The translations under genes and the position numbers were made by a program. A stretch of DNA of 64,000 bases, from contig JASJBX010000055.1 in NCBI GenBank assembly GCA_030066295.1, forward strand, positions 1-64,000, written 5' to 3'. The DNA comes from Crocosphaera sp. (GTDB taxonomy: Bacteria > Cyanobacteriota > Cyanobacteriia > Cyanobacteriales > Microcystaceae). The first letter of the stretch is position 1; each line of letters opens with the position of its first letter. Below are positions 1 to 64,000 of the stretch, in pieces. The notes under the pieces are model-generated. The model did no database searches. It was not told the origin of the DNA and saw nothing but the letters and a program-made list of their open reading frames with translations.

Positions 1-1
1 T

Positions 2-478
2 AAAATTACACAAAAACCCATGCCCCAAGGAAAACATAGTCGTATTCAAGCCGAATTAATTATGGCAATTAACGCTATCACCAAAGCCAAAAAAATTGCC
101 TATGCCTTTCCTGAACTCCGTTTTACGTTTGGTGGTCGTTCTATCGTTCCTGATGTTGTTGTTTTACAATGGGAGAGAATTCCCCGCGAAGAAAATGGAG
201 ATATTGCTAATAGTTGTCTAACTCATCCTGACTGGACAGTTGAGATAATCTCCCCGAATCAAAGTTATGTTAAAGTAACAGGTAATATTTTACATTGTCT
301 CAATTATGGAAGCGAATTAGGTTGGTTAATTGATCCTGAAACCCAATCCATTCTCGTCTTTCTTTCTCAACAACAACCTTTATTGTTAGAAGATTCAGAA
401 GATAGTTTACCGATGCCTAATTTTTTAGATGAACTACAATTAACGGTCGGTGATGTTTTTAGTTGGTTGAAAGTTTAA
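2..478 (+). CDS. Uma2 family (DUF820) endonuclease-like protein, 5' end outside window
   Basis: The frame is open to the left window edge (KITQKPMPQGKHSRIQ...). The PDVVV...DWTVEIISP...GWLIDPE pattern is typical of Uma2/DUF820. Confidence 0.8.
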   Translation, partial: KITQKPMPQGKHSRIQAELIMAINAITKAKKIAYAFPELRFTFGGRSIVPDVVVLQWERIPREENGDIANSCLTHPDWTVEIISPNQSYVKVTGNILHCLNYGSELGWLIDPETQSILVFLSQQQPLLLEDSEDSLPMPNFLDELQLTVGDVFSWLKV

Positions 479-535
479 AAGTTTAAAGATTATATATTTA
501 AAATGGTAGATTACTGCTCTAATTCTGTGCATTCA

Positions 536-604
536 GGTAGGGTTGGTTAGACGGCTATATTTCAGGTTATCACAGGAAGATAAAAATCCGTCGTAACCCA
601 CCAT
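536..604. repeat. Imperfect inverted repeat, MITE/REP-like element
   Basis: GGTAGGGTTGGTTAGACGG ... CCGTCGTAACCCACC form inverted arms in the gap between two convergent genes. Confidence 0.55.
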
Positions 605-621
605 TTTGTTGAAACAGTACA

Positions 622-1536
622 CTACGAAATCGAAGATTCTAGCCAATCTAATAAAATTGTATTAAATTTCTCAGGGCATTCATCATGAGGACAATGGCCA
701 GCCTGATCTAATTCTTTTAAAGTTATTAAAGGATTTAACTTAGAAAAAGTCGCGGCTAAAGTAACAGGAATCATTCTATCTTGTCGCCCCCAAACTAATA
801 ACATAGGAACGGTTAACTTTGGTAAAATTTTCTTGACAACAGGAGAATAATGAGGATTTCTTAGTCCTTCAAATAATAAACAAAAAGTTCTAGCAGCCCC
901 CCGATCTTGAGGGGGAATAGTAATCATCTCCACCAATTCATCGGTAATCGCTGATTTATCATAATAAGCAACCCCAACCCAAGGGCGAATCACCCCAGGA
1001 CGACGAATAATCTTAAATAATGTTTTTAATAGTAAAGGAGGACTAAACAAGCCTTCAATGGTATTAACAATAGGTCGTAATCCTTTGGGTATCATTTCTT
1101 GTCGTAAAGAAACATCCGGTAAACTTAACATCACTAATCCTGCCACCATTTCAGGATACTTAAACGCTGCCGTTAAACAAACTAAAGAACCAATAGAATT
1201 CCCCACCAAAATAACCGGTTCACCGATAAACGATCGCCAAAAGTCATAAATTTGTTCAGCCCACAGATAAGCAGTATAATCCGTCGCTGCTTTAGAAGAT
1301 TGACCAAACCCCAATAAATCCAAAGCATAAACTCGATAGTGTTGCCCTAAAACGGGGATATTGTGTCGCCAATGTTCCACCGCAGCCCCAAACCCATGTA
1401 TTAAAATCAATGGGGGCTTTGTTTGGGAGTCTTCTGCTGTTTCGCAAGGTAAAAAAGTGTAACGAATGGGCCAACCTCGCCAAATCCATTGTCTTTCCCG
1501 TCCGACGCGCTTTTCCCAAGGTAGTTGCTGACTCAC
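622..1536 (-). CDS. Alpha/beta fold hydrolase
   Basis: LILIHGFGA, nucleophile elbow VGNSIGS, C-terminal GH (AGHCPHDE). Confidence 0.9.
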   Translation of the reverse strand: MSQQLPWEKRVGRERQWIWRGWPIRYTFLPCETAEDSQTKPPLILIHGFGAAVEHWRHNIPVLGQHYRVYALDLLGFGQSSKAATDYTAYLWAEQIYDFWRSFIGEPVILVGNSIGSLVCLTAAFKYPEMVAGLVMLSLPDVSLRQEMIPKGLRPIVNTIEGLFSPPLLLKTLFKIIRRPGVIRPWVGVAYYDKSAITDELVEMITIPPQDRGAARTFCLLFEGLRNPHYSPVVKKILPKLTVPMLLVWGRQDRMIPVTLAATFSKLNPLITLKELDQAGHCPHDECPEKFNTILLDWLESSIS

Positions 1537-1777
1537 TGAATAATCCTGTTATAAATCTTTACACCTTTTTATTTTACGATGGCTCACAGAAGGATTAAAC
1601 TAGGAAGTAAATAGGGTAACAATTATCGTCAACGGTAACTGACCCAAACCTAACAATAAACTTAATAAATCCCCCCAGAACTTGGTAGAAAATGATTACA
1701 ATGAAGCTGGCTACTATGGCAGCCGAAATTGACTACTAGAGTTCATCAATCATACCGAGAGACATTAACAAACGCCT

Positions 1778-2317
1778 GTGATAGACAAAAGACGCACACA
1801 ACGCGATCTCCCCAAAATCAACGAAAGAATCCGCTTCCCTGAAATTCGGGTTATCGATAGCGATGGTTCCCAATTAGGGATTATTACCCCAGAAGAAGCC
1901 TTAAGTGTTGCCCAGGAACGAGAATTGGACTTGGTGTTAGTTAGTGAAACGGCTAAGCCTCCTGTGTGCCGTATTATGGATTACGGTAAGTATAAGTTTG
2001 AACAGGAGAAAAAAGCCAGAGAAGCTAAGAAAAAACAACATACGGCTGATGTTAAGGAAGTGAAAATGCGCTATAAAATATCAGAACATGATTATCAAGT
2101 GCGTGTTAATCAGGCGAAACGTTTCCTTAAATCAGGGGATAAAGTAAAAGCAACCATCACCTTTCGAGGGCGCGAAATACAACACTCTAATCTAGCCCAA
2201 GACTTACTCAGTCGCATGGCTGCTGATTTAAAAGAATTAGCGGAAATTCAACAAGCCCCCAAACGGGAAGGCCGTAACATGATGATGTTAATGAGTCCGA
2301 AAAAAGAGTCTAAATAA
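1778..2317 (+). CDS. infC: Translation initiation factor IF-3 (GTG start)
   Basis: Full-length IF-3 pattern: [22 protein letters not shown]...[17 protein letters not shown]...[10 protein letters not shown]. Confidence 0.96.
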
Positions 2318-2340
2318 ATTAGTTATATTATCCTTGATTA

Positions 2341-2370
2341 ACAGACGTGCATTAGTACGTCTGTATTTAT
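2341..2370 (+). terminator. Rho-independent-like terminator after infC
   Basis: ACAGACGT-GCATTAGT-ACGTCTGT 8-bp stem followed by a T-rich run. Confidence 0.6.
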
Positions 2371-2393
2371 TTAAAAAGGTGAGGCTAAAAACA

Positions 2394-2870
2394 ATGAAAA
2401 TTTTGCCATTTTTTACATTATTAGTTATAGGATTATTAATAGTAATGGTGGTGAATATTATGCCTATCTCTGCCAATGAAAATAATCATTCTCCCTTAAT
2501 AGAAGAAATGAAAGAAAATCGTCAATTATGGCGATCGCAACGATTAAAAAATTATCAATATATCTATCAACAACAGTGTTTTTGTGTTCCTCCCAGTAAC
2601 ACCCCCCTCAAAGTTTCCGTTAAAAATGATAAAATTACTGAAGTTGTCGATTTAAACAATAATCAAATCATCGCCGATTTAACATTTCCTAAAAGCATTG
2701 ATGAACTCTTTAACATTATCAAAGATGCGATTCAACGTAATGCGGATGAGATTTTAATTACTTACGATCAAACATTAGGTTATCCGACTCGTGTGGCTAT
2801 CGACTATCAAAAAATCTTAGCCGATGAGGAAGTAACCTATACCGTTGAAAACCTAAGCAAACTAAATTAA
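2394..2870 (+). CDS. DUF6174-like secreted/membrane-anchored protein
   Basis: N-terminal hydrophobic segment, then LWRSQRLKNYQYIYQQQCFC...; the ATG at 2394 is preferred over the track start at 2334. Confidence 0.6.
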   Translation: MKILPFFTLLVIGLLIVMVVNIMPISANENNHSPLIEEMKENRQLWRSQRLKNYQYIYQQQCFCVPPSNTPLKVSVKNDKITEVVDLNNNQIIADLTFPKSIDELFNIIKDAIQRNADEILITYDQTLGYPTRVAIDYQKILADEEVTYTVENLSKLN

Positions 2871-2889
2871 TTAACCCCAAAAAAACAAT

Positions 2890-4611
2890 ATGAATCAACC
2901 CAGAGATGTACAAGTTTGTCCCATTGCTTCTGATACTATTGTCATGCGATCGCGCACATGGGAGCGATTAAAATTTGAAATTGAATACGCCCTCAAACGA
3001 GGAACCACCGCCAATTCTTATCTCATTCAAGGGGAGAAAATTGCCTTAATTGATCCCCCCGGCGAATCCTTTACCGACATCTTCTTAAAAGCCCTTCAAG
3101 AACGCATCGATCCCACCACCATCGATTATTTAATTTTGGGTCATATTAACCCTAACCGTGGGGAAACCATCAAAGCGTTACTAAAAATTGCCCCTCAACT
3201 GACCATCGTTTGTTCTAATCCAGGGGCGTTACTTTTACCTAACATTTTATTACCAGAATTTCCCCCCAAATTAAAAGTAGTCAAAGGGGAAGATATCTTA
3301 GATTTAGGGAACGGTCATCAACTGGAATTTATTCCCACCCCCAACCCCCGTTATCCCGCCCAACTCTGTACTTACGACCCCAAAACAGAGATCCTCTACA
3401 GCGATAAATTATTTGGGGCCCATGTCTGCGGCGATCAAATTTTTGACGAAGGATGGATCGTTTACACCGAAGATCGACGCTATTATTTTGACTGTTTAAT
3501 CGCCCCTTACGCTAAACAAATTAACACCGCTTTAGAAAAATTACGCCGTAAACCCGCTAGAATTTACGGAACTGGCCACGGTCCATTAGTTCGTTATGGG
3601 TTGAGAGAATTAACCGACTCCTATCAACAATGGTTAGAAGCGCAAAAAGCCAACAGTTTAAGCGTCGCCCTCATTTACGCCTCCGCCTACGGGAATACCG
3701 CCACTCTCGCCCAAGCGATCGCTAGTGGGATCACCAAAGCCGGGGTCAGGGTAGAATCTATCAACGCAGAAGTAGCCGAACCGGACGACATCAAAGAAGC
3801 CATCAATACCTGTTCCGGGTTTATTTTTGGGTCCCCTACTTTGGGCGGCCACGCCCCCACTCAGATCCAAACGGCGTTAGGGATCACCTTAGCCAATGCC
3901 GATAAATCCAAACTGGCCGGGGTATTTGGGTCCTATGGCTGGAGTGGAGAAGCCATAGACCTCTTAGAAAGCAAATTTCGGGATGGTGGTTATCAGTTCG
4001 GTTTCGACCCCATCCGGGTGAAATTTAGCCCCACTCAGACAACGTTAAAAACCTGTGAGGAAGCGGGGACAGACTTCGCCCAAGCAGTGAAAAAAGCCCA
4101 AAAACGCCGTCAACCGAAAAATTCGGTGAATCAGTCCCAGACAGACCGGTTACAACAGGCTTTAGGGCGTATTGTGGGGTCCTTGTCCATTGTTACTTGT
4201 CAAGAGGAAGAGTTAAGCGGGGCCATGTTGGCTTCTTGGATCTCTCAAGCGACGTTTAACCCTCCTGGGTTCACCGTAGCAGTGGCCAAGGAACGGGCGA
4301 TCGAGTCGTTGTTACATAAGGGGAGTTCCTTTGTCTTAAATATTCTCAGAGAAGGGGATCATCTTGGTTTGATGAAGCATTTTCTCAAACCGTTTTCTCC
4401 GGGAGAAGATCGTTTTGCAGGGGTAAAAACGGAGGTGGCGGATAATGGTTCTCCTATTTTGCAAGATGCGTTAGCTTATTTAGAGTGTAAAGTAGGCGAT
4501 CGCATGGAATGTGGGGATCATTGGGTCATTTATGCGATCGTGACCAAAGGACAGGTGTTGCAAGATGGCGTAACCGCCATTCATCACCGTAAGTCCGGTA
4601 GTCATTATTAA
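2890..4611 (+). CDS. flv1: Flavodiiron protein, class C diflavin flavoprotein, Flv1-like
   Basis: Beta-lactamase-like domain, flavodoxin domain (SAYGNTATLAQAIASGI) and C-terminal flavin reductase domain. Iron-ligand positions are non-canonical (GHINPNRGET). Confidence 0.85.
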   Translation: MNQPRDVQVCPIASDTIVMRSRTWERLKFEIEYALKRGTTANSYLIQGEKIALIDPPGESFTDIFLKALQERIDPTTIDYLILGHINPNRGETIKALLKIAPQLTIVCSNPGALLLPNILLPEFPPKLKVVKGEDILDLGNGHQLEFIPTPNPRYPAQLCTYDPKTEILYSDKLFGAHVCGDQIFDEGWIVYTEDRRYYFDCLIAPYAKQINTALEKLRRKPARIYGTGHGPLVRYGLRELTDSYQQWLEAQKANSLSVALIYASAYGNTATLAQAIASGITKAGVRVESINAEVAEPDDIKEAINTCSGFIFGSPTLGGHAPTQIQTALGITLANADKSKLAGVFGSYGWSGEAIDLLESKFRDGGYQFGFDPIRVKFSPTQTTLKTCEEAGTDFAQAVKKAQKRRQPKNSVNQSQTDRLQQALGRIVGSLSIVTCQEEELSGAMLASWISQATFNPPGFTVAVAKERAIESLLHKGSSFVLNILREGDHLGLMKHFLKPFSPGEDRFAGVKTEVADNGSPILQDALAYLECKVGDRMECGDHWVIYAIVTKGQVLQDGVTAIHHRKSGSHY

Positions 4612-4643
4612 GAACATAACAATTAATAATGTGTTGATTGTGC

Positions 4644-4676
4644 AGAGATCAAAAATCACTTGATCTCTCCTTTTTT
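4644..4676 (+). terminator. Rho-independent terminator
   Basis: AGAGATCAA ... TTGATCTCT stem followed by CCTTTTTT. Confidence 0.8.
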
Positions 4677-4683
4677 GTGACAT

Positions 4684-4950
4684 TTATGGAAAAAATCGAT
4701 AGATTTCTCGTCTATGTAAGAGTCTAACAAAAGTCACTGTATCCTCATTCACCTTTATTCCTATACGATATTCTCCTATCCTAATTCGATAAAAGTTAGC
4801 TTCTCCTTTAATTTTTTTAAGATTTTTAATCTCTCCTAAAGTTGTTACTGTTTCAATTTCTTGTATTATCTCCTTGATTTTAATGAGTAGTTTTTTATCA
4901 AGAATCTTTTTTAAGTCTTTTTCAAAGCTTTTTCTAAACTGAGTCTTCAT
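4684..4950 (-). CDS. RelE/ParE-family toxin
   Basis: FRKSFEKDLKKI...LKKIKGEANFYRIRIGEYRIGIKV...VRLLHRREIYRFFP is typical RelE. Confidence 0.9.
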   Translation of the reverse strand: MKTQFRKSFEKDLKKILDKKLLIKIKEIIQEIETVTTLGEIKNLKKIKGEANFYRIRIGEYRIGIKVNEDTVTFVRLLHRREIYRFFP

Positions 4951-5155
4951 TGTTATTATTAAGTAGTTTGAAAATCATTTCTCTATCTACTAATTCTGTT
5001 TTTTCTCCTTCTTCAATGGCTTTTGTTAAAGCAATATCTTCTATAATTTCTGATAGAATTTCTGTAAATTCTTCACGGTTTTCTTGGAAGAGTTCATACA
5101 TGGCGAGTTTAAGGGTTTCTTTGAGTTGGTTTTTATCGATGGAAATGTTAGACAT
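4934..5155 (-). CDS. Antitoxin partner of the RelE-like toxin
   Basis: Small acidic ORF overlapping the start of the RelE ORF by 17 nt in toxin-antitoxin arrangement. Confidence 0.75.
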   Translation of the reverse strand: MSNISIDKNQLKETLKLAMYELFQENREEFTEILSEIIEDIALTKAIEEGEKTELVDREMIFKLLNNNNEDSV

Positions 5156-5244
5156 GATATTTTAGTAATATTTTAAGAGATTTCTTACTAACGACTTTTA
5201 ATTATAATTTTAGGTTATAAGTCCCTATGATGAACATTATAATG

Positions 5245-7698
5245 CTATTTTTTGATGATTTCTTCTCTCCATTTGCTTAAAACACTTTGATCTATAATAC
5301 GATCCAACTCTATAATAGGTGATTTATGATTTTCTCTTGAAATTTTCTCTACTTTTACTGTATCTAATTCCCCCATTAGATAATAATCAGGAAAAAATTG
5401 ACCCATGATATGAGAACGCTGTGTTTTTAAATCTACTTTATTTTGTCCATTTATATAAAGTTCCCAGTTAAGAATTAAATGTACTTTAATATTATTTTCT
5501 TGACCAATGTTGACCAATTCATTGATTTTTAGTAACTCAATCATTTTAGAATCAGGTATATTAGTTACGATGCTTAAAACAACAACTTTCGCATCAACTA
5601 AATGTGCAACTTCTTTAATTAACGTTTCAAACTGATTACAAGCTTCATTAATTCTTTTCCTTGTCTTATCACTAATATTTTCAGGATCTACATTATCATA
5701 CATAGATTTACATTCAACAATAGTTAAACAATGTTCTGTTAACCAAAATAAATCAACTTCAGCAAAGTTATGTTGTTCACCTTCTTTAGTTAATTCTCCT
5801 CCTAATTGAAGATAATGTGACCATTCAATTTGAGAAAGAATATTGATAGACATTAGAATAGGTAATCCACCTGTTTTAAATAATTTCAGTGCTAACTCAT
5901 TCAGTTGATAAGTAATTGTTTCATGTGTATTAAAAGGTAATAGAAAAGATTCACCACATCCTTGACATTCGTTGAATTCTTTGACTTTCTGCAATGAATA
6001 AAAGTTTATCAAATTACAAGTAGGACAATTAGCAGAATAACCACGATTAATTAAGGCTTTTTCAACCAAGTTAGATAAGATATTTAAACATTTTTCTCTT
6101 GCTTTTACTTTTTGTGATTTACTCTGTAATTCCCAATGACGATACTTTCCTAAATACTTGATTAAATCGTCATATTTTAATGATTCTTTATCTTTATATT
6201 TTAAAAACGCACTAAGAATATCTGCCCCTCTTTTGTCAATAATAAAAGCTGCTTTTTTAACTCCTCCAAAACGTTTAATAAACCCTTTTGCATAACGGGT
6301 ATGTTCATTGATTTTTAATTGGAATCTTGCTTCCTTCAAGTATCTACTAATAATAACTTCATCAGAAGGAAGATAAATTTTACATTGTTGACCAATAGAA
6401 GTAACTCCTGTTAGGTTTTTCCATCCTAATTTTTTGCGTTTTATATAATTTTTTTTGAGCAAAAAACTGTTTTTATAATTAATGTTATTATTTTCATAAG
6501 ACTCGATTTCATAGATAGATTTAGAAAAGAAAATTTCTAATAATTTGGAAGATTGAAAACTAGGGATAAATAATTTTTTACCTGAATCTAAATAAATTTC
6601 AGCATTATAACCGAAAAGATAATCTTGATTTCCATAAATTGATGGTACAGGAGGAGAGAAAAGAAGACAATTATTATTGATAACCATTTGAGTCATACGA
6701 ATAGATTGATCACAGTATATAGTTAAGGGAACATAATTAAATCCAAAAGAATAGTAATTGATTCTTATATAAAAAGATTGACGTAAACATTTTTTGTCTA
6801 AAATGTGTTGAAGATTATGAGCTAAATTAATAGCTTCTTGTTTTTCTAGAGAAATAGTAACAGATATTGTGTCGAGAAAAGGCATAACTTCAAAACAAGT
6901 ATCAATTACATCGTTAAGATGATCTAGAAAATCTTGTTTAGGTAGAAAAAGTTTATTAGCTTGACCAGTGATACAAGAATTCCAGTAATCACAAGCGACT
7001 TTTATATGAGTATCATCTTCACAAAAAATGTACAATGCAGAGCTATATTCTATCCATCTATAGTAAGTGTACCAGTGTCCAGTTCCCTCGTTTTTAGAAA
7101 TACCAAACCTAGTTAAATTAAGTGGCTGATTGGTATTAGCTAGTACAAAACTTATTTTAATTAATTGCTCAATATTGTTAGGATGAGTCAGAACTTTAGA
7201 GTTAAAATATTCTTTTAAGCATCGATTATAGTTTTCATTTAAAATACCTCCTTGTAAGGCAATATTAAAATTATATTTTCCGTCAAGTTCACCAAAAATA
7301 ATATTACTTTCTGGTAAAGGTGCAGGGTATTTATCAAGAAGCAGGTTTATTATATTTGGAAAATTATTGATAAATGATCCGTAATTTCCTCCTTGTGCGA
7401 ATTCTGAAATCTTATCATTATTAAGATAAACACATCCTCTACTAAACAGTTTAATTTCTTCGATAAGATTCTCATTTAGTTGTCTAGATGAAAATATAAA
7501 ATCTGGATTAATTGAACTTAAAGCAAATTTAAGTTTTTTAAGTTCTTCGTCATCGCTAGGAATAGGAAAAATAGCATTAGCAAAACCGCCCCAAATATGA
7601 GTATAAAGTTTAACTGCATCAAGAATATCTGCTTGATTTTTTACTAAATAGACTAAACGAAGAGGACGAGATTGAATATCAATACTTGCTAATTTCAT
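5245..7698 (-). CDS. Uncharacterised 817-aa protein with C-terminal zinc ribbon and PD-(D/E)XK-like nuclease motif
   Basis: CPTC...CQGC (two CxxC pairs) and EVDLFWLTEHCLTIVECKS (D...ExK spacing). Confidence 0.7.
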   Translation of the reverse strand: MKLASIDIQSRPLRLVYLVKNQADILDAVKLYTHIWGGFANAIFPIPSDDEELKKLKFALSSINPDFIFSSRQLNENLIEEIKLFSRGCVYLNNDKISEFAQGGNYGSFINNFPNIINLLLDKYPAPLPESNIIFGELDGKYNFNIALQGGILNENYNRCLKEYFNSKVLTHPNNIEQLIKISFVLANTNQPLNLTRFGISKNEGTGHWYTYYRWIEYSSALYIFCEDDTHIKVACDYWNSCITGQANKLFLPKQDFLDHLNDVIDTCFEVMPFLDTISVTISLEKQEAINLAHNLQHILDKKCLRQSFYIRINYYSFGFNYVPLTIYCDQSIRMTQMVINNNCLLFSPPVPSIYGNQDYLFGYNAEIYLDSGKKLFIPSFQSSKLLEIFFSKSIYEIESYENNNINYKNSFLLKKNYIKRKKLGWKNLTGVTSIGQQCKIYLPSDEVIISRYLKEARFQLKINEHTRYAKGFIKRFGGVKKAAFIIDKRGADILSAFLKYKDKESLKYDDLIKYLGKYRHWELQSKSQKVKAREKCLNILSNLVEKALINRGYSANCPTCNLINFYSLQKVKEFNECQGCGESFLLPFNTHETITYQLNELALKLFKTGGLPILMSINILSQIEWSHYLQLGGELTKEGEQHNFAEVDLFWLTEHCLTIVECKSMYDNVDPENISDKTRKRINEACNQFETLIKEVAHLVDAKVVVLSIVTNIPDSKMIELLKINELVNIGQENNIKVHLILNWELYINGQNKVDLKTQRSHIMGQFFPDYYLMGELDTVKVEKISRENHKSPIIELDRIIDQSVLSKWREEIIKK

Positions 7699-7733
7699 CT
7701 TATGAACGAATGAAAATTATTAATATGAGATGA

Positions 7734-7940
7734 CTATTTTATCGTATCAAAAGTTTTAATCTGATTCCTTAATAATTCATTGACTAAAATTTCCACTTCA
7801 ACCCCTTTTTCTTGGGCTAATTTTGTCATAAACTCATTAACATCGGGTTCAAGATAAACCGAACACTGAAACACTGCATTAGGATCATAAAATTTTCCCT
7901 GTTTACCTTGGGAAAAATCGTAATTCTCTTTCATACTCAT
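7734..7940 (-). CDS. Small RHH/BrnA-like antitoxin-type protein
   Basis: MKENYDFSQGKQGKFYDPNAVFQCSVYLEPDVNEFMTKLAQEKGVEVEILVNELL resembles small cyanobacterial antitoxin-like proteins; 35 nt upstream of the 817-aa ORF on the same strand. Confidence 0.6.
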   Translation of the reverse strand: MSMKENYDFSQGKQGKFYDPNAVFQCSVYLEPDVNEFMTKLAQEKGVEVEILVNELLRNQIKTFDTIK

Positions 7941-7954
7941 AACAAAAAAATTTA

Positions 7955-8025
<71 letters not shown>

Positions 8026-8269
8026 ATTTAGACACTCTTACGAGTATAACAAAAATGAGTCAAGCAAAGCAAGGATTAAATGAAGACAAAACCTAAATTT
8101 TTCTGAAGAAACGTAACAGCTATGGGAAGGATTAAACTGACTTGTGCAGTGGGAGAAACTGACATAAGCACTCTCACCACCCTCTCAACCATGAGTATAG
8201 ACTAAAAATGGAGGTGAGGCGTATTAATAATAAAAGCCTTTCGTTCTCTCTTTACGCCTAAAACATCTT

Positions 8270-8605
8270 ATGAATAAGACTTACAAACTGCTAGTCGGAA
8301 CCCTGTTATTACTAGGATTGAATAGTGTATCCTTGGCTCAAAATGCCGATGCAGCCAATCCCTTCACCCAATTCTACAATAACAATTGTGTCCCTGAAGC
8401 AACAAAAGTGGGCTTAACCCAAGCCGAAGCATCACAAATCTGTAATTGTACGGTTAGAACATTACGGGAAAAATACTCAACTGAAGCCTTTGCAGCCCTT
8501 TACGCCCAATATACCAGTGGAGATACCGCAGCCAGACGAACCTTAACCCGTTATGGTCAAAGCTGTTCTCAAGAAGTTCTTGATGATCTTCTCTGGGACA
8601 ACTAA
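8270..8605 (+). CDS. Small secreted protein, unknown function
   Basis: Signal peptide MNKTYKLLVGTLLLLGLNSVSLAQNADA, then a short four-Cys domain (NNNCVPEA...ICNCTVRTL...SCSQEV). Confidence 0.65.
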   Translation: MNKTYKLLVGTLLLLGLNSVSLAQNADAANPFTQFYNNNCVPEATKVGLTQAEASQICNCTVRTLREKYSTEAFAALYAQYTSGDTAARRTLTRYGQSCSQEVLDDLLWDN

Positions 8606-8736
8606 AATGTCCATCATGGGGATCAATATGAAGAAAATTTTCGTCACTAATCGCGGCGGGCTGAAGACTTTTTTAAGATTAGTTTTCAGCTAACCTTGTT
8701 ATAACCATAGAAACGGTGTGAATAAGGCAAACGTTT

Positions 8737-11394
8737 ATGAAACCATCCTGGCGAGAACATCTGAATATATCCCGCGTGGCCATCAAATATGCACGAGTTA
8801 CACTGTTTATGGCGATCGCGGTGGCAGTGGCGGGTATATTTGCTTTTAGTTCCCTCAAATATGCTTTATTCCCTGAAATTCCTTTTCCTGTGGTCATCAT
8901 TCAGGGAACTGCGCCGTTAGAAACCACCATAGAAACAGAGAAGAAGTTAACCAACCCCATAGAAACTTCTTTGCGATCGCTAGACAATGCGGAACTGTTT
9001 TCATCCACTTATTCGGGCCAAACTATCATTAATGTGGCTTTTGCGGCGGGGTTGAATCTCGACCAATCCACAGAAACCGTCAAAAACCTGATCCAACGGG
9101 CCCAGATACCCCCTGATGCAACCATCGAGGTGACTCCTTTTAATCTTAACGAATCGGTGGCGGTAACCTATGCCATTTCTAGTGATACCCAACCTGTGGA
9201 TATTTTAGCCTCCATTGTTCAAGAAAAAATTATCCCTTCCCTGGAAGCGTTACCAGGGGTGAGACGGGTTGATTTATTGGGAGATAGTGACCTAAGAGAT
9301 GCAGATAATAGTAATAGTTTGCCTACCAACCCCCCCACATTAACGCGGTTAAATCAAGAGGATATTTTAGCGGTTCAAGTGATTAAAACGGCTGATGGAA
9401 ATACTTTAGATGTAGCCAAAGCTGTCAACGAACAAATCACTAATTTAAGGGAAAGTTTACCGAATATTCGCTTAGTTATTGCTGAAACCCAAGCCGATTA
9501 TATTGAAGAAGCCAGTCAAGCTACTTTAGAAGCGTTACTAGGGGCAATTATTCTGGCAGTTTTAGTTATTTTTCCTTTTTTAAGAAACATTCAAGCCACT
9601 TTAATTACTGCCTTAGCCATTCCTATGTCTTTACTGGGAACTTTTATCGTTATGGCTATAGCAGGGTTTAATTTAGAAACCATTACTTTATTGGGGTTAG
9701 CGTTAGTTATTGGCATTATTGTTGATGATGCCATTGTGGATGTAGAAAACATTTCCCGTCATGTTGATGAGGGAATGAGTCCCAAAGAAGCAGCGATTAA
9801 GGGAACAGATGAAGTCGGCTTAACCGTAACAGCTTCTACCTTAACCTTAGCTGCTGTGTTTCTTCCCATTGCTTTTATTGGGGGGAATTTAGGACAATTT
9901 TTTAAACCCTTTGGCATGACAGTCGCTGCTGCAGTTTTAATCTCTTTATTGGTAGCGCGAACTTTGTCCCCTGTCCTCGCTATGTATTGGCTTAAACCGA
10001 GAAGAAGAAGCGCGGGGAATCAACAAAAACCATTTATTTTAGTTCCCATTTATCGCCGTATTCTAAAATGGTCTTTATACCATCGTAAGGCCGTTATGGG
10101 AATAGCTTTGGTGAGTTTTATTGCAGGGTTAAGTTTAATTCCTTTTATCCCTCAAGGGTTTGTTCCTAAACTAGACCGGGGAGAATTTAACGTTATTTAT
10201 ACTTTACCTAATCCGAAAATTCCTAGTCGCTTAAAAGTTGCTCAAGAAAGTAACAGTGAGAATAATAGTCCCTCTTTATTCCAAGGGTTAATGGAATCCC
10301 CTGAACGGTTTTTATTGGGTAGAAATGCCAGAGTTGGTAATAAATTAGAAGGGATTATTTTAGAAGATGCTAACGTAGAATCAGCTTATACCATTTCCGG
10401 TTATCAAGGAAACCCTCTTAAGGGGAGAATTTACGTTCAACTCAAAGATAATCGGACGCTAACCACTGGCGAAGTTCAAGAAGAAATTCGAGATAAGCTA
10501 CCAAAGTTAAAAGGGGGTAGTATTAGCGTAGAAGATATTTTATTTATTGAAACCGGTGATGATAGTCCCTTTAAAATTGCTCTTTTAAGTAACAATCTAG
10601 CAAGTTTAGAAACGACTGCGAAACAGTTAGAAACACGCTTAGAAACAATTCCAGGATTAGTGGATATTAAACTATCTACTAATACACAAAATTCATCCAT
10701 TGAACATTTTCAACAACAAAGAGTAATCTATTTAACTGCTAATATATCTGAAGGCATTGGCTTAGGAGATGTCACCAAAGAAGTTATTAAAATTACTGAG
10801 AAAATATTACCCAATGATGTAACTTTTGATGTCCAAGGGGCATCGGCACAAGTGAGGAGTATTTTTAGAGAATTTGCCATCGCTTTATTCTTTGCTATCC
10901 TCTGTATGATGGTAATTTTATACATAACGTTTGGTCGTTTTTTAGAGTCTTTTGTGGTTGTTTTATCTCTACCTTTGTCTATTGTTGGGGCGATGTTTGC
11001 CTTATTAATTACTCAAAGTGATTTTGGCATGATCTCGTTAATTGGTTTAATCTTTCTGTTGGGATTATTAGACAAAAATGCTATTTTATTAATGGATTAT
11101 ACCAACCAATTAAGGGAACAGGGAATGAGTCGTCATCAGGCTATTCTCAAAACAGGAGAAATCAGGTTACGTCCCATTATTATGACCACTGCATCCACTA
11201 TTTTAGGAATGCTTCCTATTGCTATTGGGTTAGGGGCCGGTGCAGAATTAAGACAACCCATGGCCGTCGCTATCATTGGTGGTTTAATTACCTCTTCTGT
11301 GCTAAGTTTGATTGTGGTTCCTGTCCTTTATACCTCATTGGAAGACATGGGGGAACGACTCTGCTTTCGGAGAATGAAACGAGTTGACAATTAA
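8737..11394 (+). CDS. RND-family efflux transporter permease with shortened periplasmic loops
   Basis: RND motifs (ALAIPMSLLGTFIVMAIAGFNLETITLLGLALVIGIIVDDAIVDVENI; DKNAILLMDYTNQLREQGMSRHQAILKTGEIRLRPIIMTT). 885 aa versus about 1040 aa for canonical AcrB-type. Confidence 0.93.
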   Translation: MKPSWREHLNISRVAIKYARVTLFMAIAVAVAGIFAFSSLKYALFPEIPFPVVIIQGTAPLETTIETEKKLTNPIETSLRSLDNAELFSSTYSGQTIINVAFAAGLNLDQSTETVKNLIQRAQIPPDATIEVTPFNLNESVAVTYAISSDTQPVDILASIVQEKIIPSLEALPGVRRVDLLGDSDLRDADNSNSLPTNPPTLTRLNQEDILAVQVIKTADGNTLDVAKAVNEQITNLRESLPNIRLVIAETQADYIEEASQATLEALLGAIILAVLVIFPFLRNIQATLITALAIPMSLLGTFIVMAIAGFNLETITLLGLALVIGIIVDDAIVDVENISRHVDEGMSPKEAAIKGTDEVGLTVTASTLTLAAVFLPIAFIGGNLGQFFKPFGMTVAAAVLISLLVARTLSPVLAMYWLKPRRRSAGNQQKPFILVPIYRRILKWSLYHRKAVMGIALVSFIAGLSLIPFIPQGFVPKLDRGEFNVIYTLPNPKIPSRLKVAQESNSENNSPSLFQGLMESPERFLLGRNARVGNKLEGIILEDANVESAYTISGYQGNPLKGRIYVQLKDNRTLTTGEVQEEIRDKLPKLKGGSISVEDILFIETGDDSPFKIALLSNNLASLETTAKQLETRLETIPGLVDIKLSTNTQNSSIEHFQQQRVIYLTANISEGIGLGDVTKEVIKITEKILPNDVTFDVQGASAQVRSIFREFAIALFFAILCMMVILYITFGRFLESFVVVLSLPLSIVGAMFALLITQSDFGMISLIGLIFLLGLLDKNAILLMDYTNQLREQGMSRHQAILKTGEIRLRPIIMTTASTILGMLPIAIGLGAGAELRQPMAVAIIGGLITSSVLSLIVVPVLYTSLEDMGERLCFRRMKRVDN

Positions 11395-11529
11395 TTGAGG
11401 TTTAGGTCATATTAAGAAAGTGTATTCCTAAGAAAAGGTGAAAAGACAAAGATAAAATTAATATGACCTTCTTGATTAATTCCTTGTTTTTGACTTCAAT
11501 TTTAATTACTTTTGTTATTCATTAGTCAA

Positions 11530-11658
11530 TTATCTTGGCCATTGTTTGAAAATTGGTCGTTAACCGGAAGTTTACGGTATATTTATCTAGGGGTTCCCCC
11601 AGATAATAAACCCACTTCAGAAATTAATTTTTCTACGGGGTTAACCTATGACTTTTAA
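11530..11658 (+). pseudogene. Remnant of an outer-membrane beta-barrel-type protein C-terminus
   Basis: Conceptual translation LSWPLFENWSLTGSLRYIYLGVPPDNKPTSEINFSTGLTYDF* ends with an OMP-like aromatic Phe; no start codon or body upstream. Confidence 0.4.
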
Positions 11659-11667
11659 TTAAGAATT

Positions 11668-12183
11668 ATGTCAAAATGTGCGATCGCGTTAGGGAGTAAT
11701 TTAGGAGACTCATTAAACATTTTAGAGACAACAATCACCTTGTTATCTCAACATCCTTCCATTGAATTAATTTCCCATTCTCCTTGGTATCAAACCACTC
11801 CCATCGGTCCACCCCAACCTGATTATTTGAATGGTTGTGCTATCTTAGAAACCAGTTTAACCCCCGAAGACCTCCTGCAAACTTTACTGGGTATAGAGCA
11901 AAAATTTGGGCGTATTCGTCGAGAAAAATGGGGGCCGAGAACCCTAGATTTAGACTTATTACTGTACGATGATCTAATCTTAGATACTCCTTCTTTAACC
12001 ATACCTCATCCTCTGATGTTAGAACGAGCATTTGTATTAGTTCCTTTGGCTGATATTGCAGCCAGTTGGGTTCATCCTATGAGCAAAAAAATGATCCAAG
12101 AACACCTTAACAGGGTAAACTGTGAAGGGGTTAAAGAAGTCAGAAATCAGAAGTCAGAAGTCAGAAGTCAGAAGTTAAATTAA
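11668..12183 (+). CDS. folK: 2-amino-4-hydroxy-6-hydroxymethyldihydropteridine diphosphokinase
   Basis: ALGSNLGDS...IEQKFGRIRREKWGPRTLDLDLLLYDD...IPHPLMLERAFVLVPL is the HPPK signature. Confidence 0.95.
   Translation: MSKCAIALGSNLGDSLNILETTITLLSQHPSIELISHSPWYQTTPIGPPQPDYLNGCAILETSLTPEDLLQTLLGIEQKFGRIRREKWGPRTLDLDLLLYDDLILDTPSLTIPHPLMLERAFVLVPLADIAASWVHPMSKKMIQEHLNRVNCEGVKEVRNQKSEVRSQKLN
12135..12176 (+). repeat. Tandem heptamer (GTCAGAA) repeat within folK 3' end
   Basis: GTCAGAAATCAGAAGTCAGAAGTCAGAAGTCAGAA. Confidence 0.8.
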
Positions 12184-12234
12184 TAGTTTGAGACTTCTAC
12201 CAATATCTTGTTCAACAATTAATTAATTAAGTTT

Positions 12235-12792
12235 ATGTCAACTCAAAAAGAATTACCAACTTATTTAGAACAACGTCTATTTTATCGGGGTAGAAAATTC
12301 AATTTCGATGTTAATCGATTACGTTTACCTAATGGAGTTGAAGGTAACTGGGAATGTATTCGTCATCCGGGAGGGGCCTTAGCCGTTCCTATTACTAAAG
12401 AAGGTAAACTGGTATTAGTTAAACAGTATCGTTTTGCCGTAGAAAAAAGAATTTTAGAGTTTCCGGCGGGAACCCTAGAAGTTAATGAAGAAGCTGCTGT
12501 TACTATCGAAAGGGAAATACAAGAAGAGACTGGTTATGAAGCAAAAAAATGGAATTATTTAGGAAAATTTCCCTTAGCCCCCGGTTATTCTGATGAATAT
12601 ATTTATGCCTTTTTAGCACAAGAATTAGAGAAATTAGAAAACCCTCCCGAACAAGATGAAGACGAAGATATCGAAGTGATTTTGATGAATTTTGAAGAAT
12701 TTGAACAAGCTATTGTATCAGGGGAAATTATAGACGGTAAAACTATCGCCAGTTTTTTCATGGCTAAATTATTCTTAGAAAAAATTAGTTAA
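12235..12792 (+). CDS. NUDIX hydrolase, ADP-ribose pyrophosphatase type
   Basis: Nudix box region FPAGTLEVNEEAAVTIEREIQEETGYEAKKW. Confidence 0.93.
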   Translation: MSTQKELPTYLEQRLFYRGRKFNFDVNRLRLPNGVEGNWECIRHPGGALAVPITKEGKLVLVKQYRFAVEKRILEFPAGTLEVNEEAAVTIEREIQEETGYEAKKWNYLGKFPLAPGYSDEYIYAFLAQELEKLENPPEQDEDEDIEVILMNFEEFEQAIVSGEIIDGKTIASFFMAKLFLEKIS

Positions 12793-12796
12793 GTAG

Positions 12797-12813
12797 GGTG
12801 GGCAATGCCCACC
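12797..12813. repeat. REP-like palindrome (GTAGGGTGGGCAATGCCCACC)
   Basis: GGTGGGCA-A-TGCCCACC palindrome; related arms recur at 52109-52172. Confidence 0.6.
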
Positions 12814-12829
12814 ATGTTATATGAAGAAA

Positions 12830-13045
12830 TTATTTATTATTACGATCTTTAAAACTGAGATAAACCATCCAAATAAAGAGGATACCAAATAAGAGAAAAA
12901 AGATACCATATTCTCTAATTAAACTTTCTGAACCATCGTCAATTTCTGCATCTTCTAAACCTAAACTTCGTTGTAGAGACTTTAAAATCCCGTAAAGTTT
13001 ATGGGATAGATTGAGCAGAAAAAAAGAATTGAAAAAAATAATCAT
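12830..13045 (-). CDS. Small membrane protein, unknown
   Basis: C-terminal hydrophobic segment IFFLLFGILFIWMVYLSF; ends 5 nt from the CRR6 ORF on the same strand. Confidence 0.5.
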   Translation of the reverse strand: MIIFFNSFFLLNLSHKLYGILKSLQRSLGLEDAEIDDGSESLIREYGIFFLLFGILFIWMVYLSFKDRNNK

Positions 13046-13050
13046 TATGG

Positions 13051-13533
13051 TTACATATTTTTGATCATTGTAAAAAAACTATCATCAATGTCATAACCAA
13101 AGAGTTGCGCCATAGATTTTAAACGAAACTGAGAGTAAATATCTTGTTCTTGTAACCAGTCAGATAGAACAAATAACTTATTCATAACAAAAATTTCTAA
13201 CGCTTCAGGGTTGTATTGTATCCCTTCAACACGGTTAAACTGATGGGGAACTAACATCGCTGCATATCTCGCTAACTCTCCTTTTTTCGCATCTAATAAA
13301 AAAGGAAACCAAGGATAAATGGTGTCTAGACGAACAAACCATAAACGAATTTCAGGAACTTCTGAGAGTTCTCTAGGGTCACTGGGATCACGGGGATATT
13401 GAATCTCAAAGCTTAAGGTTTGTTCGAGAGAAGCGATCGCATTTTTTGCTAATAAGGGATCAAGCATTTCTCTAACAGGGTTAATATCTAAAGTCGTTAA
13501 GTGTTCCAGTTTTACAGTGATAGTTTCAGTCAT
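13051..13533 (-). CDS. CRR6-family NdhI maturation factor
   Basis: IQYPRDPSDPRELSEVPEIRLWFVRLDTIYPWFPFLLDAKKGELARYAAMLVPHQF matches the CRR6/DUF1817 pattern. Confidence 0.8.
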   Translation of the reverse strand: MTETITVKLEHLTTLDINPVREMLDPLLAKNAIASLEQTLSFEIQYPRDPSDPRELSEVPEIRLWFVRLDTIYPWFPFLLDAKKGELARYAAMLVPHQFNRVEGIQYNPEALEIFVMNKLFVLSDWLQEQDIYSQFRLKSMAQLFGYDIDDSFFTMIKNM

Positions 13534-13623
13534 AGAAGTTTGAGGTTAATCTTGTATTTAATCGATAGCTAATTGACTTAGAATCATTAATATAATACTG
13601 TCAATAGTGTAACAAACGAAACC

Positions 13624-14376
13624 TTGAGAACTGTGATGAAAAAGGGACTAAATGTTTTAATGGCATTGTTGCTTATAATCGGTCTTACATGGATACCTAT
13701 TATTAGTGTACCGTCTGCACAAGCCGTTGTTGAACCGGAACTGGAGAAAACGGTTTTAGACATTATTCGTCAACACCCTGAAGTTCTGATCGAATCGGTT
13801 CAAGCTTATCAAAAACAGCAACAAGAACAACAACAAAAATTCATACAGTCCTTTGTATCAGAACTGAGAAGCCATCCTCAAACCATTATCGCTGACTCAC
13901 CCACCACAGGCCCTTTAACGGCAAATAATATTCTCATAGAATTTTCTGACTTTCAATGTCCTTATTGTAAACAGGCTTATGAAACCATTAAAGAATTTAT
14001 AGCTGCCCACGATCAAGTTACCCTAGTTTATAAACATTTTCCCCTCAGTAGCATTCATCCTCAAGCCATGGCCGCAGCCAAAGCATCATGGGCTGCAGGA
14101 CAACAAGGAAAATTTTGGCCCTATTATGATGCTTTGTTCCAACAACAAGAAAACCTAGGCAATCAATTATATCTTGATATTGCGAAGAATTTGAATCTTA
14201 ATATTAATCAATTTGAACGCGATCGCCATAGTCAACAGGCTAATATTACTATTGCAAAGGATATGGAACTAGCCAGAAAAATTGGCATTCAAGGAACGCC
14301 TTTATTTGTGTTTAATGAGCAATTTTTTTCAGGGGCAGTCCCTTTATCTACTTTAGAAGCGGCTTTATTGCCCTAG
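13624..14376 (+). CDS. DsbA-family thioredoxin-fold protein, secreted
   Basis: Signal peptide; IEFSDFQCPYCKQAYETI; GIQGTPLFVFN. Confidence 0.9.
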   Translation: MRTVMKKGLNVLMALLLIIGLTWIPIISVPSAQAVVEPELEKTVLDIIRQHPEVLIESVQAYQKQQQEQQQKFIQSFVSELRSHPQTIIADSPTTGPLTANNILIEFSDFQCPYCKQAYETIKEFIAAHDQVTLVYKHFPLSSIHPQAMAAAKASWAAGQQGKFWPYYDALFQQQENLGNQLYLDIAKNLNLNINQFERDRHSQQANITIAKDMELARKIGIQGTPLFVFNEQFFSGAVPLSTLEAALLP

Positions 14377-14433
14377 CTTGATTAGTTTGTTTCGGTATTT
14401 TAAACTGAAGGGATTCTATTTATCATCAAATCT

Positions 14434-15366
14434 ATGAAAATTGTACTAATCAGCCTTGGTATTCTTATCATCAGTTTAGTCGTATTTGAAGGTAGCTTAC
14501 GATTATTTTTTGGCTTAGGTAAACGTCCCCTTTATATTGCTGATGATGAGATTGGCTATTTATTGGCCCCTAATCAAAATCTGCGTCGTCTGGGAAAATT
14601 GACAAAAATTAATCAATATTCTATGCGAAGCGAAGATATTGAAAAAAGTCCTTGTAATGATACAATGAGGCTATTTTTTATCGGAGATTCTATTGTTAAT
14701 GGGTGTTGGTGGACAGATCAAAACGAAACGATTTCCGCATTAGTGAAAGAAGAAATTGAAAAAAAATCATCACAAACCATAGAGGTTTTAAACGCTTCTG
14801 CTAACTCTTGGGGACCGAGAAATCAATTAGCTTATTTAAAACGGTTTGGAACATTTAACTCTCAAGTTATCTTTTTAATCATTAATACTGATGATTTATT
14901 TTCGACTAAACCAACTCCTTTAAGAGTGGGGAAAGATATGTATTATCCTGATCAACAACCTATCTTAGCGATAAAAGAAATCTTAGACAAAGTGTTTTAT
15001 CGTGATCCCAAAATTCCAGGAATGGATGAAATAGTAGGAGAAAGAGGCGATCGCGTGGGGTTTAATTTAGATGCTATTGAAAAGATGAAAGCGATCGCAA
15101 CTCAAAATAAGAGTCAATTTATGATGGTTTTAACGCCATTAAAACGGGAAATGAACCCAGAACCCAGAGACTACGAAAAAGTGGCTAGAAAACGCTTACA
15201 AGACTGGGTAGAGGCAAATAATGTACCGTTTATTGACTTTTTACCTATCTTTGCTAAACAGGAAAATATCGATGATTTATATCGGGATCATATTCATTTA
15301 AGTCCTTTCGGCAATCAATTAGTCAGTCAACAAATCAGTGAATTAATAGGTAAAAATAAACAATAA
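14434..15366 (+). CDS. SGNH/GDSL-type hydrolase, membrane-anchored
   Basis: N-terminal TM; FIGDSIVNG, NASANSWG and C-terminal DHIHLSPFGNQ (D-x-x-H). Confidence 0.8.
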   Translation: MKIVLISLGILIISLVVFEGSLRLFFGLGKRPLYIADDEIGYLLAPNQNLRRLGKLTKINQYSMRSEDIEKSPCNDTMRLFFIGDSIVNGCWWTDQNETISALVKEEIEKKSSQTIEVLNASANSWGPRNQLAYLKRFGTFNSQVIFLIINTDDLFSTKPTPLRVGKDMYYPDQQPILAIKEILDKVFYRDPKIPGMDEIVGERGDRVGFNLDAIEKMKAIATQNKSQFMMVLTPLKREMNPEPRDYEKVARKRLQDWVEANNVPFIDFLPIFAKQENIDDLYRDHIHLSPFGNQLVSQQISELIGKNKQ

Positions 15367-15370
15367 CAAC

Positions 15371-16048
15371 TCACAATTTAATCAAGGTTACTGCAATATT
15401 TCCTGAGAAACAAACGTCTACATCGGTTCCTTGTTTTCGTTCTCTTTTAGCATATTCTCCATGATAATAAAATAAGTCCCCTTCGACTCGATAATTAACC
15501 GGTAAAGGATGGGTACTGCTTTCACAAAACACAATTTCAGGTTCAGGATCATTGGTTTCTAAATGCGGTAAGTTAACGTTCCAAAAGCTACCAGTTTCTA
15601 AGGGTTTATCCCAGAGAAAATTTAACACTTTTTCTGTCCATTTAGTGGCTAATTCCCAGTTAATTATCAAAGGACGCTTGATCCAATGGGAGATGGCAAT
15701 ACCTGGAATTCCGTGCATTGCTGCTTCTCTCACTGCTGCTACGGTTCCCGAAATATAGACATCAACCCCTAAATTTCCTCCGGCATTAATTCCCGAAAGC
15801 ACCCATTTTGTCTCTTTATTAAGATGTTTTACGGCAATTCTTGTACAGTCTGCTGGTGTACCATCTACTGCATATTCTGTCAAGGAACGCTTCTCTAAAT
15901 GAATGGGTTTATGGGTGGTAACCCGGTGTCCACAACCGGAATGAGGTTCTTTCGGTGCAACAATAATTCCTTGACCTCCTAATGCTTTTGATAAGGCACG
16001 AATTCCAGGGGCATCAATTCCGTCATCATTGGTTAAAATAATAGTCAT
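15371..16048 (-). CDS. surE: 5'/3'-nucleotidase SurE
   Basis: ILTNDDGIDAPGIRAL...VVAPKEPHSGCGH...VLSGINAGGNLGVDVYISGTVAAVREA. Confidence 0.95.
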   Translation of the reverse strand: MTIILTNDDGIDAPGIRALSKALGGQGIIVAPKEPHSGCGHRVTTHKPIHLEKRSLTEYAVDGTPADCTRIAVKHLNKETKWVLSGINAGGNLGVDVYISGTVAAVREAAMHGIPGIAISHWIKRPLIINWELATKWTEKVLNFLWDKPLETGSFWNVNLPHLETNDPEPEIVFCESSTHPLPVNYRVEGDLFYYHGEYAKRERKQGTDVDVCFSGNIAVTLIKL

Positions 16049-16065
16049 AATAGTAATTTACTGTT

Positions 16066-17463
16066 TTATTTTTGAGTGAATAAATAAACATTATCTTTTT
16101 GATAAGTTAAAGTAAAATTAGGATTTTGTCTAACGGATTTTTTAATGGTTTTAATTAATTCTGGAGAACTTTCTCGGCCTGGGTGTCGTTGATTGAGTAA
16201 GATATAATTAAATTGATTTATATTTGAAGATTCGGCTCCATTTTCTGCTAATTTAATTATAGCACGTTGGCTTACATGGGGGGCAATATAAGGGGATGTC
16301 AAAATATTTCCTTTAGTAGAAATTTGACTAATTGCTTCGTTGGTTGCTTCCCAAGTATCTAGAAAACTTAAATAACGAGAGGTAAAATAACCATATTTAG
16401 CTAAGGCTAAGAAACAAATTAATGACCAAGTTATTATATATTTGCTCTGATACAACCAGCTTTTTTTTGCTGCTACAGTCATAATAACAACTATCATTAA
16501 AAAAGGAATGATGGGTAAAGAATATTGATGTAATAAATCTTTTTGTAGTAGATTTTGTGATAATAAATTGATAGCTAAAGTGGGAATCGCACTGATTAAA
16601 GGGGCAAGATATTGCCAAGATATTCCCCAAATAATAGGGATAGATAATAATAGTAAATATTCTAAATTAGGTAAATTAAATAATCCTTGGAATAATAACC
16701 AAGGTTTAAAGATTATATTTTTAGCAATTTCAACAAAAGAATCACCTAAATAATTAAATCGTTCCAAATGACGACTGATATTAGCACTATTATCACTAAA
16801 AATAGGAATAACTAAACGGGTACTGATAATAAACCAGCTTATTCCTAACCCTATAGCAATTGAACCTAACTTTTGCTTTTTTTGATAAAAAAATAACCAG
16901 AAACCCATAAAAATTATGGTTAAAGATAACACGCTTTTACAACTTAAAGTAATAATAATCGCTAAAATAAATAACCACAGATTATTAGAGAAAGCTGCTA
17001 AAATTGCCCACAAAATAGAAGAAACAGCAAGAACATCAGGATGAAAGTCAAATAAATTAATATTAAAAATTAAAGGATAAAGTAAATAAACTAAACTAAG
17101 AATGAAGGATTTTGACTGATTTAAACCATGATACTTGCATAAGTAATAGATAGGTAATGCAGCAAAACTTAAAGCAAATGCTTGTATAAATAATAACCAA
17201 TAAACAGAAGGATAAACTCTATAAAATAAGGCTAAAGGATAAAAAATAAATGCAGCATGGTCCCCTAATATATGGATAGTTAAAAAGGAAGAAATTGGTG
17301 CTTTTCCTTGACTAATTAAATACACCGCTTGATCAAAAATAGCTAAATCCCAAGCTGTTGATTGAAATAAAATATGTTTTAAACTACTACAGATAAATAA
17401 GACAATAACACTAATTCCAATTATAAAAAAGATTGAATTAGATTTAAGATAGGATAATTTCAT
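16066..17463 (-). CDS. DUF2079-type polytopic membrane protein
   Basis: Multi-TM; WDLAIFDQAVYLISQGKAPISSF...LGDHAAFIFYPLALFYR is a DUF2079 pattern. Confidence 0.75.
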   Translation of the reverse strand: MKLSYLKSNSIFFIIGISVIVLFICSSLKHILFQSTAWDLAIFDQAVYLISQGKAPISSFLTIHILGDHAAFIFYPLALFYRVYPSVYWLLFIQAFALSFAALPIYYLCKYHGLNQSKSFILSLVYLLYPLIFNINLFDFHPDVLAVSSILWAILAAFSNNLWLFILAIIITLSCKSVLSLTIIFMGFWLFFYQKKQKLGSIAIGLGISWFIISTRLVIPIFSDNSANISRHLERFNYLGDSFVEIAKNIIFKPWLLFQGLFNLPNLEYLLLLSIPIIWGISWQYLAPLISAIPTLAINLLSQNLLQKDLLHQYSLPIIPFLMIVVIMTVAAKKSWLYQSKYIITWSLICFLALAKYGYFTSRYLSFLDTWEATNEAISQISTKGNILTSPYIAPHVSQRAIIKLAENGAESSNINQFNYILLNQRHPGRESSPELIKTIKKSVRQNPNFTLTYQKDNVYLFTQK

Positions 17464-17484
17464 TTACTTTTCGTATCATGATAG

Positions 17485-18579
17485 TTACTGAACATTATAC
17501 GGATTATCAATTTTTTGGGGAGGAAAATAAGCGGATTTAATGGGAAAGGGAATTTCAATTCCTTCTACCTGATACCGTTTGTGAAGTTCCTTTAAAAATT
17601 GATGTTTAATGGCTAAATGTTCAAAAAATTCCTGTTCATAAATCCTTAAATAGACGGTTAGGTTGATACTATAATAATCAAATTTATTGTAACGGATGAA
17701 TGGTTCAAAGGTATTTGCTTCCGTAGCGTCTTCTTCTGTAATTTTTTCTTGTAATAAATTATTAGCGACTTCGAGAGTTATCTTTTCAACGGTTTCTAAA
17801 TCACTATTGTAAGCTACATCTAAAGTGACAGGAAAGACCATCATTTTATCAGGTAAACTAAAATTTTTAAAGCTTCCTGAAAGAATTTTTGAGTTAGGAA
17901 TAACTAAGACATTATCGGTTATCTCTTTTAAGACAGTATATTTTAATTCTACATCAATAACATAGCCATTTTCTCCACTTGGTAAACTAATATAGTCCCC
18001 TGGTTTAACCTTTCCTGACATAACAATACTCACCCCAGATATTAAGTTTGCTAAGGGGGTTTGCAACGCTAAACCAAGAGAAACCCCCCCCACTCCCAAT
18101 GCAGTTAATAGAGGGGTTATTTGAATACCAATCGATTGTAATATGATTAAAACACCAAGACTATAAATAACAATTTTGGTGAGTAATTCAAACAAGGAAG
18201 TTAAAGGAGAAATACCTTGTTCATCCGTAGTATAAACTTTGAGCGCACCTACTAACAAACGAGAAATAACAAGGGTTGCTGAAGCTAAAAACGTAGCAAT
18301 GAGAAACTTATTAATAAGACTTTGTATTCCTGGAGGAATAGGATAGATAGATGTAGCAACTGCTATTCCTCCCAAAGAAAACCAAAGAATACTAAACCCT
18401 TGAATAGAATTAATGAGAATTTTATAGTATGGGGATTCGGTTTTGTCAGCAAGTTTTTTAATATTTGTGATCACTCGCTTCTCAAAAAGAACCCCGATAA
18501 TAAAACCACATAAAATGGCAAATAAAGGACTAATTAGTTTTATGACTTCCTGTATAGTAAGATTAAACGAGAAATTCAT
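17485..18579 (-). CDS. Mechanosensitive ion channel, MscS family
   Basis: LLTALGVGGVSLGLALQTPLANLISGVSIVMSGKVKPGDYI...VIPNSKIL. Confidence 0.93.
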   Translation of the reverse strand: MNFSFNLTIQEVIKLISPLFAILCGFIIGVLFEKRVITNIKKLADKTESPYYKILINSIQGFSILWFSLGGIAVATSIYPIPPGIQSLINKFLIATFLASATLVISRLLVGALKVYTTDEQGISPLTSLFELLTKIVIYSLGVLIILQSIGIQITPLLTALGVGGVSLGLALQTPLANLISGVSIVMSGKVKPGDYISLPSGENGYVIDVELKYTVLKEITDNVLVIPNSKILSGSFKNFSLPDKMMVFPVTLDVAYNSDLETVEKITLEVANNLLQEKITEEDATEANTFEPFIRYNKFDYYSINLTVYLRIYEQEFFEHLAIKHQFLKELHKRYQVEGIEIPFPIKSAYFPPQKIDNPYNVQ

Positions 18580-18722
18580 GATTTTAAATAGTTTAACTTT
18601 CTGAAGATTATAATACCGAATTTATAATAGATCAAGGTAATAGGCCATAGTTATCATTAATCGGTTAAACTTTAGTAAATTATTATCATCAATCACCAAT
18701 AATCTCAATTAATAGCAGGGAA

Positions 18723-19811
18723 TTAACCAATGTTTGGTAATTTTAATGGTTTACGTTCTTCTGTTAGCAAACTAGGTTCTAATTTTGGGGGTAATACTTG
18801 TTTATTTTTACGAAAATGTGAAGGAAATAATCGAGAATATTTAGTGGGATCAGGTAACTGTAAATCAGAATGTTTACTGTTTATTTTTTCGGCTAATTCC
18901 AGATCGAAAACATAACTATCTTCTGTTTCTTGATCAATCAATTCAATGGTACAATTGACGGGATAATAACGATGATTGGTAACGGTAAAAGAAGCATGGG
19001 TTAAAGGATATCCTTTTAGGGTTTCTAGAATTAACTCCCCAATCACAAAATCTTCCTCAATCTCATCAGGAATCACTAAAGTATGATTAAACTGATAAGG
19101 TAGTTTTTTATCCGATAATGGGTAATCAACGGTTAGTAATGTTTCTTCGGTTTCAGGGTGAATCAATTCGTAACGGAGTTGAGCGTTTAACGCAATATCT
19201 CCCTGTATATTAACGGCCTTTATCATTCCCGACAGACTAATTCTTTCCCCCGATTTAATAATAAACTCATCCTGTTCTAAGCTAAGATTAATCAGAGGTT
19301 TAAAGGGTGATGTCTCATAATTAATATTCTTAGACTTATGCTCATTTGTCTTGTTTAATTGGGGTTCAATTTTTTCTCGTAACAGTTTTTCTAATTGATT
19401 TATATATTGTTGTGCTTTATTTTCCTTAGTTGCTTGATCTGGCGATGAATTAGAGAAATTAGGCGATGACGTTTCAGGAGTAGCCGATGAAATATTTAAG
19501 GTAATAGTTTCTGTCCACTTTTCCCCTAAAAACTCCGATAAAACATCTCCTTGACAACGAATATCCCAAGATGTTCCTGATGTTAACTCTGTAAAAGGTA
19601 AAATCATCACTAACCCCTGGGAATTAATCCGACGCTGATGATATTCTGTGTCTTGATCAGGGGAACTAATACGGACATCAACCATTGTATTCAAACGGTT
19701 GGATTTTCCCAAAATACGATATTTTCCAGCTTCTAATTCTAAGCGGGAAGAACTAGCGGGATACCATTTAATATCATCATCTTTTTGGATCAAAAATTCC
19801 CAGGATGTCAT
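18723..19811 (-). CDS. Conserved hypothetical protein
   Basis: Long ORF (362 aa) immediately downstream of hisS on the same strand; no recognised domain. Confidence 0.7.
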   Translation of the reverse strand: MTSWEFLIQKDDDIKWYPASSSRLELEAGKYRILGKSNRLNTMVDVRISSPDQDTEYHQRRINSQGLVMILPFTELTSGTSWDIRCQGDVLSEFLGEKWTETITLNISSATPETSSPNFSNSSPDQATKENKAQQYINQLEKLLREKIEPQLNKTNEHKSKNINYETSPFKPLINLSLEQDEFIIKSGERISLSGMIKAVNIQGDIALNAQLRYELIHPETEETLLTVDYPLSDKKLPYQFNHTLVIPDEIEEDFVIGELILETLKGYPLTHASFTVTNHRYYPVNCTIELIDQETEDSYVFDLELAEKINSKHSDLQLPDPTKYSRLFPSHFRKNKQVLPPKLEPSLLTEERKPLKLPNIG

Positions 19812-19816
19812 CGTTT

Positions 19817-21118
19817 CTATGGTGTGGAGTTGCTCGTTGTTCTTTTATGTCTGTCTAGTTGTTCTTTAAGTTCCCCAACTTGATTAAATAATTCTGCTTG
19901 TGTCATGGCTTGTTGTTCTTTGCTTTGCAACCATTTCAGTTGCACTGTTTTGTTTTCGGCCTCCTCTTCCCCTAAAACAAGACAAGCGATCGCCCCACTG
20001 CGATCGGCCCGTTTGAACTGCTTACCAAACGCACTTCCACTCATGTCTAATTCCACCGTTAAGCCCTCTGCACGCAATTTTTGGGCTAACTTCAACCCTT
20101 GTGCTTCAGCCGCTTCTCCTCGCGAAACTAGGTAGAGATCCGGGGACATGTGGGGGGAAGCTTGTAATTGCTTCAACAGAATAATTAACCGTTCCATCCC
20201 CATGGCCCAACCTACCGCCGGGGTTGGACTTCCCCCTAACTCTTCTACTAACCCGTCATAGCGTCCCCCACCGCATACCGTTGCTTGGGCCCCTAAATCA
20301 TCGGAGATCATTTCAAAAGCGGTATGGGTATAGTAATCTAACCCTCTCACTAAACAAGGATTGATGTTATATTCAATGCCAAGATCCGTTAAGAGTTGTT
20401 GCACTTGATCAAAGTGTTTTTTCGACTCATCTCCCAAATATTCCAAGATACTCGGGGCATTTTGGTTAATTTCTTTGGTACGCTTGGCTTTACTGTCGAG
20501 AATGCGTAAAGGGTTTCGTTCTAAGCGATCTTGAGAGTCGGGATCGAGTTCCTCTTTGTAGGGGAGAAAATAGTTAACTAAGGCCTCTCTATAGTTTTGT
20601 CTATCCTTGCGATCGCCCACAGAATTGATATCTAATTTTAAACGCTGCAAGCCTAACGTTTTTAAGATGTCCGTTGCCAAGGCAATCACTTCTACATCAC
20701 CCCGAGGATCGGCTGTCCCGATTAATTCTAACCCAATCTGATGAAACTGTCGTTGACGACCGGCTTGGGGTCTTTCGTAGCGAAACATCGGACCACAATA
20801 CCAAAGACGTTGTACTCCACCGGCTGCATACAGGTTATTTTGTAGATAAGCACGGACAACTCCCGCAGTCCCTTCTGGACGTAGAGTTAAAGAGCGATCG
20901 CCTCTATCGGTAAAGGTATACATTTCCTTACCGACGACATCCGTTGCTTCTCCTATTCCTCTCTCAAACAAAGAGGTTTGCTCAAAAATAGGGGGACGTA
21001 TTTCATAGTACATGGCACGACTGAGTAGTTGTGTCGCTACTTGCTCTACATATTGCCAGTATCCTATCTCTTCTGGCAGAATATCTCTGGTTCCTGGTAG
21101 TGTTTGAATAGTACCCAT
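19817..21118 (-). CDS. hisS: Histidyl-tRNA synthetase
   Basis: [10 protein letters not shown]...[14 protein letters not shown]...[16 protein letters not shown]...[11 protein letters not shown]. Confidence 0.97.
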
Positions 21119-21251
21119 TGGGGTCAGTTTCGCCTAAAAATTTCCTACGCTAGATGATACCGTGTTTTTATCCAGTTTGACGGATAACGTTATCCGTCAA
21201 CGAGGACATAGTTAGAATAGGGTATAAATATCCGATAAAATTATCATACCA

Positions 21252-21488
21252 ATGAAAAAACAAAAGATTGCCATAACTCTAGACGAAAGTTTAATAGGCT
21301 TTTTAGATAAGATGGCTAAAGGAAATCGTAGTCAATATCTCAATCATCTTCTTACACAGCATCGAAATAAAGTTACAGAAGAGCAGTTAATTGCCTCTTT
21401 ATCCGAAGACAGCCAAGATCCTCAATATCAGCAAGAAATACAGGAGTGGGATGGAGTGGTAGGAGATGGCATTAATGAAGAAGAATAA
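21252..21488 (+). CDS. RHH (CopG/MazE-like) antitoxin-type protein, no adjacent cognate toxin
   Basis: KIAITLDESLIGFLDKMAKGNRSQYLNHLLTQH ribbon-helix-helix pattern, acidic C-terminus. Confidence 0.75.
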   Translation: MKKQKIAITLDESLIGFLDKMAKGNRSQYLNHLLTQHRNKVTEEQLIASLSEDSQDPQYQQEIQEWDGVVGDGINEEE

Positions 21489-21499
21489 ATTAACCTATA

Positions 21500-22189
21500 C
21501 TACTCAATATCTTCTAATTGCGTTGTTAATAAATTTATTTTTAGTTTTTGTAACCAAGGTAACTTATAATTAATTTGTCCAGCATCTTTAATTTTATTAA
21601 TTAGTGAATCGTATGTTCTAATTTTCAGATTAGGATTATTTCGATTATGTCTCCGTTTTAAATTTCTTTTTTGCTCATTATTTTTAAACTCTTTTGCTCT
21701 TCCAATCAGTAATATTCCTTTAGGTTCTGTAAATGAATCGATGCCATACACATCCCTAATCGCTCCTTGATTGATAGTACAGTAATCAATATATCTAGTA
21801 AGTTGATTAACTCCTCTATTCGCTGCATTACTATATCTAAAATCTCCATTTTTATCCTCAAGCCAAATCTTTTCATTTGCTCCTTTCAATTCCAATACCC
21901 ACCAAGTTACGCCGTCTGAATTATCTCCTGCAAATAAATAATCTGGTTTTAAGCCCTTATTCTGTCCAACACGAGGTTTAATCAATTGTTGAGGCAGAAT
22001 CCAAGCACCATGATGTCCTGTCCAAAAAAAAACAGAAATAAATGCTAATATCGAAAGGTTTTCTTGCAAAAAATTATTAATTTTTGTCTCATCCGAATTT
22101 TTAATTATTAGTGATAAAAACTCACCTACTTGCTGTGATGTTATGTCATATGGATCAACTCTAAATTCATCAGGCGGATAAATGCTCAT
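21500..22189 (-). CDS. Shedu-like (SduA/DUF4263) PD-(D/E)XK nuclease
   Basis: KPDYLFAGDNSDGVTWWVLELKGANEKI (D...ELK), then ANRGVNQLTRYIDYC and PKGILLIGRAKEF...IRTYDSLINKI, consistent with the Shedu nuclease core. Confidence 0.75.
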   Translation of the reverse strand: MSIYPPDEFRVDPYDITSQQVGEFLSLIIKNSDETKINNFLQENLSILAFISVFFWTGHHGAWILPQQLIKPRVGQNKGLKPDYLFAGDNSDGVTWWVLELKGANEKIWLEDKNGDFRYSNAANRGVNQLTRYIDYCTINQGAIRDVYGIDSFTEPKGILLIGRAKEFKNNEQKRNLKRRHNRNNPNLKIRTYDSLINKIKDAGQINYKLPWLQKLKINLLTTQLEDIE

Positions 22190-22247
22190 AAATCGTTATT
22201 TAGTCAAACAAGTGGCTTTTATGTTTCGTTTGGAATCATTTGGACTA

Positions 22248-22367
22248 TTATACAAAAGGATTATAGTAGATAACATTACACCGCATAATATCTTTAGTAT
22301 TCCGTGTTACTAGGGTAAAATTATGAGATTTTGCTGTAGCTGCAACCAGTCCATCTACAGTAGAAAG
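22248..22367 (-). pseudogene. VapC-type PIN-domain toxin remnant (C-terminal part)
   Basis: Reverse-strand translation TVDGLVAATAKSHNFTLVTRNTKDIMRCNVIYYNPFV* matches the VapC C-terminal core (D-x-L-I-A-A-T-A...LVTRN-x-K-D); an in-frame stop lies just upstream. Confidence 0.8.
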
Positions 22368-22446
22368 TTAAGTTCCGTAAAGATACCCTATGTTAAACAT
22401 CTCTATGTATTTTAAACTAACGAATGAGATAAACAGATAAATAAAG

Positions 22447-23517
22447 ATGTCTGAAAATATTGAAGGTATTTTTGATTCTGCACTGCAAAATCAACGTTCA
22501 GTCCCAGAAACTTTCTTTTTAGATTTGTCTGCCGACAAAACCATCGCTCAAAATCTTCATCAATCAGATGAAGCGGTGAAGCGTCGGATACGACAATTCA
22601 TGGAGTCTACTAATAGTCCAACTCAGTTTTTATTTAATTTTCAGACCTACGGAAATGATTATGATGAAAAAGTAGCATCAGATTTAGTCAATGGAAGAAT
22701 TGCTGCAATTGACTCAACTGATGTTCTACCAATTACTGATTTAATGAATACGTCTTTTTATGCAGTTGGAGTTGGGTGTATAACCAGTCGCATTCGTCAT
22801 AGTCCAGAGTTTGTCTTTACTACTACTCATACTAGCTATACAAAACCTAATGAAATAGCAGATAATGATGAAAATCTGTTTAGTTTGTGTGATGAATTAG
22901 ATAATATTCGTCAAACTAAAGGTTCTTGGGCAACTACATTTCGAGAATATCAAGAACGAGAAGTTGCTATTGCTTGTGAATCACAAACTGTTCTGTTAGA
23001 CGGCCCCATATTTACCCAAAACTTGATTACACAACATTCAGGTCGAGAACTTTATTCTAGGATGATGGAAACAGGTAAAAGATTCATAGGTGTTATCAAA
23101 GACTTGGGTAGTTCATGGGCAATTAGTAGATGGACAGCGATGAGCTTAGAGCGAGAAGAGGGGTTCGTCCTGTGTCCTATTCAAGAGCAATATCAGCGAA
23201 GATTTGGAGACATTAGAAGTATTCACAATTGGATTGGAGGATTATCTGGACAATATGTCAGGGTAGTTTATCGTCCTGCTGAAAAAGCTTTCGCTTTTGA
23301 GTGTGCTTTAGAGGATTTACCATACGCAGTTAGTCTATTGCGACAAGATGCAAGTCCAACCATAAATCATGAAATTCCTTTATTGTTAGAAACTGTTGAT
23401 TCTCATCTTAGAGGAAGTAATAATTCTCAAGCTATACAGCATTCTTTTTATACAGAAATTCAACGTAATAACTACCGCATGGGCGTAGATATTACCAATG
23501 AACGTAACTATCGTTAA
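22447..23517 (+). CDS. NurA-like nuclease domain protein
   Basis: AAIDSTDVLP and VLLDGPIFTQ acidic motifs, LYSRMMETGKRFIGVIKD, C-terminal INHEIPLLLETVDSHLR; ends 15 nt before a HerA-like ATPase ORF. Confidence 0.75.
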   Translation: MSENIEGIFDSALQNQRSVPETFFLDLSADKTIAQNLHQSDEAVKRRIRQFMESTNSPTQFLFNFQTYGNDYDEKVASDLVNGRIAAIDSTDVLPITDLMNTSFYAVGVGCITSRIRHSPEFVFTTTHTSYTKPNEIADNDENLFSLCDELDNIRQTKGSWATTFREYQEREVAIACESQTVLLDGPIFTQNLITQHSGRELYSRMMETGKRFIGVIKDLGSSWAISRWTAMSLEREEGFVLCPIQEQYQRRFGDIRSIHNWIGGLSGQYVRVVYRPAEKAFAFECALEDLPYAVSLLRQDASPTINHEIPLLLETVDSHLRGSNNSQAIQHSFYTEIQRNNYRMGVDITNERNYR

Positions 23518-23532
23518 TAAGGTTAACCACTA

Positions 23533-25323
23533 ATGCCATTAATTCAAATTCCTGATACTGTCAACTCTGATTTAAGTTTAATTTGTGGCTATACTTTTAA
23601 TGAACCAGAATTATCAGCTAATGACTTTGTTATTGTCGAAGACTCTGCCAGTTCTAGAAAATATTTTGGTCAGATTGTTGCGCCCCAAGCTAATTTAAAC
23701 CGTTCCGCATTAGGCCCACAAGATAATGCCACCATTAACGCTTTTGAGCAACTTGAACAGAAAAATTATTCTCGTGAGGTTGTAGTTCGAGAGGTTTATT
23801 TTTATCAAATTAGTCTCGTTAAAGATATCACTAAAAAACCACCTAGTAGTGTTCGTCGTCGTCCTCAAATTGGTTCGATTGCTCGCCTTGCGACTGAATC
23901 AGAGATTGTCCTATATTTAAACTTACCTCCTGTTGATGAAAATTATCGAATCGGACAAATTATTGATAGTGATATCGGTATTTATATCAATCAAAGAACA
24001 CTTTTTTATCAAAGTTTAATTGCAGGAGCAACAGGAAGTGGAAAAACAAATTCTTGTGCTAATTATATCTGTGCGGCTTTAGAAATGGGTTTTTCAGTTA
24101 TTATTTATGACCATAAACCTGACTATCAACATATTGATCAACCAAATAATGATGTACAGAAAATTTTAAATGATAATGGTCAAGTAGAAAAAAATACAAA
24201 CTGGGTGAGAGCAATAGACGCTGATTTTTACTATTTAGGAGAGGACTCTACAGCTTTTCAAGGGACTGAAATTGCTATTCCGGCTTCTGAATTTGACCCG
24301 TCCGTACTCGCAGCAGTCATGTATTATCCCCCCAATGAAAACAATCAACGTGAAGAATTTGAGACGTTATTAGAGGAGTTTGATGACGAGCAGCAAGCAG
24401 CACATAATGGTGATGGTTCTGCAATTTGGACATTAAGAGACTTTTTTCAATGGGTTACTAGCAACCAAGATCCTTGGCAACCTCCTAACCATGCACGAGA
24501 AAGACTCGGAGGAAGACAAGCTCAAACCTATAGAACGATGGTATCCAAGATGCTTCGTAGAAATCGTCGTCCAGCTTGGGTTGATGGGGGATTACCAATT
24601 AGTCCAAGAGGAAATACTAATGGAAACAGAGGCAGAAGACAGAGTCCGAGTGCTGCTGTATTTAGTCAAAATCAAGCTCCTCAACAACCACAGTGGTTTG
24701 ACCCTGCTGAGTTATTACAACCAGGGAAAGCTTTAGTGATCCGCGTAGGACAAGCTGGTGGAGGTCGTGACTATGGACTGTTTTTAAATTATATGCTGAA
24801 GCGAGTCTATGAACTCAAGGATTCACGTCAAATTAAGTTTCCCATATTACACCATATTGATGAAGCGCAAGACTTGTTTAATGGTAGTAAACAGTTTGCT
24901 GCTGCTATGGGAAATGTGTTAAGTGAAGGTATTCGTAAAGGACGAAGTAAACAAATTGCTTTTACTATCGCCGTTCAGAGTGCTGCTCAAATACCTGATG
25001 ATATTTTGAATAACTTAAACAGCCGTATTATTCACCGCCACAACCGCGCTAGTGAAGCACAAAGAGCATTAGAGAAAGCCTCAGATGCTCAAATTTCCAT
25101 GACTAAAAATTTTGGCCCAGGTGAGGCCTTGGTTGATCTATTTGGTGCTTCCGCCGTTATCAATGCCAGAATGCGCTTATCCCCCTTCCAGCTTACAACT
25201 GAAGAGTTATTACAAGAGTCCGAACAAAAACAAAACGGAGGAAGTTCTCAAACGAGGGAAATTGTGCCAGAACCAGAAGAACAGTTACAATCATTGGAAC
25301 ATGAAGATGATTTCCAATTTTAA
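23533..25323 (+). CDS. HerA-like ATPase (FtsK/HerA superfamily)
   Basis: Walker A GATGSGKTNSC, Walker B ILHHIDEAQDLF, EGIRKGRSKQIAFTIAVQSAAQIPDDILNNLNSRIIHRH (HerA pattern). Confidence 0.88.
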   Translation: MPLIQIPDTVNSDLSLICGYTFNEPELSANDFVIVEDSASSRKYFGQIVAPQANLNRSALGPQDNATINAFEQLEQKNYSREVVVREVYFYQISLVKDITKKPPSSVRRRPQIGSIARLATESEIVLYLNLPPVDENYRIGQIIDSDIGIYINQRTLFYQSLIAGATGSGKTNSCANYICAALEMGFSVIIYDHKPDYQHIDQPNNDVQKILNDNGQVEKNTNWVRAIDADFYYLGEDSTAFQGTEIAIPASEFDPSVLAAVMYYPPNENNQREEFETLLEEFDDEQQAAHNGDGSAIWTLRDFFQWVTSNQDPWQPPNHARERLGGRQAQTYRTMVSKMLRRNRRPAWVDGGLPISPRGNTNGNRGRRQSPSAAVFSQNQAPQQPQWFDPAELLQPGKALVIRVGQAGGGRDYGLFLNYMLKRVYELKDSRQIKFPILHHIDEAQDLFNGSKQFAAAMGNVLSEGIRKGRSKQIAFTIAVQSAAQIPDDILNNLNSRIIHRHNRASEAQRALEKASDAQISMTKNFGPGEALVDLFGASAVINARMRLSPFQLTTEELLQESEQKQNGGSSQTREIVPEPEEQLQSLEHEDDFQF

Positions 25324-25456
25324 TTACAGGGCAAGTCTTAAGTCTTTTTGACAGATAAATGTCGTCTGTGTTTAATACTTGATAAATTACCAAAAATTAT
25401 TGGTCGCATCTTTTTTCGTCCGAATTTCATTGTTAGTAATCAAGAAAAATCATTTA

Positions 25457-26725
25457 ATGAAAGAATCTACCTCGAAACAGGAATTCGCTATTATTCCCAC
25501 AGTAGTAAGTGGTAGTCAAGAAACTGCCATTATTCAATTTTTGAAAACAGCCAATCAATTACTTGAACAGAGTCAAACATTAGCAGAAACTCAAGAGGTT
25601 TGGCAAACAGTCAATGCACTAGAAGCTTTGTCTAAAAAATTTCGATTAAATAAAGAGGTTCAACTTGATGCTACTGAGTTAAGGATTCGCATTGAACGGA
25701 GATTAGGAGAATTTTTGACTCAAAACCATGATAATAATGAAGTAAGAAATAGCCAAGATAATCAAAAATCAGCTATATTTAATGATAATGGAAACAGTTA
25801 CCAAATATTATCATCAAACCATAATTTTAGTAAACATGAGTTATCGAAATTTCAGCAACTAGCTAAAACTCCACAGAAAGTGTTTGAAGCTATTGTTACT
25901 GATTTAAGAATTGAAGCAACTATTAATCGGCAAACAGCTTTATCTACTCTTGGAATTTTACGCGCTATTCGGAATGAGCAAAAGAAAGATAATAAACCAT
26001 TATTTAGTCCTATCATAAAACCATCTGATAATTGGAATTTTAGTTCTATTCGATATAAAAAGATTGATAATAATTCAGGAAAAAATAGAGGCTATATTCC
26101 AGGTGAAATTTATGCTAATTGTTTCTGGTACTATGTTAAGCCTAATAACTTAGTAGTAGCACCTATGGCCGGATCTGGTCAGATTTGGCGCATATATGAA
26201 GTTCGTCAAGAATGGATGGGTCAACACATTTATGATTTTGAATTAAAAATGTTTGATTTAACTCCACGTGGAAAATATCAGCATTTAATTAAGCAACATG
26301 ATCTGTTAAAAAATTTTCCAATTCCTAATCCAGATTATATCATTATGGACATTCCTTACTATGGAATGGCTAATCAACAGTATTCAGATAAATCTGAGGA
26401 TTTGGCTAACATGAGTTTAGATGAATGGAAAGAATCTCTAGCTATTATTGCCAAAAATTGCGCTAATGTACAAAAAGCTCAAAAACTTTGTACTGTTATT
26501 TCTCCAAATTATCGAGACGTTGTAACAGGTCAGATTTTTATGGTGACAGATATGATTCGTGCGTTATGGGAATCTTTCGGTTATCAATTATATGATAAAG
26601 CTTATTCAAGTCGTCGAATTCAGCAGAATCAAACACCATCAATGGCTAGAATGAATAATAAAGCTAAAGCTAATCGTATTATGCTTACTGATATTACTGA
26701 GATTCTAACATTTCAGAAACTTTAA
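25457..26725 (+). CDS. Divergent DNA methyltransferase-like protein
   Basis: GYIPGEIYANCFWYYVKPNNLVVAPMAGSGQ (motif I-like), DLTPRGKYQHLIKQHDLLKNFP, DYIIMDIPYYGMANQQYS (motif IV-like). Start moved to MKESTSKQEF. Confidence 0.65.
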   Translation: MKESTSKQEFAIIPTVVSGSQETAIIQFLKTANQLLEQSQTLAETQEVWQTVNALEALSKKFRLNKEVQLDATELRIRIERRLGEFLTQNHDNNEVRNSQDNQKSAIFNDNGNSYQILSSNHNFSKHELSKFQQLAKTPQKVFEAIVTDLRIEATINRQTALSTLGILRAIRNEQKKDNKPLFSPIIKPSDNWNFSSIRYKKIDNNSGKNRGYIPGEIYANCFWYYVKPNNLVVAPMAGSGQIWRIYEVRQEWMGQHIYDFELKMFDLTPRGKYQHLIKQHDLLKNFPIPNPDYIIMDIPYYGMANQQYSDKSEDLANMSLDEWKESLAIIAKNCANVQKAQKLCTVISPNYRDVVTGQIFMVTDMIRALWESFGYQLYDKAYSSRRIQQNQTPSMARMNNKAKANRIMLTDITEILTFQKL

Positions 26726-26853
26726 GGTCGAGTCATCCACTATTTAAGAACTTCCCTCCATATACTAAACGCAATATTAGCCGTCCGTACCCTATTCACA
26801 TAGGAGATAAGTTAATCAAAGATATGCTACGTATTCTAGGTTTTAATGGTTAA
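26701..26853 (+). pseudogene. Short open frame overlapping the methyltransferase stop, possible gene tail remnant
   Basis: Translation ...SSHPLFKNFPPYTKRNISRPYPIHIGDKLIKDMLRILGFNG*; bounded upstream by a stop at 26698-26700, no start codon at the left end. Confidence 0.3.
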
Positions 26854-27496
26854 AGTATTAAGCACATTTACCCCATAAGCGATCGCTCTTGTGATCGTTA
26901 TCTTTGATTTGACAGTTGACTCAATATTTGAATAAGCTTTAAGGGAAATATTTTTCTACTTCTAAAACGCTTTTGCCAAAACAACTATTGACAATCATTG
27001 TAACGCGATCGCTGTTTAGCTTAGGCAGAGAATTGCTTATTTTTGATTCTAAATATCCTAAATCACCATAAACAAAAAATCTAATTTTATTTTACCTGAT
27101 AAGCGATCTCACTTTTCCCCCATATATAAGAAAAACTTTTATTTTTTTGAAGTTTGCTTTTAAAATTACTAATTTACATTCCGTTACTTGTAACAAAACT
27201 TAATATTTTATTGAGAATAATTATTATTTGTAAACGATTTCATGGGATTTTTGCGCTATACTCTAATTTTCATAATGGACTTTTTGTATTTAATTTTTGC
27301 TCAAAATAGCCTTTAACCCTGATTACTAGGTCAAAAAAATATTATCACCTATCCCCAATCAATCAAAAATCCCCCCAAAAAAGCCCCAAAATTTGAGCGT
27401 TTTTGTATATTTTTATTACGCGCTCAAAACTAAATTTGACAAAATAAATAAAAAGTGATAGTAAGGTTAGGCGAGCTTTAGAGACATGAAAGAAGG

Positions 27497-27685
27497 ATGC
27501 AAACAACAGCAGATTACACTTGTGCATTTTGTGGAGAATCTAACACAACGTTTGTCGATTTCAGTTCGGGCAACTATCAATCCTATATAGAAGATTGTCA
27601 GGTGTGTTGTCGTCCTAACATTCTCTATCTAGAAATCGATGAAAATACCCTTGAAGTCACCATTAACAGTGACTATCAAGAGTGA
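27497..27685 (+). CDS. CPXCG-motif cysteine-rich small protein
   Basis: YTCAFCGESN...DCQVCCRPNILYLEID (two CxxC pairs). Confidence 0.85.
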   Translation: MQTTADYTCAFCGESNTTFVDFSSGNYQSYIEDCQVCCRPNILYLEIDENTLEVTINSDYQE

Positions 27686-27706
27686 AGTATCAGTTATTAC
27701 TTATGA

Positions 27707-29905
27707 TTATTTTTGAGCATATCTTTCCAGTAATTGGGCAATTTCTGGGTTATAAATCCGTAGATAATTCCAATAATTACCGAACACCGATTCCACATAC
27801 CCTTTTGTTTCTCGGAAAGGTATTTTTTCCACAAAAACATCAGGATCACTAACTCGATATCGTTTCACCCATTGAGACACATTACCCGGTCCTGCGTTAT
27901 AACTAGCGATCGCCAATAAAGAGTTATTACTATATTTAGAATGGGTATAATTTAAGTACCAAGTGCCTAGATTAATGCTATCGTCAGGATCACTCAAAGA
28001 ATAGTCTTGTAAATTAATTTTATTGGCCACCCATTCCCCCGTTGCCGGCATCACCTGCATTAACCCGGTTGCCCCAACTGGGGACTTAATTTCCTTTTCA
28101 AAACGGGATTCTTGACGCATTAAAGAAGTAACCAAAAGGGGGTTTAACTGACGACGTTGTGACCAGTCAATGATGGTATTATAGTAAGGAAAAGGGAATA
28201 AAGCTTGCCAATATTTATCTGTTTTCCTAAGTTCCTGCCATTCTTTTTCCTGTTTAGGATCATCCTTTTTCTGAAGGGACCAAACTTGATTAATGCCTTG
28301 AAGATTTTTCCCTTGAATTAACTTTAATAAAGCATCGGTAAACCCTTCATTAACCGTTAATTCTTGGCGACCGCCGATTTCTGCTTGAAAGAGGGTAATG
28401 GCATCCTTATCCTCCCCCAAACGATACAACTCCTTAAACATTTCCGACCCCGCCGGCGGTAGGGGTCGAGTGGAGGGTTTATCCACCTGGGGCAGCATTT
28501 GACGTACATTGTTAAAATTCCCCACATTCCAGCCCAACTGGACCGCCGATCGCCAAGCGTAGTAAGATTCGGGATGACGAGCCACCACGTGTTCAAAAGC
28601 GGATTGAGAATCTTGGATACGGCCTAATTGCTGCGCCCATTTTCCCACCCAAAAAGCTGCTTTGGGGGCGACGGAACTATCGACGTTATTGGTGGTGATG
28701 GGTTGGGCCCAGGTCCAAGCTTTGAGGGCGTCTCCCTGTTCGGCTGCTGCTTGGGCGACTTGCCAGCGATAGTTGGCGGTGGCGTCGGACTGAGGATGTT
28801 GGGATAACAGGGTTTGACGAACTTGAGCCGCTTCTGCCCTCCTATTCAACTTATCGAGCAACTCAGCCTTATCTAGAAGAGCCTCTGGAGCCTGTTCGGG
28901 AAACTTTTTGATAATTTCGTTCAAATAGGTGATGGCGGTTTCTGGCGGGGATAATTGCGCCAATCGTTTCAAGGCCAAGGCCGTTTCTTGGGCTTGGGGG
29001 AAACCAGAGATTAAGCGACCATAGGCAGCGATCACCGTTTCCCTGTTATTGCCTGGGGGTTGTACTTGTTGACCCCTAGGGATGCGATAGTAATTTTGGG
29101 GGGTTTTGGGGGCGTTTTGATAAGCCATGGCCGCCTTGTAATAGTCATTGACTGCCCAGTAACCATCGGCGATCATTTGCCAGTCTTCGGGACTGAGTTG
29201 GCCAGCATATTCGTTCACCAAGCGATCGCGGATGGGGTTAGTTTGGGGGTCATAAGCGGCATATTGCGCTAATAATAGTAATAATTTTGGTTGTTTCGGG
29301 TTGTCTTTTAACCGTTCCCGAATCACCTTTTGAATATTGGGGTGTTGGGGAAATTTTTCTATCCCTTGATCCCAATAACTGCCATCATATTTTCCCAGTT
29401 GATATAAGGCTTCTGCTGAAGCGAAGGAGTCGGGATAGGTTTCTATTAATTGTTGCCAGGTTTTCTGGGCCAAAGCCGTTTCATTGGTTAATTCGTACCC
29501 TCGGCCTTGCTTGAGGAGAATATAGGGGACTAAGGTAGGATATTCTTTTTCCAACCCTTCTAGTTGTCGCAGGGCTGGCCCCCCTTCGTATTCTTGGAGG
29601 AGATCACTGGCCAATAAATAACGGGCCCGACTTCTTTCGAGGGATAGGGTTTCTGAGGAGGCCAAGGCTTGTAGTTGTTCTCGTCGTTGTTGGGGGGGAA
29701 CTTCAGCTAAAGTGAAGACAACAGAAGGTTGGTTAACATCTTCTTTGAGGGCAATTTCAATTTTAGCCTGTTGTCTATCTTCGAGCCATTCTACGACTTT
29801 CGGAGTCACGAGAACCGTGCTAATCGCACCAAGTAACAATACACTAGAAGCAATAACAAGCGGACGTTTATCTTTTAGTGGCTTAAGCATTCCATTCCCA
29901 CACAA
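27707..29905 (-). CDS. Soluble lytic murein transglycosylase (Slt70-like)
   Basis: TPR-like repeats plus catalytic LLVTSLMRQESRFEKEIKSPVGATGLMQVMPATGEWVA...IASYNAGPGNVSQW. Confidence 0.95.
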   Translation of the reverse strand: MCGNGMLKPLKDKRPLVIASSVLLLGAISTVLVTPKVVEWLEDRQQAKIEIALKEDVNQPSVVFTLAEVPPQQRREQLQALASSETLSLERSRARYLLASDLLQEYEGGPALRQLEGLEKEYPTLVPYILLKQGRGYELTNETALAQKTWQQLIETYPDSFASAEALYQLGKYDGSYWDQGIEKFPQHPNIQKVIRERLKDNPKQPKLLLLLAQYAAYDPQTNPIRDRLVNEYAGQLSPEDWQMIADGYWAVNDYYKAAMAYQNAPKTPQNYYRIPRGQQVQPPGNNRETVIAAYGRLISGFPQAQETALALKRLAQLSPPETAITYLNEIIKKFPEQAPEALLDKAELLDKLNRRAEAAQVRQTLLSQHPQSDATANYRWQVAQAAAEQGDALKAWTWAQPITTNNVDSSVAPKAAFWVGKWAQQLGRIQDSQSAFEHVVARHPESYYAWRSAVQLGWNVGNFNNVRQMLPQVDKPSTRPLPPAGSEMFKELYRLGEDKDAITLFQAEIGGRQELTVNEGFTDALLKLIQGKNLQGINQVWSLQKKDDPKQEKEWQELRKTDKYWQALFPFPYYNTIIDWSQRRQLNPLLVTSLMRQESRFEKEIKSPVGATGLMQVMPATGEWVANKINLQDYSLSDPDDSINLGTWYLNYTHSKYSNNSLLAIASYNAGPGNVSQWVKRYRVSDPDVFVEKIPFRETKGYVESVFGNYWNYLRIYNPEIAQLLERYAQK

Positions 29906-29936
29906 CGATTTTAAGAATATATTATACCTTTACGTT

Positions 29937-30353
29937 TCATCTAGGTACGTTGGGATATAAGCGATCGATTTCTTGCTGTTGTAATAGACGTTGATCGATT
30001 ACCGCATCCTGTTGGTTTAGAGTTTCAATCTGTTGGAGATACTGACCACAGTTGCGATCAATGGCTGGAGGAGGGTTGGTAATGGTTCGCTCTAAACAAG
30101 CTCTTTCGGTGCGTTCCCGATGAAAATGTTGCAAAATCTTTTCCGGGGTCTGAAAATAAAGTTGACGGTTGTGACGCATATTTTCACGATGGGTTGTGGC
30201 ACCACAGTTCACTGCACCGGGAATACAGTTTTGAGAAGGGACGGAAAGATTGGGACCGATGTTCTGCAGTTGGGCGTTTGCTTTGACTGGGACAAATAGA
30301 CTCAGTCCGACGGTAACCAAAGATAGTAAAACAAGATTAGCATTAAGTTTCAT
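29937..30353 (-). CDS. Small secreted protein, unknown function
   Basis: Signal peptide MKLNANLVLLSLVTVGLSLFVPVKANAQ; the ORF track fuses it in frame to upstream TnpB sequence. Confidence 0.7.
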   Translation of the reverse strand: MKLNANLVLLSLVTVGLSLFVPVKANAQLQNIGPNLSVPSQNCIPGAVNCGATTHRENMRHNRQLYFQTPEKILQHFHRERTERACLERTITNPPPAIDRNCGQYLQQIETLNQQDAVIDQRLLQQQEIDRLYPNVPR

Positions 30354-30935
30354 AGAATTAGCTCCTGAGGTTGAACACACCCCTAAGTTCTCTATAACAA
30401 TTACTTTAACATCATGAAGTTTAGCAAACTCAATGATTTCTCTCGAAACTTTACGAGAAATCTCTAAATTAATATTACTCGATTTTCGATAAAGTCCTTG
30501 ACAAAAACCTTTAACAAACTTTTTGCCCGTCTTTTTATGAGTCTGTTTTGATTTTTTAGTAATCATCATTTTCCTTTTATTACGACGGTCTATGTCTCTA
30601 GCCGGATTGATAAATTTCCGAGCCTTTACAGTACCGTTCCGTCCAACAATTGAACAAGTTGCAGCATTATTAATGCCTAAATCTACGGAACAAACATAAT
30701 CTGAATCCTCCTTTTTAAGGGTTTTAATTTTCACTGGCATTGAAAGCTGACAAGTCTTAGAATTAACCACTAAAGCTGGAGACTTTAGTTGATTACCTAT
30801 GACCTTATGCCGATTAAGTCCATGACTTTTAACTGGGATTTCTTCTAACCAAACCCAATCAAAACCATTCCACACTTTGAGAGAAACATTTTGATAATCA
30901 TCATTATATTTATAATGTTGTGCTGCCGCACGTTA
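30354..30935 (-). pseudogene. IS200/IS605-type TnpB remnant, truncated at both ends
   Basis: SVDLGINNAATCSIV (RuvC-I), NPARDIDRRNKRKMM, GFCQGLYRKSSNINLEISRKVSREII, VIVIENLG (RuvC-II); the frame closes upstream and no C-terminal RuvC-III/zinc finger remains. Confidence 0.85.
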
Positions 30936-31051
30936 ATACTTTGGTCGAAATTCATCCCTACCTAAAAGGTGGGTATCTTTAATGGTATTTTTAGGTAAGG
31001 ACTTCTTTCGACAATTTTGTTAAAATTTCTTAATAGAGAGGGTGATCCCTA

Positions 31052-31933
31052 ATGATGACGACCGAAGAAATGTATGAGTTTGATTTGAATGGCTACATTG
31101 TCTATCGTAACGTTCTTTCTCCTGAAGAAATTGATAAAATTAATACGATTATTGATAGTGCAGAAGCAGGAGGAAAAAGAAAATTTTCGTTTTTTCATCT
31201 CGATCCCTATTTTCTCGATCTCATGGCTCATCCTCAAACCCTGGCCGTGCTTAAAGTCATGCTGGGTGATTGGTTACGCTTTGATCATGCTTTTGGAATG
31301 GAGATGAGCAATACCTCTCGTATCCCTGAAGACCTCCATGCCGGACCGCTACAAGAGCAACTGGCCTTCTTTTACCAATGGTCTCAGAACCAGATGCGTA
31401 ATGGCTTAGTTAAGGTTATCTATGCTCTCAATGATGTTAACCCAGGAGACGGTGGCTTTATCTGCGTCCCAGGTAGTCATAAAGCCAATGTCAAATATAT
31501 GCCTAAACCAGATTTTCCTTTAGTGGTTAATCCTACCCTCAAGGCGGGAGATATGCTCATTTTTACCGAAGCCTTGGTTCATGGAAGTAAACCTTGGAAA
31601 GCTGAGCAGCGAAGACGAGTTCTAATCTATAGTTATGCTCCAGGGTGTTTAGTTTGGATGAACAATGACTGGTGCGAACCCTATCGCTCTCTTGCCAGTA
31701 CCCCAGTCCAAAAGGAACTTTTAAGACCCCCTCACGTTGGTTATTGTGATCAGAATTTTGATATTTCTGACGGTCGTTTTCCCCGCGCTTCCATTCGTTC
31801 GAGTGTTCCCTTTCCCAAGGATGAGGTGGTGCATAGTCGTGAAGTAGAAGACGTTTACAAAAAAACACGGCATTCTGCCCGTCTATTGCTGAATGGGTTA
31901 CAAGAACTCAGAAAACTTATTTTTTCTAGCTAG
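31052..31933 (+). CDS. Phytanoyl-CoA dioxygenase (PhyH) family protein
   Basis: FDLNGYIVYRNVLSPEEIDKI...GGFICVPGSHKAN...LIFTEALVHGSKPW...RRVLIYSY. Confidence 0.88.
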   Translation: MMTTEEMYEFDLNGYIVYRNVLSPEEIDKINTIIDSAEAGGKRKFSFFHLDPYFLDLMAHPQTLAVLKVMLGDWLRFDHAFGMEMSNTSRIPEDLHAGPLQEQLAFFYQWSQNQMRNGLVKVIYALNDVNPGDGGFICVPGSHKANVKYMPKPDFPLVVNPTLKAGDMLIFTEALVHGSKPWKAEQRRRVLIYSYAPGCLVWMNNDWCEPYRSLASTPVQKELLRPPHVGYCDQNFDISDGRFPRASIRSSVPFPKDEVVHSREVEDVYKKTRHSARLLLNGLQELRKLIFSS

Positions 31934-32007
31934 GTCTTTGATCACATAGCATTCTAAGCGGACAGGTTACACCTGTTGGGTCTGGTTTCATCCCCCCCTT
32001 GGCAAAA

Positions 32008-32034
32008 GGGAGGCTCTCACCCTCCCGTCTTTTT
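32008..32034 (+). terminator. Rho-independent-like terminator
   Basis: GGGAGG-CTCTCAC-CCTCCC stem followed by GTCTTTTT. Confidence 0.6.
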
Positions 32035-32042
32035 CTGAGCGT

Positions 32043-32999
32043 TCACGCTGGCCATTTCTTACTATATTTCCGAGACAGATATTCAATCATATCCTTAGTT
32101 TTAGCTCGAATTGGGATATCAATGACAATATAAAAAAGCCATTGCAAGGCTAAACTCATTTTTTTCTCTTTGAGAAAAACTAAAATTCGTTTAGGGGTAT
32201 AAAGTATTTGTTTATACTTATATTTTCTCTTCAATTTCAAGAGTTCTAATAGCTCAGCTTCCCCTTTATTTAGAATGATAGGTAATAAGAAAATAGAGAG
32301 AACTAAATCTTTGTAGTATTGCCAAATGGAACCCGATTTAAGTTTTTCATATAAGTAATTAAGATCACCCCCAATTCCTCGCCACTGTCTATTATCAGCA
32401 GGGGCTAAAAAATGCTCAACTTTAACGTCTTTAACTTTGGTAATTTTAAAATTGTGTTTTTGCAGTCGTCTGGCAAAATCGTGTTCATCACAAGCACTGG
32501 TGCCAAAATAGCGAAGATTTGTATCAAAACGCACGTAATCAAAGACTTTTCGCCGCATTGACCAAAGACTACCATTGCCAAATATAGTCGAAACTTGTTC
32601 TTTTTTCTGAGGATTATGTTCTAAAACACAACCCCAAACAGCCATAATTGTGTCATCTTCACTATAAATTTTTATCAGTTGCTCAAGACAGTCGGGAAAG
32701 GGTCGAACATCATCATCCATCAGAACAATAATCTCTCCTGTGGCGTAAAAAACTCCCCTATTTCGAGAAAAACAAGCCCCCCTATTTCTGTCATTTTTAT
32801 AAATTCGCAAGTTCTTCATGGTCTTTTGATAAGTCGCAACCACTTCCTGGGTATTATCGGTTGAACCATCATCAATCACCACAATTTCATAATTCAGATA
32901 AGTGAGGTTTTTAAGGGCAGGTAGGCTGTACTTATCTAAGCTCGAAGCTCTATTATAAGTAGCAACGACAATGGATATACTGGGCTGTTTGGCATCCAT
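32043..32999 (-). CDS. Glycosyltransferase family 2
   Basis: SIVVATYNRASSL...EIVVIDDGSTDNTQEV...RGACFSRNRGV...VLMDDDVRPFPDCL. Confidence 0.92.
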   Translation of the reverse strand: MDAKQPSISIVVATYNRASSLDKYSLPALKNLTYLNYEIVVIDDGSTDNTQEVVATYQKTMKNLRIYKNDRNRGACFSRNRGVFYATGEIIVLMDDDVRPFPDCLEQLIKIYSEDDTIMAVWGCVLEHNPQKKEQVSTIFGNGSLWSMRRKVFDYVRFDTNLRYFGTSACDEHDFARRLQKHNFKITKVKDVKVEHFLAPADNRQWRGIGGDLNYLYEKLKSGSIWQYYKDLVLSIFLLPIILNKGEAELLELLKLKRKYKYKQILYTPKRILVFLKEKKMSLALQWLFYIVIDIPIRAKTKDMIEYLSRKYSKKWPA

Positions 33000-33049
33000 G
33001 GTTTTTTATTGAAATAGCTTGTTTAAAATTTACCACAATTGACTAAGAT

Positions 33050-34549
33050 TTAATGTTGAATTTGTCTCACAGCAGTTAACGCTGAATAACTAACTCCTGC
33101 GGTTCCTTCTCCGGGGTGGGTGGAGTCTCCCACTAACCAGAGATTTTTGAGAGGGGTACGGGTAGCAATGCCAAACGGTCCAAAGGTGGATACTCTTTGA
33201 CCAATACCTCCCACAATACCTTTATCCCTAGCCGTATAGTCAGCAAAGGTACGAGGGGTAGCTGCTTCTTGATGAATAATTGTTTGAGAATCAAGTTGAA
33301 AATAGTTGCTTAAACGGGTGATCGCTTCTTGGCTATATTGTTGTTTTAATTGTTGATATTTTACCTCACTAATTTTGTCCCATATCTGCGTATCGGTAAA
33401 ACTCGAGGCAATGATCGTTCTTTGTCCCTCTGGGGCCCTACCATCCCCGGGTTTACTAACCGAAACAAATAAGGAATTATTTTCTCCAATCACTCCATCA
33501 TACTCATAGAAAAATTGTAGATGAGGGGGACAATTTTCAGGAATAGCTTGATCGGTAACCCCTAAATAAATGACAAAGGCCCCGGATGCTTCAGGGAGTT
33601 TATCCACTCGTTGTTGATATAGGTTTAACCCAGGTTTACTGGGGCTATCAATCATTTTAACTAAATTTTGTACAGGAACATTGGCTACCACATGATCGAC
33701 GGTTTTTGTAAAGGTTTTGTTTGTTTTCCGTTGACGGATAATCACTTGCATTTTATTGTGGTCAAGGGTTTCTATTTTCTCAACAGAATGGCCTGTGAAC
33801 AGTTTTCCTCCATATTTCTCTAACCCTTGCACCAAGCGATCGCTTAATACCTGCATACTTCCTTGTAAATGGTATAACCCTTGGGGGTCTTGGGATACCC
33901 CTAACGCTGTGGCTGCATAGAGTAGGGCGGTTTCGTCGGCATCCACTTGAGAGTAGAGTTTTAATTGTAAATCGAGAAAGGTTTTTAGTCGGCGATCGCT
34001 GTATAATCCATACAAGCGTAAGGCATCCCCCACTGTCATCAAGGTAAAGGGAACGGTGATCAAGGTGTCTAACCGTAGCGCGGTGGTTAGCTGCCATACA
34101 TCCCAGAGGTTGCGAGGAGGTAACACGGGATCTCGACCCTGAAATTTCCAACTGGCTTTAAATAGTTTAGCTAATAATTGCCAAAAGGGTTCGCTGCCGG
34201 GGAACTGTTTTTGCCGTTCCTGTTGCCATTTTTCGGGATCTCGCCAGACATTAATGGGTTGGCTTTCCCCTGGTAAGAATACGGCACAAGCGGGATCACA
34301 GGGGGTGACAGGGGGTAAGTCGATTTCTAATTCGGCAAAAATCCGATGATGAATACCACCGGGTTCTAACCCTGCCACTTGGGTGGCCCCCACATCAAAG
34401 GTAAATGCCCGACGCTTAAAGGTGGAAGCACACCCTCCAGGAACATAAGCCTGTTCATACACAGTGACATTATAGCCTCGACGAGCCAGTAATGCCCCTG
34501 CGGTTAATCCACCGATTCCTGCTCCCACAACGATAACTTGTTTAGACAT
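33050..34549 (-). CDS. crtD: C-3',4' desaturase CrtD-like carotenoid oxidoreductase
   Basis: VVGAGIGGLTAGALLARRGYNVTVYEQAYVPGGCASTF and C-terminal LVGDSTHPGEGTAGVSYSALTAVRQI. Confidence 0.8.
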   Translation of the reverse strand: MSKQVIVVGAGIGGLTAGALLARRGYNVTVYEQAYVPGGCASTFKRRAFTFDVGATQVAGLEPGGIHHRIFAELEIDLPPVTPCDPACAVFLPGESQPINVWRDPEKWQQERQKQFPGSEPFWQLLAKLFKASWKFQGRDPVLPPRNLWDVWQLTTALRLDTLITVPFTLMTVGDALRLYGLYSDRRLKTFLDLQLKLYSQVDADETALLYAATALGVSQDPQGLYHLQGSMQVLSDRLVQGLEKYGGKLFTGHSVEKIETLDHNKMQVIIRQRKTNKTFTKTVDHVVANVPVQNLVKMIDSPSKPGLNLYQQRVDKLPEASGAFVIYLGVTDQAIPENCPPHLQFFYEYDGVIGENNSLFVSVSKPGDGRAPEGQRTIIASSFTDTQIWDKISEVKYQQLKQQYSQEAITRLSNYFQLDSQTIIHQEAATPRTFADYTARDKGIVGGIGQRVSTFGPFGIATRTPLKNLWLVGDSTHPGEGTAGVSYSALTAVRQIQH

Positions 34550-34639
34550 TGATTCTGACGTTTATTATAAAATTTTTTACTATCTTAAATTATATTAAAT
34601 AATTCATTGGTAATTGTATACTCTATTTTTTCCCGTTCC

Positions 34640-35089
34640 CTATTCCCTATTCTCTATGAATTTAACCATTTTAATATGAAGAATTTCTCCTTCTGTAAAG
34701 CGATCGCCTACGGGTTGAAAGCCTAATGCTTCATACAATTTCTGAATATAAATTTGAGCGTGAATGATTATTTTTTGGTAATTTTCTTGTTTCTGAATAA
34801 AAGCGATCGCCGTTTTCATTAGTGCAGTACCTATTCCCCGACCTCTTGCTTGAGATAAGACGGCTAATCGTTCAATTTTTGCCGTACTTTCGTCAATATA
34901 TCTAATTCTGGTGGTTCCCACTGGTTCTCCTTCTAAATATGCTAGAAAATGAAGACAATCATCATCATAACCATCAAATTCTAAGGTAGGATCGACTCCT
35001 TGTTCTTTTTGAAATACATCTATTCTAATGTTTTTTATCGCTTCTAATTTATCTTGATAGTTAGTTAGTTTGATTTTGATTTTTTTCAT
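34640..35089 (-). CDS. GNAT-family N-acetyltransferase
   Basis: RIRYIDESTAKIERLAVLSQARGRGIGTALMKTAIAFI; start moved to MKKIKIKLTN. Confidence 0.9.
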   Translation of the reverse strand: MKKIKIKLTNYQDKLEAIKNIRIDVFQKEQGVDPTLEFDGYDDDCLHFLAYLEGEPVGTTRIRYIDESTAKIERLAVLSQARGRGIGTALMKTAIAFIQKQENYQKIIIHAQIYIQKLYEALGFQPVGDRFTEGEILHIKMVKFIENRE

Positions 35090-35627
35090 ATCTTTTAATA
35101 TTTTTAATGATGAATAAAACGGAAAAAAACAATAAAGGGATAACAATTATTTCCTGTACAACAGTTAGAAAATTATTGAATTGTATAATACTTCCCGTTA
35201 AACTAAGTCCCCCTAAAATCGATATAGGAAAGGCAAAATACTCAGAACTAAAGGGTAGAAAACACTGTACACCAGCCGGAAGATAGCGATCATAAGCTAA
35301 CATATCCAATAAAATATGACTAAAATATAGTCCCCATAACCAACCCAAAAAAGATAATGGTATTTTTTTATAAAATCTCAAACAACAAAAGATAATAAGA
35401 CAAACAATACACCCCACAAAAAAACTATGGGTAAATTGACGATGAATTGCATTAAAATCTTGAAAGAATAAATAGCCTAACAAAAAATCAATATCAGGCA
35501 AGTTTGCCACGATAAAGGCGGTCATCATTAATCGTTTTGATGAATAATATTTCAAAAATTGAGCATTATTCTGAACTAAGAAAAAGCCTAAAGAACCGGC
35601 TAAACTATGACCAATAGGAGATGCCAT
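35061..35627 (-). CDS. Membrane-bound metal-dependent hydrolase (YdjM-like)
   Basis: MASPIGHSLAGSLGF...NLPDIDFLLGYLFFQDFNAIHRQFTHSFF...SHILLDMLAYD. Confidence 0.85.
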   Translation of the reverse strand: MASPIGHSLAGSLGFFLVQNNAQFLKYYSSKRLMMTAFIVANLPDIDFLLGYLFFQDFNAIHRQFTHSFFVGCIVCLIIFCCLRFYKKIPLSFLGWLWGLYFSHILLDMLAYDRYLPAGVQCFLPFSSEYFAFPISILGGLSLTGSIIQFNNFLTVVQEIIVIPLLFFSVLFIIKNIKRYEKNQNQTN

Positions 35628-35820
35628 GTTGAAAATTTAATTAAAGCATAATAATAGTATAGCAAAAATAAAAAGTTTATTCTCTGACTGAAATATTGTC
35701 AGGTTTCTCATCTGAGCGCAACTTAGGTAAAATAGAAGTAGTCTTCAACACAGTGCTATGAAATAATCAAAGTTTTCTCGACTCTTAATGTATCTATAAT
35801 CTTCTTATTCTGACTTTATT

Positions 35821-36894
35821 GTGCTAATTATGACCTTATCTACCCATAACCATCAATCTTCTCTTTCCTCAGACATAGAAAAACTCGTCAACAATTTGGC
35901 CGAACACGAACATGGTAAATTGATAGAACGGGCATTAAGAGTCGTATTAAGCATTGCTGGGGATGAGGTTGACTGCTTAGACTGGAAAATCTTAACCAAT
36001 GCCTTAGAAGACTTAGAAAAGGGCTTTCAGGTCTTTTATCCCTATCGTCACATTCGTAAGGTTACCATTTTTGGCTCAGCCCGTTTATCTCCCCAAAGTT
36101 CAGAATATCGCCTCGCGGTGGAATTTGCCCGTTATATTACCCAGTTTGGGTTTATGGTACTGACTGGGGCAGGGGGAGGTATTATGGAAGCAGGAAACGA
36201 GGGGGCCGGAAGAGAGCATTCTTTTGGCTTAAATATTGATTTACCGTTTGAACAAGGGACCAACCCTTTTATTGCGGGGGATGAGAAATTAATTAAGTTT
36301 AAATACTTCTTTACCCGTAAACTTTTCTTTTTGAAAGAAAGTGATGCAGTGGCCTTATTTCCTGGGGGGTTTGGAACCCAAGACGAGGCGTTTGAAACCT
36401 TAACGTTATGTCAAACGGGAAAGTATGGTCCTTGTCCTTTAGTGTTAATTGATGAACCCGGGGGAGACTATTGGAAAACCTGGAACGAATACAATTATAA
36501 TAACCTATTGTCACGGGGTTTAATTAGTGCAGAAGATTCGAGTCTTTATACGATTACGGATAGTTTAGCCACTGCTTGTAATGTGATTCGTGAATTTTAT
36601 TGTGTCTATCATTCGAGTCACTATATTGATGATTTATTAGTGTTGCGACTCAATTCCCAATTAACCGATGAACAAGTAGAACAATTGAATGAAGAATATA
36701 ACGATATTTTAGTTAAGGGGAAAATTGAAAAAAGCCAAGCCTTACCCCAAGAAAGGGACCATGAAACGGCTAAACTTCCCCGTTTAACTTTACACTTTAA
36801 TCGTCTTAATTCAGGAAGACTTTATGAGATGATTAATCAAATTAATAAATTTGGCACCTGTTTACCCATTGAACCCCATCCAGAATGGAAATAG
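35821..36894 (+). CDS. LOG-family protein (lysine decarboxylase-like)
   Basis: TGAGGGIMEAGNEGA and FPGGFGTQDEAFETL (PGGxGTxxE). Confidence 0.93.
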   Translation: MLIMTLSTHNHQSSLSSDIEKLVNNLAEHEHGKLIERALRVVLSIAGDEVDCLDWKILTNALEDLEKGFQVFYPYRHIRKVTIFGSARLSPQSSEYRLAVEFARYITQFGFMVLTGAGGGIMEAGNEGAGREHSFGLNIDLPFEQGTNPFIAGDEKLIKFKYFFTRKLFFLKESDAVALFPGGFGTQDEAFETLTLCQTGKYGPCPLVLIDEPGGDYWKTWNEYNYNNLLSRGLISAEDSSLYTITDSLATACNVIREFYCVYHSSHYIDDLLVLRLNSQLTDEQVEQLNEEYNDILVKGKIEKSQALPQERDHETAKLPRLTLHFNRLNSGRLYEMINQINKFGTCLPIEPHPEWK

Positions 36895-37032
36895 TGAATA
36901 TCATAACCATAAATACTTGAGACCCATTCTCTATTCGGAAAAGAATAAGCATCAATTTTTTTGTTAATTGCTAAACGATATTAAGTATCATCATCAAACA
37001 TCAATATCGCTGTTGTAATATTTAACCCTGAT

Positions 37033-37413
37033 TTAGTCTTGTTCGAGTAAATCTAAAGCAATTAGTAGAGCTTGATTTAATTGAGCAATTGTCTCATTAT
37101 TGAGAGTACCTCGTAACTTTAATAAACGAGTTTTTGATAACACTCTAACTTGGTCAGCCATTGCAATCGAATTTGAAGTTAAGCCTCCATCACTAGCTTT
37201 GATTAAGACTTGGGTTGGATAGATTCGTTTATGAGATTGATATGTTGTGCAGGGAACAGCTAAAACGACGGGACTATAAGCATTGATAGCGTCGCGACTG
37301 ACAATAATTACTGGCCGAGTCCCCCCCTGCTCCGAGCCTTCCACTGGCTCTAAACGAGCATCATAAATTTCCCCTCGCCTCATGATGGCTCGTCTAACTG
37401 TAACGCTTCCCAA
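37033..37413 (-). CDS. PemK/MazF-type toxin
   Basis: MRRGEIYDARLEPVEGSEQGGTRPVIIVSRDAINAYSPVVLAVPCT; a later start near MRRGEIYD is likely. Confidence 0.93.
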   Translation of the reverse strand: MGSVTVRRAIMRRGEIYDARLEPVEGSEQGGTRPVIIVSRDAINAYSPVVLAVPCTTYQSHKRIYPTQVLIKASDGGLTSNSIAMADQVRVLSKTRLLKLRGTLNNETIAQLNQALLIALDLLEQD

Positions 37414-37652
37414 CTGGCGGGGGCAAATTCAGCCTCCATTTTTAAAACCTCGGATTGATAATCTTTATCTTGAGCCATTTCTGCAAGAAGAATGTCGATT
37501 TCGCCTCGCCGTAACGCTGCTAATTCATGCTCTATTGCTTTGGCTACGAATTGATTGCGACTTTTAGCTTTTCCTGCATTCACTGCTTGGTCTGTGGCTT
37601 CTAAGAGTGCAGAGGGTAAGGTTAAAGTGGTGCGAACAGTTGACTCTTTCAT
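37380..37652 (-). CDS. RHH antitoxin partner of the PemK/MazF toxin
   Basis: VRTTLTLPSALLEATDQAVNAGKAKSRNQFVAKAIEHEL; overlaps the toxin ORF. Confidence 0.88.
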   Translation of the reverse strand: MKESTVRTTLTLPSALLEATDQAVNAGKAKSRNQFVAKAIEHELAALRRGEIDILLAEMAQDKDYQSEVLKMEAEFAPASWEALQLDEPS

Positions 37653-37747
37653 GATGTAAGTGATGTCTGATTTGATGTCTATTCTAGCATCGTTTCACTT
37701 GGTCATCTTTGGTTATATTGGCAAAGAGACAATAATTAACTTTAAAA

Positions 37748-39127
37748 ATGACTGCAACTATCAAAATTAATCCCTATCTCTCAGGAAATTTTGCCCCCAT
37801 TAGCCAAGAAATGACTGCTAACAATTTAACCGTAATTGGAGAAATTCCTCGCAATTTAAAGGGAATGTTCCTCAGAAACGGACCGAACCCCCAGTTTAGC
37901 CCCATAGGGCAATATCATTGGTTTGATGGGGATGGTATGATTCATGGGGTACAAATAGAGGAGGGGACAGCATCCTACCGTAACCGCTTTGTTCAAACCC
38001 CTGGCTATAACTTGGAAAAAGAGGCCAACCAACCCCTCTGGACAGGGATGCTAGAACCGCCCCAAATGGATAACCCTTATGGCCCCTCGAAAAACACCGC
38101 TAACACCGCTCTAGTTTACCATTCTGGTCGTCTTCTGGCACTTTGGGAAGGGGGTGAACCCCATGCTTTAACGGTTCCTGAATTGGATACGTTGGGACCC
38201 CACACTTTTGAGGGTAAGTTAAGGTTCCCTTTTACGGCCCATCCAAAAATTGATCCGTCGACGGGAGAAATGATGTTTTTTGGCTATTCTATCGCCCAAC
38301 CTCCCTATGTACAATACGGCATTATTTCCCCCCAGGGAGAGTTAATAAAAACTGTTGCGATTGACTTACCGATTGGGGTAATGATGCACGATTTTGCCAT
38401 TACTGAAAACTATACTATTTTTCTTGATCTTCCTTTGACGTTTCGCCCTGAAAGAATGCAAAAGGGAGAACCTCCCTTACAGTTTGAACATAACCAACCG
38501 TCCCGTTTTGGTATTCTTCCCAGACAAGGAAATAATGAGGATATACGCTGGTTTGAAAGCAATGCTTGTTACATTTTCCATACCCTCAATGCCTATGAAG
38601 AAGGGGAAGAAATTGTTTTAATTGCTTGTCGCATGACTGGGACAACGGTATTAGGAGAAGCCAAAGAGAAAATTAAAGATTCAGATATTCCTTACCTTCA
38701 TGAATGGCGTTTTAATCTGAAAACAGGGGAAGTCACAGAACAGTCTTTATGTAATGTCCCCTCAGAATTTCCCCGTATTAATGAACAATATACAGGCAGA
38801 AAAAACCGTTACGGTTATTCAGGGAAAATGGCAGAGTCTTCTGAACCGAAATTTGATGGTATTGTTAAACACGATTTTGAACAAGGCGGCTTTGAAATTC
38901 ATCATTTTGGTCCCCATAAATACGGCGGCGAACCGATTTTTGCCCCTAACCCCACCGCAGAAACAGAAGATGACGGATGGTTACTGACTTTTGTTCATGA
39001 TGAAGTGTCTAAACTATCAGAATTAGTGATTATTGATGCTCAAGATTTTACCGCATCTCCTCTGGCCAAGATACAAATTCCTCAGCGAGTTCCCTATGGA
39101 TTTCATGGTACATGGTTAAGCCAATAA
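37748..39127 (+). CDS. Carotenoid oxygenase (RPE65/CCD family)
   Basis: GMFLRNGPNPQF...YHWFDGDGMIHGVQ...MHDFAITENYTIFLDLPL...VPYGFHGTWL. Confidence 0.95.
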   Translation: MTATIKINPYLSGNFAPISQEMTANNLTVIGEIPRNLKGMFLRNGPNPQFSPIGQYHWFDGDGMIHGVQIEEGTASYRNRFVQTPGYNLEKEANQPLWTGMLEPPQMDNPYGPSKNTANTALVYHSGRLLALWEGGEPHALTVPELDTLGPHTFEGKLRFPFTAHPKIDPSTGEMMFFGYSIAQPPYVQYGIISPQGELIKTVAIDLPIGVMMHDFAITENYTIFLDLPLTFRPERMQKGEPPLQFEHNQPSRFGILPRQGNNEDIRWFESNACYIFHTLNAYEEGEEIVLIACRMTGTTVLGEAKEKIKDSDIPYLHEWRFNLKTGEVTEQSLCNVPSEFPRINEQYTGRKNRYGYSGKMAESSEPKFDGIVKHDFEQGGFEIHHFGPHKYGGEPIFAPNPTAETEDDGWLLTFVHDEVSKLSELVIIDAQDFTASPLAKIQIPQRVPYGFHGTWLSQ

Positions 39128-39151
39128 TCGAACTTGCATCACAAAAATTAT

Positions 39152-39176
39152 CCCCAAGAATCAATGATTCTTGGGG
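39152..39176 (+). terminator. Stem-loop, probable terminator
   Basis: CCCCAAGAATCA-ATGATTCTTGGGG strong hairpin after the carotenoid oxygenase; the following T-tract is weak. Confidence 0.5.
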
Positions 39177-39496
39177 TGATTTAATTATATGCCAGCCTTA
39201 TATATGAGTGGCTGACGGCTTTTATCTTATGTCTCTATTGTAAAGTTATGTATCGCAATTTCAGTATTTCTTTATGTTTTCTTAAGATTTCAACCCTAGC
39301 CCTAATCCTAAACCCGCTGATTATTAATAAGCAAATATGATTGACTCACTTAATTTTTTGATAGGGTTTCCCTACTAAAAGTCGCAAAAAAATGATTAGG
39401 TATTAGATACGATAGTAGAAAAAGATACTATTATTATATAATGTTGAGCAAGTCCAGATTAATAGCATCCCTGAATCCCTTATTCTGACAAATCTT

Positions 39497-42070
39497 ATGA
39501 GTCTAAAGAATTTTGATAGCGAAGACAATAACCGTAAATTTGAACTACCTGGAGCTAAACCCCATTATAACCCCGATCGCTACGGACAAGTCAACCATAT
39601 TTTTCTTGATTTAAGCCTAGATATTCCTCATCAAAGCTTCAGAGGAACTTGTCATATTACTTTAACCCCTGTACGTTCCGAAATCAATCAATTAACCCTT
39701 GATGCGGTTGATTTAAACATCGATTCTGTGTTCATCAACGAAGTGAATCAACCCTTTGATTATAACCAAGAAAAATTAACTATTCATCTTCTCCAACCCA
39801 CCCAAGAAAATGCAATTAAAATCAGTATTAATTATCATGTAGAAAACCCTCAAAGGGGACTTTATTTTGTTACCCCTGATCAATATTATCCTCATAAACC
39901 CACTCAAGTTTGGACGCAAGGGGAAGATGAAGATTCAAGGTTTTGGTTCCCCTGTTTTGACTATCCCGGACAGTTAGCTACCTCAGAAATTAAAGTTAAA
40001 GTTCCTAACAACTTTATGGCTATTTCTAACGGGGAATTAATTCATCAAGAAACCCTAGGAGAAGAAACCATTTATCATTGGTTCCAAAAACAGGTTCATC
40101 CTACTTATTTAATGACCTTAGCTGTGGGAGAATTTAGTGAAATTAAAGACGAATGGAAGGGGATTCCGGTTACTTACTATCTAGAAAAAGGAAAAGAAGA
40201 ACAAGGTAAAATCAGTATGGGGAAAACACCTCAAATGATCGAGTATTTTTCTGCTAAATTTGGCTATAACTATCCTTTCCCTAAATACGCTCAAGTTTGT
40301 GTTAATGACTTCATCTTTGGAGGGATGGAAAACACTTCAACTACCCTCTTAACTGATCGCTGTTTACTAGATAAAAAAGCCTTAAAAGATAGACCCTTTA
40401 CCGAAAGTTTAGTCGCCCATGAATTAGCCCATCAATGGTTTGGTGATTTAGTAGTAATTAAACACTGGTCTCACGCTTGGATCAAAGAAGGAATGGCCTC
40501 TTATTCTGAGGTTTTATGGACAGAACATGAATATGGAAAAGATGAGGCTGCTTATTATTTATTAAACGAAGCAAGAAGTTATTTGGATGAAGATTCTTCC
40601 CGTTATCGTCGCCCTATTGTGACGAATGTTTATCGAGAAGCCATCGAATTATATGATCGCCATTTATACGAAAAAGGGGCTTGTGTTTATCACATGATTC
40701 GAGGCATTTTAGGGGAAGAATTGTTTGATAAAGCCGTTCATACTTTTGTCAATAATCATGCCCATAAAACGGTAGAAACCATTGACTTATTAAGGGCAAT
40801 AGAAATCGCTACTGGGTATAATTTACTGTTCCTCTTTGATCAATATGTTTTCCGAGGGGGACATCCTGATTATAAAGTTAGTTATAGCTGGGATAATGAC
40901 AATAATCTCGCTAAATTAACGGTTACTCAAACCCAAGTAAAGGAAGAAGACGGCAAAAGTAAAAATAGTTTTGATCTAAAAATACCCATAGGTTTTGGCT
41001 ATAAAAATTTAGCTATGAAAACCTTTACGTTGCGTATTCATGAAAAACAGCAAACCTTTTATTTTCCCCTAGAAACTAAGCCTGATTTTATTAGTTTTGA
41101 TGTTAAGAACTACTTCTTAAAAACCGTAGAATTAGACTATCCCATAGGGGAATTAAAAGCCCAACTTAGCCACGATCCCGATCCCGTTTCTCGTATTTAT
41201 GCAGCCATTGCTATTGGCAAAAAAGGCAACCTAGAAGCCATTAAAAGTTTAGAAGAAGCCTTGACAGATGATCCCTTTTGGGGGGTGAGATTAGAAGCAG
41301 CCAAACAGTTAGGAAAAATCAGCTTAGACCAAGCAGGAGAAGCCTTAAAAAAAGGGTTATCTGATGATCAGGCTAAAGTCCGTCGGGCGGTTATTGAGAG
41401 TTTAGGAAAAATCAAAAACAACCACTGTTATGATACCTTAAAAACTGCTCTAGAAACTGAAGATAAAAGCTACTATTGTGAAGCAGCGATCGCTAGTAGT
41501 CTAGGGTCTATCTTATCGGGTACTTTAAAAGAGAAAACCCCAGAAGTGATTGAGTTGTTAGAAAACGTCTTAGAAACCCGTTCAGGTTGGAATGAAGTGG
41601 TAAGGTCAGGGGCAATTACCGGGTTAAGTAAACTGACAACAAATACCGATGCAGTGGATGTGATTATGGATTATACAAAATTAGGAACACCTCAAGCGTT
41701 AAGATTAGCAGCAATTCGTGGCTTAGGGGCTATTTCTACAGGTCAAACCCCCAATAAATTAGAGGAAATTCTTGATAGTTTAGAATCTATTTCTCAAGAA
41801 AGCTTCTTCTTGACGCAAGTGGCTGTTACCACAGCATTAGGACAGATGGAAACCCCAAAAGCCATTACTATTTTGCAGAGTTTAGCTGATAGAACTCCTG
41901 ATGGACGAGTTAAAAGAAAAGCAGAAGAAGCTATCAAAAAAGTCCAGAAAAAATTAGGTTCAGATCAAGGAATTAAATCTTTACGAGATGAACTGGAAAA
42001 ACTAAAACAAGAAAACCAAGAATTACAGAGTCGCATTGCCAACCTAGAAGCAAAAAATAGTGAATCATAA
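39497..42070 (+). CDS. M1-family aminopeptidase with C-terminal HEAT repeats
   Basis: GGMENTSTT, HELAHQWFGDLVVIKHWSHAWIKEGMASY, then HEAT repeats and a short coiled coil. Confidence 0.93.
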   Translation: MSLKNFDSEDNNRKFELPGAKPHYNPDRYGQVNHIFLDLSLDIPHQSFRGTCHITLTPVRSEINQLTLDAVDLNIDSVFINEVNQPFDYNQEKLTIHLLQPTQENAIKISINYHVENPQRGLYFVTPDQYYPHKPTQVWTQGEDEDSRFWFPCFDYPGQLATSEIKVKVPNNFMAISNGELIHQETLGEETIYHWFQKQVHPTYLMTLAVGEFSEIKDEWKGIPVTYYLEKGKEEQGKISMGKTPQMIEYFSAKFGYNYPFPKYAQVCVNDFIFGGMENTSTTLLTDRCLLDKKALKDRPFTESLVAHELAHQWFGDLVVIKHWSHAWIKEGMASYSEVLWTEHEYGKDEAAYYLLNEARSYLDEDSSRYRRPIVTNVYREAIELYDRHLYEKGACVYHMIRGILGEELFDKAVHTFVNNHAHKTVETIDLLRAIEIATGYNLLFLFDQYVFRGGHPDYKVSYSWDNDNNLAKLTVTQTQVKEEDGKSKNSFDLKIPIGFGYKNLAMKTFTLRIHEKQQTFYFPLETKPDFISFDVKNYFLKTVELDYPIGELKAQLSHDPDPVSRIYAAIAIGKKGNLEAIKSLEEALTDDPFWGVRLEAAKQLGKISLDQAGEALKKGLSDDQAKVRRAVIESLGKIKNNHCYDTLKTALETEDKSYYCEAAIASSLGSILSGTLKEKTPEVIELLENVLETRSGWNEVVRSGAITGLSKLTTNTDAVDVIMDYTKLGTPQALRLAAIRGLGAISTGQTPNKLEEILDSLESISQESFFLTQVAVTTALGQMETPKAITILQSLADRTPDGRVKRKAEEAIKKVQKKLGSDQGIKSLRDELEKLKQENQELQSRIANLEAKNSES

Positions 42071-42372
42071 GGGATAGCTTTTTCCTTATCCAAAGTCTTG
42101 ATATTTTTATCAAGAAATCGATATTAGTTGTTACAAGTGAGGTATTGTAAACATTCAACAGAAACATAGTCATATATAGTCAAGTCGAGACAAATATTTT
42201 AAGTTTGTTTGTACTCAATTAGAGTCTCCTTGACAAAAATTAATGACTCCTTTGAGTTGCTTAATGGTACAATTAAACCGGACTAATAATGCTCACACTT
42301 ACATAATACTTAATTAACAAATAATTAGGAATTAGTCGTCAGATAACTTTCCTTCATTTAAGCAATTAATTT

Positions 42373-43599
42373 ATGAGATTAGTTGAGAGACATATTATTC
42401 AAAAAAATCATCGGTTTTACTCTGAAATTGACCGACTCTGTTTCTTATCTAAAAATCTCTATAATTATGCTAATTATTTAGTTCGTCAGTCTTTTATATT
42501 TGAACACACTTACCGTAACTATCATGATCTTCAAAAGACTCTACAAAATCAACCAGACTATCAAGCCATTCCCGCTAAGGTTTCTCAACAAGTTTTGATG
42601 ATAATTGAGAGAAACTGGAAGAGTTTTTTAGCCGCTAATAACGCTTACAAAGAAACCCCATCAAAATTTAAAGGCCGTCCTCATCTTCCTGGGTATAAAC
42701 ATAAAATGAAAGGAAGAAATGTGGTGGTTTATACAAAACAAGCTATCAGCAAAAAACAACTCTTAAAAGGTTTGATTAATCCCAGTAAAACCGAGATTTA
42801 CCTAAAAACCAAGATAGATGCCTCAAAAATAAAACAAGTTCGCCTTGTCCCTAAACTTAACCATTATGTAATTGAGGTCATTTATGAAGCAGATAAAACA
42901 CAATACGAGTTAGAAGAGAATCGTTGCGCTAGTATTGAAATTGGTTTAAACAATTTAGCTACATTAACTTTCAATCAAGCCGGAATTAAACCGCTCTTGA
43001 TAAATGGCAAACCGTTAAAATCCATCAATCAATACTATAATAAAGTCAAAAGCTCTTTACAATCTCTTTTAGGAGAAAATCAATCGAGTAAGAAACTAAA
43101 AAAGCTTTGTAATAAAAGAGAATTCAAAATCAATGATTATCTCCACAAAGCATCTCGTTTGATTATTGATACTCTGATTAATCAGAAAATAGCTACTCTG
43201 ATAATTGGTCATAATACAGAATGGAAACAGAAGATTAATTTAGGAAGAAGAAACAATCAAAACTTTGTATCTATTCCCTATAATAAGTTAATCGAAATGT
43301 TATCTTATAAAGCAGAGATGGTAGGAATCACGGTAATTATTACTGAAGAATCTTATACATCAAAAGCTTCCTTTCTCGATAACGACTGTCTCCCTGTTTA
43401 CCAGAAAGACCAAAAAAATCAAGTAACTTTTTCAGGAAAAAGAGTACAAAGAGGTTTGTATCGTACCGCAAGAAGAAAATTGATTAATGCTGATGTTAAC
43501 GGTTCGTTGAACATCATGAGAAAAGCAGTCCCAAACGCCTTTGGCTATGGGATAGAGGGTGTTGTAGTTCACCCAGTCAGGGTCACACCGGCAAAATAA
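42373..43599 (+). mobile_element. tnpB: IS200/IS605-family TnpB-like RNA-guided nuclease homologue, full length
   Basis: SIEIGLNNLATLTF (RuvC-I with E), LIIGHNTEWKQKINLGRRNNQNFVSIPYNKLIEMLSYKAEMVGITVIITEESYTSKASFLD, INADVNGSLNIMRK (RuvC-III D). Confidence 0.93.
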
Positions 43600-43633
43600 G
43601 GATATGTCATATTTGACTATATTTTTATGAACT

Positions 43634-43807
43634 ATGCTGACAACCACCCAACTCGATAATGGTCTTCTTAACAATTATGCAGTAGAACCTCAAGTCTACT
43701 ATGCCGGAACCCCTGCCCCTTATCAACAACGTCGCTATTTAATTAAAGGGGCGATCGCTGTGTTATTCTTGATTAGCTTAGTTATACTTTCAATGATGGT
43801 TAGCTAA
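43634..43807 (+). CDS. psb34: Psb34-like single-TM photosystem II assembly protein (57 aa, not in ORF track)
   Basis: Translation MLTTTQLDNGLLNNYAVEPQVYYAGTPAPYQQRRYLIKGAIAVLFLISLVILSMMVS*; RLNNYA-like and single-TM pattern of Ssl1498/Psb34. Confidence 0.75.
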   Translation: MLTTTQLDNGLLNNYAVEPQVYYAGTPAPYQQRRYLIKGAIAVLFLISLVILSMMVS

Positions 43808-43828
43808 AAATTACTGTCTTGCTGATGC

Positions 43829-43856
43829 AAAAACCTCAGTTTTTCTGGGGTTTTTA
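43829..43856 (+). terminator. Rho-independent terminator after psb34
   Basis: AAAACCTCAG-TTTTT-CTGGGGTTTTT hairpin. Confidence 0.75.
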
Positions 43857-44130
43857 CCGTTTCTTTCTGACAGTCGAACCAACGGTTATTCCATACCATC
43901 AAATCATGAACAAGAAAGAGAAGAATAGGAATTTTCTTAACATTTGCTTCATAAAGATTGTTTTAGGGTTCACTCAACAAGAGATTTCTGCTTGGTGAAT
44001 TTTTGATGATCAAATAGTAAAGTTTTGCGAGTCTAAAGATGAGCTAATTCCTGTTAAAGTTATAATGAACATGAAGACTCAGGGTAATGGATGAGTTTGC
44101 TTCGATTTGTTAACTATTTAAGGAATGATT

Positions 44131-44421
44131 ATGGCCAAAGAGAAAGTTATTCAATTTTTAGGTGAGGCTGCCAAAAATCAAAGCCTCAAAGATAAATTAC
44201 ACGCTGTCAAGAACCAAGATGAATTAACCTCATTAGCAAAAGAAGAAGGATTTGAATTTGCTTCTGAACACGTTGATGAAGTCTTAGACGAATTAAAACA
44301 AAAGCCTGGCTTTTTTGGTAAATTAGCTGAAGCGATCGCTGAAGCCTTTAGTCCTGATCATGACAATGTTCCCCCTTCTATCGGTGTACAACCTTATAGT
44401 GGGGACTCTAACTCTCGCTAA
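44131..44421 (+). CDS. Nif11-like domain small protein
   Basis: KEKVIQFLGEAAKNQSLKDKLHAVKNQDELTSLAKEEGFEFASEHVDEVLDEL matches the Nif11 pattern. Confidence 0.75.
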   Translation: MAKEKVIQFLGEAAKNQSLKDKLHAVKNQDELTSLAKEEGFEFASEHVDEVLDELKQKPGFFGKLAEAIAEAFSPDHDNVPPSIGVQPYSGDSNSR

Positions 44422-44467
44422 AAAAGGGTCAATATAAGACAGACAACAGTCATTCTTTTTGTTTATG

Positions 44468-47413
44468 CTAGAGTGGCTTGTCTGTTTTTTTTCTCAGCAG
44501 AAACCGCCCTAACTCTCCTATCCATAGAACGATGGAAGTTCCGAAAATAATCCATAACCAATCTCTCCAAGAAAGGGAAACCGTTCTAAATATTTTCCCT
44601 CCCCATTGGACGATACAAATTTGTCCCAAAAAGATCATAGTAGCAATGGCTAAAAAAGCTTTATTTTCTCCTAACCCTTGCCAAAACCATTGTTGTAAAC
44701 CAAACGAACGAGTATTAAATAGGTTCCAAAATTGTAGAAAAACAAAAACAGCAAAAAAGATCGAGAGTTCGTAAGTATTTACGGTTCCGTCCCTCTCTAA
44801 ATAAGCTAAAAATCCTATTAAAAATAGGAAAAAAATTAAGCCTGTACCTGTAATAATTTTCAACATCTGAGGAGAAATAATAAAATTTTGGGGATGACGA
44901 GGGGGTTGATTCATCACTGTTTTTCGGGGGGGATCGGTCGCTAACGCTAAAGCGGCAAAAGTATCCATAATTAAATTGATCCATAACATTTGTGTTACAG
45001 TTAAGGGCAAAGAAACACCAATAAATAAACCGAAAAAAGCAATGCCTAAAGCAACAATATTAATGGTTAATTGAAAGAGCAAAAATCGTTGAATATTTTC
45101 ATATAATGATCGTCCCCAGAGGACAGCCGTGACAATACTATTAAAAGAATCATCCAATAAAATAATATCACTGGCTTCTTTGGCAATAGCCGTTCCACTG
45201 CCCATTGATAGCCCAACCTGGGCCTGTTTTAAAGCAGCAGCATCATTGGTTCCATCCCCTGTCACTGCTACAACTTCCCCATTTTCTTGTAATAGTTTAA
45301 CTAATCTGAGTTTATCTAATGGTGTGGCTCTTGATAGCACTTTTAAGGTTTTTATAATCTCCTTGGCTTCCCCATCATTAAGCTGATTAAAGGCTTGACC
45401 AGTTAGATGATAATTAGGAGAATTATTTTGATTTTGGGGGGGATATAAGTTTATTTGTTTGGCAATTTCTTCGGCTGTTTTTTGACTATCTCCTGTAACA
45501 AGTTTTATCTCAATTCCTGCATTCAAGCAACTTTTAATCGCTTTTTTGACATCGGGACGCAAGGGATCAGTAATGGCCAAAAATCCTAACCAAATTAATT
45601 CCTTACTTAACGGCTGAATATTTTCTTCTTTGACCTCAATCTCTACATAATTATAAGCCAGTCCCAAAACTCTCATGCCTCTTTCTTGATATTTTTGTAA
45701 GGTTTGTACCCATTGATTTTGATTGTCTAAATTTTTAATACCCTCTGATGTTAATTGTTGAGAACAGCGAGATAAAATAATTTCTGGTGCGCCCTTTAAA
45801 TAGATAATATTTCCTGAAATAACACTAGATTTACCTACCGTAGCCATATATTTATTTTCAGGAGAAAATGGTAATTGATCCATTATTTCAAAATGATGAC
45901 GATAGGGAAGATAGTCGATATTTTGACGATTTAACCAGAATAATAACGCCGTTTCTGTCACATTACCAAGAGGAGAAAATTCCCCTTGAGATGTCCTTTC
46001 TAAATCTGCGGTACTGTTAGCAGCAATCCCTTCGTAGATCAAATTTTGATAAACTTCTTTTTGGCTATAATTTGAACAATTTAAACAAGGAAAATCAGCA
46101 ACTTCAACCTGCATTTTGTTTTGGGTTAGGGTTCCTGTTTTATCAGAACAAATCACTGTGGCAGCCCCAATGGTTTCGCAAGCGTGCATTCGTCTAACTA
46201 AATTATTAGTAGCAGCCATTTTTCCCATACTATAAGCAAGGGATAACGTGACACTCATCGCTAACCCTTCAGGGACAGCCACCACGATGATTGTCACAGC
46301 AACCATAAAATAATTTAAGAGGAGAATTCCCACTGATGGAGGTAAGAAAATATCATTAAAATTATCCATCCATCCCCGATAATAAAAATAAGAAATACCA
46401 CCTAAAAAAATAAGTAATCCACTCCCTAAACTCATTAACCATGAGCTTAAAAAATCAGGAAATTCAACAGCTAGATCAAAAGATTTTAATCCTTCTTCAA
46501 TTAGAGAAATTCCCATAGGAAGTAAAATAATTGTACTGCTAATAATCACTAAAAATAAGAAACAGTTTTGGGGTAAATTGAGAACAATTTGCTCAGTGAT
46601 AAATCCTTGAAACAAGAGAGCGAAAAAAGTCAATCCTGCCATCAATAAGCCAATCATACCGATTAATTGACTTAACTTTTCTAACTGAAGATTTAACGGG
46701 GTTAATTGACCCTCTTTAATAGAACTAACCGCTTGAGCTAGTTGTCCAATTTCACTGCGATCGCCCACAGCCGTCACCTGGAAAACCCCATGACCTTGCG
46801 CGACCATAGTGCTACGATAAACTTGAAAAGGTGGATAGGTTTTCTGAGGATAATGATGAGGTTTAAAGGAAGATTTTGGCAGCTTTTTAACCGCCTTAGA
46901 CTCCCCAGTAATTTTGGCTTGATCTACCAATAAACTGACTGATTCCAATAATTCACCATCAGCAGGAACTTCATTTCCTTGTTCAATATAAACCAAATCT
47001 CCCACCACTAAATCTTGACGAGAAATCTGAGTAAATTTATGGTCACGAATCACCTTAATAGGGGTTTGCTCGTAAACATTATTGAGTAAATCAAACGCTT
47101 TATTGGCCTGATATTCATTAAGAAAAGCAAGGGTTGTTGCTAAAAAAATCGCCATTAAAATCCCCAAAGCTTCCGCATATTCTCCTTCAATCATGCCCAC
47201 AACCAAAGCAATAATCGCAGCAATCATTAAAACACGAATGACTGGATCATTAAACTTATCTAAATATAGTAACCACCAAGGGTTTTGTGGAGGCGGGGTT
47301 AAAATATTGCTACCATAATAATCACGATTGAATCGGACTTGCTCGGACGTTAAGCCACGATAAATTAAAGGGCGATCGCTTGTGTCAGGGGAAATCATCC
47401 CAGTCCTCTGCAT
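44468..47413 (-). CDS. Cation-transporting P-type ATPase (P2, Ca2+-ATPase-like)
   Basis: ICSDKTGTLTQNKM, VAVTGDGTNDAAALKQAQVG, VTIIVVAVPEGLAMSVTLSLAYSM. Confidence 0.95.
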   Translation of the reverse strand: MQRTGMISPDTSDRPLIYRGLTSEQVRFNRDYYGSNILTPPPQNPWWLLYLDKFNDPVIRVLMIAAIIALVVGMIEGEYAEALGILMAIFLATTLAFLNEYQANKAFDLLNNVYEQTPIKVIRDHKFTQISRQDLVVGDLVYIEQGNEVPADGELLESVSLLVDQAKITGESKAVKKLPKSSFKPHHYPQKTYPPFQVYRSTMVAQGHGVFQVTAVGDRSEIGQLAQAVSSIKEGQLTPLNLQLEKLSQLIGMIGLLMAGLTFFALLFQGFITEQIVLNLPQNCFLFLVIISSTIILLPMGISLIEEGLKSFDLAVEFPDFLSSWLMSLGSGLLIFLGGISYFYYRGWMDNFNDIFLPPSVGILLLNYFMVAVTIIVVAVPEGLAMSVTLSLAYSMGKMAATNNLVRRMHACETIGAATVICSDKTGTLTQNKMQVEVADFPCLNCSNYSQKEVYQNLIYEGIAANSTADLERTSQGEFSPLGNVTETALLFWLNRQNIDYLPYRHHFEIMDQLPFSPENKYMATVGKSSVISGNIIYLKGAPEIILSRCSQQLTSEGIKNLDNQNQWVQTLQKYQERGMRVLGLAYNYVEIEVKEENIQPLSKELIWLGFLAITDPLRPDVKKAIKSCLNAGIEIKLVTGDSQKTAEEIAKQINLYPPQNQNNSPNYHLTGQAFNQLNDGEAKEIIKTLKVLSRATPLDKLRLVKLLQENGEVVAVTGDGTNDAAALKQAQVGLSMGSGTAIAKEASDIILLDDSFNSIVTAVLWGRSLYENIQRFLLFQLTINIVALGIAFFGLFIGVSLPLTVTQMLWINLIMDTFAALALATDPPRKTVMNQPPRHPQNFIISPQMLKIITGTGLIFFLFLIGFLAYLERDGTVNTYELSIFFAVFVFLQFWNLFNTRSFGLQQWFWQGLGENKAFLAIATMIFLGQICIVQWGGKIFRTVSLSWRDWLWIIFGTSIVLWIGELGRFLLRKKTDKPL

Positions 47414-47567
47414 AGTATTTCTTTCATCATAACGAGCCGTTCGAGCTAAGTCAGAGAATTGTTGAGATTAATTGACGGTAAGAGAGAACAGGGGGATGAT
47501 AAAAGAAGGCAGATTGTAGCAAGAGCAAGACGTTAACAGCAATTTTTAGTCACTGGTGTAATCATTT

Positions 47568-49499
47568 ATGCTTGTTTGTCCCCAATGTCACGCAGAAAAT
47601 CCCAATAATCATCAGGTCTGTCAACAATGCCAAACCTCATTGACTCATCGCCCCTGTCCTCAATGTGGTCATAATGCCCCTTTTTCTAAGTCCCATTGCC
47701 CAAACTGTGAGACATTTATTGGTCAAGTTTGGCAGGTTATTCTCGCCCAACCTATCAATGGTAACCAGACAGAGGAGACGTTAACTTTGGATAGCAACTA
47801 TCTTGATCTTGGACAACGGTATCAAATCTGGCCGTCTCAAGACGAAGCCTTTCAGGTCATAGCCACCACGGCAACTCACACCCTTTATCGAGGTCAGGTA
47901 TTTGACTGTCAACCCTTAGAAAAATCAACCCTACCCCTATTAGTTGATCAAGTCTCAGACCTCTTAAAAGATAGAGAAGAAGACGATCCGAGTGGGTTAT
48001 GGGAACAGATGGGAATTCCTGGAACAGCCTTTCCCTATCTAGCCCTCAAGGACCTGGTTCCCGTTGTTCCTGAAGTCCATGATGCTTGGCTAGACAATGA
48101 AACCGAAGTTATCTTATTGCCCGATCGCAACCATTGGCAATTGATTCCCGATTTACTGATCAACCACTCGTTACTGACCCTGCAAATCATTTATTGGCTC
48201 AATCAAATTGTCACCCTCTGGAACAGTTTAACCGCCGTTAACTGTTGTCAAAGTTTGCTGGTGGAAGACAACCTCAGACTGGATGAGGATCAAAGCTTTG
48301 GATTACTAAAATTATACCCCGATCCCCCTGATGCTCCCCCTTCTTTACAAAAATTAGGTCAATTATGGCAAACTTGGTTCACCAAAGGAGGTTATCCCTC
48401 CTCAAGCAAACTGGCCACCCTCATTCAACAGGTAGCCGACGGCAAGATCGACCAAGTAGCAGAATTGCGCCTACAACTGCAAGATTTAGCCTCTGAACAA
48501 CAGATCACCGATGACGAGGAAACCCCGATTAACCTAGGGGTTTCTGCTTCGTCTTTAGATTTTGTTGGGGAAGAGTTACCAGACTTTCAGGCTGAACTGT
48601 TGAGTGGCCAGTTAGAAGAAACCCCAACCACTACGGATATTACCAATGATGCCACTGCCGTTTTGCCAATGGAATTGATTACTTTAACGGCCTTGGGATG
48701 CACCGATCGCGGACGACAACGACATCATAACGAAGATTATTTCGGCATGAAGACAGAGGTCAAAATTCAACAAAATAATCAAGAGACAGTAGTCAATGGC
48801 CGCGGGGTCTACATTGTTTGTGATGGCATGGGTGGCCATGCAGCCGGCGAAGTAGCTAGTCAAATGGCAGTGGAAACCTTAGAAACCTTCTTCGCTGAGC
48901 ATTGGCAAGAGGACTTTCCCGATCATGAAACCATTTTACAAGGCATTTTATTAGCCAATCAAAAGTTATACGATGTCAATCAAAGCAACGCCAGTTCTGG
49001 TAGTGGCCGCATGGGAACCACGTTAGTCTTAGTATTAGTGCAGGATACGAAGGCGGTGGTTGCTCATGTGGGGGATAGTCGGGTTTATTCTATTAGTCGC
49101 AAAAAAGGAGTCCAACAACTGACCGTGGATCACGAGGTGGGACAACGGGCGATCCAGAGTGGCATTGACCCTAAATTAGCTTATGCTAGACCGGACGCCT
49201 ATCAATTAACGCAAGCCCTCGGTCCCCATGACAATAACTACATACAACCGGATATTCGCTTTTTAGACTTAGCCGAAGATACCTTATTTCTCCTCTGTTC
49301 TGATGGGTTGTGTGACAATGATTTGGTAGAAGATCATTGGGAAACCTATTTACTTCCTTTAATCAGTTCGAGTCAATCTTTGGATCAAGGGATTGTCAAA
49401 TTAATCGACTTCGCTAATAGTTATAACGGTCATGATAATATTACTGCCGTTTTGGTTCGGGTGAAAATTAGACCGAAGGTTAATCCTCAAGATTGGTAG
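47568..49499 (+). CDS. PP2C-type protein phosphatase with N-terminal zinc ribbons
   Basis: CPQCHAENPNNHQVCQQCQ...CPQCGHNAPFSKSHCPNC; DRGRQRHHNEDYFG...VCDGMGGHAAGEVAS...GDSRVYSI...CSDGLCDND. Confidence 0.93.
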   Translation: MLVCPQCHAENPNNHQVCQQCQTSLTHRPCPQCGHNAPFSKSHCPNCETFIGQVWQVILAQPINGNQTEETLTLDSNYLDLGQRYQIWPSQDEAFQVIATTATHTLYRGQVFDCQPLEKSTLPLLVDQVSDLLKDREEDDPSGLWEQMGIPGTAFPYLALKDLVPVVPEVHDAWLDNETEVILLPDRNHWQLIPDLLINHSLLTLQIIYWLNQIVTLWNSLTAVNCCQSLLVEDNLRLDEDQSFGLLKLYPDPPDAPPSLQKLGQLWQTWFTKGGYPSSSKLATLIQQVADGKIDQVAELRLQLQDLASEQQITDDEETPINLGVSASSLDFVGEELPDFQAELLSGQLEETPTTTDITNDATAVLPMELITLTALGCTDRGRQRHHNEDYFGMKTEVKIQQNNQETVVNGRGVYIVCDGMGGHAAGEVASQMAVETLETFFAEHWQEDFPDHETILQGILLANQKLYDVNQSNASSGSGRMGTTLVLVLVQDTKAVVAHVGDSRVYSISRKKGVQQLTVDHEVGQRAIQSGIDPKLAYARPDAYQLTQALGPHDNNYIQPDIRFLDLAEDTLFLLCSDGLCDNDLVEDHWETYLLPLISSSQSLDQGIVKLIDFANSYNGHDNITAVLVRVKIRPKVNPQDW

Positions 49500-49553
49500 C
49501 TTGAGTTCTCTGTTAGAAGTTCGGAGTTTAGAGTTCAATTTTTATCATCAATA

Positions 49554-50648
49554 ATGACACCACTAAACAGTGAAAAAAGACCGATTATTTATTTAGCGGC
49601 AACGGGTCATGGTTTTGGTCACGCAGTTCGCATTTCTACGGTGGCTGATGCTATTTTAAGGGTACGTCCGGATACCCTAATCATTATGGTAACCACTGCC
49701 CCAAGATGGTTATTAGAATCCTATATTTCAGGGGATTTTATTTATCGTCCGTTGGCCTTTGATGTGGGGGTGATTCAATCGGATAGTTTTACCATGGATA
49801 AGGCTGCAACCTTGAAAAAAATGCAGGAAATTTATACAAAACATCAAGGGTTAATGGCAGCCGAAATTAATTTTATTAAGACCAATCAAGTTGATTTAAT
49901 CTTAGCTGATATTCCTCCGTTAATGGCCCCCATTGCCCAATTGGCAGGGGTTCCTTGTTACATGATGAGTAATTTTGGTTGGGATTTTATTTATGACGCT
50001 TGGGGTGAAGAATGGCAAGGAATAGTTAACTGGATCAAAGATTGTTATCAACAATGCGATCGCCTATTTCGTCTGCCGATGGCTGAACCCATGAGTGCGT
50101 TTAATGCTATCACCGATGTCGGTTTAACCGGTGGCAACCCTCGTTATTCTGTCGATGATTTAAGACATAAGTTTAACCTAACCGCTTCCTCGGAAAAAAC
50201 CGTTTTATTAACGTTTGGGGGATTGGGATTACAACAAATACCTTACGCTAATTTAACACAATTTCCTGACTGGCAATTTATTACCTTTGATGCTCAAGCA
50301 CCGAATTTAGATAATATGGTTAAAATCAGCGATTCTTTTTATCGTCCAGTTGATTTTATGCCCTTATGTGGTCGAGTTATTTCTAAACCGGGGTTTAGTA
50401 CCTTTGCTGAAACCATGCGCCTAGAAATACCCATTGTTTCCTTAGTGAGAAATGATTTTGCTGAAGCTCCTTTTTTATTAGAAGGTATCAAAAACTATGC
50501 CGATCATCAAATTGTGGAAACCGACAGCTTTTTTCAAGGAAATTGGGACTTTTTAACACAAGCTCCTAACCCTCCCATCATCGGTAAAATATTGCCTAAA
50601 GATGGGGCAGAAGTCATTGCTCAAGCTATATTAGATAGGATTTGCTAG
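49554..50648 (+). CDS. Glycosyltransferase-like (GT-B fold) protein
   Basis: AATGHGFGHAVRISTVADAI...VDLILADIPPLMAPIA...CGRVISKPGFSTFAETM. Confidence 0.75.
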   Translation: MTPLNSEKRPIIYLAATGHGFGHAVRISTVADAILRVRPDTLIIMVTTAPRWLLESYISGDFIYRPLAFDVGVIQSDSFTMDKAATLKKMQEIYTKHQGLMAAEINFIKTNQVDLILADIPPLMAPIAQLAGVPCYMMSNFGWDFIYDAWGEEWQGIVNWIKDCYQQCDRLFRLPMAEPMSAFNAITDVGLTGGNPRYSVDDLRHKFNLTASSEKTVLLTFGGLGLQQIPYANLTQFPDWQFITFDAQAPNLDNMVKISDSFYRPVDFMPLCGRVISKPGFSTFAETMRLEIPIVSLVRNDFAEAPFLLEGIKNYADHQIVETDSFFQGNWDFLTQAPNPPIIGKILPKDGAEVIAQAILDRIC

Positions 50649-50693
50649 TCTGCCGTTACGCCAACCGCCTCTAAGATAATTTGCGCGGCGGCT

Positions 50694-51137
50694 TTAAGTA
50701 AATCTGCTCAACTTCAGAGGAATATCAGGATCAATTTCAAACCATACTGTTGCGCCACAGTTTTTCTTGTGTTCTGGATCATATATCAGTCGGCCAATCC
50801 CTGGAATTTTGACCTCGTTAGACAAAAAGGTATCTCCACCCATTTTCACGGAAATAACAGGATCATGGGTCTTATTCTTGAGATTGGACCGAAGTTGGAT
50901 CTGATTAACATGGATAAAGGTCATTATTTCTTGCTTATACACTCGCCAGCGACCTTTTGGCCCTTTCTTTTTACGGCTGATTTTGGGCATTCCATTAGAA
51001 GAAACAGGAATTTTCCAGCGACGACCCTCTTTAAACGCGCCTTCAATACGACCGTCCATAGCTAGTTTTCGCACACGCTGAACCGATAGATGAAGTCGAC
51101 AGGCAGCTTGAGTAGTTCCAATATAAGTTTTTGACAT
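50694..51137 (-). CDS. Helix-turn-helix (excisionase/MerR-like) DNA-binding protein
   Basis: YIGTTQAACRLHLSVQRVRKLAMDGRIEGAFKEGRRWKIPV winged-HTH pattern, then a basic linker and unknown C-terminus. Confidence 0.7.
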   Translation of the reverse strand: MSKTYIGTTQAACRLHLSVQRVRKLAMDGRIEGAFKEGRRWKIPVSSNGMPKISRKKKGPKGRWRVYKQEIMTFIHVNQIQLRSNLKNKTHDPVISVKMGGDTFLSNEVKIPGIGRLIYDPEHKKNCGATVWFEIDPDIPLKLSRFT

Positions 51138-51204
51138 CTTACTATTGCGCTATAGTAAAGACCATTATATGACAGTGTGAGATCAATTCATAATTTGGCC
51201 TTGA

Positions 51205-52083
51205 TTAAATTTTGTTCTTTAATTCTTCTAATTCTTCTTTTAAAGATAAGGGTTTATACCCTAACTGAAACGCTTTTGAACTATCTAGAGAAGTATCAGG
51301 CGATCGCGGGGCTGCCATGGCTACATCTTTCTGTAGACAAGGGGTAATTAACGCTTTAGAAAAGTCAAATACCTCTGCCATTAAATGTCCAAATTCATAA
51401 CGGGAAATCCTTTCTTTTCCGCCTAAATGTAGTATCTCTCCTTCTCCTTTTTCTAAGGCTAATAATAGCCCTTTTACTGCCGTCAAACCACTGACTGGGG
51501 TTCGATATTCATCGGTAAATAAACTCAGTTGTTTTCCTTCTCGAAATGTCTTTAAAAAGAATTGAATAAAACTAGCTGCATGAGGTGAAGGAATACCAAA
51601 CATTAAAGGCATTCTACAGATAACTGTTTTGGGATAAATAGTCAACATTTCTTGTTCTGCTTTGACTTTTTGTTCTCCATAATAACTAATAGGAGAAACG
51701 GGATCACTCTCTTTATACGGAGAATTTAAACCATTAAAAACCAAGTCAGTTGAAGTAAAAACACAAGGTATATTAACATCGGCGCATAGTTTAGCAATAT
51801 TTCCTGAAGCTGTTACATTAATCTTATAGGTAGTGTCTGGGTTATTTTGACAATAATTAGGTTTTGAGGCTGCTGCTAAATGAATCACAGCATCGGGTTT
51901 TACCTGTTTAAATATAGTTTGTAATTCATCAATATTTGTTACATCAACCTTGACAATATTAAGATTGTTTACTTCTATTTTATTATTAAAATAAGTGCCA
52001 TAAACTTCCCAAGAAACTTGGGCATATTGACAAACATTATAACCGAGAAAACCACTTGCTCCTGTAATTAAAAGTTTTTTCAT
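51205..52083 (-). CDS. NAD-dependent epimerase / dTDP-4-dehydrorhamnose reductase-like (SDR)
   Basis: LLITGASGFLGYNVCQYA...VIHLAAASKP...STDLVFNGLNSPYKESDPVSPISYYGEQKVKAE. Confidence 0.9.
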   Translation of the reverse strand: MKKLLITGASGFLGYNVCQYAQVSWEVYGTYFNNKIEVNNLNIVKVDVTNIDELQTIFKQVKPDAVIHLAAASKPNYCQNNPDTTYKINVTASGNIAKLCADVNIPCVFTSTDLVFNGLNSPYKESDPVSPISYYGEQKVKAEQEMLTIYPKTVICRMPLMFGIPSPHAASFIQFFLKTFREGKQLSLFTDEYRTPVSGLTAVKGLLLALEKGEGEILHLGGKERISRYEFGHLMAEVFDFSKALITPCLQKDVAMAAPRSPDTSLDSSKAFQLGYKPLSLKEELEELKNKI

Positions 52084-52108
52084 TTTTTTTTCGTATGTTT
52101 AAATGTTC

Positions 52109-52172
52109 GGTGGGCAAAGTTTCACCAATTTTTAGAATAGTTACAAATATATATTCATTTTGCCCACCCTAC
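52109..52172. repeat. Inverted-repeat element with GGTGGGCA/TGCCCACCCTAC arms
   Basis: GGTGGGCA at 52109 and TGCCCACC at 52161 followed by CTAC; same arms as at 12797. Confidence 0.5.
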
Positions 52173-52182
52173 AAAGGTTTTA

Positions 52183-52905
52183 TTAATTTATTAATCTTTC
52201 CATTGAATCAATAATTTTGTAATCTGCTCGCTTTCTTTTATCATTTCTTTCTAATAAAAAAGCATTAATTCCCACATAGTTTGCTCCCTCGTAATCTTCT
52301 TTTTTACTATCTCCAATATGCCAAGCTTCTTCGGGTTGACAATCATGTTTTTCTAAGGCTTCAATGAAAATATTGCCATCAGGTTTTGCTGTTCCCGTAG
52401 TCGAAGAAATGGTGATGGTTTGGAAAAAATTAGTGAGTCCAAAAATATCCAGTACCTCATAAATTCTACTATCAAAGTTTGAGATAATTCCTAATGCTAT
52501 CCCCTGGTTTTGCCAATGTTGCAAAGCGGGGAAAACATCGGTATAAAGAAACCAAGGATGAGGAGTAGCAAAGTAATCATAAAGTTGCCGAAAAAAGCCA
52601 TCAAAATCTTTAAATTGAGCCATGACATTTGCCGCTTCATAAGTATCATAAGCTACCCGATACCACCATTGATATTCTAAGTCTGAAACAGACATAATAT
52701 CGACACCAGAAAAGGCCAAGGGTGGGGCTTTTTTAAACTGTTGATAGAAGGCTGTTTCTAGGAGGGAAGGATCACATTTTATGCCTACCTGTGCAGCCAG
52801 ATGGCTATAGACTTCTCCTACCGACCCCTTAACCCCAAATAAAGTACCAACAGCATCTAAAAAAATAACTTGTGGTTGTTGCATAAAGCCTCTTTTTTTT
52901 ACCAA
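52183..52905 (-). CDS. HAD-superfamily hydrolase, subfamily IA
   Basis: VIFLDAVGTLFG...LGIISNFDSRI...TGTAKPDGNIF...WHIGDSKKEDYEGA. Confidence 0.9.
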   Translation of the reverse strand: MVKKRGFMQQPQVIFLDAVGTLFGVKGSVGEVYSHLAAQVGIKCDPSLLETAFYQQFKKAPPLAFSGVDIMSVSDLEYQWWYRVAYDTYEAANVMAQFKDFDGFFRQLYDYFATPHPWFLYTDVFPALQHWQNQGIALGIISNFDSRIYEVLDIFGLTNFFQTITISSTTGTAKPDGNIFIEALEKHDCQPEEAWHIGDSKKEDYEGANYVGINAFLLERNDKRKRADYKIIDSMERLIN

Positions 52906-52917
52906 GTTTGATAATAA

Positions 52918-54108
52918 TTATAAAAACAATTCAGTTAATGGTTTCGTAATCCAATTAATCCCTACGTTGATTTGATGTTTGAGGGTGGGTAAACGATACA
53001 AATAAATTAATCGTCTAGCAATATAACCTAACGAGCCATCCAAATTCAGTCCTAACCCTGATAAGGTGGCATTGCCTACCCCTAACGCCATCATTTCTCC
53101 TAAAGGTTGATAAGCAAAAGGTAAGAGGGGACGCTTAGTAATTGAAGCCCAAAGATTCCAAGCACAGTAATCAGATTGTTGGAAAGCGGTTTGCGCTGTT
53201 GCAGGAATAGGTTGCCCTGATTCATCGTAACAAGCAGCTAAATCACCAATGGCAAAAATTTCAGGATGATCAATGACTTGTAACTCAGGGGTTATTTTTA
53301 ACAGTCCTTTGCTTGTTTTTTCTAGAGGCAACGTTTTGACCATTTCTATAACTTGAGTCCCCACAGTCCACAAGACCAAGTCTACAGGAATGGTATCAAT
53401 TTTTCCTTTATAAACTAAAGAAATACTATCAGAACTTACTTGAGTTACTTCTGTTTCAAGATCGATAAATACCCGTCTTGCTTCTAAAGCATTTTTGGCA
53501 ACTTCTTGATTAAATTCAGAAGAGTTGCTAAGAATTTTGTCTCCTTTTTCTACTAATCTAATGCGCCCCATATCCCCTAAACGATCAGCTAATTTACAAG
53601 CTAATTCTACCCCACTATATCCACCGCCGATGATGGCAATACGGATTTTTTCCGCCTCTTTTTCTTCTAATAATCGTAATCGTTCTTTGATACGATAGGC
53701 ATCTTCTAAGGTACGAAAGGGAATGGCATAATCTTTAACCCCACTAAAGTTATCTAAGGGGGTTTTTCCTCCCATTGCTAACACCAAACGGTCATAATGT
53801 AGACTATTATGATTATCCAGTGCTAGTTGTTGGTTTTCGATATCAATACCCGTAACACATCCCCGATGAAAGCGAATCGCTGTATCTGCCAAAAGTTCCT
53901 CATAAGGGGGGGCGATTTCCCACGTTTGCATCTCCTCGGTAATTAATTCGTAGAGAAGAGGGGTAAATAAAAAGCGATCGCTTTTATCAATTAAAATGAT
54001 TTCGGGTGTTTGATCGGCTTCCCAAGGAAACTGGGCAAGACGCAGGGCAGTATATAGCCCCCCAAACCCTCCCCCAACAATGCAAATGCGTAATGGTTGT
54101 TCACTCAT
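52918..54108 (-). CDS. NAD(P)/FAD-dependent oxidoreductase, type II NADH dehydrogenase-like
   Basis: ICIVGGGFGGLYTALRL...IAIIGGGYSGVELACKLADRL...IFAIGDLAAC. Confidence 0.92.
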   Translation of the reverse strand: MSEQPLRICIVGGGFGGLYTALRLAQFPWEADQTPEIILIDKSDRFLFTPLLYELITEEMQTWEIAPPYEELLADTAIRFHRGCVTGIDIENQQLALDNHNSLHYDRLVLAMGGKTPLDNFSGVKDYAIPFRTLEDAYRIKERLRLLEEKEAEKIRIAIIGGGYSGVELACKLADRLGDMGRIRLVEKGDKILSNSSEFNQEVAKNALEARRVFIDLETEVTQVSSDSISLVYKGKIDTIPVDLVLWTVGTQVIEMVKTLPLEKTSKGLLKITPELQVIDHPEIFAIGDLAACYDESGQPIPATAQTAFQQSDYCAWNLWASITKRPLLPFAYQPLGEMMALGVGNATLSGLGLNLDGSLGYIARRLIYLYRLPTLKHQINVGINWITKPLTELFL

Positions 54109-54237
54109 AAATTGGCTTGATGATGCGGTTCATAATATATCTTAACATTTTCGACAAGACAAGAAAAAAAAGGGGGAATAAACTATTTTATTCCCCCACA
54201 ATATTTGCTCTAGATCATCTTGCGACTCTCTAAGTAA

Positions 54238-54843
54238 TTAAGCACTTGTGTTATCATTCTCGTTAGGTTCGCGGGGTTGTATGACACCAAAACCGCCGTG
54301 ATTTCTCATATAAATGACATTGATTTCATTGGTGTCTTCATTTCGGAACATATAGAAGTCATGATCCACTAATTCTAGTTGATGTTTTGCCTCTTCAATG
54401 GACATCGCTGGCATGGCAAAATATTTCATCCGAATCACTTCTGGCGGTAAAGCAGCCTCGCGATCGCCAATTAAATCCCCTTCAACTTCTTTCTCTGGCA
54501 AAACGTCTGGCATTTTCACAGAAGATTGAGGTTTATGAGCGTTGATTTTCTCTTTATATTTACGAAGCTGACGGGCAATTTTATCGGAAACTAAATCAAT
54601 ACTCGCATAGAGATTTTCGCTACCTTCCTGCGCCCGAATCACTGTACCATTGGCATAAACGGTGACTTCTGCTTTATGCTTATTCGTAATACGGGCATTT
54701 TTAGCCACAGATAAGTGAACATCAACTTTTGTGGTAAAAGTTTGATAATGTTTCACGGCTTTTTCTAGTTTCTGTTTGACGTAATCATTGATTGATTCGG
54801 TTACATCAATATTATTGCCTTGAATTAAAAGCTTCATACTCAA
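54238..54843 (-). CDS. hpf: Long-form ribosome hibernation promoting factor (LrtA type)
   Basis: [31 protein letters not shown]...[32 protein letters not shown]...[28 protein letters not shown]. Confidence 0.95.
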
Positions 54844-55387
54844 TACTCCATGTTTTGTTTCATTGTTGTAGCATTAAAAGAGAAAAGTTAGGATAGTTTC
54901 TAGCTTCTTTCCTGAGACAGACTAACCCCGATTATCGGATTAACTCAATAACAATGGAGTGGGATATCTTGGCTGATTCATAAATTCCTTGACCTCTTTT
55001 TAATCATCTTAATCGGGGCTAATTGATTCCTTAAGTTATCCTAGATTAAGATATTCTAATGATAGAAGGGTGAGAGTTTAACACTAGCTTAAAACTTCGG
55101 CTTCGCTCAGTTTTTGAATCTTCTTATTTCTCTCCCTACTGATTGATCACCTCTGCGTGACCCCAGTTCCCAATCTTGACCCTAAACGATTTCTTCGTTG
55201 CTAGGGAAAGAATTGGTGAGAACAAACCCTTTGTGGTGGCGTTTCTTTCAATCCTTTTCTCCGAGATAAACTCTGTATACCTTTAGCCTAGCACTTTGTA
55301 TTGTTCTAAACATAGGTCTTTGTCTTCTTTTTATGTTCCTTTGCATCTCTTCATATTTCTTCAATATTCCCTTATGAAACTTTGTAA

Positions 55388-56068
55388 ATGGTCATGTCAA
55401 CTTCAATCTTATCCCAACCCCGACGGTGTATACTGCAAAATTTAGGAACGGTTCCCTATGCTGTGGCTTGGGAAATGCAGCGATCGCTTGTTCAGCAACG
55501 GTTAGACCACCCTAACTTAGAGGATACCCTATTATTATTAGAACATCCTCCCGTTTATACCTTGGGAACAGGGGCCAATACCCAGTTTATGAAGTTTGAT
55601 CCTCAACACAGTCCTATCCCCGTCTATCGCATAGAAAGGGGGGGAGAAGTCACCTATCATTGTCCGGGTCAATTAGTGGGTTATCCGATTCTTAATTTAC
55701 GTTACTATCAACAGGATTTACACTGGTATTTAAGACAACTAGAAGAGGTGATTATTCAGGTTTTAAACGGTTATCAACTCCCAGGAAAAAGAATACCAGG
55801 ATTAACGGGGGTTTGGGTTGATAGTTGTAAGGTAGCAGCGATTGGTATTAAAGTTAAACGTTGGATTACTATGCACGGATTTTCCATTAATGTTTGTCCC
55901 GATTTACAAGGATTTAAAAACATTATTCCTTGTGGGATTAAAGATAAATCAGTGGGGAGTTTAAAGCAATTTATCCCTGAGATTACTGTAGAAGAAATAC
56001 AAACACAAATTATGAAAGTTTTTGCACAAGTGTTTAACATTGAAATGGTATCAAGTGCCTTTGAATAA
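55388..56068 (+). CDS. lipB: Octanoyl-(acyl-carrier-protein) transferase
   Basis: [15 protein letters not shown]...[26 protein letters not shown]...[23 protein letters not shown]. Confidence 0.95.
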
Positions 56069-56190
56069 TTAATTTGTCTGCTGCTGACAAAAACCATTTA
56101 TCATCAAACAGCTAGGAAAACTGTTAGACAATTTTGCTAAAGTTATGTCCAGCTTCTATAATATAAGTAACAGCTAAGCGGTATATCAAT

Positions 56191-56811
56191 ATGAATTCAG
56201 TATTATTAAATGACTATTTTCCCCTTCAATTAGAAGAAGGTGATCATGAAGAAAAATTCATTACCTCTGGTGTAACTTGGCAAGGGTATGAATCATTGCT
56301 AATATCCTTAGGTAATAGTTCTTGTTATCGTGTCGCTTATCTTTTAGAAACCTTACAAATTATGTCTCCTAGTCGCAGTCATGAATTAGACAAAAAAAAC
56401 ATTGGCAGATTATTAGAAGTCTATCTAGAAGAAAACCGGATTCGTTTCTGGGGTTTAGGTTCAATGACGATTAAGAGTCAAGATAAACAAGCAGGAAAAG
56501 AACCAGATGAATGTTATTGTATTGGGACAGATAAAGAGATTCCTGATTTAGCGATTGAAGTTGTTTATAGTAGTGGTGGTGTAGATACCCTAGAAATTTA
56601 TCGACGTTTGGGTGTGATAGAAGTCTGGTTTTGGCAAAATCAAACGTTTACAATTTACTGTCTAGAAAATGATAGTTATCAGACCAAATCTAACAGTCAA
56701 TTATTACCGAATCTTGATCTCAATTTAATGGCACAATATGTAACGATAAACGATCCCTTAGAAGCGATTACCCAATGGCGTAAACAAATTAAAGATAGTA
56801 CAAGTTTCTAG
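56191..56811 (+). CDS. Uma2 family (DUF820) endonuclease-like protein
   Basis: KEPDECYCIG...PDLAIEVVYSSGGVDTLEIYRRLGVIEVWFWQ. Confidence 0.88.
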   Translation: MNSVLLNDYFPLQLEEGDHEEKFITSGVTWQGYESLLISLGNSSCYRVAYLLETLQIMSPSRSHELDKKNIGRLLEVYLEENRIRFWGLGSMTIKSQDKQAGKEPDECYCIGTDKEIPDLAIEVVYSSGGVDTLEIYRRLGVIEVWFWQNQTFTIYCLENDSYQTKSNSQLLPNLDLNLMAQYVTINDPLEAITQWRKQIKDSTSF

Positions 56812-56821
56812 GATTTAAAGA

Positions 56822-57937
<1,116 letters not shown>

Positions 57938-57959
57938 TTAGTTAGCAGTTTTGTCTTGT

Positions 57960-58754
57960 TCAATTATCAATTATTTTGACCTCATTTCCAACTTGTAAAT
58001 CAGTTTCTTTTTCCAAGTTGTTTACTCTTGTATTCACACTGACACGATAAAAGTGGTTAAATTGACTTGCATTTACCCAACTGGGTAACGTTTCTTTTCT
58101 TTTCGTTATAAATTGTTTTTGAAAGTTGTCTGTTATTTCTCCGGTGTAGGAGTTTTTTGTGGGTACAATACATCTTTGACAAGGATTAATCCCTTGAAAA
58201 TTAATCTTACCAATACGAAAGTTAACCCATTGATTCTTATTGGCAAATAATTGATCTTCCCAAAAAGCGGGAACTCCATTGATTTCTAAATTGGCTCGAA
58301 ATCTTCTTCTGATTTCTGCTATTGTTAGATGAGGAAACCACTGAGCAATGGTTTCTAAGGTTGCTTGACTAATAATCGTTGGTCCAGAGGCATAGGTATC
58401 ATCAGGAAAACCAGTTATTCTATTTTCTTTTAAATAAACCAAACAACCAAAATATTCACTTAAAAATGATTCTATTTCTTTGATATCTTCTCTTAAATCA
58501 AATATTTTTTGTGAACCATTATCCTCATTTTTTAAGGTAACTTGATTGAAGGTATTATTATAAGTTGCTCTTAATCTATAGATTTTGTGGTTACTTTTAC
58601 CATTAATTAATCTCTGATTTTCATCATAAATTGCCCATTGTCTGTCGTGTTTTAATGCACCACTTTTAAGCAAAGTTGCTTGTGAAATTGATAAACCATC
58701 TAGGGATTTAATGGGATAAATAATAATTTTCTCCAGAAAAGGGATTTGATTCAT
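57960..58754 (-). CDS. MOSC-domain protein
   Basis: Start moved to MNQIPFLEKIIIYPIKSLDGLSISQATLLKSGALKHDRQWAIYDENQRLINGK; FQGINPCQRCIVPTKNSYTGE. Confidence 0.88.
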   Translation of the reverse strand: MNQIPFLEKIIIYPIKSLDGLSISQATLLKSGALKHDRQWAIYDENQRLINGKSNHKIYRLRATYNNTFNQVTLKNEDNGSQKIFDLREDIKEIESFLSEYFGCLVYLKENRITGFPDDTYASGPTIISQATLETIAQWFPHLTIAEIRRRFRANLEINGVPAFWEDQLFANKNQWVNFRIGKINFQGINPCQRCIVPTKNSYTGEITDNFQKQFITKRKETLPSWVNASQFNHFYRVSVNTRVNNLEKETDLQVGNEVKIIDN

Positions 58755-58802
58755 TTCTCGATTAATTAATATAACAATTGATAGTTTAAAGCTTGAAAAT
58801 TT

Positions 58803-58834
58803 TCCTGACTTCTGACTTCTGATTTCTGACTTCG
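58803..58834 (-). repeat. Heptamer-type repeat (TTCTGAC on + strand)
   Basis: CTGACTTCTGACTTCTGATTTCTGACTTC; reverse complement of the unit in the folK tail. Confidence 0.75.
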
Positions 58835-59038
58835 TCAACCCTGAGTCTGCCATCCCACTAGGCAAATGGCTGTGATTAAACTTAAGATGGGTAAAATGAT
58901 CCAAGGCTTTATTTTGTATCTTTTCATGACAATTATTCCTTAAGGAGTATGAAGTTCCTGTAAGCTTATGATAACAGTTAGGCAATACTGGGGAATAATA
59001 AGAAAGTTAACAGCAGTAAGAAAGATACTCTAACAACC

Positions 59039-59812
59039 ATGAATTTAATCAGAATCTGGATCATTGCTAGTAATGGATTTCGAGAAGTTATCCGCGATCG
59101 CATTCTCTATGTGATTGGATTTTTTGCCGTTGTTTTAGCCCTATCTTTACGCTTACTTCCTGAAATTTCAGTGGGAGCAGATGGTAAAATTTTCCTGGAT
59201 GTTGGCTTAGGGTTAACTTCCTTTTTGGGGGCGATCGTTGCTATTTTCGTCGGGACGGCTTTAATCAACAAAGAAATTGAGAAAAGAACCGTTTTAATTT
59301 TAATTCCTAAACCCATTAGTCGGGCAGAATTAATTGTGGGAAAACATCTCGGTTTATGTGGTGTCTTGACGGTTGTTATTACTATTATGACCGCGCTTTA
59401 TTTAGGGGCATTAACCTGGGCAAAAATCACCTTTTCTCCTTTCAGTTTAATAGTTTCTCAAGTTTATCTATTATTAGAATTAGCCGTGTTAATAGCTGTT
59501 GCTATAACCTTTGGGGTGTTTACCAGTTCAATTTTGGCTACCCTTTTAAGCTTTGGAATTTATGTGATTGGACATCTAAGTAGTGACTTACTAGAGTTGG
59601 CAAAGTTAAGCGAAAATCCTCAGATCACCGCCTTAACCGAAAGCATCTATTTAGTGGTTCCTAACCTGGAAAGATTCAACCTCAAAAATACAGCCGTGTA
59701 TGGAATTCTTCCCAGTAGTTCAGAGTTATTTATCGATGCGGTTTATGGCATCATTTATATAGTTCTATTGTTGACAGTTTCCAGTTTCATTTTTTCCCGT
59801 CGACAATTTTAA
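59039..59812 (+). CDS. ABC-transporter permease (ABC-2 type)
   Basis: Six-TM-like pattern; NGFREVIRDRILYVIGFFAVVLAL...INKEIEKRTVLILIPKPISRAELIVGKHLG. Confidence 0.85.
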   Translation: MNLIRIWIIASNGFREVIRDRILYVIGFFAVVLALSLRLLPEISVGADGKIFLDVGLGLTSFLGAIVAIFVGTALINKEIEKRTVLILIPKPISRAELIVGKHLGLCGVLTVVITIMTALYLGALTWAKITFSPFSLIVSQVYLLLELAVLIAVAITFGVFTSSILATLLSFGIYVIGHLSSDLLELAKLSENPQITALTESIYLVVPNLERFNLKNTAVYGILPSSSELFIDAVYGIIYIVLLLTVSSFIFSRRQF

Positions 59813-59825
59813 ATCAGATTTAGGG

Positions 59826-59854
59826 ACATCCCTTATTTATTGACAAAGGGATGT
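59826..59854 (+). terminator. Stem-loop terminator-like
   Basis: ACATCCCTT ... AAGGGATGT stem followed by a T-containing tract. Confidence 0.5.
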
Positions 59855-60073
59855 TCTCTTCATTGAACAATTTTCATCTAGAATCTCATCCAAGCAAATT
59901 CACCTGTATAATTAATATAAAGTAGCTGGTGACAACTACGTAATTAATGATTAATCGCCCTTTCTGTGTTAGAAATTATTACAAAATATTAACTTTCTTG
60001 AGAAGAGTCCCCTGTATTCGACCTCACAGTTAACGGTAAGTTAATCCCACTATGGAGTAAAGTAAACATACTT

Positions 60074-61384
60074 ATGAATACTGTGAAGCATCAATGTTTA
60101 GAGATTTTCCAGCAAGAGACAAAAATGCCTAACCCTTTATACCATCAAAATTGGTCACAATCATTAATTCGGCAATTTTATTGTCTATTAAACTCTGACA
60201 TTCATCCTCAAGAAAAAATTGCTCAAATTTTAGCTATGATGGGGGAAGCTTATAACCTTGATAATATCGTCTTATTAAGGATAGAATCATCGGTTTGTCA
60301 AATTTATAATAGTTGGGGAGTAAGGGATCAAAAGTGGCTGGAAAATTTTGTTTATCAGCAATGCTTTCCTCTAATTAATTGCATCAAACAACATCAAGTT
60401 TATCAATTTTGTCAAGGGGATGCTATTCTGACTAACTCTCGTGAAATTATCCCTGCTCAAAAGGTTAAACCTAAAGGTCAATTTAACTGTTGTATTTTAA
60501 GTCTTCCGTTGTATCTAAATCAACAATTTTTTGGCTACTTGATTCTAGAAACTGAGCAAGCTGAGCGAGTTTTTAATCAAGAAGAAATAGATGGTTTAGA
60601 AATAGTTAATTATCAAATTACTATCGCTATTCAGCAAATTCAATGGATAGAAAAAATAAAGTTAATTGAATTAGAAAATAAAAAATTACAATCTTCTAGC
60701 GATCATAAAAGTGATTATTTATCCCACGTCAGTCATGAATTAAGAACCCCTCTTTCTGGTATTTTAGGATTCTCTAAAATGTTAAAACAAGAAATTTATG
60801 GAACTCTAAATGAAAAACAAAAAGAGTATGTTAATGGAATTAGAGTATCAGGTGAACATTTATTAGCTTTAGTTAATGATTTCTTGGATCTCTCCAAAAT
60901 CGAAGCGAATAAAGAAGAATTATTCTTGGAAACCGTTGCAGTTGAAGATATTTGTTTAGCAGCAATATCTATTGTTCAACCCAAAGCAAACGAGCAAAAG
61001 TTAGACCTTATTTTAAACTTAAGTGATCAAGTGGATTTTTGTACGGTTGATCAACGAAAAATAAAACAAATCTTGATTAACTTACTATCTAATGCTATCA
61101 AATTTACAGAAAAAGGTTCAGTGACGTTACAAGTTGAGAAAGTTGACAATTTACTGACGTTTTCTGTTATAGATACAGGAATTGGTATTAAAGAGGAAGA
61201 TCAAAAGAAACTCTTTCAACCCTTCCAACAAATTCATAGTAACCTCAGTCGCAAACATAAAGGGACAGGGTTAGGATTAGCTTTATCACGAAAATTAGCA
61301 CAACTTCATCAAGGAAACCTTACCTTAAGATCAGAATATGGCCAAGGGAGTTGTTTTACCCTAGCATTACCTCTTCAAAAATAA
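60074..61384 (+). CDS. Sensor histidine kinase with GAF-like input domain
   Basis: H-box YLSHVSHELRTPLSGILGFSKML, N-box QILINLLSNAIKFT, G-box FSVIDTGIGIKEEDQKKLFQPF...GTGLGLALSRKLA. Confidence 0.95.
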   Translation: MNTVKHQCLEIFQQETKMPNPLYHQNWSQSLIRQFYCLLNSDIHPQEKIAQILAMMGEAYNLDNIVLLRIESSVCQIYNSWGVRDQKWLENFVYQQCFPLINCIKQHQVYQFCQGDAILTNSREIIPAQKVKPKGQFNCCILSLPLYLNQQFFGYLILETEQAERVFNQEEIDGLEIVNYQITIAIQQIQWIEKIKLIELENKKLQSSSDHKSDYLSHVSHELRTPLSGILGFSKMLKQEIYGTLNEKQKEYVNGIRVSGEHLLALVNDFLDLSKIEANKEELFLETVAVEDICLAAISIVQPKANEQKLDLILNLSDQVDFCTVDQRKIKQILINLLSNAIKFTEKGSVTLQVEKVDNLLTFSVIDTGIGIKEEDQKKLFQPFQQIHSNLSRKHKGTGLGLALSRKLAQLHQGNLTLRSEYGQGSCFTLALPLQK

Positions 61385-61663
61385 ATCCATTTGTATCCCA
61401 AAAAATGAATTGCTACCATTGAATTTATCCTATAGTTTACTTAATTTAATAATAGATATCAATAATTTTAATCTTTTCGTTATTTCACTTTACAATAATA
61501 AGAAAATTTTTGATGATAGAGTCTAAAATTTCCGCATAAACACTACTTTATTGAATCTTTAAAATTGATTATTGGGAATAAATAACATCGTCAATTGTAA
61601 CAAACTTAATATATGATTACTGATTAATAATAACCCAATTTCAAAATAGCAAACCAAATCTCT

Positions 61664-62860
61664 ATGCAACGATCTTTTAATCCCTTTAAACAGATAGAAA
61701 GAATGTCAAGTTTTAACTATACTGGACAGTTAATTATCACTAGCAATGATATTATATGGAGAATCGATTTAGAGCAAACTAAAATAAAATCTGCTTCTCA
61801 TTCTTTACAGTCGATTAAAAATTTAGAACTTTGTTTATATGGGTTGGGGTATGGTGAAAAAATAGCTAAAATCATCGAAAAAATTGTTAAAAATGGTTTA
61901 GATAAAAAGAAAGGCAATAAAATCATTGAAGAGTTAATGGAAGGGTTGATTAGACAAGAAAATCTTAGCTCTTCTCAACAAATAGATTTAATTAACGAAC
62001 TCACAAAAGATACCTTAGAATCCTTCTTTTCCATTAAAACTGTTGATCACTATATTTGTGAAGAAAAAAAGTATTATTTCCCTTTAAAACAGGGATTTGA
62101 GTCTAAATACATCTTAGAATATTGGGAAGAGAAGCAGAAAAAATGGCAACAGTTTAATTCTCTTATCTTGTCCCCCCATCAACGTATTTATTGTTCAAAT
62201 TTACAACATTTAAACAAATTAATTTCTGCAAAATTTAGTCATTTATCAGCAAAAAATATTCAGATCGAGGAAAAAATCAGCATCCGAAAACTCAGTCAAT
62301 TACTGAACCTAGAAGATTGGGAAGTAGCAACAGTCATTTATCCTTATTTACAATCAGGGGTTTTACAACTAGAGTCACCGTTACCTCCCTTTAATAAACT
62401 TCCTCCTTTTGCACCATCTGATTCCTTGTGTCATCCCATTCAACCTTCTAACAAAATTATCAAAACTCAAGGAATTAACAACAGTAATAAATGTAAAAAA
62501 ATTGTTTGTATTGATGACAACGAAACGACTTTAAACACAGTCAAAGCTTATTTAAACTCAGATGAGACTCACTTATATCTGGTATCTGATCCCAAACTTG
62601 CTTTAAATCAGTTGTTTGAGATTAAACCTGATTTACTCTTAGTTGATATTAACCTATCAGGAATCAACGGTTATCAATTTTCCAAAATCCTCAAAACCAG
62701 CAGTGTATTTAAACACCTTCCCATTATTATGATGAGTTCGGATCATGAAAAAATAAACGAAGTGAAAACTAAAGAAAATGTTGCCAATGATTTTTTACCT
62801 AAACCTTGTGATGAAACTGAATTAATGACAGTTATTAATAAATATCTCTGGCAGGTATAA
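61664..62860 (+). CDS. PatA/PATAN-like response regulator with C-terminal REC domain
   Basis: YTGQLIITSNDIIWRIDLEQTKIKSASH N-terminus; REC KKIVCIDDNETTLNTV...DLLLVDINLSGINGYQF...LPIIMMSS...FLPKP. Confidence 0.85.
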   Translation: MQRSFNPFKQIERMSSFNYTGQLIITSNDIIWRIDLEQTKIKSASHSLQSIKNLELCLYGLGYGEKIAKIIEKIVKNGLDKKKGNKIIEELMEGLIRQENLSSSQQIDLINELTKDTLESFFSIKTVDHYICEEKKYYFPLKQGFESKYILEYWEEKQKKWQQFNSLILSPHQRIYCSNLQHLNKLISAKFSHLSAKNIQIEEKISIRKLSQLLNLEDWEVATVIYPYLQSGVLQLESPLPPFNKLPPFAPSDSLCHPIQPSNKIIKTQGINNSNKCKKIVCIDDNETTLNTVKAYLNSDETHLYLVSDPKLALNQLFEIKPDLLLVDINLSGINGYQFSKILKTSSVFKHLPIIMMSSDHEKINEVKTKENVANDFLPKPCDETELMTVINKYLWQV

Positions 62861-62938
62861 CACTTGTTGTCATATAGATAGTAGGGGTCAACGGCTGTTG
62901 ACCTTGATTTGGTAAAATGAGCCAAAGAGATTAAAAAA

Positions 62939-63784
62939 TTGTCTTATCACAAAATGCTGACGGATAAATTAACCCAATTAAAAACAATATTTACAGAAAT
63001 GGAAAGGGCGTTAATTGCCTATTCTGGGGGAATTGACAGTACCTTGGTGGCGAAAGTCGCTTATGATGTTCTAGGCGATCGCGCCTTAGCCGTAACGGCT
63101 GTTTCCCCTTCCTTACTCCCCGAAGAATTAGAAGACGCAAAAATCCAAGCGGCCACCCTTGGTATTCCCCACGAGTTGGTTAATACCCACGAAATGGATA
63201 ACCCCAACTACACCTCAAACCCCGTCAATCGCTGTTATTTTTGTAAAAGCGAACTCCATGACACCCTCAAACCCTTAGCCTTAAAACGGGGTTATCCCTA
63301 CGTTGTAGATGGGGTTAACGCCGACGACTTACAAGACTATCGGCCTGGGATTCAAGCAGCCAAAGAAAGAGGGGCGCGATCGCCTTTAGCAGAAGTGGGG
63401 ATCACTAAATTAGAAGTCCGTCAACTGTCCCAAGCATTGGGCTTACCCTGGTGGGACAAACCCGCCCAACCCTGCTTAAGTTCTCGTTTTCCCTATGGAG
63501 AAGAGATTACTATTGAAAAATTGCAACGAGTGGGACGGGCCGAAATTTACCTACGAAACTTAGGCTATCATAACTTAAGAGTGCGATCGCAGGGAGACAC
63601 GGCCAGGATTGAGTTACCCCCCGAACAGATTAAAGAATTCGTAGCCACCACAGATTTAAACCAGTTAGTGGCTAAACTGCAAGCATTAGGCTTTATTTAT
63701 GTCACCCTGGATTTAGAAGGATATCGCAGTGGTAAATTAAATCAGGAAATTGTGGGAAAAAATGTGGCAAACACGCTAAGCTAA
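62939..63784 (+). CDS. larE: ATP-dependent sacrificial sulfur transferase LarE
   Basis: LIAYSGGIDSTLVAKVAYDVLG PP-loop; RCYFCKSELHDTL; PCLSSRFPYGEEIT. Confidence 0.92.
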   Translation: MSYHKMLTDKLTQLKTIFTEMERALIAYSGGIDSTLVAKVAYDVLGDRALAVTAVSPSLLPEELEDAKIQAATLGIPHELVNTHEMDNPNYTSNPVNRCYFCKSELHDTLKPLALKRGYPYVVDGVNADDLQDYRPGIQAAKERGARSPLAEVGITKLEVRQLSQALGLPWWDKPAQPCLSSRFPYGEEITIEKLQRVGRAEIYLRNLGYHNLRVRSQGDTARIELPPEQIKEFVATTDLNQLVAKLQALGFIYVTLDLEGYRSGKLNQEIVGKNVANTLS

Positions 63785-63815
63785 CGAGTAATAAGCGGTC
63801 ATCAATCAATCCGAT

Positions 63816-64000
63816 ATGACAAAGCGGGCCCTTCTTTTAGTTAACCGTCACTCTCGTAAAGGTCAACAGAGTTTTGCCCAAGCGGTGGATATTCTCAACG
63901 ACTTGGGTTTTGAGTTGATCGTTGTCCCCATCAAATCCTCTGAAGAATTACCCCAACTGGTTCGACAACACGGACCCAAAGTTGATCTGGTGATTGTGGG
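63816..64000 (+). CDS. Diacylglycerol/lipid kinase family protein, truncated by window end
   Basis: MTKRALLLVNRHSRKGQQSFAQAVDILNDLGFELIVVPIKSSEELPQLVRQHGPKVDLVIVG. Confidence 0.8.
   Translation, partial: MTKRALLLVNRHSRKGQQSFAQAVDILNDLGFELIVVPIKSSEELPQLVRQHGPKVDLVIV

Follow-up and report, generated by a model that had tools for sequence, protein, structure and literature searches.

A NurA-HerA-methyltransferase gene trio of Crocosphaera, a putative portable cassette of inter-element conflict

The locus raises the question of what a NurA-type nuclease, a HerA-type motor and a methyltransferase (MTase) are doing side by side in a cyanobacterial genome, and whether they serve repair, DNA transfer or conflict between genetic elements. 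The window, i.e., the whole analysed stretch of 64,000 nucleotides of a Crocosphaera sp. contig, had been described in an earlier note as carrying these genes as a tandem same-strand cassette resembling a defence module. The ORF coordinates (Table 1) agree with that layout, including the 15 nt between the NurA and HerA genes. The third ORF is open from a TTG codon at 25379 and was called as 25379-26725 (448 aa), and the ATG listed in Table 1 is the start used in its orthologues, which leaves a gap of about 130 nt downstream of the HerA gene. Promoter and terminator scans gave signals near the level of shuffled sequences.

Table 1. Features of the trio locus and its immediate neighbourhood
Feature	Position	Strand	Basis
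MazE antitoxin without MazF	21252..21488	+	family scan
Shedu SduA nuclease, divergent neighbour	21500..22189	-	SduA_C 8e-14
Trio-bearing segment missing at the matching congener site	22281..27109	.	blastn of the window against congener contigs
NurA-family nuclease, 356 aa	22447..23517	+	homologue Pfam matches, PDB fold matches, invariant residues
HerA-family hexameric ATPase/translocase, 596 aa	23533..25323	+	Pfam, Walker motifs, PDB relatives
SAM-dependent methyltransferase, 422 aa	25457..26725	+	orthologue starts, profile match, fold match

The window NurA alone has no Pfam match, and PF09376 is matched by 11 of its 20 homologues (best 1.5e-4). The top seven PDB fold matches of its AlphaFold model (pLDDT 73.5) are all solved NurA structures (E 2.7e-6 to 4.8e-5, with modest TM-scores of about 0.3-0.47), 2ygk, 3taz, and 9x1n being among the matches. 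D89, E170, D185, H308-E309, and D318 are among the positions that do not vary within the family. As judged from these comparisons, the protein is a diverged NurA with an RNase H-like fold, for which nuclease activity is predicted from the conserved acidic residues. The second protein has intact Walker A (GATGSGKT) and Walker B (HIDEA, within HIDEAQD) motifs, scores above the cut-offs for HerA_C (44.7 bits) and DUF87 (41.7 bits), and has 4d2i (HerA) and 9x1l (HerA-NurA) as PDB relatives; the NurA gene adjoins the HerA gene. Both identities are thus those proposed earlier from the sequence.

The third protein, previously called methyltransferase-like, has no Pfam match; it has PMAGSG at motif I and DIPY, a variant, at motif IV. 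The solved fold closest to it is that of the DNA methylase TTHA0409, as found with a low-confidence model (pLDDT 60.6) that also displays a large helical N-terminal domain. The homologue in G346 matches PF01555 at 2e-14, and a family profile built without L014 matches this PF01555-type MTase at 3e-7. Motif IV reads DIPY or DVPY in one of the two clades of the family (clade A) and mostly DPPY or DPSY in the other (clade B); DPPY is found in G346 and in many copies of clade B, and conservation extends to motif I and most of the remaining key columns. The protein is probably a SAM-dependent methyltransferase of the amino-DNA-methylating type. Purifying selection on each of the three genes is strong, with dN/dS of 0.07-0.18 for NurA (clade A pairs), 0.07-0.17 for HerA, and 0.13-0.21 for the MTase.

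Independent searches with NurA and with the MTase returned the identical five of 386 cyanobacterial genomes, the genes being always adjacent, so the trio is a real unit with a linkage far beyond chance, as the reading of one cassette had supposed. The trees of NurA, HerA, and the MTase concur in showing two clades, with phage copies outside the cyanobacterial clade A; chance adjacency is ruled out by these parallel trees and the identical genome sets. The trio occurs in three gene orders, and its genes are adjacent at each of the 11 cyanobacterial loci that could be read, one of which has a truncated HerA; the Brasilonema locus has lost the HerA core but has NurA and the MTase intact. Co-occurrence of the third gene with the pair therefore holds throughout the readable cyanobacterial loci, contrary to the refuting condition set in the earlier note, but not throughout Poribacteria: of seven loci there, at least three contain HerA-NurA pairs only, and the MTase is thus not obligatory.

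The trio is accessory and not core, as follows from its patchy distribution, its absence from the matching congener site, and the presence elsewhere in the same genome of a stand-alone, core-type PF09376 NurA; the earlier note is right on this point. In three congeners (G001, G002, and G007) the site lacks the trio and its flanks lie 0.8-1.6 kb apart (blastn). It is a variable spot adjoining hisS, with Shedu and toxin-antitoxin genes: Shedu is found in the same hotspot in G005 and G007, where the trio is missing, and congener L054 retains MazEF. The Shedu-like nuclease and toxin-antitoxin debris noticed earlier were both recovered (Table 1). No repeats of at least 10 nt, direct or inverted, bound the insertion, no tRNA that could provide an att site lies between positions 15 and 32 kb of the window, and no integrase was found among the window neighbours scanned. 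A Nostoc copy adjoins Tn7-like tns genes (TniQ-TniB-TniA), and most host loci sit among ordinary genes, not in dense defence islands.

Four viral contigs carry HerA-NurA adjoining a DNA MTase, drawn from at least three MTase groups: L040 and L058 share the window's own MTase family and gene order, whereas in L055 the MTase belongs to the D12/Dam group and in L056 to the ParB-PF01555 group. This replacement suggests that methylation is the wanted function. One phage copy has a CysH-like gene on one side and csf2/csf3-like genes of type IV CRISPR on the other, the latter representing another inter-element weapon. No match was obtained when the window NurA by itself served as query for close relatives in viral contigs, nor when the L039 NurA was used on the phage collection; HerA profiles gave no confirmed match in viral contigs, though phage copies exist, as the pattern step limits this search. 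The plasmid collection yielded no match to HerA or NurA members (tblastn), and the G346-type MTase matched only ordinary methylases there (Vibrio, Shewanella, Photobacterium, Thermus); three such MTase regions had no HerA or NurA annotated nearby. The trio moves as a unit among cyanobacteria, Poribacteria, and phages and is probably a weapon of or against mobile DNA. The idea of a defence module was a good guess, but since phages carry the same trio, it would not be a host defence only.

Several known systems resemble the trio in part. MADS involves a methyltransferase, as its name says, and the window HerA matches mad8 of the PADLOC collection (59 bits); no other mad genes were found among the neighbours scanned, and the window, unlike MADS, has a three-gene set. 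HerA acts with nucleases in anti-phage systems (PMC11291478), of which HerA-Sir2 and HerA-DUF4297 are likewise accessory cassettes of a HerA ATPase with an effector enzyme (PMC11291478, PMC12198126); here, however, the effector is NurA with its RNase H-like fold, plus an MTase, and Pfam, NCBIfam, and PADLOC scans of the neighbour genes revealed no Sir2 or DUF4297 partner. HerA/FtsK motors are also recruited with nucleases against invaders in capture systems such as DndFGH, which has another nuclease architecture, and NurA is absent from the text of that paper (PMC10853773). The HerA-NurA pairs of archaea and Deinococcus (PF01935/PF05872 with PF09376) combine the same two families in adjacent genes, and their NurA fold is matched (PMC12977600, PMC9960219); they are repair-linked, whereas the window pair is diverged, accessory, and MTase-linked, with a NurA below Pfam detection. 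The archaeal complex degrades dsDNA, and antiviral defence has been proposed for it over resection (PMC12977600). No description of the cyanobacterial or phage cassette was found in the searchable literature.

The reading we favour, plausible though tentative, is that of a portable inter-element conflict cassette in which NurA, driven by HerA, would break DNA down and methylation would label or gate self DNA. A HerA ring in complex with a NurA dimer would thread double-stranded DNA into the dimer, which would destroy it, and the linked MTase would modify resident DNA, or read its modification state, so that resident DNA is spared. On this view the trio would resemble a restriction-modification system of an unorthodox kind, which phages and a Tn7-like element would carry to oppose competitors and which hosts would retain for their defence. 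That it represents an undescribed restriction-modification-like class, with a HerA-powered NurA effector and a replaceable MTase (its own family, D12, or PF01555) marking self as a phage, Tn7-like, or host weapon, is a more doubtful proposition. In favour of a conflict cassette count the adjacency, the identical genome sets, the concordant trees, and the purifying selection, together with the Shedu and toxin-antitoxin hotspot, the Nostoc tns genes, the four MTase-bearing viral contigs, the antiviral proposal, and the HerA-nuclease systems cited above. Other observations count against it. NurA-HerA has been characterised chiefly as an end-dependent nuclease with no sequence specificity, which is difficult to reconcile with sparing of DNA by methylation, and the MTase-free poribacterial pairs mean that the MTase cannot always be needed for self-protection. 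Clade A has DIPY instead of DPPY, host loci lie mostly outside dense defence islands, and the Brasilonema HerA deletion leaves NurA and the MTase intact.

An unlikely alternative, though the best of the rivals, is a domesticated phage-type DNA-processing module, whose HerA-NurA would degrade host or competitor DNA or process replication ends while the MTase shields phage DNA; cyanobacterial copies would then be phage-gene remnants with no defence role. L058 and L040 share the window gene order and branch outside clade A; a DnaB-type helicase is encoded close to both of these copies, and a Sak4 annealing protein close to that of L055. Yet host copies are under strong purifying selection and have no phage neighbours, their spread as precisely this set of three genes through many hosts, Poribacteria among them, fits retention for a benefit to the host, and the viral contigs found number four only.

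The earlier note knew of no characterised system with this trio, but a similar operon has been published: the tdtA operon (TTC1877-1880) of ICETh1 in Thermus thermophilus, in which a restriction enzyme, NurA, TdtA, and a methylase are co-transcribed, and NurA and TdtA are required for DNA donation in transjugation (PMC5365140, PMC7767461). Compared by published order and sizes only, it shares with the window the order NurA-HerA-N4/N6 methylase, residence on a mobile element, and similar protein sizes (377 aa, about 64 kDa, and 410 aa). By analogy, HerA would export DNA, NurA would trim it, and the methylase would be auxiliary; methylase loss in ICETh1 has only minor effects (PMC7767461), which, like the donation role itself, counts against a conflict cassette. 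Such a donation machine is nevertheless improbable here. ICETh1 has a leading type IIG restriction-modification enzyme, a XerC integrase, and tRNA att sites, while the trio has the divergent SduA upstream, no integrase among the neighbours scanned and no tRNA att site; at the other cellular loci, which were scanned in part, neither the family matches nor the listed ORFs included an integrase, and donation has no obvious use for phage carriers.

Improbable, too, is an MTase acting as a catalytically altered sensor of DNA or SAM that licenses HerA-NurA and kills or blocks on foreign or SAM-depleted states. Such a sensor would fit the altered motif IV (DIPY/DVPY throughout clade A, DPSY in part of clade B), the large helical N-terminal domain, and the dispensability of the MTase in some Poribacteria. 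Against it stand the conservation of motif I and of most remaining key columns and the presence of DPPY in G346 and in many copies of clade B; moreover, N6-adenine rRNA methyltransferases with N-I-P-Y or N-L-P-Y are functional. Least probable is an end-resection repair pair with an incidental methyltransferase: end resection is the best-studied NurA-HerA role, in archaea and Deinococcus (PMC9960219, PMC4641729), but none of the readable cyanobacterial loci lacks the MTase, and a core-repair reading is rejected on the patchiness and the separate core-type NurA.

HerA-NurA has been treated as an archaeal repair pair, a role now disputed, and a mobile bacterial and phage HerA-NurA with an MTase offers a direct test of a role as destroyer of non-self DNA. 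Natural variants suited to such a test exist in Poribacteria, where some pairs lack the MTase, and in Brasilonema, whose locus lacks the HerA core. The mobile form would also tie the Thermus donation operon, the phage genes, and host defence together as one module.

The three same-strand ORFs that the earlier note had described as NurA-like, HerA-like and methyltransferase-like keep these identities after Pfam searches, fold matching and motif inspection.

Genes of the NurA-HerA-methyltransferase (MTase) cassette in the window
Feature	Position	Strand	Basis
NurA-family gene	22447-23517	+	ORF reading; homologue Pfam matches; fold matches
HerA ATPase gene	23533-25323	+	ORF reading; Pfam
SAM-dependent methyltransferase ORF	25379-26725	+	ORF reading; motifs

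The window NurA alone has no match in Pfam, NCBIfam or PHROGs, and its PADLOC match is at chance level only. The first protein is nevertheless NurA, because 11 of 20 homologues match PF09376 (best 1.5e-4), and an AlphaFold model built from the family alignment (pLDDT 73.5) has as its best PDB matches Sulfolobus NurA 2ygk, NurA 3taz and the Thermococcus HerA-NurA complex. HerA_C and DUF87 are above Pfam cut-offs in HerA, and both Walker motifs, A (GATGSGKT) and B (HIDEA), are intact as claimed. The third protein, whose start was set at ATG 25457 by orthologues, is a SAM-dependent methyltransferase. Its motif I is PMAGSG; for motif IV the window has DIPY, phage contig L058 DVPY, genome G346 DPPY, and clade B, one of the two main clades found in the trees of all three proteins, DPPY or DPSY. 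A profile made from just two members finds the G346 enzyme, itself PF01555 at 2e-14, at 3e-7, and the closest solved fold is the DNA methylase TTHA0409, by a low-confidence model.

When MTase and NurA profiles were both run on the same 386 cyanobacterial genomes, they matched an identical set of five and no others, with the trio adjacent in each. Across the 84,980 species scanned, 14 loci came up, each of them in cyanobacteria or Poribacteria. The order is NurA-HerA-MTase in the window, G195, Nostoc L031 and Microcoleus L032, HerA-MTase-NurA in Roseofilum L020, L021, L022, L025 and L027 and three Poribacteria, and MTase-HerA-NurA in G346; this shuffling under constant membership argues for functional linkage. 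The window falls in the same small clade in each tree, and in its main clade, A, purifying selection acts on each of the three genes (dN/dS 0.07-0.21), the MTase being the least constrained and its N-terminal domain more variable than the catalytic one. In Microcoleus CAN_BIN18 an SLFN/AlbA_2 gene (L032:9967-11919), a possible fourth component, begins ~9 nt after the MTase.

The expected co-occurrence of the third gene with NurA-HerA holds in cyanobacteria but not throughout Poribacteria, where NurA was found in 7 of 85 genomes and the MTase lies beside it in only three of the seven. G489, G444 and G446 carry pairs without it; in G499, cut by a contig end, a different adenine methylase lies ~6 kb off, beside a UvrD/AddA-type helicase. 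Two loci not countable for linkage are L030, a short contig with NurA partly readable, and G049, with HerA cut at the contig end. In Brasilonema sp. UFV-L1 (L023) a large internal deletion removed the HerA core, about residues 21-546, leaving the first ~20 and last ~22 residues (L023:4589-4702), with the NurA and MTase frames open. In two poribacterial genomes, an AlkB-type 2OG-Fe(II) oxygenase and a second methyltransferase-like gene lie directly upstream of the trio (L024:848-2817, L026:235-2141). Poribacterial L071:1-8632 resembles a defence island: in the vicinity of its HerA-NurA are a CcrM-like adenine methylase, a small TIR-like protein and a helicase-nuclease of UvrD/AddA-Cas4-like type.

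The trio is accessory and mobile. As the earlier note supposed, it is not core genome: in the congeners G001, G002 and G007 its flanks (hisS-side genes up to window 21,498 or 22,280, and window 27,110-27,457) are separated by only 0.8-1.6 kb, occupied by other genes, and the genome's core-type NurA (PF09376) stands alone elsewhere. The congener site is a variable spot holding MazEF, SduA and other small genes. Neither repeats flanking the trio nor a tRNA were found there. The G049 NurA copy is 83-84% identical across family boundaries, and in Nostoc sp. CHAB 5844 (L031:2-6894) the trio is directly downstream of a tniQ-tniB-tniA set, the cargo position in Tn7-like or CRISPR-associated transposons. 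Around the site, the MazE antitoxin lacks its MazF toxin at window 21252-21488, the pair being intact at the matching place in congener locus L054; in congener G005 the SduA frame continues into BrnT-like toxin sequence (L049:5536-6537, fused ORF 333 aa); and a short TnpB/Cas12f-like protein (window 29937-30875, 312 aa; transposase matches weak) is probably a TnpB remnant.

Phages carry the cassette as well. In L058 (IMGVR_UViG_3300007274_000026) tail fibre and endolysin genes precede NurA-HerA-MTase, which a DnaB-type helicase follows; in L040/L060 (IMGVR_UViG_3300043571_000443) a head-morphogenesis protein and a DnaB-type helicase come first, then the trio between a CysH-like gene and csf2-/csf3-like type IV CRISPR genes (L040:3149-12274). 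In gene order and in MTase family, both agree with the window. A domesticated phage DNA-processing set is a rival reading. In two other viral contigs HerA-NurA is paired with a D12 (Dam-type) methyltransferase (L039/L055) or a PF01555 enzyme bearing a ParB-like region (L038/L056). The variety of DNA methyltransferases found beside a single nuclease-motor pair is the strongest hint that methylation as such is important.

The closest published arrangement, likened from its description, is the tdtA operon of the mobile element ICETh1 in Thermus thermophilus HB27, where a type IIG enzyme, a NurA-like protein (377 aa), TdtA (~64 kDa) and a PF01555 methylase (410 aa) are co-transcribed (PMC5365140). 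DNA donation there requires NurA and TdtA, methylase loss having minor effects only (PMC7767461), and a comparable donation machine is a second rival; unlike ICETh1, the window has no RM gene with the trio, no integrase among the neighbouring genes scanned and no tRNA site at 15-32 kb. HerA-Sir2, HerA-DUF4297 and MADS were rejected as identities, their partners being missing among the neighbouring genes scanned. The earlier note knew of no characterised system with this trio; the tdtA operon is a published parallel, but for cyanobacteria, Poribacteria and phages, searches of the openly readable literature found no report of the cassette; subscription papers (e.g., Iyer et al. 2004, on FtsK-HerA) may mention it. 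The trio is probably a new form of HerA-nuclease module.

In solved complexes HerA is a hexameric ring through which dsDNA reaches a dimer of NurA. The cleavage mode of the Thermococcus complex was judged unsuited to end resection, antiviral defence being suggested instead, and a nurA-csm6-herA cluster is known next to CRISPR arrays (PMC12977600). A repair role is a further rival. The interpretation in the earlier note is partly supported: its parts are confirmed and the unit is accessory, but some poribacterial pairs lack the MTase, and phages carry the trio too, so that host defence would not be its only role. We tentatively infer, at somewhat under an even chance, a device of inter-element conflict, in which HerA would feed dsDNA to NurA, the pair would destroy it, and the MTase would mark self DNA or gate the nuclease; alternatively, the MTase may act as a sensor. 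The weak step in the conflict device is the steering of an end-dependent nuclease by methylation. The trigger could come from the ends of entering phage DNA, from cleavage by a neighbouring nuclease, for instance Shedu, or from the endonuclease activity reported for NurA (PMC4641729). The cassette is of note because it is well delimited, mobile, present in phages too and directly testable.
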